Below are positions 1 through 64,000 of a stretch of 64,000 bases of DNA, one piece after another. The stretch lies in assembly GCF_003071065.1 (NCBI RefSeq), contig NZ_QCXX01000001.1, forward strand, positions 1,447,556-1,511,555, given 5' to 3'. This stretch comes from Sphingobacterium athyrii (lineage in GTDB: Bacteria > Bacteroidota > Bacteroidia > Sphingobacteriales > Sphingobacteriaceae). Made by a program: the position numbers and the translations under genes. Position 1 is the first letter of the stretch. Each line of letters starts with the position of its first letter. The notes below the pieces were generated by a model, which saw nothing but the letters and a program-made list of their open reading frames with translations, searched no databases and was not told the origin of the DNA.

Positions 1-468
1 ATCCTTAAGTATAATGTTTCCTGCGTGCATTCCATAGATCGCTTCGATTTAGCTCAAAAGCTCCATCAGCGGCTCACAGCCGAAAATAAAACAATAGATA
101 TACTCATTCAGGTAAATACATCTTACGAGGAGAGTAAATATGGTGCTGCTCCAGATCAGGTCATTGACCTTGTCAGGCAGATTTCGGTTTTCAATACCTT
201 ACATATAAAAGGCCTGATGACGATCGGTCTGCTGAGTGCCGAGGCTGACCGAGTGCGTAAGTGTTTCCAGTTGCTCAAACAGATTCAACAAGAAATTATC
301 AGGCTCGACATCCCGAACGTGACAATGCAAGAATTATCCATGGGAATGAGCGGAGATCTGGACATCGCGATTGCAGAGGGCGCAACTATTGTGCGGGTAG
401 GCACAGCAATATTCGGACAGCGAAATACGCCCGATAATTACTATTGGAACGAGAATTTGATGGAATAG
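1..468 (+). CDS. YggS/PLPBP-family pyridoxal-phosphate-binding protein (5' truncated)
   Basis: The reading frame is open from base 1, so the true start lies before the window. The visible part is the C-terminal two-thirds of a YggS/PLPBP-type protein, an alanine-racemase-fold TIM barrel that holds pyridoxal phosphate and takes part in vitamin B6 and amino-acid homeostasis in the cytoplasm without a known catalytic reaction. Recognisable family segments are a VHSIDR-like stretch at the beginning, then the LSMGMSGDL and AIAEGATIVRVGTAIFG segments near the end, which carry the phosphate-binding residues of the family. The next gene starts 25 bp downstream on the same strand, so the two may be co-transcribed. 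Family assignment is strong; only the N-terminus with the PLP lysine is missing from view. Confidence 0.9.
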   Translation: MLKYNVSCVHSIDRFDLAQKLHQRLTAENKTIDILIQVNTSYEESKYGAAPDQVIDLVRQISVFNTLHIKGLMTIGLLSAEADRVRKCFQLLKQIQQEIIRLDIPNVTMQELSMGMSGDLDIAIAEGATIVRVGTAIFGQRNTPDNYYWNENLME

Positions 469-493
469 AAAATCTGATCTATAAATATAGCTT

Positions 494-1219
494 ATGAATG
501 TGCATTTTATCCAACATGAAGATTTTGAAGCTCCAGGAGCCTATTTACAATGGGCGGTATCACGACAACATAAAACGAGTTTCTCTAGAGTATATCAAAA
601 TGAAACGCTACCGCAAGATAGCGTGACGATAGACCTATTGGTCATTATGGGTGGGCCCCAAAGTCCAGATTCGTCTCCACAAGAATATCCCTATTATGAT
701 GCACCTGCTGAAATTGCATTGATTAAGCAATGCATCTATGCTGGTAAAGCCGTCATCGGCGTTTGTCTGGGAGCACAATTGATCGGTGAGGCGCTAGGAA
801 CAACCTACGAACCGAGTCCGGAAAAAGAAATAGGCGTCTTTGCGATCCAACTGACTGAAGACGGTTTACAGGACAAGAAAATACAGCATTTTGGCAAATC
901 CCTTGCTGTCGGTCATTGGCATAATGACATGCCGGGGCTCAGTGCAGGCAGTCAGGTACTCGCGACCAGTGCAGGTTGCCCGCGACAGATTGTAAAATAC
1001 AACGATTTGGTCTACGGTTTCCAATGCCATATGGAACTCAATGCAGAAGTTGTTGAACTGCTGATCAAAGCAGAAAAAGATCTTTTGCACAAAAGCCAGG
1101 CGCACAGGTTTGTCCAGACCCCGGATCAAATCCGCAGTTACGACTATACCGAAATGAACTATAAGCTATTTCAATTTCTTGATCATCTAGAAGCTACTTA
1201 CCGGTATAAGAAAAAATAG
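494..1219 (+). CDS. Class I glutamine amidotransferase-like protein
   Basis: This 241-residue cytoplasmic protein has the fold and catalytic triad of class I glutamine amidotransferases: the nucleophile elbow GVCLGAQ with Cys91, and His179 and Glu181 in FQCHME. The oxyanion segment MGGPQSP lies near residues 52-58. Stand-alone members of this group resemble GMP-synthase-type amidotransferase domains and release ammonia from glutamine or gamma-glutamyl compounds; the acceptor cannot be read from sequence. No synthetase partner is adjacent. It follows the PLP-protein gene by 25 bp. The fold and triad are secure, the physiological substrate is unknown. Confidence 0.85.
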   Translation: MNVHFIQHEDFEAPGAYLQWAVSRQHKTSFSRVYQNETLPQDSVTIDLLVIMGGPQSPDSSPQEYPYYDAPAEIALIKQCIYAGKAVIGVCLGAQLIGEALGTTYEPSPEKEIGVFAIQLTEDGLQDKKIQHFGKSLAVGHWHNDMPGLSAGSQVLATSAGCPRQIVKYNDLVYGFQCHMELNAEVVELLIKAEKDLLHKSQAHRFVQTPDQIRSYDYTEMNYKLFQFLDHLEATYRYKKK

Positions 1220-1391
1220 CTTTTGAAAGAGACCGCATAAGTAAGGAACCCAAACACGCAATAGACATCAACTGTAATCTGTATTCACCTCGTAGGATTT
1301 AATTGGCAAAAATAATGCATCAAACATCAGATTTATACGATATTTTAGCGCTGAGGTAAAGAAAAAAATGTAGATTTAGTTATCAAACAAC

Positions 1392-1715
1392 ATGCAGATG
1401 GATTTTAAACTTAGGTATCTTTTGAGCGGAAGCATCTTATTAATCGTAGGTCTTGTGCTATTTTCCTGTTCTGTTAAAAAGAATGACGAGAATTTGATCT
1501 GGTATGAAAATCAGGTCATTGAACAGGTCGTCCCTGATCAGGATTCAGTTTACAGGATACAGATCGGTATGATGGCCGCTTCTTTTTGGTTAGACACCAA
1601 AAATGGTGAACGAAAAGATGAGTTAAGCCTTTTACAAAAGAGTTTAAAGCAACGAAATAAGCTGACCATTGGCGTAGAACAAGGGACCAATAGAATCATT
1701 CGTGTTGATAAATAG
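1392..1715 (+). CDS. Small hypothetical lipoprotein
   Basis: This encodes 107 residues with a hydrophobic N-terminal segment (about 10-25) ending in a lipobox-like LFSC, so it is probably a lipid-anchored envelope protein with lipidated Cys26. The remainder is short, charged and without a motif I recognise. It is flanked by about 170 bp without a gene upstream and faces the minus-strand monooxygenase gene downstream. I cannot assign a function. The lipobox and codon-like composition support a real gene. Confidence 0.6.
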   Translation: MQMDFKLRYLLSGSILLIVGLVLFSCSVKKNDENLIWYENQVIEQVVPDQDSVYRIQIGMMAASFWLDTKNGERKDELSLLQKSLKQRNKLTIGVEQGTNRIIRVDK

Positions 1716-1813
1716 CAGCTTGTCGCTGACAACGCAAACACGAATGATCCGAATATTTTTAATAACAGTCCATTTTATCCTTCCCCCAGTCCCCTGACTT
1801 TACCAAAATAGTG

Positions 1814-2104
1814 TCAGGCTATCCTCTCCATTAAATAAATCTGCGGCGTCTCTTGCAACTTCTCCTCCGCCATACGTCCGAATGCCAGGATATAAGGTTG
1901 CTGATTGTGGTGTTCCAGTCCCGCGCGGCTTTCCCAAATTTCATAAAAGATAAACTGATTCTCATCGTCTGTCGTCTGATGTAGGTCATATTGCATACAA
2001 GCGGCTTCTTTGCGGCTTTCTTGGACCATATGTTGCAATGTAGCCCTGACTTCATCTCGATACAACAGATTTGCTTTTAAAATAGCGGTTATATAAATCC
2101 TCAT
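1814..2104 (-). CDS. YgiN-like antibiotic biosynthesis monooxygenase (ABM) domain protein
   Basis: This is a 96-residue single-domain protein of the dimeric alpha/beta-barrel ABM family. It shows the typical N-terminal strand (MRIYITAILKA), the central SRKEAACMQYDLHQ segment and FIFYEIWES. The related E. coli YgiN is a quinol monooxygenase that works with MdaB in a quinone redox cycle. The same pairing is seen here: its start overlaps the stop of the MdaB-like gene by four bases (ATGA), a strong sign of translational coupling. Likely role: turnover of quinols or other electrophilic aromatics. The fold is secure; the substrate is inferred from family and neighbour. Confidence 0.85.
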   Translation of the reverse strand: MRIYITAILKANLLYRDEVRATLQHMVQESRKEAACMQYDLHQTTDDENQFIFYEIWESRAGLEHHNQQPYILAFGRMAEEKLQETPQIYLMERIA

Positions 2105-2709
2105 GATAATTGATTCTCAAAATAAAATACTTCTTCCAGATATTCTTTATACTCTTTTTCGTAATTGTCTACACGTTCCTGCGTTGCCCCCTTCTCCATA
2201 TCATGAAAATGGAAACTTCCGATACTTTCCAGTCCCGCAAATTGATTCATCTTATGAAAACCGAACAGAACCCCCTCGTCAACAGAATGTTGATCAAAAA
2301 ACTCACCCTCCATGGTAAATGCAGTATCTGGCGCATTCCAGCTCGAGGTCACAAAATACTTTTTCCCATGCATTAGACCACCGGTGCCATAATTGATTGC
2401 GGGATTCTTGCGTGAACGACCATCACTCCGATAAATTCCATTATTGTGTCCGGCGGTAAACACTTCATCAATATAAAGCTTCAGACGATTAGGTACCTGA
2501 AACCACCATACAGGGAAATGATACACGATAATATCTGCCCATTTAAAATTTTCTGCTTCTACCATTGGATCAAATGCATCGTTTACATTTGTCACACGCG
2601 TTTCAAATCCGTTTTTAACTAAAGTTTGTACCGTCCAATTCGTAATTGTGGTATTAAAAGAACCACCAGAGTGTGCGAATTCCTGCCCGCCATTGATAAT
2701 AAATATATT
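2101..2709 (-). CDS. MdaB-like NAD(P)H:quinone oxidoreductase (flavodoxin fold)
   Basis: The protein matches the MdaB / modulator-of-drug-activity branch of flavodoxin-like quinone reductases. Features are an N-terminal beta strand MNIFIINGG, a flavin phosphate-binding region around GGSFN, and the signature segments FPVWWFQVPNRLKLYIDEVFTAG and GKKYFVTSSWNAP. The reaction expected is two-electron reduction of quinones with NAD(P)H and FAD. An in-frame ATG exists ten codons earlier, but the conserved start MNIFI and the crowded regulatory region favour base 2709. It is divergent from a LysR-type regulator with about 100 bp between the two starts, the usual arrangement for an inducible reductase controlled by that regulator, and is coupled to the ABM gene downstream. 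Confidence 0.87.
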   Translation of the reverse strand, partial: NIFIINGGQEFAHSGGSFNTTITNWTVQTLVKNGFETRVTNVNDAFDPMVEAENFKWADIIVYHFPVWWFQVPNRLKLYIDEVFTAGHNNGIYRSDGRSRKNPAINYGTGGLMHGKKYFVTSSWNAPDTAFTMEGEFFDQHSVDEGVLFGFHKMNQFAGLESIGSFHFHDMEKGATQERVDNYEKEYKEYLEEVFYFENQLS

Positions 2710-2710
2710 C

Positions 2711-2790
2711 ATTTCTATAATTTTTATTATTGATAACACAAATTTCTATCATTATTATAGATAATACAAATAATTTAAATTGTACATTTG
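2711..2790. promoter_or_regulatory. Divergent control region mdaB-like / LysR, with a TACATTTG promoter
   Basis: A Bacteroidota -7 element TACATTTG lies at 2783-2790 on the plus strand, 19 bases before the LysR start at 2810, which supports that later ATG over the one at 2780. Two similar AT-rich elements beginning TTTCTAT at 2712 and 2743 form an imperfect direct and inverted arrangement with TATTATTGATA and ATTATAGATAA. This is the place and the partial dyad symmetry expected of a LysR-type operator. The operator role is inferred. Confidence 0.5.
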
Positions 2791-2809
2791 TATCATTAAA
2801 ATAATAGAT

Positions 2810-3706
2810 ATGAAATGGAACTTAGAATGGCTGCGCACTTTTAAAGCGATCTATGAGACCGGTACCCTGTCTGCTGCGGCACAGGAATTGTTTATCTCAC
2901 AGCCCGGTGTGAGTCTACATCTCAACTCTTTGGAAGCGTTTACCGGGCACAAACTTTTCGATAGGTCCGCACGTAGGATGGTTCCGACGGAGAAAGGTAA
3001 AATTCTATACAACTATATTATAGATCCACTGAAGAAACTTGAAACAGGCGAGCAGCATTTTCACAAACGTACCCTGGATGAGCGTATTACCATCAGTGTC
3101 GGCATGTGTTTTGAAACCTTTCAATACACCTTAGAGGAGCATATTGCACAACTCCCCTTTAACCTGATCATTAAATTTGGTGAATATCCGCAGATGCAAC
3201 AGGATCTGGACAATGGGCTACTTGACTTAATTATTACACCACAAAAGGGTAATCAACAGAATTTGATTTATCAGGCTTTTTCGAAAGAACGTATTGTATT
3301 GATTGCGGGTGGCCAGACCGACACCGCGGACTTAGAAGCCTTATTGCATGACAACAAGATTAAGGAAGCCTCAATGCTATTAAAAAAACAGCTATGGTAC
3401 AGCACCGCAGCGGATATGGATCATCTCAGGAATTTCTGGTCAACGCATTTTGGCGAACATCCGGATTTCAGTCCCAATTACATTGTACCTAATATCAGTT
3501 CTATTATACGATGCCTCAGCAATAACAAGGGCTTTTCCATTGTTCCTGATTTTTTATGTGCAGAAGCCATTGCTTCCGGCAAAATAAAACTGGTCTGGGA
3601 AGGACAATCTCCTGTGGAGAATACCCTCTATTTTGGAACACGCAAGAAAACAATGTATCAGGAGGAAATCAGTCAGTTGGAGACATTGCTACAGGAAAAG
3701 TGGTAA
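2810..3706 (+). CDS. LysR-family transcriptional regulator
   Basis: The 298-residue product has a typical LysR layout: a winged helix-turn-helix at about residues 5-62 (LEWLRTFKAIYETGTLSAAA, SQPGVSLHLNSLE, RMVPTEKG) followed by a periplasmic-binding-protein-like inducer domain from about residue 90. I chose the start MKWNLEWLRTF because a -7 promoter element overlaps the region of the earlier ATG. It diverges from the MdaB-like reductase and its ABM partner and probably controls them in response to a quinone or electrophile. Its 3' end faces the Crp-like gene with only six bases between stops. Confidence 0.88.
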   Translation: MKWNLEWLRTFKAIYETGTLSAAAQELFISQPGVSLHLNSLEAFTGHKLFDRSARRMVPTEKGKILYNYIIDPLKKLETGEQHFHKRTLDERITISVGMCFETFQYTLEEHIAQLPFNLIIKFGEYPQMQQDLDNGLLDLIITPQKGNQQNLIYQAFSKERIVLIAGGQTDTADLEALLHDNKIKEASMLLKKQLWYSTAADMDHLRNFWSTHFGEHPDFSPNYIVPNISSIIRCLSNNKGFSIVPDFLCAEAIASGKIKLVWEGQSPVENTLYFGTRKKTMYQEEISQLETLLQEKW

Positions 3707-3712
3707 CTGCCT

Positions 3713-4282
3713 TTATTGATTCAGCATCTTACTTAAGAATTCGGGGGTCACGCCAATATAGGCTGCAACCTGCTTTTGAGGCAAACAGGCGATCAAGCTA
3801 GGATAGCGGGTGCAAAATCGTTCATAACGTTCCCTAGCGGTCAAACGTAAGTTTTCCATCGCACGGCTTTGGTAATAGACCAAGGCGTTTTCTGCAAGTA
3901 TTCTGAAGTAAATATTCAACTGCGGGATTTCTTTGTACAGCCTATTCAGATCCACCTTGGCAATCATAGCGATTTCAGAATCAAATATTGCATCCACAAC
4001 AAGATGCCCCGGCTTGCCCGTAATAAGGCTATACATATCCCCAATCCACCAGCCTTCAGGAGCAAATTGCTGAATATAAGGACTACCATTTTCATCCACA
4101 CAATAACTGCGCAGACAGCCCGAAACGACAAATAAAGCATAACGGCTCACATCCCCTTCCAACAATAAAACCTGTTTCTTCTTGACCTTTTTCAATTTGA
4201 CAAAAGAAAAGAAAAGTTCCTTCTCTTGGGCATTAAGATCAATTTGATTCAGGATGCTCTCCGCTAATAGCTTTTGATCCAT
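3713..4282 (-). CDS. Crp/Fnr-family transcriptional regulator
   Basis: This is a protein of about 189 residues with an N-terminal cyclic-nucleotide-binding-like beta roll (KKKQVLLLEGDVSRYALFVVSGCLRSYCVDENG, split here by family position) and a short C-terminal helix-turn-helix (LPQKQVAAYIGVTPEFLSKML). This is the common Bacteroidota Crp subgroup that lacks the FNR iron-sulfur cysteines and the full cAMP-phosphate pocket; the ligand is unknown. An ATG nine codons upstream (4309) is possible, but the later one better matches family length. It converges on the LysR gene and may belong to the same stress-response neighbourhood. Confidence 0.82.
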   Translation of the reverse strand: MDQKLLAESILNQIDLNAQEKELFFSFVKLKKVKKKQVLLLEGDVSRYALFVVSGCLRSYCVDENGSPYIQQFAPEGWWIGDMYSLITGKPGHLVVDAIFDSEIAMIAKVDLNRLYKEIPQLNIYFRILAENALVYYQSRAMENLRLTARERYERFCTRYPSLIACLPQKQVAAYIGVTPEFLSKMLNQ

Positions 4283-4499
4283 AGGATAATGCTGATTGAT
4301 ATACAGCAAATATAGTCTATCCCTAAATCCGAACCAAGGTTTCCGACAATTGTTTTATTCCCTTTAGAAAGCTAGGAGGTCTGCCAGGATAGAGGATGGC
4401 CAACAACAGCGCAACCCCATGGACGAGCGGATTTTATTGGAAATATGTTTCGGGTATTTTATAACTTCATAACGGATTAGCTATTAAAAATATTTCTCG

Positions 4500-4970
4500 A
4501 TGAAAGAACATCAATATAAAGCGACTGTCGAATGGACAGGCAATTTAGGCAGTGGTACAGATCATTATAAGAACTACGAAAGAAGCCACCAGATCAGCAT
4601 AAAGGACAAAGTGATTATCCAGGGTTCTTCTGATCCGGCATTTCGCGGGGATCCCAACAAGCACAATCCCGAAGACCTCTTACTTGCGTCCCTATCCTCC
4701 TGCCACATGCTATGGTATCTTCATTTCTGTTCGGTCAACAATATTATCGTGGAATCGTATATTGACCATGCCACAGGGACAATGATGGAGGAGGAAAGTG
4801 GCAAGGGCTTTTTTAAAGAGGTTATACTTAGTCCTTCTATTCGTGTTCAGCGACCGGAAATGATCGACAAAGCAATCGCACTCCACAAAAAGGCCAGTGA
4901 GTATTGCTTTATTGCAAATTCAATGAATTTCCCGGTATTCCATCAGCCCCATGTGCGATCGGAAGAGTAA
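4500..4970 (+). CDS. OsmC-family organic hydroperoxide reductase-like protein
   Basis: The product has 156 residues and the OsmC/Ohr fold. The two redox cysteines are visible as Cys68 in LASLSSCHM and Cys136 in SEYCFIANS, the pair that reduces organic and fatty-acid hydroperoxides via a disulfide intermediate. The HNPEDLLLASLSSCH stretch is diagnostic of the YhfA-like OsmC branch. It is a cytoplasmic dimer in the family. The gene sits alone between a minus-strand Crp regulator and the LytTR regulator that converges on it with two bases between stops. The role fits the neighbouring quinone and electrophile defence genes. Confidence 0.88.
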   Translation: MKEHQYKATVEWTGNLGSGTDHYKNYERSHQISIKDKVIIQGSSDPAFRGDPNKHNPEDLLLASLSSCHMLWYLHFCSVNNIIVESYIDHATGTMMEEESGKGFFKEVILSPSIRVQRPEMIDKAIALHKKASEYCFIANSMNFPVFHQPHVRSEE

Positions 4971-4972
4971 TC

Positions 4973-5668
4973 TTATCTGTTGCCGAGACGTTCTTGTAAT
5001 TCCCTTCTGAAAGTGATCCCAACAGGCAGACTCATATCATTGATCTGCACCATGCCATGTTCATATTTGCTAACCTTGTTGATGGAGGCAATATACGATT
5101 TATGGATGCGGACAAATTTGGAAGCAGGTACTTGTTTTAAAATCTGCTGGGTAGTACTGGCCGTAAGATAGGTCTGCGCGGGCGTCACGATTTTTACATA
5201 ATTACCAAAACTTTGGATAAAGTCAATTTGGGCAAGCTTCACCTCAATCAACCGTCCATCCATGCGGATACTGATTGTCTTTGGTTCCTCCTCTTGTGGG
5301 ATCAGACTACCGGTGTAGGAAAGAAAGCGTTGAACAGCTTTAAAAAAACGGGGGAAAGATATCGGCTTCAATAAATAATCAATAACGCCGTAGTCATAGC
5401 TTTCCAATGCATATTCCGAGTAAGCTGTTGTTAGTATCGTTTTAGGTGGATTGTCCAACATTTTCAGAAACTCCATTCCAGTGATTTCGGGCATATCAAT
5501 ATCCAGAAAAATCAGGTCGACCCTATTATTTCGCAGATATTCCAGTGCTTCAAATGCATTGTAACATTGGGCTGCCAATTCCAGATCAGCGCTTCTTTCG
5601 ATATAATTGACCAATACATAATGTGCAGCTGGTTCGTCGTCAACCACAATACAGCGATTTTTCTCCAT
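4973..5668 (-). CDS. LytTR-family response regulator
   Basis: This 231-residue response regulator has a CheY-like receiver domain (about 5-120) with acidic residues VVDDE at the N-terminus and the phospho-acceptor Asp56 in LIFLDIDMPEITG, a conserved TAYSEYALESYDYGVIDYLLKP segment, and a C-terminal LytTR DNA-binding domain (about 128-228). LytTR regulators bind direct-repeat promoter sites. Its gene follows the sensor kinase with two bases between them, so the two form one operon. The operon diverges from an RND efflux operon, a likely target. Confidence 0.92.
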   Translation of the reverse strand: MEKNRCIVVDDEPAAHYVLVNYIERSADLELAAQCYNAFEALEYLRNNRVDLIFLDIDMPEITGMEFLKMLDNPPKTILTTAYSEYALESYDYGVIDYLLKPISFPRFFKAVQRFLSYTGSLIPQEEEPKTISIRMDGRLIEVKLAQIDFIQSFGNYVKIVTPAQTYLTASTTQQILKQVPASKFVRIHKSYIASINKVSKYEHGMVQINDMSLPVGITFRRELQERLGNR

Positions 5669-5670
5669 AG

Positions 5671-6681
5671 CTAAAGATTTATGACTAAAGATACCTCAAA
5701 CTCCTCTTTACTGGCGTTTGTATTTAACTGATAGCGGTTAGGATATAACAATTTCAATCGTGCTACCGTATTTTCCAAACCTATTTTTGCCGAAAAAACG
5801 TTCCTTTTTTTCACGGGAACGGAATTTCGCACATGCAAATATAAGTTCCCTTTTTCAATCCTGATCGAAATTGCTACGTAACAATCTTCTATACTACAGG
5901 TGCCATGTTTAAAGGCATTCTCTACAAATGTGATCAGTAGCATTGGCGCAATCTGATAATTGACTCCCTCCTCTCGCTGGTAATCAAAGTCAATCTTCGT
6001 ACGATACCCAAGGCGTTCCCGTTCCAATTCGATATAGCTCGAAATAAAGTCAATCTCATCATCCATAGACACAAATTCCTTATCGCTACTTTCCATTTGA
6101 TAACGCAGCAATTGCGATACCTTGATAATCAGTTCAGAAGTACGTTCCGGAAATTTGAGGCTGATGCCATAGATAGTATTTAAGGTATTGAACAAAAAAT
6201 GAGGGTTCAGCTGTTTTTTCAAATTAGACAATTGCGTTTGGTTAGAAAGCAGCTCCCGTCGTGTTTTCAATCGCTGAAAGCGATAAAATTCAATAAATTG
6301 GATACTGCCCAAAATACAGATTAACGAGCCCAATAATACGCCGACCTGATAATGGAATGTTTTCTGAGCGAGATTTTTGTACAGAAAACAATTTTTGTAG
6401 ATTACATTTTCCGTTATTTCTTTTAAAATGAGAGCAAAAACCAGCAGCATTGCGATGGAGAACAGCGCATACAGTACAGCTTTATTCTTTTTCAGCAGCA
6501 GCGGCAGCAGAAAGAAACGGTTCACCTGCGCATGGATATATAAGATCAAAAAATAGATCACCCCCATTAAAAAACCTTTCCAGCTTAAAATCAGGATCCA
6601 GTCATTCAACGTAAAGAGGATAAACGAAAAGATCAATAATGCAATTTCCTGTATGATCTTATTCTCCAGCACCTTTCTCAT
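5671..6681 (-). CDS. LytS/YehU-type membrane sensor histidine kinase
   Basis: The 336-residue protein has four hydrophobic segments in the first 140 residues, then a coiled linker and a His_kinase (LytS-type) domain. The phospho-acceptor is His161 in LNPHFLFNTLNTIYG, followed by an atypical ATPase domain with LLITFVENAFKHG near residues 255-270. Such kinases usually sense envelope state or small molecules through the membrane domain and pass phosphate to a LytTR regulator, here the next gene. There is no large extracytoplasmic sensor domain, so the signal is probably sensed within or at the membrane. Confidence 0.9.
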   Translation of the reverse strand: MRKVLENKIIQEIALLIFSFILFTLNDWILILSWKGFLMGVIYFLILYIHAQVNRFFLLPLLLKKNKAVLYALFSIAMLLVFALILKEITENVIYKNCFLYKNLAQKTFHYQVGVLLGSLICILGSIQFIEFYRFQRLKTRRELLSNQTQLSNLKKQLNPHFLFNTLNTIYGISLKFPERTSELIIKVSQLLRYQMESSDKEFVSMDDEIDFISSYIELERERLGYRTKIDFDYQREEGVNYQIAPMLLITFVENAFKHGTCSIEDCYVAISIRIEKGNLYLHVRNSVPVKKRNVFSAKIGLENTVARLKLLYPNRYQLNTNASKEEFEVSLVINL

Positions 6682-6851
6682 AATCCCTTATTTTGTTAAA
6701 AATCTGTTACAAAGTAAAAGTATTAAGTTTATAACCACCGAAAAATAAATGACGAATTAAATTGGTCACTTTTAAACGCCATAGATCATTTTAAACGGAC
6801 TTTACAGCAAGCATGGTCTTATCTTCGTTTCCATAAAATGATATATAACCT

Positions 6852-8240
6852 ATGCTGAAATTGAATTTAGTGTTGTCATTGGCTGTATCACTTGCGACCT
6901 CAACCTCATTTGCACAAAAGCTTACCATCCGTGATGCTGTGGACCAAGGTCTGGCAAATTATGGAATTATTAAGGCAAAGGCGTATTATGTCCAGTCAGC
7001 ACTACAGACCAACGAACAGGTAAAACGCGACTTCTGGCCTAATTTGACCGTTGCAGCGCAACAAGATTATGGAACCATAAATGGACAGAATGGTCCACTG
7101 TATGGATTTGGCGGACTCGGTGTTGCTTCTTCGGGAGCGGCACTTCCGGAGCAAAATTGGAATTCCGCATTCGGAGCGCTTTATCTTGCCAACATCAATT
7201 GGGATATCTACACCTTTGGCCGCAGGAAAGAGCGAATCGAATTGAGTAAAGCGGACAGCAGACGATTGGAAATTGATCTCCAACAAGAACAATTTCAACA
7301 TAAGATCAAGATTGCCGCAGCCTACCTGAATCTTCTGGCGAGCCAACGTCTCCAGAAAAATCAACAGAAGAACCTGGATCGCGCTCTGGTATTCTTTAAC
7401 ATCGCGGCCACCAAAGCCAAGAACGGGATTTTGCCCGGTGTCGATTCAACCTTGGCCTCGGCAGAAGTATCCCGCGCGAAGATCAGTTTGAATCAGGCCG
7501 GAGAAAATGTGAAGGAACAAAACAACAAATTGACGGTATTGATGGGAATCAATTCGACAGACCTTCAGATTGACACTGCGCTGGTAACAAAAACACCCAC
7601 CCAGCTGCTGAGCACTGACCCGGCTTTGGTAGACAATAATCCGGTACTTCAATATTACAAAAGTCGGATTGAAGTGGGCGAACAACAGCTGAAGCTTTCA
7701 AACAAGGAATTTTTACCAACCCTCTCCGCTTTCGGAGTTTTCCAGGCAAGAGGTTCTGGCTTCAAAAGCGATTACACAACAGACCTCCATGCCTTTACAA
7801 GAAACTACTGGGATGGTATCCGTCCCAACCGACAAAACTATCTTTTGGGCTTGGGGATCAATTGGAATATCACCACGATCGCCCGAATCAACAAAAAAAT
7901 CAGTGCACAGCGATACACCAACGACGCCTTACGGGAGGAATATCAAACTACTGCGGCGCAATTTGCCGCGCAGCTCGATGCCGCTGATGTTAAAATCAAG
8001 TTAGCCCAGCAGAGCGATATTGAAGCACCAAGACAGGTGTCAGCTGCCCTACAGGCCTACAATCAAAAGATGGCGATGTACAAAAACGGTCTAGCGACAC
8101 TTGTGGATGTCACCCAGACCTTATATACCCTGAATAGAGCCGAAACAGATCGCGAAATCGTCCATATCAACCTCTGGCAGTCACTTTTACTGAAAGCCGC
8201 AGCGGCTGGAGATTTCGATATTTTCAACAAAGAACTATAA
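6852..8240 (+). CDS. TolC-family outer-membrane efflux channel
   Basis: This 462-residue protein begins with a signal peptide (LVLSLAVSLATSTSFAQ, cleavage about residue 21). Two OEP repeats follow with the long periplasmic helices and the typical C-terminal LATLVDVTQTLYTLNRAETDREI segment. It would form the trimeric outer-membrane exit duct of a tripartite pump. It is first in a three-gene operon: the permease starts 10 bp after its stop. A weak -7-like element TATCTTCG lies upstream, close to the divergent two-component operon. Confidence 0.92.
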   Translation: MLKLNLVLSLAVSLATSTSFAQKLTIRDAVDQGLANYGIIKAKAYYVQSALQTNEQVKRDFWPNLTVAAQQDYGTINGQNGPLYGFGGLGVASSGAALPEQNWNSAFGALYLANINWDIYTFGRRKERIELSKADSRRLEIDLQQEQFQHKIKIAAAYLNLLASQRLQKNQQKNLDRALVFFNIAATKAKNGILPGVDSTLASAEVSRAKISLNQAGENVKEQNNKLTVLMGINSTDLQIDTALVTKTPTQLLSTDPALVDNNPVLQYYKSRIEVGEQQLKLSNKEFLPTLSAFGVFQARGSGFKSDYTTDLHAFTRNYWDGIRPNRQNYLLGLGINWNITTIARINKKISAQRYTNDALREEYQTTAAQFAAQLDAADVKIKLAQQSDIEAPRQVSAALQAYNQKMAMYKNGLATLVDVTQTLYTLNRAETDREIVHINLWQSLLLKAAAAGDFDIFNKEL

Positions 8241-8250
8241 ATAACACCGC

Positions 8251-11200
8251 ATGAATTTAATCCGTTTTGCCTTACGTAAGCCGATATCCATTCTTGTACT
8301 GGTCATGGGACTTATTGTATTTGGAATAGGCGCAGTACGCACCATCAAGGTAGACATTTTACCCAAAATGAACCTTCCTGTTATTTATATTGCGCACCCC
8401 TTTGGGGGTTATTCTCCAGATCAGATGGAGTCTTATTTTGCCAAAAACTACGTCAATATCCTACTTTTTGCCAATGGCGTCAAATCCATTGAGACCAAAA
8501 ACATCCAGGGGCTGACCTTAATGAAGATCTCCTACTACGAAGACACCAATATGGCACAAGCAGCGGCGGAATTGAGCGCACTCGCCAATAGGATCCAGGC
8601 CTCCTTTCCTCCGGGATCACAACCGCCCTTTATTATCCGGTTTGACGCGTCTTCACTCCCTGTAGGGCAGCTTGTACTCAGCAGTGATAAACGTTCCAAC
8701 AACGAACTACAGGATCTGGCCAATGTGTATGTTCGGGCTTCATTTACCTCCATACCGGGATTACTTTCCCCGCCACCATTTGGGGGCAGTCCCCGTACCA
8801 TCGAGGTCAATGTAGATCCCGATCTGATGCGCAGTCACAACATGACCCCCGATCAGGTCGTCGAAGCATTAAAACTCAACAACCAGACCGCACCTGCCGG
8901 AAATGTCCGTATAAAAGATAAAAACTATATTACGCCCACCAACAACACCATTCGGGATGTAAAAGATTTTGAGAAAATCCCGCTTTTTAAAGGCGGAGTA
9001 CAAAATCTCTATCTGGGCGATATTGCCACGGTGAAAGACGGCGCCGATGTTACCGCAGGTTATGCGCTCGTCAATGGCAAACGATCGGTCTACGTCAGTA
9101 TTGCCAAAGCCGGTGATGCTTCCACTTGGGAAGTCGTACAAAATCTGAAAGCCGCACTTCCAAAAATACAGAATACCTTGCCCGAGGATGTAAAACTATC
9201 CTATGAGTTTGACCAATCCGTTTATGTCATCAACTCCGTCAAAAGTTTGATTACCGAAGGCGCTATCGGAGCAATACTCACTGGTCTGATGGTCTTATTA
9301 TTTTTGGGCGACCGTAGAGCAGCTTTAATCGTTATTTTAACAATCCCAATCTCTGTTATTTCGGGCGTGCTCTTCCTGAAACTATTTGGACAGACGATCA
9401 ATCTAATGTCACTGAGTGGATTGGCACTGGCAATCGGTATCCTCGTTGACGAGAGTACAGTCACGATAGAGAATATACACCAACACCTGGATATGGGCAA
9501 ACCAAAAGCATTGGCCATCTGGGATGCCTGTAAGGAAATTGCCTTGCCAAAGCTGCTGATTTTACTCTGTATCCTCGCTGTATTCGCTCCGGCTTTTACA
9601 ATGACAGGTATTCCCGGATCCTTATTTTTACCACTGGCTTTGTCCATCGGATTTTCGATGATTATCTCCTTTCTGCTGTCACAGACTTTCGTACCGATCA
9701 TGGCCAACTGGCTCATGAAAGATCACCACAAAACCGGTGCACATAAAATAAATCCAAAAGGACTGAATCCGGATGAAGTTCAATTTGCCGAAACAGGTCT
9801 ATCCGTTGAATCCGAACAAGATACCCTGAATCAAAAGAAACTTCTTGTTGAACGGGAAGATTTTAACAACGATGGCAAGATCAGCCTGTTTGAACGATTC
9901 AGAAATCGGTTTATGAAAATGATCGACCGACTGTTCAAGCAGAAGAAAATTATCACCGTCGTCTACCTGGTGGGTGCCATAAGTCTGGTCCTCGTTTTGC
10001 TCAATACGATTGGACAGGACGTATTTCCAAAGGTCAATTCGAGCCAATTTCAGATGCGTCTGCGTGCCGTCGAAGGCACCCGCATTGAACGTACCGAAGA
10101 AAAGGCCAAACGCGCATTAGCTGAGCTTGAACAACTGGTCGGTAAAGAACACATTAGCATATCCTCTGTTTATATTGGTCAACACCCCGGGCAATTCTCC
10201 GTATCACCGATCTACCTGTTTATGGCAGGTCCCCATGAAGCCGTTTTTCAAATCGCCCTCAAAGATTATCACCACGATATGGACAGTTTCCGCGACGAAT
10301 ACAGAAAGCGACTCAAGGCCGCTCTTCCTGATGTGCAGGTTTCTTTTGAACCGATCGAACTCACCGACAAAGTCCTGAGTCAAGGTTCGCCGACACCGAT
10401 CGAGGTGCGAATTGCCGGCAAGAACAAAAAAAATAATGAAAAATATGCAGGCAAATTAATCGAAGAACTGAAAGCTATTCCCTATTTCAGGGATGTGCAG
10501 CTGGCGCAATCCATCAAATACCCGTCCTATGACATCAATATTGACCGGGTACGTGCCGCTCAGCTAGGTATTGACCTTGCAGAAGTGACCCGATCATTGA
10601 TCGCGGCAACATCGTCCTCCCGTTATACCGAGAAAAATACCTGGATTGATGAAAAAGCGGGGCTATCCTACAATGTGCAAGTACAGGTTCCCATTGATAA
10701 AATGAAAGACGAGAAAGAGATTGGAGAAATTCCATTGTTAAAAAATTCGTCAAGGCCAATACTGAGCGATATTGCAACCATTACGCCATCTTATACTTAT
10801 GGCGAGAACGACAACCTAGGTGCCATGCCCTACATTTCTGTCACCGCCAATATCGACCATACGGATCTGAAAACAGCCTCCAATGATGTACAACGTAGTA
10901 TTAAAGCTTTGGGCGAACTTCCACGCGGTCTTTCAGTGGAGCAAATCGGGTTGGGAAAAGTATTAAATGAAACTATGGATAGCCTACAGGCAGGTCTGGC
11001 GGTAGCAATTATTGTGATATTTCTGATGCTTTCGGCCAACTTTCAGTCATTTAAAGTTTCTATGGTCGTCCTCACCACTGTCCCAGCCGTTGTCCTTGGA
11101 TCCCTGCTGATGCTTTTATTGACCGGTTCAACGCTCAACCTACAGTCTTATATGGGTATTATTATGTCTGTTGGTGTATCCATTGCCAATGCGGTGCTGC

Positions 11201-11541
11201 TGATCACCAATGCCGAACATATCCGCAAGCACAATCAAAACGCATTGGCTGCCGCACGTGAAGCCGCCTCTCTCCGTTTACGCCCTATTATTATGACCAG
11301 TTTGGCCATGATTGTCGGGATGTTGCCCATGGCAATAGGCCATGGTGAAGGCGGTGAACAGGTATCTCCTTTGGGACGTGCCGTTATCGGAGGCTTATTA
11401 TTCTCTACGTTTGCCGTACTGGTGATTTTACCTTTAATATTTGCCTGGGCACAAGAGAAAAGCAGCACCCAATCAATCTCCTTAGATCCAGAAGACGAAG
11501 AAAGTAAACATTATATCGCAGCATTAAAACCTTTATCATGA
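8251..11541 (+). CDS. RND-family efflux permease (AcrB/MdtB-like) with an EF-hand-like loop insertion
   Basis: The 1096-residue inner-membrane protein has the RND layout: TM1 at about 12-30, a large periplasmic porter domain, TM helices 2-6 (about 335-495), a second porter half and TM8-12. Proton-relay acidic residues are seen in TM4 as LVDESTVTIENI (Asp400-Glu401). The sequence resembles the hydrophobe/amphiphile rather than the metal branch, but the substrate is not readable. Unusually, the cytoplasmic loop between TM6 and TM7 (about 495-560) contains a perfect 12-position calcium EF-hand loop, residues 537-548. The adaptor start overlaps its stop by four bases. Confidence 0.92.
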   Translation: MNLIRFALRKPISILVLVMGLIVFGIGAVRTIKVDILPKMNLPVIYIAHPFGGYSPDQMESYFAKNYVNILLFANGVKSIETKNIQGLTLMKISYYEDTNMAQAAAELSALANRIQASFPPGSQPPFIIRFDASSLPVGQLVLSSDKRSNNELQDLANVYVRASFTSIPGLLSPPPFGGSPRTIEVNVDPDLMRSHNMTPDQVVEALKLNNQTAPAGNVRIKDKNYITPTNNTIRDVKDFEKIPLFKGGVQNLYLGDIATVKDGADVTAGYALVNGKRSVYVSIAKAGDASTWEVVQNLKAALPKIQNTLPEDVKLSYEFDQSVYVINSVKSLITEGAIGAILTGLMVLLFLGDRRAALIVILTIPISVISGVLFLKLFGQTINLMSLSGLALAIGILVDESTVTIENIHQHLDMGKPKALAIWDACKEIALPKLLILLCILAVFAPAFTMTGIPGSLFLPLALSIGFSMIISFLLSQTFVPIMANWLMKDHHKTGAHKINPKGLNPDEVQFAETGLSVESEQDTLNQKKLLVEREDFNNDGKISLFERFRNRFMKMIDRLFKQKKIITVVYLVGAISLVLVLLNTIGQDVFPKVNSSQFQMRLRAVEGTRIERTEEKAKRALAELEQLVGKEHISISSVYIGQHPGQFSVSPIYLFMAGPHEAVFQIALKDYHHDMDSFRDEYRKRLKAALPDVQVSFEPIELTDKVLSQGSPTPIEVRIAGKNKKNNEKYAGKLIEELKAIPYFRDVQLAQSIKYPSYDINIDRVRAAQLGIDLAEVTRSLIAATSSSRYTEKNTWIDEKAGLSYNVQVQVPIDKMKDEKEIGEIPLLKNSSRPILSDIATITPSYTYGENDNLGAMPYISVTANIDHTDLKTASNDVQRSIKALGELPRGLSVEQIGLGKVLNETMDSLQAGLAVAIIVIFLMLSANFQSFKVSMVVLTTVPAVVLGSLLMLLLTGSTLNLQSYMGIIMSVGVSIANAVLLITNAEHIRKHNQNALAAAREAASLRLRPIIMTSLAMIVGMLPMAIGHGEGGEQVSPLGRAVIGGLLFSTFAVLVILPLIFAWAQEKSSTQSISLDPEDEESKHYIAALKPLS

Positions 11542-12635
11542 AACACAATCTCCTAAAAATATTATCCGCAGTAGGCCTACTCGCCTACTTAACCGGATGT
11601 CAGTCCGCAGCTGAGGAAAACAGTAAAAAAGTGGCAGCGGTAACGGCAAGTCCAGTAATGGAAACATTTGCGCCGTCTAAACAGAAACTAACAAACAAAA
11701 TGCAGATACCCGGCGAGATCAGTGGATTTCAACAGGTAGAAATTTATGCCAAAGTGAGCAGCTATGTACGGGCATTAAAAGTTGACATTGGCAGTCGGGT
11801 TCAGGCCGGGCAGCTGTTAGCTGTACTTGAGGCACCAGAATTGAGTTCACAGTTGTCGGCCGCAAAATCAAGATTAAAATCGCAGGAAGCGATTTACATG
11901 GCGACTAAAAGTACCTACGATAGACTATTCGAAACCAGTAAAGTCGAAGGTACTGTAGCCCGACTGGATCTCGAGGTCGCCGAAGCGAAAAAGAATGCCG
12001 ATTTTGCCCAGTTTCAGGCGGCAAAATCAGCCTATGCGGAGGTACAGAACCTACTGAACTACCTCGAAATACGCGCACCATTTGATGGCGTTATCGCTAC
12101 ACGTAATGTCAATCAGGGTGCCTATGTCGGACCAGCGGGCAGAGGTTCGGAGATGCCTATCATGACCATCCAGCAACAGAGCAAGCTCCGCTTGGCTGTT
12201 GCCGTACCCGAACAATATGCAGGCTTCCTGGCAGCAGATCAACCGCTACAATTTACCGTAAAATCCTTGCCGGGCCAACAGTTTTCAGGTAAGATCGCAC
12301 GTAAATCAGGGGCACTAGATAGCAGATTTCGATCTGAAAGAGTTGAAATCGACATTACCAATACAAACAATAAGCTCCTTCCGGGCATGGTTGCCGAAGT
12401 TGAATTACCTTTGACCTCTCAGGATAGCACTTTTGTCGTTCCCAAAACCGCGGTCTTTACCTCCGGTGAAGGCAGTTTTGTCATCGCCGTTGTAGACAAC
12501 AAAACAAGCCGTGTTCCAGTGCAAAAAGGACGTAGCATTGACGGTCAGGTCGAAGTCTTTGGTGACCTTAGTCCGACCATGCGACTCATCAGTAAAGCCG
12601 ATGAAGAAATCGCAGATGGTACCACGGTTAAATAA
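11538..12635 (+). CDS. RND efflux periplasmic adaptor (membrane fusion protein), lipoprotein
   Basis: The 365-residue protein has an N-terminal lipoprotein signal (LLAYLTGC, lipidated Cys21), a split biotinyl-lipoyl domain (IYAKVSSYVRALKVDIGSRV and ALLNYLEIRAPFDGVIATR), a coiled-coil hairpin of about residues 105-165 and a beta-barrel domain. It links the permease to the TolC channel across the periplasm. Its ATG overlaps the permease stop (ATGA), so it is translated in the same operon. A strong stem-loop follows about 85 bp downstream. Confidence 0.92.
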   Translation: MKHNLLKILSAVGLLAYLTGCQSAAEENSKKVAAVTASPVMETFAPSKQKLTNKMQIPGEISGFQQVEIYAKVSSYVRALKVDIGSRVQAGQLLAVLEAPELSSQLSAAKSRLKSQEAIYMATKSTYDRLFETSKVEGTVARLDLEVAEAKKNADFAQFQAAKSAYAEVQNLLNYLEIRAPFDGVIATRNVNQGAYVGPAGRGSEMPIMTIQQQSKLRLAVAVPEQYAGFLAADQPLQFTVKSLPGQQFSGKIARKSGALDSRFRSERVEIDITNTNNKLLPGMVAEVELPLTSQDSTFVVPKTAVFTSGEGSFVIAVVDNKTSRVPVQKGRSIDGQVEVFGDLSPTMRLISKADEEIADGTTVK

Positions 12636-12720
12636 AAAGCAAGGCAAGTTAATCTATATCTAAAAGCATTTCTGAGCATTGAGTATTTGAAAAAGAGACT
12701 GCAGGAAAAGCAAATAAAAA

Positions 12721-12765
12721 AGCAAACGGGGCGTCCAAAAATATCGGACACCCCATTTGCTTTTT
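12721..12765. terminator. Bidirectional intrinsic terminator
   Basis: An inverted repeat pairs AGCAAACGGGGCGTCC (12721-12736) with GGACACCCCATTTGC (12745-12760), with a U-run after the stem on the plus strand and an A-run before it serving the minus strand. It separates the RND operon from the convergent amidase gene. Confidence 0.8.
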
Positions 12766-12782
12766 ATATTTCCAGTCGGATA

Positions 12783-13820
12783 CTATATACCCATAAATTT
12801 AAAGGCGTTGGCAGATTTAAATAGCCCATTTGAGATCCCATTAATTGCTACTCCTTGTTTTAAATCCAACTTCATTGTAGGAGCCCCCTTCTTCAAATTA
12901 AATTTAGTAAGATCCACCCATAAAGTTCCCGGAGTCAATACATTCTCAAAATAATAAACTTTATTCTTTTGATCCGCGACTGACCGCCATCGAGTAGAGG
13001 AAATATTAGGTTCAGTTTCCGAGCTGATACCAAATGGGACAGAGCAATTACGAATGACACTAAATACACTCGCGACGGCGGTTCGTGTATCCGCTGTTTG
13101 TGGGATGGCATTGATATAATACGAAGCACGCACAAAACGATCTGCAGCCCGATTGGTACCCGGAAGCATAATTGTCCCCGGAATTCCCTGCCAGTATCTG
13201 TTTAAGGCCAGCTGCTCCTCAAATACCGGTGAATTTGTCATCACGGTATATGCCGCATTGTGGTGAATAACCAATTTTCCATTAATGTATTCAAAGATAG
13301 CATTGTCACCTGTTGCATCCGAGAGGGACAGGTGTACCGTTGTAAACTTTTCGGTTCCCGGAATATAATCACTCACAATGACAAAAGGTTCGTCCTGTAA
13401 TACCTTCACCGCCTCAGCCACCGTCGCAAAATTGTCAAGTACATATTGTGCCCAGGCCGAGATCGCTAGCCCCTTTTTTGTTCCGGCGGGATCAAATTTA
13501 GGATAAGTAGACTCGACCAGCCAGAGTACATTGGCGACCAGTCCCTTTTCATTCAGCCCATCTACGGTCGCAATATCCCATGCACTAGAAATCACACTTC
13601 CATATTGTGATGTCCAGGTTAGCGATTGCGGCCCTACTTCGCCACTTCTTTGCATACCCTGCGGAAATACCCAAATATTAGCGGCTATATCATCCTTCCA
13701 GTCCATGCTACGTGCTGTAATAACGGTTTGATCCGGCCCCTTATAGACCACCCTGGTGCAGGCATCAGTCTCTCCTTGGAGGAGAACGATAATTAAGATA
13801 ATTGAAAAAAGATACTTCAT
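12783..13820 (-). CDS. Choloylglycine hydrolase / penicillin V acylase-like linear amide hydrolase
   Basis: This exported Ntn-hydrolase of the choloylglycine hydrolase family has about 346 residues from the chosen start MKYLFSIIL, 26 codons inside the longest frame. The start is chosen because it gives a clean signal peptide ending just before Cys21 in ETDACTRVVY. Cys21 is the expected N-terminal nucleophile after cleavage, a feature of this family. Further family motifs are the RSMDWKDD segment, the NEKGLVANVLWL segment and the TNSPVFEEQLALNRYW segment with the conserved Asn. Substrates in the family include bile salts, penicillin V and acyl-homoserine lactones; sequence alone does not choose. 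It is a single-gene unit. Confidence 0.88.
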   Translation of the reverse strand: MKYLFSIILIIVLLQGETDACTRVVYKGPDQTVITARSMDWKDDIAANIWVFPQGMQRSGEVGPQSLTWTSQYGSVISSAWDIATVDGLNEKGLVANVLWLVESTYPKFDPAGTKKGLAISAWAQYVLDNFATVAEAVKVLQDEPFVIVSDYIPGTEKFTTVHLSLSDATGDNAIFEYINGKLVIHHNAAYTVMTNSPVFEEQLALNRYWQGIPGTIMLPGTNRAADRFVRASYYINAIPQTADTRTAVASVFSVIRNCSVPFGISSETEPNISSTRWRSVADQKNKVYYFENVLTPGTLWVDLTKFNLKKGAPTMKLDLKQGVAINGISNGLFKSANAFKFMGI

Positions 13821-13995
13821 AAAATAGTTGTTTTGGATATTAACAAGTCCGTAGGGATTTTGTTTAAAAATAAAATTATGAATTAAAAAACACATCATTT
13901 ACATACGCTTTAATAACTTACGTTCTGAACGCCCGGATGATTTTTAGCGATAACCACGAGCTTTTATAGGTTATACCTTATTTTTTTATTTTCAG

Positions 13996-14033
13996 TTTAT
14001 CACAGTGCTGTGATAAATTTGTTCGCGAACAAA
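13996..14033. promoter_or_regulatory. Two adjacent palindromes in a divergent intergenic region
   Basis: In the 405-bp gap between the amidase and methyltransferase genes, a 22-bp dyad TTTATCACAG-TG-CTGTGATAAA (13996-14017) is followed at once by a perfect 16-bp palindrome TTTGTTCGCGAACAAA (14018-14033). These look like operators for one or two dimeric regulators, but the regulator is not identified. Confidence 0.5.
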
Positions 14034-14174
14034 CAAATTGTGACGTATATACTTGCGATCATTAAATTAGGAGTTCAACTTGGGCTCATTGTATTTGTGA
14101 TCCAAAGTGCATTGATTTGTAACGAATTTGTATGATCCCTGCCAGTGGCAGCTTGGAAAGATCAAAAAAACAGC

Positions 14175-14205
14175 TTTGTTTCATTGCTAAAGTAAATTAT
14201 ATTTA
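14175..14205 (+). promoter_or_regulatory. Bacteroidota-type promoter for the methyltransferase gene
   Basis: TTTG at 14175-14178 and TATATTTA at 14198-14205 are separated by 19 bases. This fits the Bacteroidota primary-sigma consensus TTTG / TAnnTTTG with one mismatch, about 20 bp before the start codon. The rest of the 13821-14225 gap shows only the palindromes listed separately. Confidence 0.55.
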
Positions 14206-14225
14206 CAGTATACTAAACCAATCAA

Positions 14226-15011
14226 ATGAAAGAGAAACTTATTGACAGAAAAGACCAGCAGGCAAATAAAATATTTGAAAGACGAACCCTCGCGAATGAT
14301 TACCGGACTATCCTTCCTTTGCTAAAACCGGGGTTGACTATTCTGGATGTGGGCTGTGGCACAGGGACACTGACGAATGAAGCCGCATCACTTATTAAAG
14401 AGGGAATAGCCATTGGTTTAGACAACACCCAATCTTTTATTGATATCGGGAATCAACACTATGCTAATACCGCCAATCTTAGCTTGGTCTGTGATAATAT
14501 TTTCAGTTATGAGCCACCACATCAGTTTGACCTGATTATGACTGCAAGAACCGTGCAATGGCTAAGCGATATTCCTGAAGCACTTAAAAGGTTCAGATCC
14601 TGGTTAAAACCAGGGGGACAACTTTCGATTTTGGATTATAACCATACTGCGATCGAATGGAATCCAGCACCACCGACCAGTATGCTGGAATTTTATCAAA
14701 CTTTTCTGAAATGGCGTGCCGACGCAGGTATGAACAATCGTGTGGCAGATGAAATCTCAGCCATGCTCGAGCAACAGGGATTTACAGCGATTGAGACTAT
14801 CAATGCTGATCAGACCTATACAAGGGGTGACGATCACTTCCAGACCAATCTTGGAATCTGGATCAAAGTTGCTCAGTCACGACAAATGGTCATAGAAGGA
14901 TATCTTACAGATGAACTGCGTCTAAAAGCAATCGAAGAATACAACAGCTGGATCGAAACAGAAGCCTTGTCTATGACGCTCAAGATGAATGATGTGAGAG
15001 GTAAAATTTAA
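14226..15011 (+). CDS. Class I SAM-dependent methyltransferase
   Basis: The 261-residue cytoplasmic enzyme has a Rossmann-type methyltransferase domain. The SAM-binding glycine motif is ILDVGCGTGTLT at about residues 39-50, the acidic ribose-binding position lies in GLDNTQSFID, and the motif IV region is FDLIMTARTVQWL. It resembles UbiE/trans-aconitate-type small-molecule methyltransferases, with an extra C-terminal alpha region of about 90 residues. The substrate is not evident. The alpha/beta hydrolase gene begins 10 bp later, so the two are probably co-transcribed. Confidence 0.85.
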   Translation: MKEKLIDRKDQQANKIFERRTLANDYRTILPLLKPGLTILDVGCGTGTLTNEAASLIKEGIAIGLDNTQSFIDIGNQHYANTANLSLVCDNIFSYEPPHQFDLIMTARTVQWLSDIPEALKRFRSWLKPGGQLSILDYNHTAIEWNPAPPTSMLEFYQTFLKWRADAGMNNRVADEISAMLEQQGFTAIETINADQTYTRGDDHFQTNLGIWIKVAQSRQMVIEGYLTDELRLKAIEEYNSWIETEALSMTLKMNDVRGKI

Positions 15012-15021
15012 TGAATTCGAT

Positions 15022-15837
15022 ATGATCCATATACAGCCTATTTTCTTTTCTATTTTCCTGTTACTCGCCACGTTCGACCTGTTTGCGCAATCGAAAGATA
15101 CGACGATCAGTGTTGGCCAGCATAGCTTACATTTTAATATCACAGCTGGAAAAGGAACTCCCATCATTTTTGAATCAGGAGCTGGAAATGATGCCTCTGT
15201 ATGGCAGCAGCTATTGGCCCCACTATCAGCCAGATTAGGTGCACCATTAATCACCTACGATCGGGCGGGTTTCGGAAAAAGTGGTATAGATACCGTTAAT
15301 GTCAATCTATCAACTGAAGTCGCTGATTTAAAAAGGGCGCTGAATAAATTGGGTTATCACGACCAATATTTCTTTGTCGCACATTCCTTTGGCGGTAATT
15401 ATACCTTGAAATTTGCCGATGAAAACAAGGGGAAGGTACTTGGTGCGGTGATGATAGATATTGTCTCGCCTTATTTTATGACAATGGAGCGTGGAAAATC
15501 ATTAAAGATTGAATATGCCGACCGACTTCAGGAGATCAAAAAAGAGAGTTTAGGATTCTATCATTTGACGATGAATTATGAGAATTCAACAGCCATTTTG
15601 CACGAAATAGCGCCACATGCAACCATTCCAATGACCATTATTGGCTCAGGAATTAGCCCTTTTGAAGAACCCGATAGAAGTAAATTTGTTGCCGCATTAA
15701 AAAAGTTTGCCGACGAAAAGGACAACAGAAAGTATATCTTGGAGCCGAACGCACAACATCACATCTTTTACGATAATCCGACTTTAGTAATCGAAGAAAT
15801 CCAGTCATTATACAAAAAAACAACCTCAGAAGAATAA
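15022..15837 (+). CDS. Exported alpha/beta hydrolase
   Basis: This 271-residue protein has a signal peptide (to about residue 23, ending DLFAQ) and an alpha/beta-hydrolase fold. The nucleophile is Ser122 in VAHSFGGNY, with an oxyanion segment ESGAGND and a C-terminal His in PNAQHHIF (about 246). It is probably a periplasmic esterase or related hydrolase; the acid residue and the substrate are not certain. It is the second gene after the methyltransferase. Confidence 0.85.
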   Translation: MIHIQPIFFSIFLLLATFDLFAQSKDTTISVGQHSLHFNITAGKGTPIIFESGAGNDASVWQQLLAPLSARLGAPLITYDRAGFGKSGIDTVNVNLSTEVADLKRALNKLGYHDQYFFVAHSFGGNYTLKFADENKGKVLGAVMIDIVSPYFMTMERGKSLKIEYADRLQEIKKESLGFYHLTMNYENSTAILHEIAPHATIPMTIIGSGISPFEEPDRSKFVAALKKFADEKDNRKYILEPNAQHHIFYDNPTLVIEEIQSLYKKTTSEE

Positions 15838-15908
15838 TTTGATCTGTTTGGAAATAAATTTATGTGTAGCTTAGTAGTATTGTCAACGTCCATTCAACAC
15901 CATATTTT

Positions 15909-16832
15909 ATGAACAATCAAGCGCAGAATGTTATCGATTCACCCAGCAACAATACCGTTTTCATGGTATGGAATTTTCAGGAAAATAAAGAGCTGAAACC
16001 GGTATTTGAACGGATCTGTGCCCTGGTTGTCAATCTAAATAATTCGGCTCAGGTGCGTTCGACTGGTTTAAAAGCGAGTATCGTCATGGGAATCAGTTAC
16101 CACGCTTGGAAAAAATTAGCGTTACAGGAGCCATTACCGAAAGAATTGGTTCCTTTTGAGCCCATTGTGGGACAAAAACATGTCGCTGTGGCTACCTCGG
16201 GTGACCTCCATTTTCATATTCGGGCTGAAGAGCAAAGCTATTGTATTGACATGGCAGCCGAAATTTCCGATGTACTGGCAGCAGTTGCTGACTGCAAAGA
16301 AGAAATCCACGGCTTTCGCTATTGGGACGGAAGAAGTATCTTAGGTTTTGTCGACGGCACCGAAAATCCGACAGGAGAAGACCGTGCTTTCTTTGGTATT
16401 ATTGGCAATGAGGATGAAGCCTATAAAGGTGGCAGCTACCTTTTTGTTCAAAAGTACATCCATGACATCAAAAGCTGGCGGGCTTTACCAGTATCCGAAC
16501 AGGAAAAGGTTATTGGACGAAGTAAAACCAATGATATTGAAATGACGGATGACGTCAAACCGGCCAATTCGCATTCAGCCTTAGCCAATGTAGGCGATGA
16601 TCTCAAAATCGTCAGGGACAATATGCCTTTTGGCAATATCGCCAATAATCAAATGGGTACCTACTTTATTGCTTATGCCAGTAAATTCAGTACCGTGACA
16701 CAGATGTTAAAGCGCATGTTTATTGGTGAACCTGAAGGTAATTATGACCGTATCCTGGACTTTAGTACAGCCCAGAGCGGAACACTGTACTTCTGCCCAT
16801 CCATCGATATGATGAAAGATTTTACCGGATAA
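15909..16832 (+). CDS. Dyp-type heme peroxidase (YfeX-like)
   Basis: The 307-residue protein has the signature GFVDGTENP (Asp149 in the GxxDG motif), a proximal heme-ligand His222 in KPANSHSALAN and the distal Arg236 in KIVRDNMPFG. It lacks a Tat signal, so it is a cytoplasmic P-subgroup (YfeX-like) enzyme expected to oxidise dyes, porphyrinogens or other aromatics with hydrogen peroxide. The next gene, DUF4180, follows after 73 bp on the same strand. Confidence 0.93.
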   Translation: MNNQAQNVIDSPSNNTVFMVWNFQENKELKPVFERICALVVNLNNSAQVRSTGLKASIVMGISYHAWKKLALQEPLPKELVPFEPIVGQKHVAVATSGDLHFHIRAEEQSYCIDMAAEISDVLAAVADCKEEIHGFRYWDGRSILGFVDGTENPTGEDRAFFGIIGNEDEAYKGGSYLFVQKYIHDIKSWRALPVSEQEKVIGRSKTNDIEMTDDVKPANSHSALANVGDDLKIVRDNMPFGNIANNQMGTYFIAYASKFSTVTQMLKRMFIGEPEGNYDRILDFSTAQSGTLYFCPSIDMMKDFTG

Positions 16833-16905
16833 GCATAGTCCAACGATCTATTTCAATCCGTCTATCGGACTAAAACATAAACAATCAATATTTCAAACAA
16901 AAAAC

Positions 16906-17268
16906 ATGAAAATCGACATTTTTCAAATAAAAGATCAACATATTGCTGAAGTAAAAGACTCGGGCATACTTATCAACAATCTAGATGACGGCTTACAGAT
17001 TATGGTCGACTGTGCTGCACAAGAAGCATACAAAGCGATCTTATACCAAGAAAATATTTCAGCTGATTTTTTTGAACTTAAAACCAAGCTGGCGGGAGAT
17101 ATTCTTCAAAAATATACGCAGTACGATTTTGATGTTGCTATTGTTGGCGACTTTTCCATTTATAATAGCAAAAGTCTGAATGATTTTATCTACGAAAGTA
17201 ATAAAGGTCGTAAGATCAACTTTGTTGCTACGCGGGACGAAGCCATTACCAGATTATCAAAAGATTAA
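16906..17268 (+). CDS. DUF4180 domain protein
   Basis: This 120-residue single-domain protein matches the DUF4180 pattern. It has an N-terminal mixed beta region with DSGILINNLDDGLQIMVDCAAQ, a central LAGDILQKYTQYDFDVAIVGDFS, and a C-terminal NKGRKINFVATRDEAITRL. The biochemical role of the family is unknown to me; the fold is reminiscent of small STAS-like regulators. A terminator follows at 17325. Confidence 0.8.
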   Translation: MKIDIFQIKDQHIAEVKDSGILINNLDDGLQIMVDCAAQEAYKAILYQENISADFFELKTKLAGDILQKYTQYDFDVAIVGDFSIYNSKSLNDFIYESNKGRKINFVATRDEAITRLSKD

Positions 17269-17324
17269 CGACGAATCCTGAGCCATTCAAAACCGTTCCG
17301 TTAACAGTTACTTCATAAAAAATT

Positions 17325-17350
17325 AGCGGCTATTTACTTGCCGCTTATTT
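17325..17350. terminator. Stem-loop terminator
   Basis: AGCGGC (17325-17330) pairs with GCCGCT (17340-17345) across a nine-base loop, followed by TATTTTT. It ends the plus-strand DUF4180 unit and lies at the 3' end of the convergent VOC gene. Confidence 0.65.
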
Positions 17351-17800
17351 TTACCGCTGCTTTAACCAGTCTTCATAGGACATTACACCCAGTTCCGGCC
17401 GCCCCTCACCTTCCAATAGGGCAATAAATTCCAATTGATTTCCATCTAGATCGTTAAAATAAATTGCCAGTGCCGGCATCCAGGCAAATACCATCGGTTT
17501 TTCAACCCCATCTTTCAAAAAATTATAAGGCTGTAAATGCCGTTCCTTGAGATAGTCTACAGCATACTTTAAGATATCCTCTTTACTGGCTCTAAAAGCA
17601 AAATGCCGCGGCTGAAAATTTGCTTCCTCCTCCCAAAGTCCCAGCATATATTCCTTATCCGTCCCGACCCAAAGAAAGACAATAGGCCGATTGGGATCAC
17701 GATGAGCAATCCGCAGCCCTAAGACCTTTGTATAAAAATTGACAGATTCTTCCAGATTGCGTACCTGAATATGTGTTTCATATAATCCTGCTATCTTCAT
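17351..17800 (-). CDS. VOC-family (glyoxalase/bleomycin-resistance fold) protein
   Basis: The product has 149 residues with two betaalphabetabetabeta repeats of the vicinal-oxygen-chelate superfamily. Likely metal ligands are His10 in YETHIQV, His76 region in QPRHFAFRA, and Glu in GNQLEFIAL. Members are glyoxalases, extradiol dioxygenases or drug-binding proteins, and the sequence does not decide among these. It is a single gene convergent with DUF4180. Confidence 0.85.
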   Translation of the reverse strand: MKIAGLYETHIQVRNLEESVNFYTKVLGLRIAHRDPNRPIVFLWVGTDKEYMLGLWEEEANFQPRHFAFRASKEDILKYAVDYLKERHLQPYNFLKDGVEKPMVFAWMPALAIYFNDLDGNQLEFIALLEGEGRPELGVMSYEDWLKQR

Positions 17801-17964
17801 TGTTTCACGAGTTAAATATGTTCCTGTTTGTATTGATCATTCCAACCTGTTGCCGGAAATAAATTTCCGTATTCATTGCACAATGACAATGTAACTTAAA
17901 TTCCGATATTTTAATCGGGGCAATCACAAATTAGACAGAAAAATGATGATATAAACCGAAACAG

Positions 17965-17996
17965 TTTGATTTAATAAAAAAACAACCTTATCTTGT
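17965..17996 (+). promoter_or_regulatory. Candidate promoter of the GNAT gene
   Basis: TTTG at 17965-17968 and TATCTTGT at 17989-17996 are separated by 20 bases, close to the Bacteroidota consensus, and end 18 bp before the GNAT start. Confidence 0.4.
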
Positions 17997-18014
17997 GTAG
18001 GAGACATATTAGCC

Positions 18015-18506
18015 ATGTACAGCACACTAGAATTCAAAAAATATACAGCTGAAGATTTCATGTTATTTAAAGAACTTGTCAAAGAGGATGAGATCATGAA
18101 ATATATTTCAGGTAAAGGACTAACACCCGAGGAAGCCGAAAAAAAATTCGCTTTCATTCTCGACATCAATAGGGATCCATTATTGGGTTATTTTAAGGTT
18201 ATCGATTCCGAGAGCCAATTATTTTTAGGTGACTGCAAATTAGTCAACTATAAAAAAGACCCGACGGTTTTTGAAATTGGCTATTTGCTTCAAAAGGAAT
18301 TTTGGCGCAAAGGCCTCGGTACGAAAATCTGCGAATCTATGCTGGCAATGGCCAAACATATCGATGCAAATAAAGATGTTGTGGGTATAATAGATCCGGA
18401 CAATGTTGCCTCCAGGAAATTACTGACAAAATTTGGATTTCAAAGCTACTTCAGTGGTATAGAAGATGAAATAGCTACGGAAAAACTTATGTTGAAACGG
18501 TCATAG
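18015..18506 (+). CDS. GNAT-family N-acetyltransferase (RimJ/RimL-like)
   Basis: The 163-residue protein has the GNAT fold of the acetyltransf_3 branch. A beta strand, IGYLLQKEFWRKGLGTKICESML, contains the acetyl-CoA pyrophosphate loop (Q/R-x-x-G-x-G type, RKGLGT). It is followed by DPDNVASRKLLTKFGFQ, typical of RimJ/RimL-like enzymes that acetylate protein N-termini, amino acids or drugs. The substrate is unknown. It lies upstream of an AraC regulator with 56 bp between them. Confidence 0.88.
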   Translation: MYSTLEFKKYTAEDFMLFKELVKEDEIMKYISGKGLTPEEAEKKFAFILDINRDPLLGYFKVIDSESQLFLGDCKLVNYKKDPTVFEIGYLLQKEFWRKGLGTKICESMLAMAKHIDANKDVVGIIDPDNVASRKLLTKFGFQSYFSGIEDEIATEKLMLKRS

Positions 18507-18562
18507 CCGCTATTTCAACTCCCTGAAAGCAATAGGTCCCAAACACATTACAATACACGTAT

Positions 18563-19459
18563 ATGAAGTTTCGCATCAAGATCAATCCAAATACACACGA
18601 TAGCCTGCAAGATACCTTATCTTTCTTTGGTGTAGATTGTAATCGTCCCTATTATATCTCCTCTGGCAATCCGCTTTTTGAATACCCCAGCAATTCATTT
18701 CGTATCGATTTTTATGCCATTTGCGTTTGCACTGCCGGGACAATTCAAGTAGAAATCGACAACCAGAAACATACATTAACCCAGCATAGCTTACTTGTTT
18801 CAGCCCCTTCCACCATCATTAAATTCACTGCGGTTAGCAAGGATTTCAGAATGAAACTACTCTTCTTTGACAAGTTATTTCTACTGAAAAATATTGCCAA
18901 TCCGTTTTTCATCGAAAAACTGGGGCTGTTCAATAAATCTACCTTTGCCATTATCCCCAGTACAGCAAAGCTAGTCGAAAAACTATTAAAGCTTCTCGAA
19001 TACCTGAGCGAGGTAACCCTCCGGACAACACGTTTTACTCCTGACATTATTCGCACCATAATATTTAACCTATTGCTCGAAATAGCTGATGCTTTGGCTG
19101 TGGAGGATCTAGATGCTGTTGAGACAATTCAGGAAGCAAACAGTCTTTTTTTTAAGTTCACAGAACTGGTACAGCAGCATTGCAGTCAATGCAAAGATGT
19201 AAAATATTACGCTGACAGGTTATTTATTTCAAACAAATACCTGATTAGTATAGTTAAGAAAGCATCTGGAAAGACCCCGCATGAAATCATAGACGAAAAT
19301 TTACTCAAAGAGGCCTATGCGCTACTTGGAAATCCTGAAAAAACCATTTCCGATATCGCCTATGCGATAGGTTTCAATTCGATCTCTGCTTTTGGCCGGT
19401 TTTTCAAGAAATACGCTATGTTATCGCCTTCTGAATATCGAAAAAGACAAAATATGTAA
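18563..19459 (+). CDS. AraC-family transcriptional regulator
   Basis: This 298-residue protein has a cupin-like N-terminal sensing domain and a C-terminal AraC DNA-binding domain (about 195-295) with two helix-turn-helices. The family signature ISDIAYAIGFNSISAFGRFFKKYAMLSPSEYRK, shown here by its two halves ISDIAYAIGFNS and FGRFFKKY, is intact. It lies 96 bp upstream of the oleate hydratase start on the same strand, so it may regulate that gene. Confidence 0.9.
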   Translation: MKFRIKINPNTHDSLQDTLSFFGVDCNRPYYISSGNPLFEYPSNSFRIDFYAICVCTAGTIQVEIDNQKHTLTQHSLLVSAPSTIIKFTAVSKDFRMKLLFFDKLFLLKNIANPFFIEKLGLFNKSTFAIIPSTAKLVEKLLKLLEYLSEVTLRTTRFTPDIIRTIIFNLLLEIADALAVEDLDAVETIQEANSLFFKFTELVQQHCSQCKDVKYYADRLFISNKYLISIVKKASGKTPHEIIDENLLKEAYALLGNPEKTISDIAYAIGFNSISAFGRFFKKYAMLSPSEYRKRQNM

Positions 19460-19555
19460 AAAAAGGAAATTCGGTAGAACAATGGCGAATTTGAGGGCAT
19501 AAATGATCTAAGGAGTATGACTAACTTTACTCAAGAATTAAAAACAATAAGAATC

Positions 19556-21496
19556 ATGAAAGAAATCACCTCAAAATTCGACAAAGTATTAAATGCATCT
19601 GCTGAATATGGAAATGTAAATCATGAACCGGACTCAAGCACAGAACAACAACGCAATACGCCCAAAAAGGCCATGCCTTTTTCAGATCAAATAGGAAACT
19701 ATCAACGTAACAAGGGAATCCCGACCAAATCTTATAAGGACAGTAAAATCTACATTGTCGGTAGCGGGATTGCCGGCATGTCAGCTGCATACTATTTCAT
19801 CCGTGACGGACATGTGCCAGCTGAAAATATCACCTTTTTGGAGCAATTACATGTTGAAGGCGGATCCCTGGATGGCGCTGGCAATGCCAAAGATGGCTAT
19901 GTTATTCGCGGCGGACGTGAAATGGACATGACCTATGAAAATCTATGGGATATGTTTCAGGATATTCCAGCCTTGGAAATGCCTGCTCCTTATAGTGTAC
20001 TCGATGAATATAGATTGATCAACGACAACGATTCCAACTATTCAAAGGCACGGCTTATCCACAATCTTGGTGAAATAAAAGATTTTAGCAAATTTGGACT
20101 AGCAAAAAAAGATCAACTGGCGATCATCAAGCTCCTACTGAAGAAGAAAGAAGAATTGGATGACCTGACGATTGAAGATTATTTCAGCGAATCTTTCTTA
20201 AGCAGTAATTTCTGGACTTTTTGGCGCACCATGTTTGCTTTTGAAAACTGGCATAGCTTACTGGAATTGAAACTATACATGCATCGTTTCCTTCATGCGA
20301 TCGATGGGTTAAATGACCTTTCGTCGCTTGTATTTCCAAAATACAATCAATATGATACTTTCGTCACCCCGTTGCGTCGGGTATTACAAGATAAAGGCGC
20401 TAAAATTCAGTTCAATGTGCTGGTCAAAGATCTCGACATACAGAGCAATACTGAAGGAAAAACCGTCGAAGGCATCATTACCGAACAAGATGGCAAGGAA
20501 ATACGCATCCCCCTCGGTCCAAATAACTTTGTGATTGTCACAACCGGCTCAATGACCGAAGACACCTTCTATGGTGATAATGTCAAAGCACCGATCATCG
20601 GTATCGACAACAGCACAAGCGGACAAAGTGCCGGCTGGAAACTTTGGAAAAATCTGGCCGCCAAGTCTGCTATTTTCGGTAAGCCAGAAAAATTCTGTAG
20701 CAATATTGAAAAATCAGCCTGGGAATCTGCTACACTGACTTGTAAACCTTCGGCATTAATCGAAAAATTGAAAGGCTATTCGGTCAATGACCCATACTCC
20801 GGAAAAACAGTCACTGGTGGTATTATCACAATTACAGATTCCAATTGGCTGATGAGCTTCACCTGCAACAGACAACCGCACTTCCCGGGCCAGCCCGACG
20901 ATGTTCTTGTCCTTTGGGTCTATGCCCTATTTATGGACAAGCAAGGAAATTATGTTAAAAAGACCATGCCCGAATGTACCGGAAATGAAATTTTGGCTGA
21001 ACTATGTCATCACCTTGGAATAATAGACCAATTGGATGATGTCATTAAAAATACGATTGTCCGTACGACATTTATGCCTTATATCACCTCCATGTTTATG
21101 CCCCGTGCTAAAGGTGACCGCCCAAGAGTAGTGCCCGAAGGCTTTAAAAATCTAGGCCTCGTTGGACAGTTCGTCGAAACAAACAACGACGTCGTCTTTA
21201 CCATGGAAAGCTCCGTAAGAACCGCGCGCATTGCCGTGTACGAACTCTTGAATCTCAACAAACAAGTACCCGATATCAATCCTTTACAATATGATATCCG
21301 TCACTTGCTAAAAGCAGCACGGACACTGAACGACGACAGACCATTCATAGGAGAAGGGTTATTACGAAAAATCCTGAAAGGATCTTATTTTGAACATATT
21401 CTCCCCGGCGGGGACGAAGAAAATGAAGATCACGAATCTTTTATCGCTGAACAGGTTGGCAAATTTAGAGACTGGTTAAAAGGAATTAAGGGATAG
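19556..21496 (+). CDS. ohyA: Oleate hydratase
   Basis: The 646-residue product matches flavobacterial oleate hydratases throughout. It starts [15 protein letters not shown]; an ATG 13 codons upstream is possible but gives a length unlike the family. The FAD-binding motif is [17 protein letters not shown], and the catalytic Glu lies in [14 protein letters not shown]. The enzyme adds water across the cis-9 double bond of oleic acid to give 10-hydroxystearate. It requires reduced FAD as a structural cofactor and contributes to detoxification of unsaturated fatty acids. It is likely controlled by the AraC gene upstream. A terminator stands at 21683. Confidence 0.95.
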
Positions 21497-21506
21497 TTGA
21501 ATCGGC

Positions 21507-21710
21507 ATGGTAGCCCTATCATTACATAAGGAACAACCGGGTTCCATCCTCAACTCTTTGTTGGTCCCTTTACTTTCAGCCGCAACAGACCTCTTGGTCC
21601 ATGAAGTGGTGGACATGGAGACAATAGTTGCTTACCTCAAGGGGCATTTTATTGATACTGGCACTTTAACAGCCTTAATAGCAGATCGCCAACGCCTTCA
21701 AAAAGGATAG
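21507..21710 (+). CDS. Possible small hypothetical protein
   Basis: A 67-codon frame begins 10 bp after the oleate hydratase stop. The predicted peptide is amphipathic (LLVPLLSAATDLLVHEVVDM) and matches nothing I recognise. Its last codons run into the terminator stem at 21683-21717, which makes a real gene less certain. It may be a small partner protein or only an open 3' leader. Confidence 0.3.
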   Translation: MVALSLHKEQPGSILNSLLVPLLSAATDLLVHEVVDMETIVAYLKGHFIDTGTLTALIADRQRLQKG

Positions 21711-21726
21711 GCGATCTTGCTTTTTT
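21683..21726 (+). terminator. Intrinsic terminator after oleate hydratase
   Basis: AGATCGCC (21683-21690) pairs with GGCGATCT (21710-21717), followed by TGCTTTTTT. It closes the AraC/oleate hydratase stretch before the convergent serine hydrolase. Confidence 0.75.
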
Positions 21727-21737
21727 AACAAGACAGG

Positions 21738-22859
21738 TTAATTCGCATATACCGCATTGAGCCAGCCAAAAACCGATTCGTTTTGTCCGCTTTCATCCAT
21801 TGGTTTACGTAGTTTCATCTCCTCCAGCAGGGCGTCAAATGTTTCTGCAATCCGAAGATCATCACGATTGCTAAATAGGGTGACAACAAGCTCTTTCTGC
21901 TTGTCTAAATAAACGATATTATGGAAGCCCGTTGATTCACCGGAATGAAAGAATACTGTATTTTGACCGAAAGGATAGATAAACCAGCCCAAATTGTAGG
22001 AAACACCATCTTTTACTGCCAAGTGCTCGTTTTCCAACAAATCCCGTATACCGGCCTGCTGAAAACGCTTATGAAGCAAAAAATTGGCCCATTGATGATA
22101 TTCGATTGCCGATAAGTAGGCACCTCCATCGCCTTGTGTGGCACTGGTCACACTCTGATCCGCAAACACAAAGGTATCCTCTTTAGGATGATAACCCAAA
22201 GCCCGATTGGGGATGTCCGCATCAGCCGTATAGATGGTTCCTTCCACAATACCATTCGGCTGAAATAAATTCTTTTTCACGAAAGTTGCAAATGATTCCT
22301 TCGCCACCTGTTCCACAATCAATGCCAGTAGGCAATAACCTGTATTGCTGTATCGGAATTGGCTCCCTATTGGGAAATAGAGCGTATCCGTCTGCCGTAT
22401 ATAATCCAGTACATCCTGGTCTGACACCTGTGCTGTTCGGCCTGTGGGTATCAATGCTTCATAATCCATGATCCCCGACCGGTGCTGAAGTAATTGAACA
22501 ACGGTTATACCCCGCAGAGCCATCGGTAAATTATTAAAAAAAGATCCTAATTGATCCGTTGGATGTAATTTCCCCTGGTCAAATAAGCGACAAATAGCCT
22601 GCGCTGTCACCTGCTTACTCACGGAGGCCATCCGAAAATGGGTCTTCGCCGTGATCTTTTGTTTCGTTTTCAAATCTGCCATTCCTACTGCATATTGGTA
22701 ACGGATCTGTCCGTGCTGACTGATCGCAACAACGATTCCCGGTTCATTTCCATTGGAATAATGGTTGGACAGGGTTTTATCCAATAAGGACTTGTTGATT
22801 TTTTGTCCCATCGCACAGCTTGTTACACACATAAAAAATAAGACGATTTTTAGGTACAT
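21738..22859 (-). CDS. Class C beta-lactamase-fold serine hydrolase, lipoprotein
   Basis: The product belongs to the beta-lactamase/PBP4* family of exported serine hydrolases. The catalytic SxxK is SVSK (Ser85 counted from the upstream ATG at 22877), the YxN motif is YSN (176-178), and a terminal HSGEST segment stands where KTG is usual. From the later ATG chosen here, the N-terminus MYLKIVLFFMCVTSC has a lipobox-like VTSC. Such proteins are peptidases, esterases or cell-wall carboxypeptidases rather than true resistance enzymes. The change from KTG to HSG is common in the non-beta-lactamase members. Confidence 0.88.
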   Translation of the reverse strand: MYLKIVLFFMCVTSCAMGQKINKSLLDKTLSNHYSNGNEPGIVVAISQHGQIRYQYAVGMADLKTKQKITAKTHFRMASVSKQVTAQAICRLFDQGKLHPTDQLGSFFNNLPMALRGITVVQLLQHRSGIMDYEALIPTGRTAQVSDQDVLDYIRQTDTLYFPIGSQFRYSNTGYCLLALIVEQVAKESFATFVKKNLFQPNGIVEGTIYTADADIPNRALGYHPKEDTFVFADQSVTSATQGDGGAYLSAIEYHQWANFLLHKRFQQAGIRDLLENEHLAVKDGVSYNLGWFIYPFGQNTVFFHSGESTGFHNIVYLDKQKELVVTLFSNRDDLRIAETFDALLEEMKLRKPMDESGQNESVFGWLNAVYAN

Positions 22860-23074
22860 GATGCTAAAGTGCTGCATTTCTATTTGTTTTGTATGTCAAA
22901 ACATCGTTTTAACGGATTTCAATTTACCCAATTTTTAGACAATACTCAAATCTCCGTTCTTAAGTTCCAATTTTCTGTTTTTTCTTTTAAATTTGCCGTC
23001 CACCTTTATCACAAAAGGTTTTTGTTAGGACAGCAGTCTATCCTGCTGTTCCATTTGCTTAAATCACAACAACT

Positions 23075-23824
23075 ATGTTATTTATTTACAGTATCTACGA
23101 CTTTGTACTAGCCGAAAAGACGGTAACAACGACCTTAAAGAATGAAAGTTCAGCCAGAACTTTTACTTTACAGATTATTACGCCCGCACGCAAATTTCTT
23201 GGTCTCCCCTTTGGCGGTGGTCTTGTCAAGATTTCGCGGCTATATGATGGACGTGGCCAACTTATCCATGCACGCAATTACTCCGACGAGCTTAAAGCAG
23301 AGATCAAAACCTTAAAAAAAGCATATTCAATCCCTTACTTTCAGCTATGGAAAGGTTTTGTATTTGTATTTGCGGCTATCTTGATCTGGGCTGGAATTTA
23401 TGGGATAAAGAACAAAATTGCTGGCCAACAACGTGAAAATGAAACGGAAAAATTATTCAGCAATCTACAGCATCTGGAAGCAGGTCAACTTTATGGTGTA
23501 ACATTTTTTACCAACAGCAACGGTGGGAATATTAACGGATTACCTTCAGGATGGATAAAAATTAATAAGATTGTCGCTGACACGATATTCATTCAACGTT
23601 CCAAACAACTTGAAACAAGTAAAGCGCTTTTTGAGATGGACAATATCAGTTCCATCAAACCGAAATCCGAAACAGATTGGGAAGAAAAAATAGAGCGGAT
23701 GAACTATAAACTATTTCTGGAACAACTCAAAGAACCAAATAAAAAAGGAGTGGACCTGCTTTATATCGGTCCTGATCACGATAACTATTCCGGCGTGATC
23801 TTCACCATCAAAGGCAGCGAATAA
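23075..23824 (+). CDS. Hypothetical single-pass membrane protein
   Basis: The 249-residue protein has one clear transmembrane segment (about 90-110, LWKGFVFVFAAILIWAGIYG). A short cytoplasmic or periplasmic N-terminal domain precedes it, and a hydrophilic C-terminal domain of about 135 residues follows with LPSGWIKINKIVADTIFIQ and a long charged helix. I do not recognise a family. It is a single gene, downstream of a divergent serine hydrolase; no pathway is suggested by the context. Confidence 0.65.
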   Translation: MLFIYSIYDFVLAEKTVTTTLKNESSARTFTLQIITPARKFLGLPFGGGLVKISRLYDGRGQLIHARNYSDELKAEIKTLKKAYSIPYFQLWKGFVFVFAAILIWAGIYGIKNKIAGQQRENETEKLFSNLQHLEAGQLYGVTFFTNSNGGNINGLPSGWIKINKIVADTIFIQRSKQLETSKALFEMDNISSIKPKSETDWEEKIERMNYKLFLEQLKEPNKKGVDLLYIGPDHDNYSGVIFTIKGSE

Positions 23825-23891
23825 CGCAGCCATTCATCCAGTCTTCTGAACAACATCTATTCTCAGAAGATTGGATAATCTTTTTCCATAA

Positions 23892-24049
23892 TTACAGTAA
23901 TTTCTTGAGTTCTCGATTGAGACTTCTGACCGAATTCCAAGATAGGCGGCCATATCTTCCTTCTTTATCACGATATCCTGCCAGTACTCGAGTTCGGCGG
24001 TTTTGGCGTTCATATCCCCTACCATATCACATGGACGCATGAACAGCAT
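23892..24049 (-). pseudogene. Remnant of a Crp/Fnr-type regulator (C-terminal HTH, frameshifted)
   Basis: The frame encodes IVIKKEDMAAYLGIRSEVS, which is the start of a Crp/Fnr helix-turn-helix. A change of frame at about 23915-23920 then restores RELKKLL followed by a stop at 23892-23894, the normal family ending. No N-terminal sensor domain is found upstream. This is therefore a decayed regulator fragment, not a functional gene. Confidence 0.65.
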
Positions 24050-24130
24050 GAGTTTAATTTAGAACATGAGCGGTTTATTGCCCTCCAATGTATGGATGAG
24101 ATTCTGACATATCTAAGCTAAAAACCGGTT

Positions 24131-24179
24131 AACAGCCTAAGTGAAGCACAGTCTTTACGAGACGTTCACTTAGGCTGTT
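24131..24179. terminator. Long stem-loop terminator
   Basis: A perfect 15-bp inverted repeat, AACAGCCTAAGTGAA (24131-24145) with TTCACTTAGGCTGTT (24165-24179), lies just past the minus-strand DinB-like gene's stop and can act in either direction. Confidence 0.7.
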
Positions 24180-24185
24180 TCATTC

Positions 24186-24710
24186 CTAATAGGCCATGCT
24201 TTCATCCACATCGTATTTCATACTTGGATAATTGAGTATACGCCGCATCAGTGCCATTTGGCCACAAAGATAATCCTGCCTTCCAATGCACATTCCCACA
24301 AAGTTGAGCTTATTCTCCTCGATAAAAGGAATGTTCATGTCGATTTTAAAAATCTCCGCCAATTCCGCATCGTCTACTTCCAGCAGACGCTGATAAACTT
24401 TGGGAGAAATGGCATAAAAACTATCTTTCAATTCTTGTAAACTTGGGTAGTTAAACTTTTCGTCCAAGGTTTTCCCCATAAAAAATAAGTCGTGGTAGGG
24501 ATCTTCCTCCTGAAGCCCCAAGACATATGCAATCCCATAACGTACATTGACAAAATTACCGGCCATCCACACCATGTGGTTGGTCTGCCCGTTGATACGT
24601 TGATGTGCATGCTCCTCCGTGATACCATCCAGCACATTGATAAAATTCTGACTGTGCATCCGATACGCAGGGATAATGACTTCTAATTTTGCTGATTTTG
24701 GTTTATCCAT
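24186..24710 (-). CDS. DinB-superfamily protein
   Basis: The 174-residue protein resembles the DinB/YfiT four-helix-bundle superfamily, with the characteristic TNHMVWMAGNFVNVRYGIA segment holding a possible metal-binding His and a C-terminal RQDYLCGQMALMRRIL helix. Family members are metal-dependent thiol-transfer enzymes or DNA-damage-induced proteins of unknown activity. The three-His metal site is not fully visible. It is a single gene with a strong terminator. Confidence 0.7.
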   Translation of the reverse strand: MDKPKSAKLEVIIPAYRMHSQNFINVLDGITEEHAHQRINGQTNHMVWMAGNFVNVRYGIAYVLGLQEEDPYHDLFFMGKTLDEKFNYPSLQELKDSFYAISPKVYQRLLEVDDAELAEIFKIDMNIPFIEENKLNFVGMCIGRQDYLCGQMALMRRILNYPSMKYDVDESMAY

Positions 24711-24884
24711 CGCTCATTGATCTATAGGTGCTGGGCACCTGGGTTATTTCATCAAAGTTAACTGATTGAAAGCAAGATACACTTGTCGTATGGCAAGAAT
24801 ATAAACATCAGCAAAAACAACAGGCCTTAAATCACAAAACCAGGGTAAATTTGATAACTTTGTCCTGCATGGTTTAACGGCACG

Positions 24885-25085
24885 ATGCTGCAGGAAGCCA
24901 GGGCTATCCTGGAAGGAAAGATCTACAGTTACAATCGGGGCGAAATCGCTCTGCTGGAAGTGATCAACGCACAACGCTCCTACAATGAAACCCGGCTGGC
25001 CTATGATGAAGCACGCTACAATTATGCAGTTGCATTGGTTGAATTGCGGCGTGCAGCAGCCATTTGGGATATTGATCAGCTGTGA
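24885..25085 (+). pseudogene. C-terminal fragment of a TolC-family efflux channel
   Basis: The frame encodes about 66 residues ending GEIALLEVINAQRSYNETR and YNYAVALVELRRAAAIWDID, the typical last OEP helix pair of TolC/CzcC proteins. The other 350 or more residues are absent; upstream sequence (24711-24884) shows no matching frame. It converges on an intact MFS/HlyD/TolC operon, so it may be scar from rearrangement of an efflux locus. Confidence 0.7.
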
Positions 25086-25096
25086 TGCCCAAGCCG

Positions 25097-26674
25097 TCAG
25101 ACAGGTGAAATCTGATTCCTTTTTAGCTTCTTATACATGCTTTTCAAGGAAGGAGAAATCAGTATCAGCAGTAAGATGCTGATACTGATCATGGACATCA
25201 GTTCATAGAAGTCCATGCCATAGCGGACAAAAGACTGCATATTGACCCGTTCACTGATGAGTTTTAATGCCGCAGTATGTTCCTGAAATAGCAGCCCCTG
25301 ATGCATTACCCGGTGTGATTCCTGCTGAACATAATCTTCAAATATCGGATTGCCCGACTGGAGCTGATCCCGAAAGACCTCACGGTGCTGCGCATGTTCA
25401 AATAATCTGAAGAAATTCTGAAGTCCAATACTGCTGGTATATCCGAGATAACGGACCGCCAGACAGGCCGCCGCCGCCGAGGCGCCCAATTGGGGGCGTA
25501 CGCTGGTGATCACGAATAAAATTGTCGGTACCATGATCAGGCCTACACCCAGCCCATGCAATACCAAAGGCAACCAGAAATGGTCTTCATTGCCCTCGCT
25601 TTCAAATGAGAAAAACATATATTGATGAAAGGCCAATAGGCAACAGTAGCCAACAATCCAGATCCATTTCACTGTACGCCGTTGTAATAACCAATAGAGA
25701 GAGAGCATCACACCGGATACAATCCCAAGGATATTGAACCATTGAATATAGGACAGGTGAATGGGATCCAAGCGGATAACCTGAAGAAAATATTGATTGG
25801 AAATCGCCAGGGAAAACCGTTCAATATACATCATGTACAGGACAAGGATTCCAAGCAAGAATTTTTTATTCCCAAAAATGGATAGCTCGATATAAACACG
25901 TTTGATTGCTATCTGCCTCATGATAAACAGGCCCAGGCATAAAATTCCAGCGATCAATACGTTCAACATGGAAGTATCCGAAAACCAATAGCGCTCCTGA
26001 CCATACACCATCAGATAACCGAAACTCACAACGGTCAAACTGTAGAGGATGAAGCTGGCCCAATCCAGGGAAAACAAAGGGTAAGGCCGGTTATGTCGAA
26101 TAGGCTTCATGGTGAGCATAATCAGCAGAAGTCCAGGAACAAAAGAGAAGGCGGCGTAGAGATAAAGTTCATCAAAGTTGAATGAGTCAATAAATTCTGC
26201 TGTCACAAAGGTATTGAAAGGCGAACTGCAAAGCAGCATACCAAAAAAAATTGCATAGCTTCCCTCCTTCGCACGTTCGGTTTTCAGTCTGGAAAATATC
26301 ATGGAGATGGAAAGGTTGACAGCCGATGCGAACAACATGCCCTGAAAAAAGCGTAAACCGAATATCCAATCAATCTCCCTGATACGGTACATCAGGTAGC
26401 AATTGAGCAATTGCAGGAGGTTGAAAATGATATAGTACTGTTTGACCGGAAAGTATTGAAAGAAGCGGCGCTCCAACACATAGAATCCTACAAATCCCGC
26501 GTAGAATAAAATAATGAGAAATTGGACATCACTGGGCTGCGCGCCGTAGAAACCAGCAGTGACATTGACATTGGCCCCCGGTAGAAAAAACAAGACCATA
26601 CTCGGCATCAATCCACTGAATAAAATCAGCTTAATTAGCCATTCGGGCACCCAGTCTTTAAAAATTCCTTTCAC
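25097..26674 (-). CDS. MFS transporter, DHA2 (EmrB-like) drug exporter
   Basis: This 525-residue inner-membrane protein has about 14 hydrophobic segments and a hydrophilic stretch before the last helix (about 430-485), as in DHA2/EmrB proteins. The motif A region is degenerate. It is the third gene of a TolC-HlyD-MFS operon (minus strand), with two bases between it and the adaptor. Together the three would export hydrophobic compounds across both membranes using the proton gradient. The substrate is not evident. Confidence 0.85.
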   Translation of the reverse strand: MKGIFKDWVPEWLIKLILFSGLMPSMVLFFLPGANVNVTAGFYGAQPSDVQFLIILFYAGFVGFYVLERRFFQYFPVKQYYIIFNLLQLLNCYLMYRIREIDWIFGLRFFQGMLFASAVNLSISMIFSRLKTERAKEGSYAIFFGMLLCSSPFNTFVTAEFIDSFNFDELYLYAAFSFVPGLLLIMLTMKPIRHNRPYPLFSLDWASFILYSLTVVSFGYLMVYGQERYWFSDTSMLNVLIAGILCLGLFIMRQIAIKRVYIELSIFGNKKFLLGILVLYMMYIERFSLAISNQYFLQVIRLDPIHLSYIQWFNILGIVSGVMLSLYWLLQRRTVKWIWIVGYCCLLAFHQYMFFSFESEGNEDHFWLPLVLHGLGVGLIMVPTILFVITSVRPQLGASAAAACLAVRYLGYTSSIGLQNFFRLFEHAQHREVFRDQLQSGNPIFEDYVQQESHRVMHQGLLFQEHTAALKLISERVNMQSFVRYGMDFYELMSMISISILLLILISPSLKSMYKKLKRNQISPV

Positions 26675-26676
26675 TG

Positions 26677-27735
26677 CTATTGGTTTTTTGAGACTGAAAC
26701 ATTGACGTTCATCCCTGAGAGTAATTTTGCCCCCCCCTTGCCTTTATCCAGTTCAATACGGACGGGTACACGCTGTACAATCTTTACAAAGTTGCCGGTT
26801 GCATTATCTGGTGGGAGCAGTGAAAAAGAAGATCCTGTCGCCGGGGAAATAGAAATTATCTTTCCATAAAATATTTCATCCGGATAAGCGTCCGCAACAA
26901 CTTGTACACGGCCGCCAAGATGGAGATAGCGCAATTGTGTTTCCTTAAAGTTGGCCGTTACCCATATCGGTGTCTCCCTATTGACGATAAACCCAAGCAC
27001 CTCCCCCGGATTTACCATCTGTCCCTTTTCAATGGTACGCTTACCTACCCGACCATCATAAGGTGCCCGGATTACCGTGTAGCCCACATCAAGGTGCTTT
27101 CGGTTTGCTGCGGCCGACAAGCGTACTTTCTCCGCATTGATCACCCCCTTTTTCACATCAACATCATTCACACGGTCCCGAGAGGCCTCCAACTTATGCT
27201 GTAATGCGGCAAGCTCACTGTTATACACCTCCAGCGTTGCTTTTATATCTTCCAGCTGCTGTGCCGTAGCAGATTTTTCGTCAAATAGAAATTTGTAGCG
27301 GTCATATTCCAATTGCTGTTTCGTCACCCGTGCTTCGGCAGCAACAATGGATTTTTCCAATGCTTCATGTTCGGCTTGCAATATTTCCTTTTGGCTGCCC
27401 AGCACGTTGATTTCTGCATTTTCTCTATTTATCGAAGCAGAAGCCTGATCCGCTTCATATTTGTATTCCCGATTATCAATCAGTAACAACGTGTCGCCAC
27501 GCTTGACCGATTGATGATCTTTATAGTGAACCGAAATAATGTAACCGCCCACACGGGAGATGATGGGATTAATATATTGCGTCACTTGGGCATCGTTGGT
27601 GTAGGTATAGCGTATGCGCAACCAGAGTATCCTTCCTCCCCATAGTAAAAGTGCCAACAAAGCAATTCCAGCAAACCAATTGGTGATGCGGGTCAATTGT
27701 ACATCGGTCATTGACCGGCCTGATTTAGGTTTCAT
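26677..27735 (-). CDS. HlyD/EmrA-family periplasmic adaptor
   Basis: The 352-residue protein has one N-terminal membrane anchor (about 17-35), a split lipoyl domain (PIISRVGGYIISVHYKDHQSV and TVIRAPYDGRVG) and a long alpha-helical hairpin (about 85-195), then a beta-barrel with an EmrA-like ATGSSFSLLPPDNATGNFVKI segment, read here in parts. It joins the MFS pump to the outer-membrane channel. Its start shares one base with the stop of the TolC gene. Confidence 0.92.
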   Translation of the reverse strand: MKPKSGRSMTDVQLTRITNWFAGIALLALLLWGGRILWLRIRYTYTNDAQVTQYINPIISRVGGYIISVHYKDHQSVKRGDTLLLIDNREYKYEADQASASINRENAEINVLGSQKEILQAEHEALEKSIVAAEARVTKQQLEYDRYKFLFDEKSATAQQLEDIKATLEVYNSELAALQHKLEASRDRVNDVDVKKGVINAEKVRLSAAANRKHLDVGYTVIRAPYDGRVGKRTIEKGQMVNPGEVLGFIVNRETPIWVTANFKETQLRYLHLGGRVQVVADAYPDEIFYGKIISISPATGSSFSLLPPDNATGNFVKIVQRVPVRIELDKGKGGAKLLSGMNVNVSVSKNQ

Positions 27736-29147
27736 TAGATAGTACCCTTCAAAAATTCAATAAAATAGTAGTGTTTCTGTAGCGCGATCCGAGCGGATTC
27801 CAGATCAAAGTTTGTCTTGAGGCATTGCATATCGGCATCCAATAGATCCGTAATCAGTGCCGAAGACTTGAAATATCTATTTTTTATAATACGGGCATTT
27901 TCCTTAGCCAGCGCCACATTTTTTTGACAGACCGCCTGTTGCTCCAATGCAAGATTATAATCCAAATAAGCCTTCAACAGTTCATTTTCCACCGCTTCCT
28001 CTTCATGATGGTGTTTGACCTCTTCCCGCTTCAACGCGACCTGAGCTCCCCGAACAATATTTTTGTTGAGGTACAAAGCGGATATCGGGATGTTCAATTT
28101 AAGGCCCACTATATTTAAGTTGTACCAGTTCGCATTATATGGATATAAAAATACCTGTGGATTGGCAAAAGTAAATGTGTTGGTCAAGCCCAATTCAGGC
28201 AGATAATTTGATTTGGCCTCTTTGATATCCAGTTTTTTTAATGCAACTTCCTTTTCAGATTTTAACAGCACAAAAGCCTGCTGTCTCGCAATGGCCACAA
28301 GTTCCGCATAGTTCAGCGGATGACTTTCCATCGGGATACATATCGGAATAATTTCTTGTCGTATATCGGCGATCAACTGTAATTTTTGGTTAATTGCCCT
28401 GATATCATTAGCGATCTGCACCAGCAGCAGTTCACGCTTGGACAATTCAAGAGAAATCCGTAACACATCACTATGTAATACAACACCTGCGGTGTAACGA
28501 TGTTCGATCTCTTTCAGTTGCGTCCGCTGATCTTTGATATCTTCTTCGATCAGAGCCCTGTTGCGATAAGCTAAATTCAAATCCAAAAATAAGTTGGAGA
28601 TTTCCAGCTTGATCGCCGCGGTGGCACTCTTCCAGTCAATGTTCGCCAGTTCAAGTTCCAGCTTTTTTGATTCGATCTTCATCAGATCCCGATGGCCATT
28701 GTAGAGATTCAGGTAAAAATCGAGTCCTGTGTCATATAAATAATGGATAACATCGTGCTGTGATGGTTTGGCGAATATCCCCTGATCGTAAACAGGCATG
28801 TTGCTTGCATAACTTGCAGAAGCCCTGATATTGATTTTAGGCAGTAATTCCATCCGTTGCTGCTGTAAAGCTATCCCCTTTTCCTGTAACAGCAAATGAG
28901 ACTGTTCAATATACTTACTGTTTTGCAGCGACTTACTGATCAAATCAGCGAGCGAGATGCGTAGCGAGTCCTGCGCCTGTGTTTCTAAAACGGAGCATAC
29001 AAGTACCGTAATGGTGCCGAATGCTTTTGCCCAAAAGGGTGGAAAAAAGTTCACTTGTGCGTATGTTATTTTTTGCGTTGCAAACTTAGATACTAATCGG
29101 AATATGCATTTCTTCACAAACGCCAATATGTTATGAAAAAAAGACAT
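27735..29147 (-). CDS. TolC-family outer-membrane channel of the MFS exporter
   Basis: The product has 470 residues from the longest start, with two OEP repeats and the usual helices (for example QRMELLPKINIRASASY and YFKSSALITDLLDADMQCLK). The signal-like hydrophobic stretch FGTITVLVCSVLETQAQ ends at about residue 59, so translation may start later than the first ATG or the signal is unusually long. It is first in the operon with HlyD and MFS. Confidence 0.88.
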   Translation of the reverse strand: MSFFHNILAFVKKCIFRLVSKFATQKITYAQVNFFPPFWAKAFGTITVLVCSVLETQAQDSLRISLADLISKSLQNSKYIEQSHLLLQEKGIALQQQRMELLPKINIRASASYASNMPVYDQGIFAKPSQHDVIHYLYDTGLDFYLNLYNGHRDLMKIESKKLELELANIDWKSATAAIKLEISNLFLDLNLAYRNRALIEEDIKDQRTQLKEIEHRYTAGVVLHSDVLRISLELSKRELLLVQIANDIRAINQKLQLIADIRQEIIPICIPMESHPLNYAELVAIARQQAFVLLKSEKEVALKKLDIKEAKSNYLPELGLTNTFTFANPQVFLYPYNANWYNLNIVGLKLNIPISALYLNKNIVRGAQVALKREEVKHHHEEEAVENELLKAYLDYNLALEQQAVCQKNVALAKENARIIKNRYFKSSALITDLLDADMQCLKTNFDLESARIALQKHYYFIEFLKGTI

Positions 29148-29475
29148 TTTTCAATCAATTTTAAACAAAAGAGTAAAATCAGCCAAAAACAGAAGCAAAG
29201 TGGAAATATTAGGACCGCACAGGAATTTCCATCCGCAGCAGATTCAGATCCGTGCAAACTGAGGAGTTATAAAAATATGAGTAAGCTATCATGCTGATGG
29301 CGCCTTCTATGCATCTGACGTCCATGAGCAGACCATCTATACCCTGCATATCAGGCGGTGGCCGACTATCTATTGAAAAAATAAAATTAAGATTTCCAAA
29401 AATGTTTCTCTGATCGGACTGACGGTAACAAAGCCTATTAAAAAAAAATAAAACAACTACAAAACAGACAGTTAT
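29148..29475. other. Intergenic region with possible gene debris
   Basis: This stretch of more than 300 bases separates the exporter operon from the BlaI/BlaR1 pair. No intact frame is seen. One short plus-strand frame ends AYQAVADYLLKK-stop near 29345-29385, which looks like the tail of a lost gene, but it is too short to identify. Confidence 0.3.
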
Positions 29476-29540
29476 AGTTTATCAACTTATTTTTCAGTTT
29501 TAAAACTGAAAAATAAGTTGATAAACTGAAAAATAAGTTA
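29476..29540. promoter_or_regulatory. 52-bp perfect palindrome plus third half-site (probable BlaI operator)
   Basis: Bases 29476-29527 form a perfect palindrome centred on TTTTAAAA (29498-29505). Each half contains AACTGAAAAATAAGTT. The same 16-base element is repeated directly at 29524-29539, giving three half-sites in 65 bp just ahead of the blaI-like start. BlaI/MecI repressors bind such dyads, so an autoregulatory operator is likely, and the RNA could also fold into a long hairpin. Confidence 0.7.
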
Positions 29541-29552
29541 TAGCTTTAAACT

Positions 29553-29924
29553 ATGGAAGAATTAACAAAAAAAGAAGAAGAGGTTATGCATGCTATATGG
29601 AAATTAAAGCAGGCCTTTGTCAAAGATATCATTGAATATATGGATCCAGCACAAACGACTCCCTATAATACCATATCATCCATTGTACGGATTTTAGAGA
29701 AAAAAGGGTATGTGGGTTTCAATGCCTACGGGAAGACTTATCAATATTATCCGCTCATCTCCAAGATGCAGTACCGAAAGTTTTTCTTTTCTCGCGTGAT
29801 GAACAAATATTTTGATGATTCTGTCGAAAATTTGGTTTCATTCATTGTAAAAGAACAACAGATCAGCGAAACTGACATCGAGAAAATCAAGGAAATTATC
29901 AATAAAAGTAAAGAAGATGAATAA
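29553..29924 (+). CDS. BlaI/MecI/CopY-family repressor
   Basis: This 123-residue winged-helix protein has the family pattern LTKKEEEVMHAIWKLKQAFVKDI, read in pieces, then TPYNTISSIVRILEKKGYV and a C-terminal dimerisation helix pair. BlaI/MecI repressors are dimers that leave DNA when their membrane sensor starts a proteolytic signal. The sensor gene starts eight bases before its stop. The palindrome directly upstream is the expected binding site. Confidence 0.92.
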   Translation: MEELTKKEEEVMHAIWKLKQAFVKDIIEYMDPAQTTPYNTISSIVRILEKKGYVGFNAYGKTYQYYPLISKMQYRKFFFSRVMNKYFDDSVENLVSFIVKEQQISETDIEKIKEIINKSKEDE

Positions 29925-31386
29925 CCTATTTTCCTATAGCATAGAGGCCAATGTCAGTTTGCTTATTTTAGTCTCGCTGTTTGTCTTGGCTTTTCGGCAG
30001 CTTTCATTTTTTCGTTTGAACCGATTTTTGCTTATTGCATTGGTTAGCTTCTGTAGCGTAGTTCCCTTTCTTAAATTTAAGACCGATTATGTCGATTTAA
30101 ACGATCCCAAAACAAAGTCAAATCAGGAGATAGCGTTACAAGAGCAGTTAAGCAATTCCAATACGCCTCTTTTGATCGAGTCCGAACAACAACCCAACCT
30201 ATGGGACAAGTTGGAGTTAAAAAAAATACTCGCTTATGCTTATCTACTGATCGCAGTCTTCTTTCTGATACGATTAGTTTATCGGTGCTTAAAGCTCGCA
30301 TTCCGCTTAAAGAAAATGGATTTTCAGGTGCATCAGGGAATTAAAGTGATTCAACCGTTTAATCAATTCAATAATTGTTCGATCTTTCATTACATCGTGA
30401 TGGATAAAAACGCAATTGAAAGTCATGAAGGCAAGCTCATCTTTGCCCATGAGGCACAGCATATTTTGAAAGGGCATGCCTGCGACAAATTATACATCGA
30501 ATTGATGTGCTGCTTTTTCTGGATAAACCCCGCCATTTACTGGGTTCGGAAAGAACTGCACCGCCTACATGAGTTTCAGGTCGACCGTGCAGTGGGCGAA
30601 TGCTATGGAAAGACCGATTATGCAAGCTTCCTGCTGAATCTGACACAACAACATCAACAATTAGATTATATGCAAAGTAGAATTTTAAAAAACCAAAATG
30701 AATTGGTAGAACGCATCGACAGGTTGATGCGAAATCTATCGCCACGCACGAAAGGTTATCAGTATCTGCTGTTTGTTCCCTGTATATTCGTGTTAATTGT
30801 CTCTTTTTCTTTTATTAATCCCCCAAAAGAAAAAATCACTGCGCTCACTGCTGTTAAAAACGGTGTAAAGACCATTGTGCTGGATCCGGGACATGGCGGC
30901 AAAGATAATGGCGCCACCAACAGCAAAGGCCTGAAAGAGAAAGATCTTACGTTACAGGCTTGTAAGATGATTCAAAATGAACTTGAAAAAGAAGGTTTTC
31001 AAGTTGTATTAACCCATTCGAAAGACGAATTTATGATGCTCAAAGACCGCGCGGCATTTACCGGCGATGCCTTGGTTTCCATTCATTTCGATGTCGATCC
31101 TTCAAACACAAAACTGCCAATCGGCTTATTTTATCCAAAAGCCGTTGAGCTCCCGAAGATACAGGATCAAAGTCGGGAATTCGCATTCCGTCTCACACAA
31201 AATTTAAAAAATCAAGGATTGAGTACGCAGAAACCAGTTGAAAGCCATAGTCACGCTATCCTACGGGGAGCAAAAATACCTGCGCTCATTGTCAGCTTGG
31301 GGAATATAAATACATTTTCCGACACATTGGACCCGCAATTTATCAGCGCTTTCGCCAAAGCAATAAAAACCTCTCTGTCGGAATAG
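29917..31386 (+). CDS. BlaR1-like M56 membrane metalloprotease fused to an amidase_3-like domain
   Basis: The 489-residue protein has transmembrane segments near 12-28, 36-52, 104-122 and 283-301 and an M56 protease core with the zinc motif HEAQH at 178-182. Instead of a penicillin-binding or TonB C-terminal domain, it ends in an N-acetylmuramoyl-L-alanine amidase (amidase_3) fold at about 318-487. There the zinc ligands His326 (DPGHGG), Glu341 and His390 (SIHFD) are present. The usual catalytic Glu near the end (VELGFxSN in the family) is replaced by Ser460 in VSLGNIN. The likely role is a sensor that binds cell-wall fragments and triggers cleavage of BlaI. Confidence 0.85.
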   Translation: MNNLFSYSIEANVSLLILVSLFVLAFRQLSFFRLNRFLLIALVSFCSVVPFLKFKTDYVDLNDPKTKSNQEIALQEQLSNSNTPLLIESEQQPNLWDKLELKKILAYAYLLIAVFFLIRLVYRCLKLAFRLKKMDFQVHQGIKVIQPFNQFNNCSIFHYIVMDKNAIESHEGKLIFAHEAQHILKGHACDKLYIELMCCFFWINPAIYWVRKELHRLHEFQVDRAVGECYGKTDYASFLLNLTQQHQQLDYMQSRILKNQNELVERIDRLMRNLSPRTKGYQYLLFVPCIFVLIVSFSFINPPKEKITALTAVKNGVKTIVLDPGHGGKDNGATNSKGLKEKDLTLQACKMIQNELEKEGFQVVLTHSKDEFMMLKDRAAFTGDALVSIHFDVDPSNTKLPIGLFYPKAVELPKIQDQSREFAFRLTQNLKNQGLSTQKPVESHSHAILRGAKIPALIVSLGNINTFSDTLDPQFISAFAKAIKTSLSE

Positions 31387-31431
31387 TTTTTTGTAAAACT
31401 ATCCGTTAATTCTTTTTACAAAGATTCCAAA

Positions 31432-31465
31432 CAATAGAAGATTCCCTATAGGGAGTCTTCTATTG
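31432..31465. terminator. Convergent stem-loop terminator
   Basis: CAATAGAAGATTCCC (31432-31446) pairs with GGGAGTCTTCTATTG (31451-31465), 13 of 15 positions matching. It lies between the BlaR1-like gene and the minus-strand DUF3050 gene and overlaps the latter's last codons. Confidence 0.65.
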
Positions 31466-32210
31466 CATTCCAGAGCTCAATGCGCTTTTGAAGCGCCTCT
31501 TTACTCACTATTTTCATTTCTTCCCATTTCTCGTCATCCTCTTTGGCCAAATCGGTAATCATTTGCATGGCTAAAGGACCATGTTCATCACCATCGAGAT
31601 CAATATGACGCTGGAAATAGTAAATAAAATTATCCAAGCTCGATTCTGGGAAGTTGGTTTTTAGCTCCTGCAAAATAGAGGTAAACATACCTGGGATAAG
31701 ATCCTCACGTCCGAATGTAAAAGCTGCGGCAATTTTATGTACCTGTCCCTCTTCGATCAGTTCAAAAGTAAAGTTCAGAAAATCTTTAATCCGTTTGTCC
31801 AAAGTTGTCAAAGCAATGGCATCGAAAATACTTTTGGATTTCTTGGCATGGGCGATAAACTTATTGATCAGGTGTGGATCTGCCCCCATTTCACTCATTG
31901 CGTCCAGATACATTTCAAAATGGCTCAACCGACGACCATCAATGTATTCGTCAGATTCCTCAGCCAATACAATCTCGTTGATCAGATAGCGTGTCGATGG
32001 ATGCTCGCTCGCAAACCAAGGTAAAGTCGTACAGGTCAGTTTAATCTGTAAAGCTTTTAGTAGAGACATAAAATCCCATACAGCGTAAACATGCCCTTCT
32101 GTAAAAGAACGTAGATGCTTGATCGTTTTGATCTTACGATATAAAGGGTGTTGCAATAATACCTCGCGTTCGGCAGCAATGTATTCGTTAATTTCCGCAA
32201 TTCTATTCAT
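31446..32210 (-). CDS. DUF3050 (heme-oxygenase-like fold) protein
   Basis: The 254-residue protein matches the DUF3050 family. It has HPLYRKIKTIKHLRSFTEGHV split near the start with conserved His, the FMEHHVYAVWDFMSLLK-like segment EGHVYAVWDFMSLLKAL, then EIVLAEESDEYIDGRRLSHFEMY and FYYFQRHIDLDGDEHGPLA-like FIYYFQRHIDLDGDEHG. The pattern of Glu and His residues resembles diiron heme-oxygenase-like oxidases, suggesting a metal-dependent oxidative enzyme, but no reaction is known to me. It is a single gene. Confidence 0.85.
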   Translation of the reverse strand: MNRIAEINEYIAAEREVLLQHPLYRKIKTIKHLRSFTEGHVYAVWDFMSLLKALQIKLTCTTLPWFASEHPSTRYLINEIVLAEESDEYIDGRRLSHFEMYLDAMSEMGADPHLINKFIAHAKKSKSIFDAIALTTLDKRIKDFLNFTFELIEEGQVHKIAAAFTFGREDLIPGMFTSILQELKTNFPESSLDNFIYYFQRHIDLDGDEHGPLAMQMITDLAKEDDEKWEEMKIVSKEALQKRIELWNAIEDSL

Positions 32211-32436
32211 GGCGCAAAAGTATTGTCTTATCGCTGTTTTTTAAAGTATTTTCAATGAGATTACAGTAACATGATAAATTCCCCTTCCGGCTATCCGCTT
32301 CATAACCAAATCACAGACAACAGCTAACTAAATCACAGGCAACAGTCAGCCTCTACATTTGATCGTCCTAATCTTCTTGTCAATGCTCATTTACCGTTAA
32401 AAACAAAAATATTTTTTATTATAAAAAATAATCTAC

Positions 32437-32603
32437 TATATTTGTAGAGTATTCAGAATTGCATGATGCAATACCAACCGAGTGTAGGCACCGCGGTGGT
32501 AAATTAATACGGGTTTCGACCAAAATAAACGTTGCACAACGCTTATTTTCCCAACAAGATCTGGATACAGTTTATGGTTTAATCCTTTAAATTTTTAAAT
32601 TGT
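32437..32603 (+). promoter_or_regulatory. Promoter and long structured 5' leader of the 87-residue protein gene
   Basis: A perfect -7 element TATATTTG at 32437-32444 is followed by about 150 bases of untranslated leader. This holds a 15-base perfect dyad ATTGCAT-G-ATGCAAT (32458-32472) and a strong hairpin pairing AAAATAA-CGTTG with CAACG-TTATTTT (32522-32549). The length and structure suggest control at the RNA level. I do not recognise a known riboswitch class. Confidence 0.45.
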
Positions 32604-32867
32604 ATGGCTACAACAACAAATCTTTACCAACACTTACTGGAAAAATTCAACTATTATTCTACGGACGAACTGATACAACTCAACAACGACACCATCTTAG
32701 GACAAGGTTGGGGTTCGGCCAAGGCAACCTTTCGAACTGCTTTGATCAGTACGTTCTCCAAAAGAGGACTGGATCTTTCCAACATCATTTCCAAGGAAGA
32801 CGGTTTTACCTCAGTAAAGCAGGTGCCTGTACGTTTGGAACAGAACGTCTTGATCCCTTTACAGTAA
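32604..32867 (+). CDS. Small hypothetical protein
   Basis: The 87-residue product (start MATTTNLYQHLLEKF) is hydrophilic and mostly alpha-helical by eye, without signal peptide or known motif. An overlapping frame starting four bases earlier gives a less protein-like product. The clear promoter and long leader argue that it is expressed. Function unknown. Confidence 0.55.
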   Translation: MATTTNLYQHLLEKFNYYSTDELIQLNNDTILGQGWGSAKATFRTALISTFSKRGLDLSNIISKEDGFTSVKQVPVRLEQNVLIPLQ

Positions 32868-32879
32868 TCGCATCGGCAC

Positions 32880-32917
32880 AAAAAACAGCGCGCATCGAAA
32901 GGACTTCGTGCGCGCTG
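32880..32917 (-). terminator. Terminator of the polysaccharide utilisation operon
   Basis: CAGCGCGCA (32886-32894) pairs with TGCGCGCTG (32909-32917), with inner CGAA/TTCG pairing. On the minus strand it is followed by TTTTTTG, so it ends transcription running from the SusD gene. It can also stop plus-strand transcription less efficiently. Confidence 0.75.
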
Positions 32918-32965
32918 CTGTTGTTGGTTTAGGAAATTGCCGATCAAAAGAAGGCGATAATCTTA

Positions 32966-34483
32966 TTATTTGTAATTTGGATTCTGAATTAACACACCTG
33001 CGCTCTTTTCAATTTCTGTTTGTGGTAATGGCCAGCGGTAAAATTTGTCTTCAAAATGATAGGGCACTTTACTGTCTTTGACCGCATTGAGTACTTCGCC
33101 TGCGATATGCCAACGGATCAGGTCGTAATGCCGTAGTCCTTCGAAAGCAAGTTCTACCCTTCTTTCGTGGCGGATACGTTCGCGCATTTTTTCCTTGGTA
33201 TAACCGGCAGGGAACCCGGGCATCTGGACGCGGCTCCTCAGGGTTTTCATGGCATCGTAAACCGATTGATCTGGCCCGGCGATTTCATTTTGTGCTTCGG
33301 CATACATCAATAACACCTCCCCAAACCGCAGTACAACCGCATCCTGCTGGCTCAATGTTGAAAAGCCAAAAGGTAAGTTGGCCGGATCCAGAAATTTCAG
33401 CACCCCATAACCTGTAGGCCGCGGGTTGGACGGTGTATGGATCTTACCACCACCAAAGTCAGGATGATCCACAAAAATTGTTTTGCTCAATCGCGGATCC
33501 CTATCTTTAAACGGATTGGTCCGGTCCGTCAATGGTGATTCACCAAAAGGCAGACCATCTTTGCATTCATAGGTATCCACGAGGTTTTGTAAAGGTGAAG
33601 CAGCGATCCAGTCGCCTAGGTACATGTCCCAGGGGGCTGTATTATTCGGTGCCAGAAAATTGACCGAAAAGATAATCTCGGTATTGTTCTTCTGTGTTGC
33701 ATCGCGAAAGACATTTTCAAAAGCCATACTCAGGGTATACTCTTTCATGACATCGGTGCATAAGTCCTTTACCTCTTTCAAGATTGCTAAATCTGGCACC
33801 CCTTTGTCACCGTAAGCCGCAAACAATAAAACTCGTGCTTTCAAGGTTTTTGCTGAACTTGCGGTCGCATGTCCCCCATTATTGAAATAAGGTTTAGCCG
33901 CTAAGTTGGCGATCCCAAAATCCAGATCAGCCCGAATCTGTTTTAGAATATTCTCCGCACTTTCCTTTGGCTGACGCTGATCCTCCAGACTGAGGGGAGT
34001 CAGCACAAGCGGCACCTCACCATAAATACTGTACAATTGGAAATAAACAAAAGCACGGATAAAGCGGGCTTCGGCTTCCATATTTTTCTTCTCTGCATCG
34101 TTCATATCGGAGCCGTTATAACCCTGAAGCTTCTCGATCAGGCGATTGGCACGTCCTATTCCCACATAAGCATCGTTATAAATACCGGTTTCGTAGCCCC
34201 CTGTGGTCGGATTTAAATTCCCACCTACGATTTCATTAACGCTACCTGAGTTGAACTGATTGTAGCCATTGTCAGTCAGGCAGTCCCGAAAAGGCATCCC
34301 ATAGGAGAAGGCTTCACTCTGCAACGATGCATAGACACCGGCTAATGCATTATCAAAATCCGATTTTTTGCTAAAATAGTTGTCCGAAGCAATCTGATCC
34401 AAAGGATTGAGGTCCAAGGCACTGTTACAGGAACCAAAAAATAGACCGGATAGCATCAACGCTGTTATAAATTTCTTTTTCAT
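32966..34483 (-). CDS. SusD/RagB-family nutrient-binding outer-membrane lipoprotein
   Basis: The 505-residue surface lipoprotein has signal and lipobox LFFGSC (Cys19). It carries the SusD N-terminal helical region LNPLDQIASDNYFSKKSDFDNALAGVY, read in parts, and the C-terminal family segments ERRVELAFEGLRHYDLIRW and YRWPLPQTEIEKS. SusD proteins form the lid over the SusC barrel and bind glycans. It is the last gene of the large operon, five bases after its SusC partner. Confidence 0.95.
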   Translation of the reverse strand: MKKKFITALMLSGLFFGSCNSALDLNPLDQIASDNYFSKKSDFDNALAGVYASLQSEAFSYGMPFRDCLTDNGYNQFNSGSVNEIVGGNLNPTTGGYETGIYNDAYVGIGRANRLIEKLQGYNGSDMNDAEKKNMEAEARFIRAFVYFQLYSIYGEVPLVLTPLSLEDQRQPKESAENILKQIRADLDFGIANLAAKPYFNNGGHATASSAKTLKARVLLFAAYGDKGVPDLAILKEVKDLCTDVMKEYTLSMAFENVFRDATQKNNTEIIFSVNFLAPNNTAPWDMYLGDWIAASPLQNLVDTYECKDGLPFGESPLTDRTNPFKDRDPRLSKTIFVDHPDFGGGKIHTPSNPRPTGYGVLKFLDPANLPFGFSTLSQQDAVVLRFGEVLLMYAEAQNEIAGPDQSVYDAMKTLRSRVQMPGFPAGYTKEKMRERIRHERRVELAFEGLRHYDLIRWHIAGEVLNAVKDSKVPYHFEDKFYRWPLPQTEIEKSAGVLIQNPNYK

Positions 34484-34488
34484 AGCAC

Positions 34489-37400
34489 TTAAAAGTTAAC
34501 TTGTACACCAAATGAATAAATCTTGTTTTGCGGATACTGTACCAGATCACCATTTCCATAGCGCTCAGGATCCAATCCCTTAAATTTGGTTGCAGTGACG
34601 AGGTTATCACCGGAAAAATAAACACGTAGGCGGTCTATTTTATATTTTTTCAATAGCCCGTTCGGTAATGTATATCCTAACACAAGATTTTTCAACCTGA
34701 AGTATGAAGCATCCTGTATAAAATAACTGGAAGCACGGCTAAATTTCTCCGGAGCACTCCAACCCCAATAAATACGAGGCATGGTCGTCGAAGGATTTTC
34801 AGGTGTCCAACGGTCTAACCAGTCTTTTGTCGGGGGGCTACCTTGTACAAATGGTGTTACACCCCAGCCCGAAACATAGGATTTGACACCATATACCCCT
34901 TGTAATAGGGCCGAAAAGTCAAAGCCCTTAAAACTTGCACTTAGATTAAAACTATAGTTCAGCTTTGGATCCACTCCGGCGATAAGTGTTCGATCGTTAG
35001 CATCAATTTTTCCATCTCCATTGACATCTCGATACTTGAGGTCTCCTGGCAGTGTATTATCATTAAACTGTTTTGGTGAGCTGCTCACTTCAGCCTCCGA
35101 TTGAAAGATACCGACGACCTCGTAGGTATAAAAGCTATCCATGGCGTAGCCATTTTTCTTGATCGTATAGCCTCCGATTTCCGGCTCGCCAAATTTTACC
35201 AGCTTGTTTTTGAAACGGTCGAGGTTTGCACCTAGCTGATAGCTTAAACCTTCCAATGCTCCCGTAGTAATTTGATTCCGATAAGTAATTCCCAATTCAA
35301 CACCCTTATTTTCAACTATACCGTCATTGATATTTGGGGCACCCAACCCGACTATTGCAGTAATTTGCGAAGGTCTTAGAATGTCTGTTGTTCGCTTTTT
35401 ATACCAGTCGAAAGTAATATCCAAATTTTTGAACAGACTTAAATCTACCCCTATATCTGTCATGGTCGTTGTTTCCCATTTGATCAATGGGTTGGTCAAC
35501 CTTTGCTGTGCAACTCCAGATTGCAGGGTATTGTTATCAAAAGAATAATTACCTGTGAGCCCCAATACTGGTTGGTATGGATAATTCAGAGCGTACCCAT
35601 TTACATCAACTACATTCTGATTTCCAAGTTGCCCCCAGGATCCACGGATCTTCAAATTATTCAACCAACTTGAAGTAAGCTCCTTGATAAAGGATTCTTC
35701 CGATACACGCCAGCCTGCAGAGAAAGAAGGGAATGCTGCCCAACGGTTCTTACCGTAAAACTTCGAACTACCATCGTAGCGCATATTGGCTTCCAAGAGG
35801 TATTTCCCTTGATAATCATAGTTCAATCGGCCGAAATAAGAGATCAGCGCCCATTGGTTGGCTGTTCCATTTGCCCGTTGAATATCCGATCCCCCGGCAT
35901 TTAATTCTGTTAGTGTATCGTCGACAAAATTCTGTCGGAAGCCCTGCAGGTAGGTATACTTGCTTTTTTCAATACTATAACCGGCCTGAGCTTTGAGGTG
36001 ATGCGCACCAAACTCACGATCATAGTTGAGGTAAGTAAATAAATTGGTGTATATCGTTTGCTGATCCTGATCCGTAAGGCCCTTTCCAAGATCCAATGTT
36101 GTTCCGAGCGTGCCCGTATGGTAGTAATATTCATCCAACGTTGATTTATAATCCTTGTACTTGTCCATATTGAAATTATAGGCACCTTTGGTATACCAGG
36201 AAAGACCTTTAAACAGTTGAACCTCCATCCAGGCCTGTAGATTGGCAGCATAGTCATCGGTATTGTACGTGAATTTCCGATCCAATACAGCCATTGGGTT
36301 TTTATTGTTGTACTCCCAGTCGTAAGCTTTGTAAGTATACCGTCCACTGCCATCCGGTAAAAATGGGCCATAGGTTGGTGCCTGTGACATGGCTGACAGG
36401 AAGAGGTCTTTGGATCCCCCTGGAATAGATTCGGTATGTCCAGTCTTGAGTAAGATATTTGTTCCGAATTTAATACCTTCCGAGATTTTGGTCGTCAGGT
36501 TGAGCCGAGCGGAATAACGGTCGTAGTTAAAACCTTTGATCATTCCATCCTGATTGACGTAGCCCAAACCAACATTAAAGGTTGTCTTCTCGTTTCCGCC
36601 CTGGATACCGAGATTGTGGGTGTAAGTCGGTTTAGTTTGGAAAATAAGCCCTAGCCAGTCCGTATTTGGATATTTTACAGGATCGTTGCTATTGCGATAG
36701 GCAGCAATCACATCGGCGGGATATAGGCCATCGTTGAGATTGGAATTCTTACGCGCTTCGTTGTATAATTCCATATACTGCGCCGAATTGGTGATCAGAT
36801 CAAACATTTTCGTAGGCTTATAGATACCCACATTACCATCATACTGAACGGTTGTCTTTCCCGATTTCCCTTGTTTTGTCGTGATCAGAATAACGCCATT
36901 GGCTGCACGCGAACCGTAAATTGCTGCGGAGGCTGCATCTTTTAGCACACTAACATTTTCGATATCGTTGGGATTGACGTCGGAGAATTTGCCCTGCACA
37001 CCATCAATGAGCACCAGGGGATCCGATCCGGCACCGCTAAAGGTGCCCTTGCCCCGAATACGGATGGATACGCCTTCATTGCCCGGTTCTCCCGAGCCCT
37101 GATTGATTTGTACGCCCGGGATTGCCCCCTGCAGCATGGAAGCCGTATTGACAACGGGCCGTTTGATCATATCTTTGCCACTCACTGTAGCCACAGCACC
37201 GGTTAGGTTTACTTTCTTTTGCGTACCGTAACCGACCACAACGACCTCTTCCAAACTCGACGAAGCGTCATTCAACTGCACCTTCACGGTTCCCGCATCG
37301 GCAGCAACAGACATTTCCTTAGCGTCAAATCCCAGCGAAGAGAACGTCAGCACGACAGGTCCATCCGCAAGCCTGAGCTCGAATTGTCCATCTTGGTCCG

Positions 37401-37686
37401 TTTGTGTTTCCTGCGTTGTATTTTTGACCCGCACAGTCACACCGGGTAGCGGGCGCCCCGTATTGTCCATTACTTTTCCTTTTACCATACGCTGTTGACG
37501 TAACATACCTAGAGCTGTGGAAGGGGCTTTTTCTGTTGGGGCAAAACAACGATCTGTTGTCCTTAATGATGCTGCTGAGGCCGTGTAAGGTACAGCTATC
37601 GAAAGACAGAGTGCCATTATACTGGCCTCAGGACCGAAGGACAGGCCCTTGATCAAAGGCCATTGTCTTGTCTTTTCTGTTTTCAT
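34489..37686 (-). CDS. SusC/RagA-family TonB-dependent outer-membrane transporter
   Basis: The 1065-residue product has a signal segment and a carboxypeptidase-regulatory-like domain (about 70-150, GKVMDNTGRPLPGVTVRVK). A SusC-type plug follows with VVVGYGTQKKVNLTGAVATV, then LVLIDGVQG and NVSVLKDAASAAIYGSRAANGVI, and a 22-strand barrel ending in the terminal aromatic sequence YSFGVQVNF. It imports oligosaccharides through the outer membrane with TonB energy and works with the SusD encoded next. It is separated from the upstream GH95 gene by 111 bp containing a palindrome. Confidence 0.96.
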   Translation of the reverse strand: MKTEKTRQWPLIKGLSFGPEASIMALCLSIAVPYTASAASLRTTDRCFAPTEKAPSTALGMLRQQRMVKGKVMDNTGRPLPGVTVRVKNTTQETQTDQDGQFELRLADGPVVLTFSSLGFDAKEMSVAADAGTVKVQLNDASSSLEEVVVVGYGTQKKVNLTGAVATVSGKDMIKRPVVNTASMLQGAIPGVQINQGSGEPGNEGVSIRIRGKGTFSGAGSDPLVLIDGVQGKFSDVNPNDIENVSVLKDAASAAIYGSRAANGVILITTKQGKSGKTTVQYDGNVGIYKPTKMFDLITNSAQYMELYNEARKNSNLNDGLYPADVIAAYRNSNDPVKYPNTDWLGLIFQTKPTYTHNLGIQGGNEKTTFNVGLGYVNQDGMIKGFNYDRYSARLNLTTKISEGIKFGTNILLKTGHTESIPGGSKDLFLSAMSQAPTYGPFLPDGSGRYTYKAYDWEYNNKNPMAVLDRKFTYNTDDYAANLQAWMEVQLFKGLSWYTKGAYNFNMDKYKDYKSTLDEYYYHTGTLGTTLDLGKGLTDQDQQTIYTNLFTYLNYDREFGAHHLKAQAGYSIEKSKYTYLQGFRQNFVDDTLTELNAGGSDIQRANGTANQWALISYFGRLNYDYQGKYLLEANMRYDGSSKFYGKNRWAAFPSFSAGWRVSEESFIKELTSSWLNNLKIRGSWGQLGNQNVVDVNGYALNYPYQPVLGLTGNYSFDNNTLQSGVAQQRLTNPLIKWETTTMTDIGVDLSLFKNLDITFDWYKKRTTDILRPSQITAIVGLGAPNINDGIVENKGVELGITYRNQITTGALEGLSYQLGANLDRFKNKLVKFGEPEIGGYTIKKNGYAMDSFYTYEVVGIFQSEAEVSSSPKQFNDNTLPGDLKYRDVNGDGKIDANDRTLIAGVDPKLNYSFNLSASFKGFDFSALLQGVYGVKSYVSGWGVTPFVQGSPPTKDWLDRWTPENPSTTMPRIYWGWSAPEKFSRASSYFIQDASYFRLKNLVLGYTLPNGLLKKYKIDRLRVYFSGDNLVTATKFKGLDPERYGNGDLVQYPQNKIYSFGVQVNF

Positions 37687-37747
37687 ATTTACTTTTTTTG
37701 TTTATAAGGTGCTTTTATCTTGAAATTTTTGACACAAAGCATCCCCT

Positions 37748-37769
37748 ATCATGCAAAAAATTGCATGAT
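37748..37769. promoter_or_regulatory. Palindrome upstream of the second SusC
   Basis: ATCATGCAA and TTGCATGAT flank four A bases: nine-bp arms, in the only sizeable gap (37687-37797) within this end of the operon. It could be an operator or an RNA hairpin that sets the level of the distal SusC/SusD pair. A related dyad ATTGCAT-G-ATGCAAT stands at 32458. Confidence 0.45.
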
Positions 37770-37797
37770 CCAATTCGGTTGAGGACGCTATGTTTTG

Positions 37798-40149
37798 TTA
37801 TTTTTCTTTTGTACGATAGGCGATCCAGTTATGATCTATACATACGTTAAGTTGTTGTGATTTGGGTGAATAAATCTGATAGTTCAGTATCTTACCATCT
37901 TTCCATTCCATATCTAGTGTGTGATTTCCCTTGATGCGCATGCCTGACACCCGACCTTCTTTTTTCCAGGCCTGAGGAACCGCCGGTAGAAGATACACCG
38001 TATCCTGATGGGACTGCACCAGCATCTCGGCGATACCCGCTGCTCCGCCAAAATTACCATCGATCTGAAATGGGGGCCCTGCTGTTAGCAAATTGGCGTA
38101 AACACCACCACCGGCGCCATAATTGATATGTGTATCAACACGTGGGGTCATGAGTTGCCGAAATAATTTATAAGCCCGTTCGCCTTCATGCAATCTCGTC
38201 CAAAAGAGTAGTTTATGGGCAATGGCCCAACTGGGTCCATCATCCCCCCGCACATCCAGGCTTTTTTTAGCGGCAAGCTGCCAGTCTGGATGTTGATCAT
38301 AACGGATCAGATAGCCCGGATACAAGCCATACAGATGCGAGATATGCCGATGCTGCGGATCAACCTCTTCATAATCTTCGATCCATTCCATGATGCGGCC
38401 ATCTTTGGCTAGCTGCACCGCTGGTGCTAAACGTTTCAGTTGCGCCGCAACCTTCGTTAAAAAAGGATCCGATTGATTGCCCAATAATCCCGCTGCATGA
38501 ATGATATTTTCAAATAATTCGCGTACGATCTGATTATCTATTGTTGGCCCCATCGTGACGTTTGCCTGCTGCCCATTCGGGAGCTTGAAGGAATTTTCGG
38601 GAGATACAGATGGCGAAGTCAACAACCAGCCCTTGGTTGGGTGTTCGGTCAGGGCACTGGAGTAAAACTGTGCTGCCCCATAGAGAATCGGGTATATCCG
38701 CCGTAGATAGCCCATATCTTCAGTATAGAGGTAATGTTCCCAGAGGTTATTGCAGAGCCAGCCCGAGCCCGCATTGGCAATTCCCCAGGAAGCAGACTCC
38801 CCCGGTTCGGTATAGCCCCATACATTGGTGATCACATGGGCTACCCAGCCCGGTGCATTATAGTACGCTTTCGCGGTCTTTGCTCCCGGGGCCATAAGGC
38901 CTTCCACAAGACCCACCAAGGGTTCATTGAGCTCCCCCAGATTAGCCGCCCCGAGGTGCCAATGGTTCATCTGCACATTGATATCCAGGTGGTAGTCCCC
39001 ATTCCAGGGCGTCTGAATCTGATTTGCCCATAAGCCCTGTAAGTTTGGTGGTAGCAAGCCTAAACGCGTACTGCTGATACTCAGGTAGCGACCATACTGA
39101 TAAAATAGCGCCGCTAATCCTGGATCCTGATCCGGTTCTTTACCGAAAGCCACCAAACGCTGATCGGTCGGTAAGTCATCTTTCGACTGCCCCAATCGGA
39201 GCGACAAACGGTTGAACTTTGCCAAATAGTTTTGCAGATGTTCAGCATACTGCTGGCTATAGGATTTTTTCAAAGCCCTTGTTAGCGTTTCAGCTGTCGT
39301 ACGCTCAAAATCCTTACCTTTAAAATCAGTATCTGTTGCCACGTAAATTAGCACTTCGTCAGCCTGTTGAATAACAATAGATTGTCCTTTTACCAGCTGT
39401 TTTCCCCCTTTTATCTGCGCGCGGACACGTGTTTTGAACCGCATTCCTTTACCATCTACACCATTGTCCAATTGTCCTACCAAAACAAGCTCACCATCCT
39501 CGGTCTTGGAAGTAGCCCTTTCGGGACGGTCAATCTTGATTTCCAGGCTAATCTGTCCTTTTTTGCTACTCTGGAGGCGAATAACGCCCACATCATCGGC
39601 AAAGCTTGTCCAATATTCGCGGCTATACCTGACACCTTTGAGCTCATAGCTTGTTTTTGCCATCGCTTTATCGAGATCCAGTTCCCGGCGATAGTTCTGC
39701 ACTGCGGTGAGATCCGTTTGTCCGTCAAAGGCAAACATCAAATTTCCGAGCACTTGATAACAGCCCCATTGCTTGCCGCCCGATCCCGGGCCTTTGCAGA
39801 TAAAATGCTGGTCTATCAGACGCTGAGCAAGGTCGTTTTTCCCACTTTTGATCAGATTTCGAATACTATCCAAATACCTACTGGCCTCATAATTATTGGC
39901 ATCCTGAGGACTTCCCGACCATAGTGTGATATCATTGAGTACAATATGGTCATTCTTTAAGCCACCATCGGGCATCATGCCAATTTTTCCATTGCCAAGG
40001 GGTAAGGTCTCCTCCCATTGTTTTGCCGGCTGCCGATACCAAAGTTTTCCCCCCTGCACTTGCCCAAATAAGTTGCCCGAAAAAAAGAAAACCACAAGCG
40101 TGCAGAGTAACTTACCTTTCCGAAGATTTATTTTTGATGATCTATTCAT
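37798..40149 (-). CDS. Glycoside hydrolase family 95 (alpha-L-fucosidase/galactosidase type), copy 1
   Basis: The 783-residue exported enzyme (signal peptide ending SGNLFGQ) shows GH95 hallmarks. These are the N-terminal WYRQPAKQWEETLPLGNGKIG, the catalytic (alpha/alpha)6-barrel segment DYHLDINVQMNHW with the two Asn of the base machinery, SPSVSPENSF with the general-acid Glu, and IDGNFGGAAGIAEML with the conserved Asp. GH95 enzymes invert alpha-1,2-L-fucosyl or alpha-L-galactosyl linkages. It lies six bases downstream of the esterase gene. A second, divergent GH95 is present in the operon, which suggests two linkage or sugar specificities. Confidence 0.93.
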   Translation of the reverse strand: MNRSSKINLRKGKLLCTLVVFFFSGNLFGQVQGGKLWYRQPAKQWEETLPLGNGKIGMMPDGGLKNDHIVLNDITLWSGSPQDANNYEASRYLDSIRNLIKSGKNDLAQRLIDQHFICKGPGSGGKQWGCYQVLGNLMFAFDGQTDLTAVQNYRRELDLDKAMAKTSYELKGVRYSREYWTSFADDVGVIRLQSSKKGQISLEIKIDRPERATSKTEDGELVLVGQLDNGVDGKGMRFKTRVRAQIKGGKQLVKGQSIVIQQADEVLIYVATDTDFKGKDFERTTAETLTRALKKSYSQQYAEHLQNYLAKFNRLSLRLGQSKDDLPTDQRLVAFGKEPDQDPGLAALFYQYGRYLSISSTRLGLLPPNLQGLWANQIQTPWNGDYHLDINVQMNHWHLGAANLGELNEPLVGLVEGLMAPGAKTAKAYYNAPGWVAHVITNVWGYTEPGESASWGIANAGSGWLCNNLWEHYLYTEDMGYLRRIYPILYGAAQFYSSALTEHPTKGWLLTSPSVSPENSFKLPNGQQANVTMGPTIDNQIVRELFENIIHAAGLLGNQSDPFLTKVAAQLKRLAPAVQLAKDGRIMEWIEDYEEVDPQHRHISHLYGLYPGYLIRYDQHPDWQLAAKKSLDVRGDDGPSWAIAHKLLFWTRLHEGERAYKLFRQLMTPRVDTHINYGAGGGVYANLLTAGPPFQIDGNFGGAAGIAEMLVQSHQDTVYLLPAVPQAWKKEGRVSGMRIKGNHTLDMEWKDGKILNYQIYSPKSQQLNVCIDHNWIAYRTKEK

Positions 40150-40155
40150 GTCGTT

Positions 40156-42141
40156 TTAGTTTTTTGTCCAGTCATCGGTTCGGAAGGGAGATCCGGGTAT
40201 CCCGGCTTCGTTGTATAAGGTCAGGTCTGGATTATCGGCCCAGCCGTAACGTACCGCGACGGGCGAAGCTACTTCTTTGGCCGATACGATCAGCTTATTT
40301 CCGACCTGTTTGACTTCTGCAGGATAAAAGACCTGATCGGCACCGGCAATGGTAAAACTACCGTTGCGTTTATTCGTTTCTTTCAGCATCAGTTTTTTGC
40401 CCATGGGGTTAAAGCTGAGTTGCATTGCTGTTCCCTTTGTCGTCCAATGCTTAAGAACAGGGCCCGAATAAGGGATCTTCTTGCCATACAGCTGCGCTGT
40501 TGCGATCCAGCCAAGCCTTCTACCGACATCCTGCTTGTTTTTCGGATGGATATCCTGTGCATCGCCGATATCAGCAATGACTGCCATACCTGTATAAGGC
40601 AATTTGAGTGTTTGGCGCTGCGCTTCCCGTAATCTCGCCCAGGAAGAAGGCTGCGGTGTTAAACTTTTCGCTTTAAAGTTGGCCAGTTGAACAAAATAAA
40701 AAGGCATCTTTTCATTGTTCCACTGCTGGCGCCAGTCCTGAATCAGTGCGGGCAGCAGTTGCTGATAGGGGGCGTCTTTTGAATCCGCGTTACTTTCACC
40801 CTGGTACCAAATGGCACCTTTTATTTTAAAATCCACAAAAGGCTTAACCATAGCATTGTAGAGCACAGTAGGTCTATTGGGACCCTCCATCGCATTAGGT
40901 TTTGCCGGCAGCTTCGCCAGATCATAACCAACTTTGCATTTCCAGTCTCCAACGAGAGCTATCTGTTCGCCATTTGGTCCTTCCAGTCGTGGCTGTTCTG
41001 TACCGCCATATATTCCGCCATCACCAGCTCCGTCAAATACGCGAACGGCGATATGCAATAGGCTGCCATTGTTGGCCGTTGCAGGAATGGTATACTTCCG
41101 AATCTGATCGTAACCGACAGTTTCGCCCACCTTTGTACCATTGACATAAGTGATGTCGTTGTCATCAATTGCTCCCAAAATCAACTTGAGGGGTTTACCT
41201 TGCCAATGTGCCGGTAGTTCAACGTCTTTGCCAAAATAAACGACACCATCCATTCCCGGAAACAGGTTTTTGTCAAAAAAACTAGGAATTGTAACCGTAG
41301 ACCAGCTGCTTTTATCCAGTTGTGGTGTAAACCACTCGCCCTGCGTTGCTGTCTTCACCTGATCCTGCTGTTCGGCGACGCGATTCCATTCGGCCAGCTC
41401 TTTCGCATAGATTTCCTGTGCATCCGGACGTTGGATTTTTTCGATAGCCGCTGTATAGGTTGAAAAAGGTGTAAGTGCCTCCCGACTCATCCAGGCTTCA
41501 ATGATTGTTCCGCCCCAGGAAGAATGGATCAGGCCAATGGGAATGCCTGTTTTCTCATAGATCTCGCGTGCAAAGAAATAGGCTGTCGCCGAAAACTCCG
41601 GAATACTTTGTGGCGTCACCGGATTCCATCCACCGGATTCCACCTGCACTGCTGTGGTAGGTTGATTGGCCGTTGCTTTTGGAATCTGCAAAATACGAAT
41701 ATTGGGGAAGTTGGCTGCTTTGATTTCCTGCTCAAAGTTATTGATCTTACCCCAGCCCGCCAGGGGCATTTCCATATTTGACTGTCCTGAACAAAACCAG
41801 ACTTCACCGATCAGAATATTTTTCAGGATCAATTGATCACCATCGTTGATTGTAATTTGGTAGGGTCCACCGTATTTCGGCGTCTCCAGATAGACTTGCC
41901 AGCCTCCTTGCTGATCGACCTCAACCTGATAGCTCTTGTTGTTCCAGCTGCTGTTTACGCTAAGTTCCTTGCCTACTGCCGTACTGGTTCCCCAGATCTT
42001 GACCTTTTCTTTCTGCTGCAGCACCATATTGTCGCCAATAAAAGCCGGCAGCTGTACTTTGGCCTGGAGGGCAGAAAATCCACTGGCAACGCTGAGTAGC
42101 AGGGCCAACAAAGTCCGTTTATACTGTTTAGGTTTTATCAT
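40156..42141 (-). CDS. Sialate O-acetylesterase-type SGNH carbohydrate esterase
   Basis: The 661-residue exported enzyme has a signal peptide ending SALQAK. The SASA/SGNH motif is EVWFCSGQSNMEMPL with catalytic Ser121. A jelly-roll insertion (about 250-400) and a C-terminal DIGDAQDIHPKNKQDVGRR segment give the catalytic Asp-x-x-His (DIHP). The family removes acetyl groups from sialic acid or from plant glycans; in this operon, removal of acetyl groups that block fucosyl/galactosyl cleavage is likely. It follows the GH36 gene after 97 bp holding a hairpin. Confidence 0.92.
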   Translation of the reverse strand: MIKPKQYKRTLLALLLSVASGFSALQAKVQLPAFIGDNMVLQQKEKVKIWGTSTAVGKELSVNSSWNNKSYQVEVDQQGGWQVYLETPKYGGPYQITINDGDQLILKNILIGEVWFCSGQSNMEMPLAGWGKINNFEQEIKAANFPNIRILQIPKATANQPTTAVQVESGGWNPVTPQSIPEFSATAYFFAREIYEKTGIPIGLIHSSWGGTIIEAWMSREALTPFSTYTAAIEKIQRPDAQEIYAKELAEWNRVAEQQDQVKTATQGEWFTPQLDKSSWSTVTIPSFFDKNLFPGMDGVVYFGKDVELPAHWQGKPLKLILGAIDDNDITYVNGTKVGETVGYDQIRKYTIPATANNGSLLHIAVRVFDGAGDGGIYGGTEQPRLEGPNGEQIALVGDWKCKVGYDLAKLPAKPNAMEGPNRPTVLYNAMVKPFVDFKIKGAIWYQGESNADSKDAPYQQLLPALIQDWRQQWNNEKMPFYFVQLANFKAKSLTPQPSSWARLREAQRQTLKLPYTGMAVIADIGDAQDIHPKNKQDVGRRLGWIATAQLYGKKIPYSGPVLKHWTTKGTAMQLSFNPMGKKLMLKETNKRNGSFTIAGADQVFYPAEVKQVGNKLIVSAKEVASPVAVRYGWADNPDLTLYNEAGIPGSPFRTDDWTKN

Positions 42142-42179
42142 GATTTTTGCGTTTGTTGCTCAATTGGGTTTATACATTT

Positions 42180-42226
42180 GGCGCATCCGAAGCCCAGACT
42201 CTTGGAGTTGAGGCTACGGATGTGCC
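42180..42226 (-). promoter_or_regulatory. Intercistronic stem-loop
   Basis: GGCGCATCCGAAGCC (42180-42194) pairs with GGCTACGGATGTGCC (42212-42226), 13 of 15 positions. It has no U-run on the minus strand, so it is more likely an mRNA-processing or stability element between the GH36 and esterase cistrons than a full terminator. Confidence 0.5.
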
Positions 42227-42238
42227 ACAGTTATTTTT

Positions 42239-44437
42239 TTAAAGTGCCGATATTTTTAGTAAAACACTGGTACGGTTGCTATTCAGGTCTGGATTTACGC
42301 CAACTTTCATCAGGTAGTCGCCCGAATAAGTTTGTCCCTGGCCTAAGCTCGATTTGGTTCCCGGATACAAGTTGATCTCCTCCACCCGGTATTGCTTTTG
42401 GGCGTCCAGTCCTTTTAAACGGACGGGATCGGTTGTTCCGATACCATAGCGGTTATTGACCAGGTAGTTGAAGATTACAGCCTCGGTTTTTTCGCTATTC
42501 ACGTAGCTCAGGGCGGCAAAGTCACCTTCACGTGGATCGGCCAAACGATACTGCTCCCCATGCCAGATTGTTGCTTTAAGCGCGTCGTAATTCTTTACCG
42601 CCTGCTGGCAGAATAACAGATCCTGTTCTTTCAGATGGCTCACCACAATATCAAAACCCAGTTTACCCATCATGGCTACATCCGTACGGAATTTGAGCGG
42701 TTGTTTTCCCCAGTCTGTCACATGGTTTGAAGTGCTGATTGCCGGGAAAAAGTAAGAATACTCGTACTGCATAAAAATACGTTCGAGCGGGTCTGTATTA
42801 TCCGAAGGCCAGAATTCGGTAAAGTACCGAAGTGCCGCATAGTCCACACGTCCACCACCGCCCGAACATAACATCATCGGCACTTTCGGATACTTCGAAC
42901 GAATACGCTCCAGCACTTTATAAAGACCTTCCACATAAGAAACATAGAAAGCACCCTGGTCTTTTAGAAATGCGGAATGCGCATTGTAAATGACCGCATT
43001 ACAGTCCCATTTGATATAGGCCAATGCCGGATTTTTGGTAAACAGGTCGTCCAGGATGTTAAAGACAAAATCCTGCACCTTGGGATTTGTCAGATCCAGG
43101 ACCAACTGATTGCGGAAGTAATGTTCTTCCCGCTGCGGCTGTTTGACGACCCAATCCGGATGTTGTTCGTAGAGTTCGGATTTGGGGCTAACCATTTCGG
43201 GTTCTACCCAGATACCGAATTTAACGCCCTGCTTAGTCGCTTCTTCCACGAGTGTCGCGATACCATTGGGCAGTTTTGTCCGGTTCGGTTGCCAATCTCC
43301 TAGACTGGAGTGATCGCTATTACGCGGATATTTATTTCCAAACCAGCCATCATCCAATAAAAATAGATCTACGCCTAGTTTTTTGGTATCCTGGAGCAAA
43401 CCTTTTAATTTTTGCTCATTAAAATCAAAATAAGTCGCCTCCCAATTGTTGAGTAAAGTCAGGCGTTCGCCATTTCCATCCAGCAGCTGATATTTACGGG
43501 CCCAATTGTGCAAATTTCGTGAAGCCGTACCTTTTCCCTTTGTTGACAAGGTATAGATCAATTTAGGCGTTGTAAACTCCTGGTTGCTGGCCAATTTCAC
43601 ATTGGAAGCATAGTTGTTTATGCCGGCAATGATACGTAGGTTATTGAGGTAATCCACTTCAAAATCCACCTTAAAATTTCCACTATACCCAAGGCTTGCC
43701 ATCAGGACCGTTCCTTCATCTTCGGATGCCGCCTTGCCCAGTGAGACCATAAAGGAGGGTGGCTGAAATAAATTCGCACGTGTTCCGAGCTTACTGTCCA
43801 GCACTTTAATGCCATGTGTTAACGGAGCCTCTTCCACCTGCATTTCTTTTGCCCAGTCGCCATGGTACTGCCGTAGCCAATATGCGTTGGAGCGCAAGGT
43901 CAGGTTGGCCGAAGCAAATTTTTCCAGCGTAACGACTTTCTTTTCTTTATTTTGGATGGTTGTCCACTGCTCGATGATATCCTCATTCAAAAAAGATTTG
44001 TAGTGTAAAACGACATAAATATCGTATACCGGATCTTTTAGGGTGATATCAAGCTGTTTGACATTGGCATCCAGGTTGTTCACCGCATGCTTTTCATAGC
44101 GCAGGTCGAGGGAGCGGTTACCGTCCGCATGGACGATACTAATCGCTGGTTCCAGCAAATTTTTTGAACCGGAAGGCGTATAAGCCGCATTGGACAGTCC
44201 ACTATAATCTGTCAATTGTCGATAACTGCTTGCAATGGTCGAATACTCTTTTGAATCACGCAATTTTTCGCCGTAATAGAGCATTTTCAACGTTTTCGTG
44301 GAATCGTACTCCAACACTAGCGCATTCGACCTGGTTTCTATGGGAATCTGTCCGGACTGCGCCTGTGCTTCCAGATGGACAAGCCCCTGGGTCATCAAAA
44401 GCCCGAGTACAACATGTTTAAAATGAAGGGTTGGCAT
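42239..44437 (-). CDS. GH36 alpha-galactosidase
   Basis: The 732-residue exported enzyme (signal peptide to about residue 26, EAQAQ) matches GH36. Features are the LFLLDDGWFGNKYPR loop, the nucleophile Asp478 in AYIKWDCN, the acid/base Asp546 in FWPSDNTDP and the conserved GIWVEPEMVSP. It should release alpha-linked galactose with retention of configuration. It is 12 bases downstream of the second GH95 gene in the operon. Confidence 0.94.
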   Translation of the reverse strand: MPTLHFKHVVLGLLMTQGLVHLEAQAQSGQIPIETRSNALVLEYDSTKTLKMLYYGEKLRDSKEYSTIASSYRQLTDYSGLSNAAYTPSGSKNLLEPAISIVHADGNRSLDLRYEKHAVNNLDANVKQLDITLKDPVYDIYVVLHYKSFLNEDIIEQWTTIQNKEKKVVTLEKFASANLTLRSNAYWLRQYHGDWAKEMQVEEAPLTHGIKVLDSKLGTRANLFQPPSFMVSLGKAASEDEGTVLMASLGYSGNFKVDFEVDYLNNLRIIAGINNYASNVKLASNQEFTTPKLIYTLSTKGKGTASRNLHNWARKYQLLDGNGERLTLLNNWEATYFDFNEQKLKGLLQDTKKLGVDLFLLDDGWFGNKYPRNSDHSSLGDWQPNRTKLPNGIATLVEEATKQGVKFGIWVEPEMVSPKSELYEQHPDWVVKQPQREEHYFRNQLVLDLTNPKVQDFVFNILDDLFTKNPALAYIKWDCNAVIYNAHSAFLKDQGAFYVSYVEGLYKVLERIRSKYPKVPMMLCSGGGGRVDYAALRYFTEFWPSDNTDPLERIFMQYEYSYFFPAISTSNHVTDWGKQPLKFRTDVAMMGKLGFDIVVSHLKEQDLLFCQQAVKNYDALKATIWHGEQYRLADPREGDFAALSYVNSEKTEAVIFNYLVNNRYGIGTTDPVRLKGLDAQKQYRVEEINLYPGTKSSLGQGQTYSGDYLMKVGVNPDLNSNRTSVLLKISAL

Positions 44438-44449
44438 ATATCAATAGAT

Positions 44450-46696
44450 TTAGGATTTGTTAACGAACTTGACTATTTTGTTTGCTTTCAATTGAATCTT
44501 GTAAAGGTATTTACCCTTGATTTCCTGCCCTGGGTTTAGACCGGCCAATTGGGAAGGGCTTAATACCTGAATCGTTTGATCCTGCGGCGATGAAAGAATA
44601 AGCTGCCTAATGCTACTGTTATTCCATTCCATTTTTTCAATGCATACATTGCCCCGGGCTTTGAGCCCCTTGACTGTTCCGGCCGACCAGCGATCAGGCA
44701 GGGCAGGAAGTAATTCCAGCACATCCGTCTGCGACTGCAGCAACATTTCACTCAGGGCAGCCACATAACCCAGGTTGCCATCAATCTGGAAAGGTGGATG
44801 CGCGCAGAGCAAGTTGGCGTAAACACCACCGCCATTATTGTAATCAATACCGTCGCCGCCGACGAGGTTAATGAAATTAGTCAGGATTTTATAGGCGTGA
44901 TTTCCATCCTGCAAGCGGGCCCAAAAAGCCACCTTCCAGGCCATGGACCAACCTGTAGATTCGTCGCCACGCGCGGTCAGCGTAACTCGTGCAGCTTTGG
45001 CCAGTTCTGGTGTTTTCAAAACAGAGAATTGGTTGCCAGGATACAGACCAAACAGATGCGAGACATGGCGATGCTTGTCCTGTGGATCATCACGATCCGT
45101 TTCCCACTCCTGCAACTGTCCCCATTGACCGATTTTGGGTTTGAGCAGCGCATCGCGAAGTGCCGTGATATGTTTACGGTAATCAGCGTCCATATTTAAA
45201 ACTGTGCTCGCCTGGATGTAGTTGTTAAAGAGATCGTAAATAATCTGATGGTCATAGCTAACGGCATCCTCTGTAGGGCCATGTTCCGGCGACCAGCCCT
45301 GCGGCGCCACCACAGTTCCGTCCGGTCTTCGAACCAGACGATCATCCCAAAACTCACTTATTTCTTTTAAAATCGGATAGGCAAACTCGCGTAGATATTT
45401 CTCGTCCTTGTTAAAGGCATAATGCTCCCAGAGGGCCTGTGCATACCAGGCACTTCCGGGGGTGTTCCAGAGAAAGCTCTCGCCGCCGAAGATATTATTT
45501 TCGGTCTTTACGGTCCAGCCCCTGACGCCCGGAAATTCCTTTTGTGTATTTATTTTTTTCACCTCACGCATGCTATTGATGTAATCAAGGTAAGGCCAGG
45601 CCGATTCACTTAAATTGGCAACTTCTACTGGCCAATAGTTCATCTGTATATTGATATTGGAATGGTAATCTGATCGCCATGGTGGATTGTTACTGTTATT
45701 CCATAACCCCTGTAGGTTTGCGGGCAAGCCACCTTTTCGTGAGGAACTGATCAGAAGATAACGTCCATATTGGTATACCAATGCCTCCAGAGCCGGGATC
45801 GGCTGTTTTTTATAGGCTTCTAACAGCGCTTTTGTTGTTTGCTTGCTGTCCAGCTGGCTATGGTCGAGATCAAGTTCCACCCGACTGAACAGCGCTGTAT
45901 AATCTGCAATGTGACGTGCCAATAGTTTATTTACGCCATATTTTTCCGCTTGCTGCAAATACCGTTCATTGACCTTCATCGGTTCCTCGGCCGACTTCCA
46001 TTTGGTAGCCCGTGTATTAGCGTAGTCAGTTGCGGCACTCAGCAGCAGAACAATTCGATCGGCAGATTTTACGGCAAGGACAACCTGTCCTTTTTCATCT
46101 GTTGTTTTGGAAAGTGAACCACCTATGACCTGTACGCGCGCCTGCGCGGCATACCGCATGCCATTGTCGAGCGTTCCCTGAAAACACAAATGACCATCTT
46201 CTACCTGCACCGCCTGTCCATGTGCATCCTGAAGTGCAATCTGGGCATTGAGTTTCCCTTTTTTACTGTTTGCGTATTCAAATACCATGACCTGATCGGG
46301 CTGACTGGCAAAATACCGACGGTTGATCTGCTGTCCATCCTGCTGATACGCTATTTCATGCAGGCCCTTATCCAAATTCAATTTCCGACTATAGGCGGTA
46401 AAGGATTTATTAACGTCGGCGTCAAAGCGAACAAAAAGATCACCGAAAGCCTGATAGGCACCTGTTTCCTGTTCATCACCTGTCCATAGGCTATTTTCAT
46501 TAAATTGAATATGTTCCTGATTTACTCCGGCAAAGATCATGGCACCGATTCGTCCATTTCCAATGGGATATGCTTCGGTCATCCAATCTGTTGCGGGCTT
46601 ATTATCCCAGAGGTAGTAGCGTTGTGCATAGGATGTGGCCGAGCAAAGGGTTAAACATATAAAGATGAGGCATTTAATTTTTCTGTGCATTAACAT
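44450..46696 (-). CDS. Glycoside hydrolase family 95, copy 2
   Basis: The 748-residue exported enzyme (signal peptide ending ATSYAQ) has the GH95 features AYPIGNGRIGAMIFAG, the Asn pair in DYHSNINIQMNYW, the general-acid Glu in GWSPEHGPTEDAVSYDHQ and IDGNLGYVAALSEML. It is clearly a paralogue of the other GH95 but differs around the active site (HSNINIQMNYW versus HLDINVQMNHW), compatible with a different sugar (L-fucose versus L-galactose) or linkage. Confidence 0.93.
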   Translation of the reverse strand: MLMHRKIKCLIFICLTLCSATSYAQRYYLWDNKPATDWMTEAYPIGNGRIGAMIFAGVNQEHIQFNENSLWTGDEQETGAYQAFGDLFVRFDADVNKSFTAYSRKLNLDKGLHEIAYQQDGQQINRRYFASQPDQVMVFEYANSKKGKLNAQIALQDAHGQAVQVEDGHLCFQGTLDNGMRYAAQARVQVIGGSLSKTTDEKGQVVLAVKSADRIVLLLSAATDYANTRATKWKSAEEPMKVNERYLQQAEKYGVNKLLARHIADYTALFSRVELDLDHSQLDSKQTTKALLEAYKKQPIPALEALVYQYGRYLLISSSRKGGLPANLQGLWNNSNNPPWRSDYHSNINIQMNYWPVEVANLSESAWPYLDYINSMREVKKINTQKEFPGVRGWTVKTENNIFGGESFLWNTPGSAWYAQALWEHYAFNKDEKYLREFAYPILKEISEFWDDRLVRRPDGTVVAPQGWSPEHGPTEDAVSYDHQIIYDLFNNYIQASTVLNMDADYRKHITALRDALLKPKIGQWGQLQEWETDRDDPQDKHRHVSHLFGLYPGNQFSVLKTPELAKAARVTLTARGDESTGWSMAWKVAFWARLQDGNHAYKILTNFINLVGGDGIDYNNGGGVYANLLCAHPPFQIDGNLGYVAALSEMLLQSQTDVLELLPALPDRWSAGTVKGLKARGNVCIEKMEWNNSSIRQLILSSPQDQTIQVLSPSQLAGLNPGQEIKGKYLYKIQLKANKIVKFVNKS

Positions 46697-46711
46697 AGCG
46701 ACTGATACAAT

Positions 46712-48307
46712 TTATTGAGCGATGCCCAATGGTGAAAAAACAAAATAGATGACAATCATCAACAGGATGAGAAAGGCGCCGATCCTGTACCTTCCCTTCC
46801 AATAGGTGCCTTTATCCTGGCCCGAAAACTCAAATTGATAAACCGATAGATAGTTTGGCTGGCTCAATTTACTTCCCCCCCAGATGACCAGCGCCACCGC
46901 GATAAACAACAGCGCGAACAAGTGCAGATAGTGCAGCTCTGTCTTCCAGACAAACACCAGGATGAAATAGCTGAACATGTACAGGAACAGGCCGATTTGT
47001 GCCATCCTTGGCGTCACACGGCGGGATAGAATCCCTAAGATCATAATGGTGAAGATCGGCATATTGAACAGCCCCGATACGGTTTGTAGGTATGTATAAA
47101 ACCCATCGTGGGCAAAAAGAATAAAAGGCGCAATAAACATCGCCGAGGTGGAAATAATCAATTCAAACAGTTTCCCTTTTCTGACCAATTCTTTTTCACT
47201 AAGATCTCTTTTTTTATATTCCAAATAAGGCTTGTAGATATTAAAAATAAATAAACTCCCGCAGCTCTGTAATCCAGCAGTATAGGTGGTCATAGCTGCG
47301 CCAAAGACCAGCGCCAACGAAAAGCCAATCAGCACATCAGGAAAGATCAGTACAATAAGTTTCGGAAAAACAGAAGCTGTAGGCTGCACATGCGGCAATA
47401 AGTGTACGGCCAAAAGACCGGGTAAATTAATCAACAGCGGCATCAACAGCTTCCCTCCGGCGGCTAAAGTCATTCCCTTCTGTGCTTCCTTTAAATTTTT
47501 GGCACTTAATGCCTGTTGTGCGATATAGGGCTCCATTCCCCAATAGTAAAAGTTGATCAGGAGCATCCCGGTAAACAGGGTAGAGAAAGGTACCGCATCC
47601 TGTTTGGATCCTACGGCATTGAGATGTTGTTTCTTGTCGTGAAATAACTGGAGGACACCCGCCCAGATATCGCCATTGCCCAGCTGCCAAAAGGCAAAAA
47701 TTGGAATCAGCAGCGCAAGCAAAAACAGGCAAAGGCCGAGGCCCATATCAGACAGCGAGATCAGTTTCAATCCTCCTAAAATACTGTACAAGCTTCCAAT
47801 GATACCCAAGGCCCAGACCAGTATCCAGATACTCTGCCAGTAACTGATGTGCAATAGCCCGGGCACATCAAACATCGTGGCCAGGCTTAGTGCGCCACCG
47901 TATAATACCGGTGGCAATAAATTAACGATGTATCCGATCAGGATCAGGATAGATACCAACATTTTCGTTTTGGGGTCAAACCGCAGCGCAAGAAAGTCCG
48001 GTACCGTCCGAAAGCCATGTTTAAAATAGATAGGCAGCAAAAACTCCGAAACCAGCAGCATGGCGACGACAGAACTTACGCCCCAGCCGATCACCGACAG
48101 GTTGTTGATATAGACCGATTCATTTTCACCAATAAACTGGTTGGCGCTGAGGTTGGTCAACAGCAAAGCCGACCCCACCATCCAGAAGCTATTGCTCTTT
48201 CCGGCAAGGAAGAAGCCGTTTAAGGTATTGGAATAGTTGGTTTTAAACTTCCATAAGGATCCCAAAGCAACCAAACCGGTAAAAAGACAAAAACTAAAAA
48301 CTATCAT
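46712..48307 (-). CDS. Sodium:solute symporter (SSS family)
   Basis: The 531-residue inner-membrane protein has about 14 hydrophobic segments and SSS/SGLT features: the start FLAGKSNSFWMVGSALLLTNLSANQFIGENES, read in parts, and the VSGLFNMPIFTIMILGILSRRVTP segment. It would import the monosaccharide released by the periplasmic hydrolases, driven by sodium. It lies between GntR and GH95 genes in the operon. Confidence 0.92.
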   Translation of the reverse strand: MIVFSFCLFTGLVALGSLWKFKTNYSNTLNGFFLAGKSNSFWMVGSALLLTNLSANQFIGENESVYINNLSVIGWGVSSVVAMLLVSEFLLPIYFKHGFRTVPDFLALRFDPKTKMLVSILILIGYIVNLLPPVLYGGALSLATMFDVPGLLHISYWQSIWILVWALGIIGSLYSILGGLKLISLSDMGLGLCLFLLALLIPIFAFWQLGNGDIWAGVLQLFHDKKQHLNAVGSKQDAVPFSTLFTGMLLINFYYWGMEPYIAQQALSAKNLKEAQKGMTLAAGGKLLMPLLINLPGLLAVHLLPHVQPTASVFPKLIVLIFPDVLIGFSLALVFGAAMTTYTAGLQSCGSLFIFNIYKPYLEYKKRDLSEKELVRKGKLFELIISTSAMFIAPFILFAHDGFYTYLQTVSGLFNMPIFTIMILGILSRRVTPRMAQIGLFLYMFSYFILVFVWKTELHYLHLFALLFIAVALVIWGGSKLSQPNYLSVYQFEFSGQDKGTYWKGRYRIGAFLILLMIVIYFVFSPLGIAQ

Positions 48308-48326
48308 CGCAAAAGCCTTTTTTAAT

Positions 48327-49367
48327 TTATACCGAATTGCGGTCTGCCAATGTCGTTGGCACCACTTCCTTGATCAATGTTCTTTCGAGCACAAACTTGG
48401 CCGCTTGCGATCCAATCCGTGCAAAACTTGTCGAAAAGGTGGTTATACCACCGCTGATAATCTCTTTGATAACATCATCATTATGCGAGAGGATTCCCAG
48501 ATCCTCTCCCAGGGTCCAGCCTTTTTGTAAAACCTCTTTCAGCATCTGATAGAGCTCCGGATTATGAATGGTAAAATACAGTTTTCCCTTTTTTAGGTCA
48601 CCCACATGGTATTGCTTTTCGATACGTCCTTTTACCTTATACTCCTTCAGAAATCGTAAAAAAGCATTTTTGATTTCATTGGGTTCAGCTGTATTTTCCC
48701 TAAAATAGAAGATCACTTCTTTATACTTTTTGATCTTTGGATAAAGTTCCTGAAACACGGCATAGGTGGCTTCTTCAAATTCCTGGGATACATAGGAATA
48801 ATCTTCGCCAAGATCCACCAAGCGATCAATAATCAATAATTTGGAAGCCGGGATGGAACGAAGCAGCAATTCGGAATCTTTATTTTCAATCGGAGCGACA
48901 ATATACACAGTATATCGCCCTTGGATACGATTGAAAATATCTTCAAAGGTTTCCATATTGTTGTGATGGAAAAAGAGGTCCACCGTCACTTCCTCTGGAA
49001 GATTGGTTCGCAGTTCATTCACCAAGGTATCCTGAAAGGTATCGTATGCATACAGCAGGACCGCAACTTTCTGTTTCATCTGCGTATTGTTGCTCACCAC
49101 AAAATATCCTTTTCTGTTTTTCGATTCCACGACTCCATGGGCGATCAGATCTCGGTAAGCCTTGGCAAAGGTTTCGCGCGCATAGCCCAGGTATTGGATC
49201 AAGTTATTGACAGAAGGTAAACTGGCGTGCACCTCCAGTTCATTGGCATCAATGGCATCCAACACGCCCTGAACAATACATTCATGTTTGGAAAGTGTAT
49301 TCAATGCTTCCAGGCGTTTGATCCGATCGATCAGTACTTTAAAATGTTCTTCTTTGCTTTTCTTCAT
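48327..49367 (-). CDS. GntR-family transcriptional regulator with sugar-binding-type domain
   Basis: The 346-residue protein has an N-terminal GntR winged helix (about 20-85, LPSVNNLIQYLGYARETFAKAYRDL). A periplasmic-binding-protein-like effector domain of the LacI/GntR type (about 95-340) includes KVAVLLYAYDTFQDTLVNEL and SHNDDVIKEIISGGITTFSTSFARIGS, read in parts. It is the only conventional regulator found inside the locus and probably senses a released monosaccharide. Its targets likely include the operon promoter near 59000. Confidence 0.9.
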   Translation of the reverse strand: MKKSKEEHFKVLIDRIKRLEALNTLSKHECIVQGVLDAIDANELEVHASLPSVNNLIQYLGYARETFAKAYRDLIAHGVVESKNRKGYFVVSNNTQMKQKVAVLLYAYDTFQDTLVNELRTNLPEEVTVDLFFHHNNMETFEDIFNRIQGRYTVYIVAPIENKDSELLLRSIPASKLLIIDRLVDLGEDYSYVSQEFEEATYAVFQELYPKIKKYKEVIFYFRENTAEPNEIKNAFLRFLKEYKVKGRIEKQYHVGDLKKGKLYFTIHNPELYQMLKEVLQKGWTLGEDLGILSHNDDVIKEIISGGITTFSTSFARIGSQAAKFVLERTLIKEVVPTTLADRNSV

Positions 49368-49376
49368 ATGTTATTA

Positions 49377-51401
49377 TTAAAACAGGGCGACCTTAAATAA
49401 TTTTGCGCCCGCTTGCTCAAAGACAATGGATTTCTCAGCACTAAATTCCTGCGCTGCTTTTTCAAACAGTTCCACTGCCTTATATGTTGTATTTGGCGCC
49501 AGGCCAATCTGTTTAAAATCTATGTTTATTGCTGCCGGAGCTGTATTGTAATTAAATACAGCCACATACAGTGCTGTTCCAATCTTTTTGTAATAATACG
49601 TATTTGCTGCTTTTCCTTCTACAAATCCTGCCGGACGGAAGCTTTTACCGTCGGCGATGATCTTTAAAATTTCGGGATCCTGCAGATATTGATTCATCTT
49701 AGGCTGCCAGTTTTCTTTTTTCGACAAGTCATCGCCAAGAATAATGGTACCCGTTACCACACCCGAAAGCAATCTTGCTTTATTGACTTCAGGACTTTCA
49801 TCATGAAAAACAAGGTGGTCGGCATCGATAAAGTCGTAGAGATAGGTCTGCCACCAACCGTAGCTGACACTATTTAAGGTATACTGTGTTTGGTCGATCG
49901 TTTTCCAGGCATCGCAGGCTATTCTGCGCATATGTGCAAATTGGGCTGTCGCCAAGGAAGGAGAAATCGCTGCGTAGATCAGCATTTTACCCTGCAGCAC
50001 GTCGACGAGATGTTTCATCCCCACAGCATAAGCCTGCATACCCGTCTGAATTTTCTTGTCGTAAAAACCGGTGGATTCGATTGCCGCATGCGAAAGGAAG
50101 TCAACCTTGATCATCCGAAAGCCACAGTCGACCAATTTCCCCAGGATCACATCCATACGGGCCAACGTACCGGGATGTGTCGGATCAAGAGCCCGACCAC
50201 CATCTAAATTGTGGTAGCCTTTTTGGGTTTTGGTCCAAAGCTGGCCAAAGGTAAACTGGCTCCCCTCCGCTTTGCGGTCTGGGCCACTTTCATGCCCCCA
50301 GTCTGTAAAAGGCGCCCAATACACCCCGGGCTTGAGTCCCAGCGAATCACAATAAAGAACAAATTGCTTCAATTGTGTGTAGTCACCCGACATTCCTCCG
50401 GGTGTCATATTATCCCAGAAAGAGTCAAGATCTATAAAAGCCTCGCCATCTGCGTTCCGGAAATAAGGAATATCTTTCGCAAAATAGTCTGCTGTACCTG
50501 TGGCATTCTGAAAATTAAGTTTTTCCTGTATCACTCCCCAGCTGTTCCAGCCGACAGGCGTGGCGCCTTGCCAAGATTTCACATAGGCCGGCGACAGCTT
50601 CCGGTGGATTTTAGCATAGTTTTCAAGCCCAATGCGCCAATCCTTGTCGTAAGATACAAGGTATTTTGGGGAGCGAATCACATCCCCCTTGACAGCTCCA
50701 TGCGCCATGGAATCCCGCGTGATATTTACATCTGTAAATCCGGCCTGGGCTGCTAGGTGGGTATATTGCCCATGACCTCCTTTGATCACAATACCAGATT
50801 TCCAAACAGATTGATCCAATGAACCTATCAACAGCCCTTTTCCGCTATCCTTATCGTATACAACACCGACCTCGGCGCTGCTCTTACTATTCATCGCAAG
50901 GACATTGTTTTCATAGGAAATAAAGGTATCGTTATCAAAAGGAACAGCCAGCTGATACAAGGATTTTCCCAAGCTGGCAACCGATGCATTTGACCAAATA
51001 GGCACAAGTTCATTACTCGAAAGATTTTTTCCCTTGACTTCCAGTTCAAGGATGACACCATCTATCGTGTCGTAGAAATAAAAATGCTGCAGTAATGTGA
51101 TACCCTGCTGGGCTTTAACTGAGATTGTATACCGGATACCCTTACCCAAATTGTCCTGAACGGGCTTTTCGGTCACGTTGCGGGTTCCTATCAGTTTATC
51201 TGTACTCATTTTTTGTCCATTAGCAAGTGCCAAATAGGCACTTGCTTGCTGTATATAGGCGAATTGATCGTCACTTAGTGAAAATGTTCCATCTTGTTTG
51301 TTATAGGTCAACGTTAGGCCATTTTTCTTGACCTGAAAAGGCTGTGCGTATAACATGAAGGTACATAGCATAAAACTTAGCGCGAAAATAACTGTCTTCA
51401 T
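49377..51401 (-). CDS. Clan GH-D glycoside hydrolase (GH27/GH36-like)
   Basis: The 674-residue exported enzyme (signal peptide ending LYAQ) has a beta-sandwich N-terminal domain and a TIM barrel with TPVGWNSWGV, the probable nucleophile Asp434 in RMIKVDFLSH and the acid/base Asp497 in RRIACDAWK. This places it in clan GH-D near GH27/GH36; the exact family and whether the sugar is alpha-galactose or alpha-N-acetylgalactosamine remain open. It lies between a surface lipoprotein and the GntR gene. Confidence 0.85.
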   Translation of the reverse strand: MKTVIFALSFMLCTFMLYAQPFQVKKNGLTLTYNKQDGTFSLSDDQFAYIQQASAYLALANGQKMSTDKLIGTRNVTEKPVQDNLGKGIRYTISVKAQQGITLLQHFYFYDTIDGVILELEVKGKNLSSNELVPIWSNASVASLGKSLYQLAVPFDNDTFISYENNVLAMNSKSSAEVGVVYDKDSGKGLLIGSLDQSVWKSGIVIKGGHGQYTHLAAQAGFTDVNITRDSMAHGAVKGDVIRSPKYLVSYDKDWRIGLENYAKIHRKLSPAYVKSWQGATPVGWNSWGVIQEKLNFQNATGTADYFAKDIPYFRNADGEAFIDLDSFWDNMTPGGMSGDYTQLKQFVLYCDSLGLKPGVYWAPFTDWGHESGPDRKAEGSQFTFGQLWTKTQKGYHNLDGGRALDPTHPGTLARMDVILGKLVDCGFRMIKVDFLSHAAIESTGFYDKKIQTGMQAYAVGMKHLVDVLQGKMLIYAAISPSLATAQFAHMRRIACDAWKTIDQTQYTLNSVSYGWWQTYLYDFIDADHLVFHDESPEVNKARLLSGVVTGTIILGDDLSKKENWQPKMNQYLQDPEILKIIADGKSFRPAGFVEGKAANTYYYKKIGTALYVAVFNYNTAPAAINIDFKQIGLAPNTTYKAVELFEKAAQEFSAEKSIVFEQAGAKLFKVALF

Positions 51402-51412
51402 TCTGCTTGATA

Positions 51413-52597
51413 TTATTGTAAATTGATTTGAAAAGCGTTGATCTTCATGTAATGGTCAGGTTGAAAATTGACCAGCATCCCCATATTGACAGTAACCTTT
51501 TCTTTGATTTCAAAATAAACGCCATCCGATTTAACATCAGCATGGGCCATTGCCTGTTGAATCTGCTCAAGATCTGGAATTCCACTGTTTGCTTTACTAA
51601 CAACCAGTTTTGCTGGCGGCTGATCATAATTTGTCCAGGATAAGTTACAAAAAAAACGATATTTACCGGGGAATAAGGTTACTTTTTGCTCAATTTTACC
51701 ATTTACGATCGCAGGAGCGCCCCATCCGGCTTCAATATTAACCACACCACCATCATCCGAACCAAAGCCACCATAGCCATTGTGGTTTTTCATGCTCGTA
51801 TTGGTTATCCAATGATCCAGATTTCCCCAACGGTTGCCATCGAAAGCCGTCGCTGTAAACGGAGTTTTGTAATTCTTCAAACACCAAATACTGATATCGC
51901 CTTTTTTTACAGGCAATTTGCTGCGCTGTACCATAAAAGTGTCAATGGCATTACTATCGGGCCGAAATACCGTCTGGTAAGCGATCTCCTGATTGGGCAG
52001 GTAGTCCAAGAGACTAATTTTTTCATTCATCACTTTTGTGCGCACGAGGGTGTCCGTTGTGGTATTGCCTTGATTCTTATAAATAATGCGCACCCCATAA
52101 AATCCCACACTTGGTGTCACATCCTGTAAGGCAAGTTGAAATTGTTGATCAGCCATAAAATTCTGTTCCAATATTGTCCGCTGGAAAAGTCCTTCACGAT
52201 AACGATCGCCATAAACGTTTCCGACAAGAAAGGTCGGAACAGAAAATCTTCCTTGGCTATCGACTGTACGGATTTCGAAATTCATGGGCCCCTCCGGCAG
52301 ATTTTCAATCACATAATGTACGGTATCGATAGCATCCGTCAATTTTACCGGAAACTTCATGGAATCCTGTTTACTGTTCCAATACACACGCAGCTCGGAA
52401 ACTCCGGCATTTACCCGAAAGATGCCATCGACTTGTACACGATATTTTCCCGAACGTATTTTGATGGAATCTAGCTTCGCAGGATATACTATTTCCTGTC
52501 CATCGGTGAATTTGGTAAATTCATCCATCTTGGAACACGCGCCGAATAAACAAACGCCGAACAAGGCCAGTATGCATAGATATGTTCTCATCTTCAT
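51413..52597 (-). CDS. DUF4998/DUF5013-type surface lipoprotein
   Basis: From the chosen start MKMRTYLCILALFG the product has a lipobox LFGAC. It has an N-terminal domain resembling DUF4998 (IVYPAKLDSIKIRSGKYRVQ) and a C-terminal domain resembling DUF5013 (WGNLDHWITNTSMKNHNGYGG, in parts) likely to be a carbohydrate-binding-like beta sandwich. Such proteins occur next to SusD and are thought to be surface glycan-binding proteins. The longer frame to 52627 adds ten residues of doubtful use. Confidence 0.8.
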   Translation of the reverse strand: MKMRTYLCILALFGVCLFGACSKMDEFTKFTDGQEIVYPAKLDSIKIRSGKYRVQVDGIFRVNAGVSELRVYWNSKQDSMKFPVKLTDAIDTVHYVIENLPEGPMNFEIRTVDSQGRFSVPTFLVGNVYGDRYREGLFQRTILEQNFMADQQFQLALQDVTPSVGFYGVRIIYKNQGNTTTDTLVRTKVMNEKISLLDYLPNQEIAYQTVFRPDSNAIDTFMVQRSKLPVKKGDISIWCLKNYKTPFTATAFDGNRWGNLDHWITNTSMKNHNGYGGFGSDDGGVVNIEAGWGAPAIVNGKIEQKVTLFPGKYRFFCNLSWTNYDQPPAKLVVSKANSGIPDLEQIQQAMAHADVKSDGVYFEIKEKVTVNMGMLVNFQPDHYMKINAFQINLQ

Positions 52598-52611
52598 TTT
52601 CTTTTTAATAG

Positions 52612-53802
52612 TTAATAAACACCCCATACTTGTACTTGGGCAATCTGGATAAAGTAACTACCTCGCCAGTTGCGCAGATTGCGAATACGCAGGTATTTGT
52701 ATTTTGGCGCATCTTCGGGCATATCAAAAGACCAGCCTGCGATGCCATACACTTCATCTGCGTTGGTATTTGTTCCAGCTGGAGTACCCGAAGGTTTTCG
52801 CACGGTACAGGTTGCCAGTTTAGACCAAGATTCCCAGGAGCCATCCAGATTTGGACTATTACTTCCCCAGACTTCAAATTCACGCATGTTACCCTTATCG
52901 TAAAAACCATTTTCCCGACGTGGGAAAATCACGACACGGCTTAATTTTGCTTCCTTACCGATAGAAAAAGTCAGGGATTGCGGAGCACCGGCACTTTCAA
53001 CCGTATATAAGGCCGGCCATCGTGAGGGATTCATGTTGCCGTCCCACATCATTTCCGAAGTCGTCCCGTACATATACTGCGCATCCCCCGGTAAATGCAG
53101 CGCTGAAAACTGCTGTCTTGGAAAAAGATTTTCTTCCAGAGGTGTCAGCGAGGTATATAAGGTATCCGATTTGTTTAACCATCGGTCACGCACATAAAAG
53201 GCAAATTTCATTTCACGGGATTTGAGCCCGCGGATATTATATAAGATCAGGGAATCCTGGCTATAATAGTTGTCCAAAGGCAAATATTCCCCATTATTCA
53301 GGGAGTCAACCATCGGAACAATAACGACATCGCCTTTTTCCTGATTGATTGAACTGATCCGGACGCCGCCAAATGTCGGCGCAATTTTCATTTGCCCGAA
53401 TACAAGATCAAAAATCGGTGTTTTAGGTTCTACTGTAACGTCCACAGCATCTGAAGCCACTTCGGCCTTGTTTACGGCATAAAGTTTCACCGTATGTTTT
53501 TGTGTATCCGGAAAACCGTCGATTAAGATCTCATTTTTATAGGTTGATGATTTTACGACCCGTGTCTGCCCATTGGCCATGACATATTCAGCCTTCACAT
53601 ACAATACATTTTTACTGGATGGCAAACTGTAATGTATCGTTGCCTGTCCGTAGCCGTTGGTCACAGAAGTATTTTGCACAACACCTGGTTTCGTTTGGTC
53701 ATCTTCCAGCAGTGTCCATCCCTTTTCCTCTTTACAACCAGCCAATAGATAAAAAAGGCCGATCAGGAAATAGCAATAGTTTAAATATTTTAGATTTTTC
53801 AT
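52612..53802 (-). CDS. DUF4959/DUF5000-type surface glycan-binding lipoprotein
   Basis: The 396-residue lipoprotein (lipobox YLLAGC, Cys23) has two beta-sandwich domains of the DUF4959/DUF5126 kind and a C-terminal F5/8-like discoidin domain (DUF5000, about 255-395) with FPRRENGFYDKGNMREFEVWGS, in parts, and YLRIRNLRNWRGSYFIQIAQV. It probably holds glycan at the cell surface beside SusC/SusD. It follows the SusD gene by 21 bases. Confidence 0.85.
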   Translation of the reverse strand: MKNLKYLNYCYFLIGLFYLLAGCKEEKGWTLLEDDQTKPGVVQNTSVTNGYGQATIHYSLPSSKNVLYVKAEYVMANGQTRVVKSSTYKNEILIDGFPDTQKHTVKLYAVNKAEVASDAVDVTVEPKTPIFDLVFGQMKIAPTFGGVRISSINQEKGDVVIVPMVDSLNNGEYLPLDNYYSQDSLILYNIRGLKSREMKFAFYVRDRWLNKSDTLYTSLTPLEENLFPRQQFSALHLPGDAQYMYGTTSEMMWDGNMNPSRWPALYTVESAGAPQSLTFSIGKEAKLSRVVIFPRRENGFYDKGNMREFEVWGSNSPNLDGSWESWSKLATCTVRKPSGTPAGTNTNADEVYGIAGWSFDMPEDAPKYKYLRIRNLRNWRGSYFIQIAQVQVWGVY

Positions 53803-53823
53803 GATTTTCTATTTAATAAGGAA

Positions 53824-55722
53824 TTACCAGCCTGGATTTTGCACTAAATTTGGATTGACCAAAAGGTTATTTTCCCGGATCGGCCAGAAGTAATCCCTCG
53901 GTGCCACAAAACGTTGTTGAAAGAAGGTCTGTTCTTTATAGAAAAGTTCCGGATGATCTTTATCCTGGTTTCTATCCCAGCCGGTAATGTTTTTATTCAG
54001 TTCCTGTGCCGCCAGCTTCCAGCGTTTCAGATCCCAAAAGCGTGATCCCTCAAAGCTCATTTCAATATTCCGTTCACGCTGGATAATACTGCGCAAACCT
54101 TCCTTGCTTGCCGGTTTAGCAGGATTTAACGCATACTTTGACCAAGATTCTTGGATACCTTCCAGCCCAGCTCTTTTCCGAATTTTATCCAGGTATAAAA
54201 ATACATCAGCTGTTGGTCCCTCGCTTTCGTTCAAGGCTTCGGCATACATCAGGTACAGATCCGCCAGACGCATCATCGGCCATGGATATTCTTCAATGTG
54301 TGAACTATTGCCATCTTTGAAAGCAAATTTCCAGTTCACCAATTTTTTGGGATAGTACGTCGTCACTGGAATAGAGAGCCCGCTGCCAAATAATCCCAAG
54401 CGCAGCTGTGTGGTCCAGGTATTTTCATCACTACGGCTCGGACTATTTTCCATAAACCAGATGCCCCCGTCAAAACCAACATTGGCGTAAAACCTATTTT
54501 CGCGATCAAAATGTACACGGGCAGTCTGATAATTCTGAATATTGTTGAACCGCTCGACATAGTTACCCGAACGAAGCTGGTTTTTATTACTAAAATCCAA
54601 GGTTTTATCTTCATCCATCGGCACGCCATTTCGGGTATAGAACTGGTCAACAATTTTTAAGGAAGGTGCCAAGGTACCATGCACACTGTTATTACCTGCA
54701 TTATTGGGATCAATATGTGCCATGGATGAATACTGCATCTGCCAGGCCCGTGAAGTCGGATTTGCCCAGATAATTTCTCTGTTCCATTTTTCAGTGACAG
54801 CATTACGCACGCTCATCTGAATCATTGTTGTATCGGAGAGCGGAAATACAGTACCAGGAAATTGGTATAAGCCCATACCCAAGTTCTCGCATGCGGTAAT
54901 CGCTTCCTTTGCAGCACGAGCGGCCTTCTGCCATTTTTCCAACTGAAAACTCTGGTTGAAAAACAGCGTACCATCGACATTTTTAAAGGTCGCATAATCC
55001 GTATTACCGTTGAACAGCGGACTCGCGGCATACAATAATACTTTTGCTTTAATCCCTAAGGCAATAGGCTTGGTAATACGGCCCAAATCCGTAACCGGAG
55101 ACTGGACCGTATTAGGTAGTTTAGGAATTGCCTCGTCAAGAACCTTGACTATATAATCGACAACCTCATCAATAGGCTGGCGTTTAACTTTTGCATCCTC
55201 GATAGAAGTATTGACAGATAAGTTGACATCCATTGTAGGAATAGGTCCGTAATGCCGCATCAACATAAAGTGATAGTATGCTTTTAAGAACATCACCTCC
55301 CCTTCCCAAGTGGTACGCTCGTCCTGTGTCATATCGCGCACTTTCTCAGGATTACGAATATTTTCCAGAAAAATATTACAGTCGCGAATGGCATTATACA
55401 TATAACCATCCCAATAGTTTACGTAGGGATTGGTGACGTTCTGATTTCCACGGGCAATATTCCAATTTGTCCCATCAATGCTGAGGGTTGGGTAGTCCAG
55501 CCAGAACTCATCCCCAGCTAGGTAAGCTGGATTTCTGGTCGGATCACCATCCGGGGGGAGGTATGAATAACAGGTAGCCAAGTACTTTATTGCTTCGCTA
55601 CGCATCGTAAATGCATTATCTATTGTCGCCACATTGTCCGGCACGACATCCAAATAGTTGCAGGATTGAAAAAACAATAAACCTGACGCAACCAGTAATT
55701 TAATTAATCTTAGATTTTTCAT
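53824..55722 (-). CDS. SusD/RagB-family lipoprotein, first pair
   Basis: The 632-residue protein has the lipobox LFFQSC (Cys21), SusD N-terminal helices NYLDVVPDNVATIDNAFTMR, and C-terminal family segments QRERNIEMSFEGSRFWDLKRW and RDYFWPIRENNLLVNPNL. It is longer than the other SusD (505), implying a larger binding face. It is encoded 13 bases after its SusC partner. Confidence 0.95.
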   Translation of the reverse strand: MKNLRLIKLLVASGLLFFQSCNYLDVVPDNVATIDNAFTMRSEAIKYLATCYSYLPPDGDPTRNPAYLAGDEFWLDYPTLSIDGTNWNIARGNQNVTNPYVNYWDGYMYNAIRDCNIFLENIRNPEKVRDMTQDERTTWEGEVMFLKAYYHFMLMRHYGPIPTMDVNLSVNTSIEDAKVKRQPIDEVVDYIVKVLDEAIPKLPNTVQSPVTDLGRITKPIALGIKAKVLLYAASPLFNGNTDYATFKNVDGTLFFNQSFQLEKWQKAARAAKEAITACENLGMGLYQFPGTVFPLSDTTMIQMSVRNAVTEKWNREIIWANPTSRAWQMQYSSMAHIDPNNAGNNSVHGTLAPSLKIVDQFYTRNGVPMDEDKTLDFSNKNQLRSGNYVERFNNIQNYQTARVHFDRENRFYANVGFDGGIWFMENSPSRSDENTWTTQLRLGLFGSGLSIPVTTYYPKKLVNWKFAFKDGNSSHIEEYPWPMMRLADLYLMYAEALNESEGPTADVFLYLDKIRKRAGLEGIQESWSKYALNPAKPASKEGLRSIIQRERNIEMSFEGSRFWDLKRWKLAAQELNKNITGWDRNQDKDHPELFYKEQTFFQQRFVAPRDYFWPIRENNLLVNPNLVQNPGW

Positions 55723-55735
55723 GATAAACTGCCTT

Positions 55736-58700
55736 TTAAAATCCTACGTTAATACCTACGTTATACACAGCCTGCACAGGATAGCCTAATCCTTCACCCC
55801 CCATTTCGGGATCCCACATCTTGAATTTGCTCCATACGGCAAGGTTGAGTGCATTGACATAAAAACGCACATTGGACATCTTAAACTTGTTGAGAAACTG
55901 ATTTGGTAGATTGTAGCCTAATTCAACAGATTTCAATCGTAAGAATGCGCCGTTACGCATCCACCAGGTTGAAAACTGATTATTATTGTTGTTAAAACCA
56001 TCCGTCAAGCGTGGCCACAGGGCCCTTACGTCTTGGTTATCTTCGGACCAATAGCTGTTGGCCACTTCCTGCAGCAAGCCATTCTGATACGGTCCGTTGA
56101 TTGCAAAAGGTGTAATATTTCCCGGATCAATAAAAAATGAGGAACGCGCCGAGCCCTGTAAGAATGCACTGACATCAAAGCCTTTGAAACCCACAGAAAA
56201 ACCCATTCCATAAATAATTTGGGGATCTGTCGGATAGCCGATCGGCACTTTATCCAAATCGGTGATTTTACCATCACCATTGATATCTCGGTATTTAATA
56301 TCTCCGCCCATCGTCTTAAAGGCGCCACCAAAATTCTGTAGCGGCGAGTTTTCCGCTTCGATATCATCGACAAACAGACGTTCGGCAATCAGCCCATACG
56401 ATTGTTTGATCGGATGCCCCAATCGAGACAGGTAGGATAAATTTGCCGGGTAGTCCGGTTCTTCGTTCACCAGCAATTTATTGGTTGCATAGGTCATGTT
56501 CGCCCGCAACTGAGTCCACCAGGTATTTTGAAAAGATTTGTTGTAATCCAGGGCCAGGTCAAATCCTCGACTCTGCGCCTTGCCTATATTAGCTTGGATG
56601 TCAGCCTGAAAACCAGTTGTAGAAGGAATATTCGAACGGACCATCAGAATATTACTGCGAGTAGAGTTGTAATAATCAAACACCACGCCCAGGCCATTTT
56701 TTAGATTCAGGTCAAATCCAGCATCGAAGGTTTTTGCCCGTTCCCAGGTAATATCACGATTTTCATACCGCGATATGGAATAACCAGGCCGTGTATAATC
56801 CCAGTTATTTCCCCAGGAGAAACCTCGGCCACCGTTATTCGGGTTCACTTGCGATAAGTAGAAGAAACGATCACGGTCCTCACCGATCTGATCGTTACCC
56901 ACCAGACCATAGGTAGCCCTCAATTTTAAGCGGGAAACCACGGGATTCATAAATTCAAACATCTTTTCTTCATTCAGATTCCACCCCACACCAAAAGATG
57001 GGAAGAAACCAAAACGATGATCTTTGGAGAAACGTTCGGAACCATTATAGCCAAAGTTGAACTCAAAAAGGTAGCGGTTTTTGTAGGCATAGGTCGCTCG
57101 ACCTGACACCCCGAGGTTACGGGCCGGCAATGAAGCCTGTAAGTCACCACCGTTAGCGGTCTGATAATTACGGATAATACCGATCAACATCCCGGTGATG
57201 TCGTGGTCTTCAGCAATCGTGCGGTTGTAATTGACAGCAAACTCACCGTACGTCGTGGTATTTAGGATTTTATTTCCCTGGTTGTAATCCAGGTATTCTG
57301 TACCCTCATTTTCGTTGAGCAGACTTAAAACTGTATTGCTTGTACCCGGGATTCGGACCAGATTGTAATAAAATGGTTTAAAGCTCCGCGTGACAGAAAA
57401 ATAAGAATAGCGTTGTGTATAAGCCATTAAGCGAGCGGATAAACCTTTTGTAATGAAATCGAAATTCTGCTTCAGTTCCAATTGCACATTGACCGTGGAG
57501 CTATTATACTCCTGAAAACCATTGACCATATTAGCGTAGGGATTGTTATACAGCGTTTTGGTCGTTGGAATAAAGTTATTTCCGAAAAGCGGATGTGTCG
57601 CAAATGGAGAATAGGAGGATGGATAAATTGCCGGAAACATTACCGGGTTGGACCAAATTGCTTCACGAAATACGCGCTGTCCACCATTGATCAGATTTCC
57701 CCATTTATCATAACCACCTATTGGCCCTGTATAGTCATCAAATTGAGCCGAAGTACGGATAATACCAATCGTCGTTGGAGTAACATTTAAGGTAATATTA
57801 GAACGTAAGGAGTAGTTTTTCAGGTTGATGTTATTATCAAAGCTATTGCCATTTTCGGATCGCAGAATTCCCTTATCGTTATTAAAGGTACCGGCGACAT
57901 AATATTGAGCAAGGTTTCCTCCACCGGTGACATTGAAGTTAAAGCGTTGGTTGTTGGTATAATCCTTTATCAGCTGGTCGATCCAGTTATTATTGGGATA
58001 AAGCAACGGATCGTCTCCCCGTTCGGTATGGTCTATTTTATTTTGGTTGTAAGGTAGCGTACCTTTAGGGTCTCTGGTCAACACGGCCTCATTAGCCATT
58101 TTCATATAGGTAATATTATCGGCGAATTTAAAATTACGGGTATTGGTTGAGATTGAGTTCTCAAAACGTGCATTAAATTTTGCCTTACCAACAATACCAC
58201 TTTTGGTGTTGACCAAAACAACCCCATTTGCCCCTCTAGCGCCATATAACGAAGAGGCTGCGGCATCTTTCAATACGGAAAAGCCAGCGATATCATCAGG
58301 CTGTAAGCGTGCCAGTGCGGTGGTATTGGATTCCATTCCGTCGATCAGAATCAAAGGATCCTTTTTCCCTGCGCCAAAGGAACCAACGCCACGGATAAAG
58401 AAGGAAGCGTTGTCATTACCTGGTTCCCCACTCCGTTGGTAAGCAATTAGCCCAGCTACCCGCCCCGCCAGCATGGAGGTCAGATTGGATGTTGGTCCCT
58501 TAATTTCTTTCGGGTTTATCGAGGTAATGGAGGCCACCATACTCGTTTTTTTCTGTGTGCCGTAGGCCACGACAGTTACTTCATCCAGATTGGAACTTGA
58601 TGAGGATAAGTAAATGGTCATACGATTGGTACTCGTGACCTGAACAGTTTTGCGGTCGAATCCGACCGAAGTTAGGACAAGCTGATCGTTGATGTGCGCA

Positions 58701-58927
58701 TCTTTGATCAGGAATTGTCCCTGTGCATCCGTTGATACAACTGCATTCTTTCCCATAAAGGCAATTGTAACATTGGAAATGGGTAAATGTCCGACGCTAT
58801 CCAATACAACTCCTCTCAATTCAAACGATTGGGTCTGTGCACTTGCAAAGCCGGCAATCAGAAGAAAGAGGAAGACAAGACTACATCGCTGCCATTTACA
58901 GATTCGGTAATACATGTGGTAGATCAT
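55736..58927 (-). CDS. SusC/RagA-family TonB-dependent transporter, first gene of the operon
   Basis: The 1063-residue product has a signal peptide ending GFASAQ, a CarboxypepD_reg-like domain (ELRGVVLDSVGHLPISNVTI) and a SusC plug with DEVTVVAYGTQKKTSMVASI, ILIDGMESN and FSVLKDAAASSLYGARGANGV, then a barrel ending YNVGINVGF. It is at the head of the 26-kb minus-strand locus and has its own promoter region. Confidence 0.96.
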   Translation of the reverse strand: MIYHMYYRICKWQRCSLVFLFLLIAGFASAQTQSFELRGVVLDSVGHLPISNVTIAFMGKNAVVSTDAQGQFLIKDAHINDQLVLTSVGFDRKTVQVTSTNRMTIYLSSSSSNLDEVTVVAYGTQKKTSMVASITSINPKEIKGPTSNLTSMLAGRVAGLIAYQRSGEPGNDNASFFIRGVGSFGAGKKDPLILIDGMESNTTALARLQPDDIAGFSVLKDAAASSLYGARGANGVVLVNTKSGIVGKAKFNARFENSISTNTRNFKFADNITYMKMANEAVLTRDPKGTLPYNQNKIDHTERGDDPLLYPNNNWIDQLIKDYTNNQRFNFNVTGGGNLAQYYVAGTFNNDKGILRSENGNSFDNNINLKNYSLRSNITLNVTPTTIGIIRTSAQFDDYTGPIGGYDKWGNLINGGQRVFREAIWSNPVMFPAIYPSSYSPFATHPLFGNNFIPTTKTLYNNPYANMVNGFQEYNSSTVNVQLELKQNFDFITKGLSARLMAYTQRYSYFSVTRSFKPFYYNLVRIPGTSNTVLSLLNENEGTEYLDYNQGNKILNTTTYGEFAVNYNRTIAEDHDITGMLIGIIRNYQTANGGDLQASLPARNLGVSGRATYAYKNRYLFEFNFGYNGSERFSKDHRFGFFPSFGVGWNLNEEKMFEFMNPVVSRLKLRATYGLVGNDQIGEDRDRFFYLSQVNPNNGGRGFSWGNNWDYTRPGYSISRYENRDITWERAKTFDAGFDLNLKNGLGVVFDYYNSTRSNILMVRSNIPSTTGFQADIQANIGKAQSRGFDLALDYNKSFQNTWWTQLRANMTYATNKLLVNEEPDYPANLSYLSRLGHPIKQSYGLIAERLFVDDIEAENSPLQNFGGAFKTMGGDIKYRDINGDGKITDLDKVPIGYPTDPQIIYGMGFSVGFKGFDVSAFLQGSARSSFFIDPGNITPFAINGPYQNGLLQEVANSYWSEDNQDVRALWPRLTDGFNNNNNQFSTWWMRNGAFLRLKSVELGYNLPNQFLNKFKMSNVRFYVNALNLAVWSKFKMWDPEMGGEGLGYPVQAVYNVGINVGF

Positions 58928-58977
58928 AAATTGGTCTTCTTATAGATTGGTTATTATTGCGTAGCATAGCAGTCTTT

Positions 58978-59086
58978 AATCTATACTATTCTATACTACT
59001 ATACAATAGTAAAAACATTTTCCGACATCCACAAATATTTTTTCAAATAATGGCATTATAGCTATTCGGCCGAACGGCCGTTAGCT
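58978..59086 (-). promoter_or_regulatory. Promoter/operator region of the utilisation locus
   Basis: On the minus strand, TTTG (59035-59032) and TACTATTG (59011-59004) are 20 bases apart, a good Bacteroidota promoter with one mismatch. Just downstream, CTATACTATT and CTATACTACT repeat in tandem (58982-59001), a possible operator for the GntR regulator. Upstream, a GC-rich dyad with two CGGCCG blocks inside flanking AGCTA/TAGCT arms (about 59059-59086) looks like an activator site. Confidence 0.5.
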
Positions 59087-59108
59087 GTGTGGAGTTATGG
59101 AAAAAATA

Positions 59109-59148
59109 AAGCGGGATATATTATCATGACTGATAATATATCCCGCTT
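59109..59148 (-). terminator. Perfect 18-bp stem-loop terminator
   Basis: AAGCGGGATATATTATCA (59109-59126) pairs exactly with its complement at 59131-59148 over a TGAC loop. On the minus strand it is followed by TTTATTTTTT. It isolates the SusC promoter from transcription of the gene at 59196-59501. Confidence 0.8.
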
Positions 59149-59181
59149 AGTAAATAATTTAAAAAATTTTGATCACAAAAA

Positions 59182-59203
59182 AAGGTAGGCCTAGCCTACC
59201 CTT
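59182..59203. terminator. Small stem-loop at gene end
   Basis: GGTAGGC and GCCTACC pair over a CTA loop (59184-59200), with AAAA and TTTT on the two sides. It overlaps the stop codon of the minus-strand gene at 59196. Confidence 0.55.
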
Positions 59204-59501
59204 TTGTCAATGAGTGGTGATATTTTAAGGTATTATTGAGCGAATGTGCAGTCTGTCGTGCATCGTCTTGGTAAGACGACAGATCTTCACAATTTCGAAT
59301 GTCTGCTACATCCACTTTCTTTCTTACTTTGCTGATGACCTGATTTAGCTCTGATTTCCAGTTACCCGGATCGCCAAAATCGTCCATCCAATTTTTATTG
59401 ATAAACTTTTTGTAGTTCAAAAGCAAAATATACAATTCCTCACCACTACCGGCGCGATTGATTGACGTGCGCCAGTTCTCTAATTTTTCTTTAAAACTCA
59501 T
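59196..59501 (-). CDS. Small hypothetical protein
   Basis: About 101 residues from start MSFKEKLENWRTSIN; a longer frame to 59531 adds a hydrophobic leader of ten residues that could be spurious. The product is hydrophilic and helical, with NKNWMDDFGDPGNWKSELNQ and a His-rich end. There is no known family. It is isolated by two terminators from the operon downstream. Confidence 0.55.
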   Translation of the reverse strand: MSFKEKLENWRTSINRAGSGEELYILLLNYKKFINKNWMDDFGDPGNWKSELNQVISKVRKKVDVADIRNCEDLSSYQDDARQTAHSLNNTLKYHHSLTKG

Positions 59502-59665
59502 AACCAGCAATATACAAAAAAATATGGACATTCCAAAATCGCTTCCTTTGAAATGGATGAATATTATTAAAAATTAAGCGATAGAATGATTAAACCTTCG
59601 GTGAATTATTTCGGTCATAAGGTAGAGGTTCAATATTAATATTATAATACAAAACAGAATAAATT

Positions 59666-60292
59666 ATGGTCTTTATCCACTTAAAAAATATGCTTGTTAT
59701 TTCCTTTGCATTGCTATGTATAATGGAGAAAAGTATCGCTCAACACATTGGGGACAATAAAAGACCTACGTCTCAGACGACCTTTCGGCACGACAGAGAA
59801 AATGATTATGTCAGCATAGGCAACCGGATTTTCTACAGGGATAAGATGGTCGAAGATGTCGATGCAGGATCTTTCAAAGACCTAGGTAATGCTTATGCAA
59901 GAGACAACTGGAATGCCTATTATCGGGGCATTAAGATCAAGGATGTATCGCCACATTCATTCCAATCACTTGGTTGGGGATATGCCAAGGATAGTTGGAA
60001 TGCCTATTATCGAGGTGTTAAAATTAAAGACGTCTCTGCGCCCAGCTTTAAAGTACTGGATGAGGGATACGCCAAAGATAGTTGGAATGTCTATTATAGA
60101 GGTAATCAAATAAAAGATGTATCCGCCCCAAGCTTTGTTCTTCTTGGCGACGGATACAGCAAGGATAGCTGGAAAGTCTATTATTTTGGCCGGGAGATAA
60201 AAGATGCAACTGCTTTTACATTTGAATATTTAGGCAAAGGTTATGCGAAGGATAGCTGGAATGAATACTATAGAGGAAAAAAATTAGAGTAA
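59666..60292 (+). CDS. Exported DKNYY-type repeat protein
   Basis: The 208-residue protein has a signal peptide (to about residue 26, MEKSIAQ). Five 29-residue repeats follow, each with YAKDSWNxYYRGxxIKDVS-like sequence; a sixth, degenerate unit precedes them (IGNRIFYRDKMVEDVDAGSF). This matches the DKNYY repeat family of secreted bacterial proteins, whose function is unknown; the repeats likely stack as a beta-rich rod in the periplasm or at the surface. It converges on the Cas12-like gene with one base between stop codons. Confidence 0.8.
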   Translation: MVFIHLKNMLVISFALLCIMEKSIAQHIGDNKRPTSQTTFRHDRENDYVSIGNRIFYRDKMVEDVDAGSFKDLGNAYARDNWNAYYRGIKIKDVSPHSFQSLGWGYAKDSWNAYYRGVKIKDVSAPSFKVLDEGYAKDSWNVYYRGNQIKDVSAPSFVLLGDGYSKDSWKVYYFGREIKDATAFTFEYLGKGYAKDSWNEYYRGKKLE

Positions 60293-60293
60293 T

Positions 60294-61388
60294 TTATTCG
60301 ATAATAATGTTAATGCCGACCATCTTCGCTTTGTATTTAATCTTTTCGATAAGACCGTAGTAGCTCCAGTTTCGCAACAAGAATTCATCACCTTTGGCCA
60401 TTTCCTCCTTATTGGATTGGTTGACCAGCAAGAGGGTACCCGCTTGTGCTTTCACACAAAGCTCAATTAATCTACGGCTATACAGGTGGAGTTTGGTATC
60501 TACGTAATTTTTCTCCTTTTCATTGTAGTGTTCCAAGCTTTTCATTTTCCGCTTACGTCCACGCCCACCTTTATCAAATGCGGCGGCCTTTTGCAAGCGA
60601 TGTCGCGCTGCTTGGATAGCCATACGGCGGTAAGTAAATTCCTCTTTATTGCCGATCTGAAAGGACTCCTTACCGATAGTTACCGCTATGGGATGTTCGA
60701 TGGAAAGTGATGCTTCGGCGATAACGTTATCCTTTAGTTCTTGGATTTTTTTTGGAAGCTCGAGTGCAAGAAGGAGAAAAATCTTGCCTTTGACAATTTT
60801 GATTGCGCTGCTACAGATTTTGATCTGCCCAACCAGTGCACGTTGGAGCAACACCTTTTTATCCGATCGGTCTTTACCGAGGTATGTCCGAAACGGTATT
60901 TTGAATAGTGTGAATTTAAAATCTCTATTATTCTCATCTTTACTTAAGTTAATTTGTCTACCAGAAAAGGGAATAGGCATATCCTTTTTATAATTGCGGA
61001 GCGATTTTTCACCTTTCCAGTATGAGAGGCGGTCCGCCTGAAAATACTTGATTAAGGCCGTGTTTATTTGGGACAAGATATCTGTTGGGATCCGCCCTTT
61101 GAAATAGCTGGACAGCAGGCGATAAGTTGTATTCATCCTTGAAGTATTCAATACACCTTCTGGATCTTTCGCCTGATCGGCCAGTTTGATTTTAACATCT
61201 TCCTGTAGGTAAATCAGATCTTTCAAGTTCTCCTGTACATATTGGTGGGTGATGACCATATTCGCACCACGGAAGACAAGATCCTGCCATTCAAAGAGCT
61301 GTTTAAAATACTCCGATCGTTTTTCTTTATCATCACAATCCACAAAAACCTGTATTTTGCGGGTCAATACCATTGTATCAGCTGCCAT
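60294..61388 (-). CDS. Nuclease-dead, C-terminally shortened Cas12f/TnpB-like protein
   Basis: The 364-residue protein has the helical N-terminal region of compact Cas12/TnpB proteins (YFKQLFEWQDLVFRGANMVI). A RuvC-like part follows: the segment SIEHPIAVTI at 229-238 corresponds to RuvC-I, then KGGRGRKRKMKSLEHYNEKE (273-292), YVDTKLHLYSRRLIEL (295-310) and AGTLLLVNQ (316-324) for RuvC-II, and IKYKAKMVGINIIIE at the end. At the RuvC-I position where VDLG is usual the sequence is ASLS (Asp to Ser227). At RuvC-II, LED becomes LVN (Glu to Val322). The chain stops where TnpB proteins normally go on to the zinc finger and RuvC-III Asp. It is therefore predicted to bind guide RNA and DNA but not to cut. 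It follows the sigma-factor gene by 16 bp. Confidence 0.8.
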   Translation of the reverse strand: MAADTMVLTRKIQVFVDCDDKEKRSEYFKQLFEWQDLVFRGANMVITHQYVQENLKDLIYLQEDVKIKLADQAKDPEGVLNTSRMNTTYRLLSSYFKGRIPTDILSQINTALIKYFQADRLSYWKGEKSLRNYKKDMPIPFSGRQINLSKDENNRDFKFTLFKIPFRTYLGKDRSDKKVLLQRALVGQIKICSSAIKIVKGKIFLLLALELPKKIQELKDNVIAEASLSIEHPIAVTIGKESFQIGNKEEFTYRRMAIQAARHRLQKAAAFDKGGRGRKRKMKSLEHYNEKEKNYVDTKLHLYSRRLIELCVKAQAGTLLLVNQSNKEEMAKGDEFLLRNWSYYGLIEKIKYKAKMVGINIIIE

Positions 61389-61404
61389 ATCTTTTTATAT
61401 TTAG

Positions 61405-62217
61405 TTATGCCGTTTTCTTAGCAGATTTAATTTTTGCATGTGCATTAATAAATAATTTACGCACCTGTCCCCCGTCCAATTGTAAAGCTTCTGAAATCTT
61501 GTCAAAGGAATACTGCAATTCATAGCGCATGCGGAAGACCTCAGCCTCCTCTTCGGTCATTTCGTCATTTAATTTAAATTCAACGGGTTTAGCCATCAGC
61601 TGCATTTTCTCTTCACTATGAATAATGGAACGCAGGTATTCGATTGTTTTCTCCATCTGTAGACCAACCTCATAATCTGAGATGTTCCCCATATAGTAAG
61701 CGATACGTTCATAGTTAAAACTATATTTTAGGCAAAGACGGATAAAGAGTTGTTGATCGCTGTTGAGACTAGGCAAAATGGCATTAATTTGATCCATCTT
61801 CTTTTTCTTCTCCAATTCCAGTTGTTCGATATAGAGCAGATCGGCTTCGCTTTCCTCTTCCATTTCATAGCCCAGCATAAACTCCTGATAATCCTCGATG
61901 CTATCGAGACGGAGTAAGCTTCGGTGAAATCTATTGCGCGATTTTTGATAAAAAGCCTGAATGGCAGACTTTACCTGGACTTTCAGAAACTCGAAGACCT
62001 CCGATTCGGAATGCAGATTTTCGCGGAACAGCCAAAGCCTTAGGAATGCTTCCTGCGCAATACTTTCTCCAGCACATTCATCATCTGTGGCGCGATGTGC
62101 ACGGAAAAAGAAATGTTCGTAAAATTTTTGGTAGAAAAATTTAAGTCCCTTTTCATGCCCATTGTGCAGGTGTTCAATAGCCGTTTTAATGTCCTTGTTT
62201 AGTAAAAGTAGTTTCAT
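61405..62217 (-). CDS. ECF-like sigma factor with two region-4-like domains, partner of the Cas12-like protein
   Basis: The 270-residue protein has a sigma region 2 at about 21-95 (LKFFYQKFYEHFFFRAHRAT, then ESIAQEAFLRLWLFRENLHS and FLKVQVKSAIQAFYQKSRNR), very close to FecI-like ECF factors of Bacteroidota. An acidic linker (about 105-140) precedes two region-4-like helix-turn-helix units. The first is at 141-198 (LPSLNSDQQLFIRLCLKYSF, NYERIAYYMGNIS). The second is at 216-266 (MTEEEAEVFRMRYELQYSFD, KISEALQLDGGQVRKLF). Normal ECF factors have one. No anti-sigma gene is adjacent. It is first in a two-gene operon with the Cas12-like gene and divergent from the guide array, which suggests RNA polymerase recruitment directed by guide RNA. 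Confidence 0.82.
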   Translation of the reverse strand: MKLLLLNKDIKTAIEHLHNGHEKGLKFFYQKFYEHFFFRAHRATDDECAGESIAQEAFLRLWLFRENLHSESEVFEFLKVQVKSAIQAFYQKSRNRFHRSLLRLDSIEDYQEFMLGYEMEEESEADLLYIEQLELEKKKKMDQINAILPSLNSDQQLFIRLCLKYSFNYERIAYYMGNISDYEVGLQMEKTIEYLRSIIHSEEKMQLMAKPVEFKLNDEMTEEEAEVFRMRYELQYSFDKISEALQLDGGQVRKLFINAHAKIKSAKKTA

Positions 62218-62250
62218 AATTCGTTTTTATGGTTAGCAATATATCAGCAA

Positions 62251-62373
62251 CTTACCACGGCTCCGGCGGAACTTGACGGATTTTATGAAACCGAAGCCGG
62301 GTAAGTGTAAATCGTTACATGGTTATAAAAACTTATTGGTATTGAGTGGGAAGTATTGGCGTTACGCTCTCCA
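62251..62373 (+). ncRNA. Candidate structured leader / scaffold RNA before array 1
   Basis: The 156-bp gap between the sigma gene and the first repeat holds a strong hairpin: CTTACCACGGCTCCGG (62251-62266) pairs with CCGAAGCCGGGTAAG (62291-62305), 14 pairs with one bulge and one mismatch. A smaller stem TGTAA-ATCG-TTACA follows (62306-62319). The position, just before the array and divergent from the effector operon, suits a tracrRNA-like scaffold or array leader. A convincing anti-repeat was not found by eye, so the role is inferred. Confidence 0.35.
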
Positions 62374-62671
62374 GTTGTGTATACCCTACATTTTGAAGAT
62401 ATTAACAGCTATTCCCCGCTTATATAAGCTCGATTTAAGTTGTGTATACCCTACATTTTGGGATCATCAAGATCCGACCTTATGGACATCATAAATCATC
62501 CAATGCTGTGCATACCCCACTTTTTGAGGTCATCAACATCGAGATATTTTTTCTGGACTTATGTTTTACTGTTGTGTATACCCTACTTTTTGAGGTCATC
62601 AACATCTTAGGATAGTTTTTCATTACCTATTCGCCTGTTGTGTATACCTACATTTTGAGATCATAAACCTT
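62374..62671 (+). CRISPR. CRISPR-like array 1: five repeats, four spacers
   Basis: Repeats begin at 62374, 62439, 62505, 62571 and 62637. They are 36 bases (the last 35), starting GTTGTGTATACCCTACA and ending ATCAACATC in the best copies. The 5' block TGTATACCC and the 3' block ATCA are the most conserved; single-base changes occur in nearly every copy, and the first and last are the most degenerate. Spacers are 29, 30, 30 and 30 bases (62410-62438, 62475-62504, 62541-62570, 62607-62636) and share no sequence. Orientation is inferred with the spacer 3' of the repeat, as in Cas12 guides. Confidence 0.85.
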
Positions 62672-62970
62672 CTAGTATCGTAATAATAATCAAGAACATA
62701 AAGTAGAATGTAACCCAACATTTTTTAAAAAAGGGTATTTAGTGAGTCGCCATTGCGCTCACCCTACGGCATAACAAGATACCTCAATATATATAATTTC
62801 GTAAATTTTATTACTTACTTTGCAAGCACTTCTGGAAAGATTGAGAAAATATTATTTTGTTAATTTTGGACTTTTTAACTCCTTTTAAGCCAGAGAACGT
62901 TTGAACTTGTATATCCCTTTTTTTATTTATCACTGGCAATTTCAAACCAAGTTCAGAAACGGAATTACGA
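62672..62970 (+). repeat. Array leader, copy 1 of a tandem duplication
   Basis: This 300-bp gene-free block is about 96% identical to 63663-63961 (offset 991). Conserved elements are a hairpin GTGAG-T-CGC / GCG-CTCAC (62741-62761), whose loop base differs between copies; a promoter with TTG at 62841-62843 and a perfect TAATTTTG at 62861-62868; and a later stem pairing GTTTGAACTTG (62899-62909) with CAAGTTCAGAAAC (62948-62960). The promoter reads into the following repeats, about 95 bases downstream. Confidence 0.75.
62841..62868 (+). promoter_or_regulatory. Leader promoter for array 2
   Basis: TTG (62841-62843), 17 bases, then TAATTTTG (62861-62868), a perfect match to the Bacteroidota -7 consensus TAnnTTTG. 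It is conserved in the second leader copy at 63832-63859 and points toward the repeats. Confidence 0.55.
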
Positions 62971-63655
62971 GTTGTTACCACCCCTTATTTTGAGATTACC
63001 CATATCGATGATTTATCCGATACATCCATTGATCTAGCTGTTTATATCCCACATTCTGAGATCATCAACAACCGTGGTACCATAAAACAAATATAATTGT
63101 CTATACCCCTCCTTTTTAGATCATCAACAGCATTCGACGACTCTGATTTAGTTGACTTACAGTTGTGTATACCCTACTTTTTGAGGTCATCAACATCTTA
63201 GGATAGTTTTTCATTACCTATTCGCCTGTTGTGTATACCTACATTATGGGATCATTAATATCATTGGTTGACAAAATAGTTTTTAGCTTAAGGTTGTGTA
63301 TGCCATACATTATGAGATAATCGCCTTCAAGAATTAACAAATCCGAAAAGCCCCCGTTGCATATACCCTAAATCTTGAAATCACCAACAATCTTGGCGCA
63401 CACAATCCATGGCAAGAGAAGCGTTGTACATACCCTGCTTTTTGAGGTCATCAACATCGTAAACGATTTATCTTTAAAAAAACTCACCGTTGTGTATACC
63501 CTACTTTTTAAGGTCATCAACATCCTTTTAGGTTTATAGCCGGTATAAACTAAGTTGCGTATACCCTACAATTTGAGATCATCAACATCAAATGAGAAAC
63601 TACGTGATTATTGGTGGGAGTTGTGTATACCCTACATTTTGAGATCATCAACATC
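62971..63655 (+). CRISPR. CRISPR-like array 2: eleven repeats, ten spacers
   Basis: Repeats start at 62971, 63037, 63096, 63162, 63228, 63293, 63356, 63423, 63489, 63554 and 63620, 35-37 bases each. The first (GTTGTTACCACCCCTTATTTT...) and third are strongly diverged, the last is canonical. Spacers are 30 bases in most cases, but 23 (63073-63095), 27 (63329-63355) and 29 (63525-63553) also occur. The spacer at 63198-63227 is identical to the one at 62607-62636 of array 1, and its upstream repeat is identical too. The degeneracy is unlike a conventional adapting CRISPR array. Confidence 0.85.
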
Positions 63656-63961
63656 CTACTTTCTAGTATCCTAATAATAATCAAAAACATAAAGTAGAAT
63701 GTAACCCAACATTTTTTGATAAAGGATATTCAGTGAGTCGCCATCGCGCTCACCCTACGTCATAACAAGATGCCTCAATATATATAATTTCGTAAATTTT
63801 ATTACTTACTTTGCAAGCACTTCTGGAAAGATTGAGAAAATATTGTTTTGTTAATTTTGGACTTTTTAACTCCTTTTAAGCCAGAGAACGTTTGAACTTG
63901 TATATCCCTTTTTTTATTTATCACTGGCAATTTCAAACCAAGTTCAGAAACGGAATTACGA
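63656..63961 (+). repeat. Array leader, copy 2
   Basis: Second copy of the 300-bp leader, with about ten base differences from copy 1 and no visible gap between them. The promoter TAATTTTG is at 63852-63859. Differences in the hairpin loop (CATC instead of CATT) and in the AAGGGTATTTAG region (AAGGATATTCAG here) show the copies have begun to diverge. Confidence 0.75.
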
Positions 63962-64000
63962 GTTGTTACCACCCCTTATTTTGAGATTACCCATATCGAT
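63962..64000 (+). CRISPR. Start of array 3 (cut by the window end)
   Basis: A degenerate repeat at 63962-63997 is identical to the first repeat of array 2, and the first three spacer bases also match (GAT). The third cassette therefore continues beyond the window, perhaps as a further copy of array 2. Confidence 0.7.

What the first reader, a model, noticed from the sequence alone, without database searches (positions are those of the whole stretch)
60294..64000. Candidate RNA-guided sigma factor system: dead Cas12f-like protein, ECF sigma factor and multi-guide array
A two-gene operon encodes an ECF-like sigma factor and a compact Cas12/TnpB-like protein whose RuvC-I Asp and RuvC-II Glu positions are Ser and Val and whose RuvC-III/zinc-finger end is missing. 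Divergent from it are at least 17 repeat-spacer units. No cas1/cas2, nuclease or toxin is present, so defence is unlikely. The arrangement suggests guide RNAs that direct the dead protein to DNA, where the sigma factor opens a promoter without its own consensus. I recall reports of nuclease-dead Cas12f homologues paired with sigma factors in Bacteroidota; I have not been able to verify them here.
Basis: partly seen in the sequence, partly recalled or inferred. Interest (0 to 1): 0.96.

Follow-up and report, generated by a model that had tools for sequence, protein, structure and literature searches.

The report
RNA-programmed switch for nutrient importers
A Sphingobacterium-like bacterium encodes a predicted nuclease-dead CRISPR-type protein next to a sigma factor and an array of predicted guide-RNA repeats; guides of this and related arrays match DNA upstream of predicted nutrient-importer operons and point toward them, so the system would likely use guide RNAs to choose which importers are switched on.

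Summary
The 364-aa protein matches PDB 'Nuclease-deactivated Cas12f' over its full length (E 1e-123), has Ser and Val at the RuvC-I and RuvC-II positions and stops before RuvC-III. The 270-aa neighbour matches the RpoE chain of the same PDB entry, 9n9q. So it belongs to the dCas12f-sigma RNA-guided transcription kind; the paper on it was not held here. The array is not divergent: a covarying scaffold RNA puts it on the operon's strand (176 of 176 model matches, training copies included). It runs past the window, to 24 repeats and 4 scaffolds. Guides of this and nine related arrays match sites upstream of SusC-type operons, pointing at SusC: 37 of 45 sites examined, against 8-10% expected. The own best hit is 28 of 30, before such an operon. 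Flanks fit 5'-YYR; mismatches avoid the repeat-proximal end. Of 118 guide types in 10 arrays, 93 were found in one array only; the genome has no Cas1. The new part is the hypervariable multi-guide form. Activation was not tested.

The parts
60294..61388 (-). dCas12f homologue, 364 aa; RuvC-I Asp -> S227, RuvC-II Glu -> V322, no RuvC-III/zinc finger
   Evidence: phmmer to 9n9c_A E 1.2e-123, residues 3-363; alignment to 9nzo; AlphaFold2 model pLDDT 79, best PDB matches 9n9m and 9n9c
61405..62217 (-). ECF-like sigma factor, 270 aa
   Evidence: phmmer to 9n9q_C RpoE E 1.7e-37, residues 15-265; Pfam Sigma70_r4; NCBIfam sigma70-ECF just under its cut-off; relative found beside dcas12f in 76 of 80 related loci
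62374..62671 (-). five repeats (starts 62374, 62439, 62505, 62571, 62637; 35-36 nt), each followed, reading down the minus strand, by a ~30-nt guide; RNA-sense repeat GATGTTGATGATCTCAAAATGTAGGGTATACACAAC
   Evidence: orientation
62475..62504 (-). guide ATTGGATGATTTATGATGTCCATAAGGTCG; 28 of 30 match at G000:C14:296596 (+), 5' flank TTTTG, 335 bp upstream of a thioredoxin-like ORF followed by SusC and a SusD-like ORF
62729..62788 (-). guide-RNA scaffold (tracr-like): two hairpins plus a possible anti-repeat
   Evidence: covariance model R1, 83.8 bits (a training sequence); pair counts
62971..63655 (-). eleven repeats (starts 62971, 63037, 63096, 63162, 63228, 63293, 63356, 63423, 63489, 63554, 63620) with guides; the repeat at 63620 is the first behind scaffold 2
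63720..63779 (-). second guide-RNA scaffold
   Evidence: covariance model R1, 75.6 bits (a training sequence)
63962..63997 (-). last repeat in the window; the array goes on in contig C4 (7 repeats between 89 and 1298, scaffolds at 387-446 and 1362-1421)
   Evidence: 127-base exact overlap of the contig ends; C4 repeats, C4 scaffolds

Best explanation
The locus encodes a dCas12f homologue, a sigma-factor neighbour and a co-directional array of predicted guide RNAs, and it likely works as an RNA-guided transcription activator in which guides would bring dCas12f plus sigma to sites upstream of SusC/SusD-type importer operons and so load RNA polymerase there. Shown here: homology of both proteins to chains of one solved entry, loss of the catalytic residues, a scaffold RNA with covarying hairpins on the operon's strand, and guide matches that lie upstream of SusC and point at it. 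Inferred: that the array is transcribed and processed, that the scaffold pairs with each repeat in trans, that dCas12f binds these guides, and that sigma-loaded polymerase starts transcription toward SusC. The array may be a strain-specific list of importer operons to switch on, since guides differ strongly between arrays whose effectors are 98-99% identical.
For: Proteins. Sigma relative beside dcas12f in 76 of 80 related loci. Scaffold: 96.8% of cells paired, 38 cells changed on both sides, covariation score 0.246 against 0.093 +- 0.011 shuffled, 0 of 500 shuffles as high. The model finds 176 sites in 82 sources, all on the dcas12f strand (for the 2 on C4 by the contig overlap); 77 of 80 related loci have at least one, including Allomuricauda taeanensis L111, 9 nt behind the dcas12f stop. 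Training copies are among the 176. Targets: 45 of 50 non-array hits examined in five whole genomes; 37 of 45 have a SusC plug domain within 7 kb on the same strand (35 by an HMM built here, 2 coordinates because the fetched slice ended); expected 8-10% from plug density in the own genome. Of 40 distinct guides with a match of at least 24 of 30, 37 point at SusC and 0 have one behind them. Reversed-guide control in the four relatives: 12 hits at E<=0.3, best 0.006; real guides: 42 outside the arrays (3 of them just upstream of an array), best 1e-7. Flank -2 pyrimidine in 37 of 40, -1 purine in 31 of 40; mismatches 36 in guide positions 1-13 against 68 in 14-26. Five guides match 30 of 30 outside the array in the genome that holds their own array.
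Against: Only 1 of the 19 distinct own guides has a strong match in its own genome (28 of 30); two more reach 25 and 24 of 30 in the 2.47 Mb scanned. In the other genomes too, few guides have a listed close self-match. Three of the 40 sites with at least 22 of 30 have no SusC within 7 kb, one of them a 30 of 30 self-match in S. detergens. The 45 sites are not independent: several share an operon or are orthologous. Target-to-gene distances vary widely. Two of five covariation measures do not exceed their shuffles, and the fold of one scaffold-repeat stretch is not unusually stable (z -1.39). The -1 flank base is A more often than G, while I recall a minimal 5'-G motif for the studied system. 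Control hits were not checked for nearby SusC, and many 'behind' flanks were only about 2 kb, so the 0 of 40 control is weak for those. No expression data.
Confidence: 0.82

Rival explanations
1. RNA-guided repressor: dCas12f blocks SusC operon transcription, TldR-like, and the sigma factor acts separately or as a decoy.
For: Nuclease-dead homologues (TldR) repress (passages of PMC13418256); some sites lie inside a small ORF just before the operon.
Against: The sigma gene is coupled in 76 of 80 loci and matches the RpoE chain solved in one entry with dCas12f. A roadblock would not need sites to point at SusC, yet 37 of 40 do and none was seen facing away within the fetched flanks.
Confidence: 0.1
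2. A type V-F CRISPR immune array, active or decayed, whose guides remember invaders.
For: Repeat-spacer layout, fast guide turnover, Cas12f ancestry.
Against: RuvC residues lost, no Cas1 in the genome, no phage match for 86 of 124 guides at E<=0.1, one chance-level plasmid match (E 0.5) for the 19 own guides, and hits on host SusC-type operons instead.
Confidence: 0.04
3. A relic: the array and genes are decaying and no longer regulate anything in this strain.
For: Repeats are degenerate, few own guides match the own genome, a broken second dcas12f piece lies at C16:106754.
Against: Both ORFs are open over their full length; the gene is present, sometimes only as a fragment, in 72 of 301 family genomes, and most listed copies have no internal stop; the own scaffolds keep the structure.
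Confidence: 0.07

Closest known systems
dCas12f-sigmaE RNA-guided transcription (PDB 9n9c, 9n9m, 9n9o, 9n9q; recalled work of the Sternberg and Chang groups; paper not held here)
   Same: Full-length dCas12f homology, RpoE-like partner in tandem, homologous scaffold RNA right behind dcas12f of Allomuricauda taeanensis, guide sites upstream of SusC-type operons
   Different: 24 repeats and 4 separate scaffolds in a CRISPR-like array upstream of sigma, where L111 has a single scaffold behind dcas12f; guides nearly private to each array; flank motif YYR rather than the 5'-G that I recall. Whether the original work describes such arrays I could not check.
Type V-F CRISPR-Cas (Cas12f)
   Same: Fold, repeat-spacer array, separate tracr-like scaffold, pyrimidine-rich 5' flank
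   Different: Catalytic residues and the C-terminal RuvC-III/zinc-finger part lost, no Cas1 in the genome, guides match host operons
TldR (TnpB-like nuclease-dead repressors)
   Same: Nuclease-dead relative that would be used for regulation
   Different: Cas12f rather than TnpB branch, sigma partner, many guides, sites pointing at the gene

Membership tests
dCas12f-sigmaE RNA-guided transcription | dCas12f effector homologous over its length | tested here: met
   E 1.2e-123 to 9n9c_A, residues 3-363 of 364; fold match
dCas12f-sigmaE RNA-guided transcription | RuvC active site lost | tested here: met
   S227 and V322; protein ends before RuvC-III
dCas12f-sigmaE RNA-guided transcription | adjacent RpoE-like sigma factor | tested here: met
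   E 1.7e-37 to 9n9q_C; tandem genes
dCas12f-sigmaE RNA-guided transcription | guide-RNA scaffold of the same kind at the locus | tested here: met
   model R1 finds it in the window twice and in L111 at 11108-11169, E 1.6e-9; the window copies were in the training set, L111 was not
dCas12f-sigmaE RNA-guided transcription | guides match sites upstream of SusCD (recalled) | tested here: met
   37 of 45 sites, over ten arrays and five genomes; for own guides in the own genome one strong site
dCas12f-sigmaE RNA-guided transcription | minimal 5'-G target-adjacent motif (recalled) | tested here: inconclusive
   own best site has G; over 40 guides -1 is A 21, G 10, T 6, C 3 and -2 is pyrimidine in 37
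dCas12f-sigmaE RNA-guided transcription | transcription starts at a fixed distance without promoter motif (recalled) | not testable with these tools
   needs TSS mapping
Type V-F CRISPR immunity | active RuvC nuclease | tested here: not met
   catalytic Asp and Glu replaced, C-terminal part missing
Type V-F CRISPR immunity | Cas1 adaptation protein in the genome | tested here: not met
   0 of 1, control genomes ring in 9 of 14; Cas2 not tested
Type V-F CRISPR immunity | spacers from mobile elements | tested here: inconclusive
   no phage match for 86 of 124 guides; 19 guides against plasmids give one match at E 0.5; how well the collections cover this genus was not tested
TldR repressors | TnpB-branch protein without sigma partner | tested here: not met
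   closest to dCas12f/Cas12f, sigma in tandem

The most novel reading that the evidence does not exclude
In Sphingobacterium, dCas12f-sigma has become a rewritable outer-membrane programme: a long, fast-changing guide array without Cas1 is the strain's list of which of its roughly 150 or more TonB-dependent importers are expressed, with new guides copied from importer upstream regions by a Cas1-independent route and shared across species together with the operons.
Probability: 0.35. Interest if true: 0.9.

Novelty: new variant of a known kind. Interest (0 to 1): 0.78.

Why it matters
If true, bacteria use an array of guide RNAs as a multi-target transcription programme, a natural counterpart of multiplexed CRISPR activation. 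It would give a direct handle on how Bacteroidota choose among many SusCD importers, and it raises a testable question: how a guide array can diversify without Cas1. The guide-target list makes one operon (C14:296.6 kb) testable at once in this strain, and three exact 30 of 30 sites testable in S. detergens, two of them before a SusC gene.

Tried and rejected
Plus-strand (divergent) reading of the array: rejected because the scaffolds lie on the other strand, 12 scaffold cells are G-U pairs that would be A-C on the plus strand, and the sites point at SusC only in the minus-strand reading. Immune memory: rejected. Rfam on 59000-64000: nothing at gathering level; best E 0.057, outside the array. 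Pfam gives no hit for the dCas12f protein. Literature: searches did not list the primary dCas12f-sigma paper in the held library; PMC13418256, PMC12803034 and PMC13092281 were seen only as matching passages; what I say of the primary work beyond the PDB records is recalled. C12:752604, a seed-anchored 20 of 24 match of a duplicated own guide, was left out as too weak. A guide family like TAGCTCATGGGCTACTACTG recurs in several arrays, and no site for it was listed. Left out of the 45 sites: C1:646739 (not fetched) and four hits at E 0.25-0.26 (three not fetched; G007:C2:603864 lies in a fetched stretch but was not counted); 4 hits of one guide just upstream of arrays were set aside. Five of the 45 sites match a single guide in fewer than 22 of 30 positions and are probably chance; they count as misses in 37 of 45 and are left out of 37 of 40. 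The own-genome scaffold search scored 150 of 1686 candidates.
Full report
What is there. Two genes on the minus strand, 61405-62217 and 60294-61388, form a tandem pair. Above them lie 17 repeats with a period of about 66 nt. The contig ends at the window edge; contig C4 begins with the same last 127 bases and holds 7 more repeats and 2 more scaffolds. So the array has at least 24 repeats and 4 scaffolds, if C4 follows C1 as the overlap suggests.

The effector. It matches PDB 9n9c_A, 'Nuclease-deactivated Cas12f', over residues 3-363 at E 1.2e-123; the same sequence is in 9n9m, 9n9o and 9n9q. Against active Cas12f 9nzo, the RuvC-I Asp falls on S227 and the RuvC-II Glu on V322, and the protein ends where RuvC-III and the zinc finger would follow. 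In 24 aligned homologues position 227 is Ser in 23 and Asp in one (P0098), and 322 is never Glu. An AlphaFold2 model (pLDDT 79, pTM 0.54) has 9n9m and 9n9c as its best two PDB matches. PADLOC's best match is Cas12f.

The sigma factor. It matches RpoE of 9n9q over residues 15-265 at E 1.7e-37, the entry that also holds a dCas12f chain. A relative lies beside dcas12f in 76 of 80 related loci; the call that found the loci kept the best 80 of 229. The effector, sometimes only a fragment, is in 72 of 301 genomes drawn from the family, in 7 of 25 genera.

The guide RNA and its strand. Blocks between repeats carry the motif GAGGC..GCCGTAGGGTGAG..CTCACTRAATACCC. 31 distinct copies fit two hairpins of 13 pairs: 96.8% of cells paired, 38 cells changed on both sides, covariation score above all 500 shuffles, slid controls at most 49% paired. 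Two of the five measures (pairs with a change on both sides, further pair types) do not exceed their shuffles, and the minimum-energy fold of one scaffold-repeat stretch is not unusually stable (z -1.39). Twelve cells are G-U pairs that only this strand can form. A model from these copies finds 176 sites in 82 sources, all on the dcas12f strand (for the 2 on C4 judged by the contig overlap), in 77 of 80 related loci; the training copies match by construction. Allomuricauda taeanensis, whose former name Flagellimonas I recall from the studied system, has one copy 9 nt behind the dcas12f stop. Pedobacter loci L078 and L079 have 8 and 10. In the own genome 4 were found, with 150 of 1686 candidates scored. 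The scaffold's 3' end (AATACCC) can pair with the repeat (GGGTAT). In L055 and L065, whose repeats read AAGGTAT, the scaffolds read ATACYTT, which still pairs (partly by G-U); in L056 it reads ATACCC, with one mismatch. I take this as suggestive only.

Where guides match. The best own guide (62475-62504) matches C14:296596 in 28 of 30, flank TTTTG, 335 bp before a thioredoxin-like ORF (below the Pfam cut-off) followed by SusC and a SusD-like ORF of the same direction. To gain power I used 124 distinct guides of this array and nine related ones against whole genomes: the own one (hits below E 0.5) and four relatives (E up to 0.3). Of 50 hits outside arrays I examined 45 in fetched surroundings; 4 further hits of one guide just upstream of the arrays were set aside. 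35 of 45 have a SusC plug domain within 7 kb on the same strand by an HMM built here, and two more do coordinates beyond the fetched slice. From the 150 plugs listed in the own genome (193 candidates) one expects 8-10%; the sites are not all independent, since several share an operon or are orthologous. Of sites with at least 22 of 30 matching, 37 of 40 qualify. Reversed guides give 12 hits in the four relatives, best E 0.006, against 42 outside the arrays, best E 1e-7, for the real ones; the control hits were not checked for nearby SusC. Five guides match 30 of 30 in the genome of their own array, outside the array: three in S. detergens, one each in G001 and G004; four of the five have SusC within 7 kb ahead.

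Seed and flank. For 40 guides with a site of at least 24 of 30, taken from loci chosen for guide hits, positions 1-13 next to the repeat hold 36 mismatches and 14-26 hold 68; base -2 is a pyrimidine in 37, base -1 a purine in 31. Of these 40, 37 point at SusC and none has SusC behind it, though the flank behind was often only about 2 kb. Eight own guides are among the 40, all pointing at SusC, six of them at sites in relatives and two in the own genome. In the two operons scanned in full (L233, L242), proteins carry Plug/CarbopepD_reg, SusD-like and redoxin/AhpC domains.

Guide turnover. Ten arrays, nine of them (the own one included) beside effectors 98-99% identical, hold 118 guide types, 93 of them in one array only. 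Units whose repeat fell below the scan threshold were not parsed, so some sharing may be missed; L038 and L103 share nine. No Cas1 is in the own genome, so new guides there would not come from ordinary CRISPR adaptation; how they arise is open.

How it most likely works. By homology to the solved dCas12f-gRNA and RpoE chains, guides would lead dCas12f to DNA upstream of importer operons and the sigma factor would bring RNA polymerase to start transcription toward SusC. The direction of the sites fits loading of polymerase better than blocking. Activation, processing of the array and scaffold-repeat pairing are not shown here.

Known or new. The kind is known from PDB records released in December 2025; the paper itself was not listed in the library. 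The new part is the CRISPR-like, hypervariable multi-guide array aimed at many importer operons across a genus. If the primary work already describes such arrays, this is a plain new member.

Noticed in passing
G000:C16:106754-106870 (L002 1501-1617): Decayed C-terminal piece (residues 326-364, 82% identical) of a second dCas12f copy; only about 600 bases around it were read.
   Followed up: partly
L027 (C4) 1606-1635, minus strand: Guide L039_657 of a relative matches DNA just upstream of the array scaffold here and next to the arrays of G001, G002, G004 and G005: possible self-control of the array.
   Followed up: partly
window 62343-62373, minus strand: Sequence next to the sigma gene looks like a degenerate scaffold hairpin plus anti-repeat and is similar in L037.
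   Followed up: no
window 62667-62966 and 63658-63957: 300-nt scaffold-bearing block duplicated at 96% identity, 991 bp apart; the assembly breaks at its second copy.
   Followed up: partly
L078 11108-12588, L079 5296-7074: Pedobacter loci carry 8 and 10 tandem scaffolds with short ACAAC/T-guide units, many of whose guides seem to share a GGG core: another way to encode many guides.
   Followed up: partly
L246 4279-5148 and G000:C17:204.6 kb: Guide sites lie inside a 289-aa ORF (HEPN plus nucleotidyltransferase in L246) about 1 kb upstream of a thioredoxin-like ORF.
   Followed up: no
L242 533-907, L199 small ORF at the sites: A ~124-aa ORF without a clear Pfam family (MNKLFKK../MKRILAL..) often sits directly before the targeted operons.
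   Followed up: partly
L027 (C4) 880-985: Palindromic CGTATACG repeats in an insert within the array.
   Followed up: no
window 59666-60292: DKNYY-family repeat protein beside dcas12f on the other strand.
   Followed up: no
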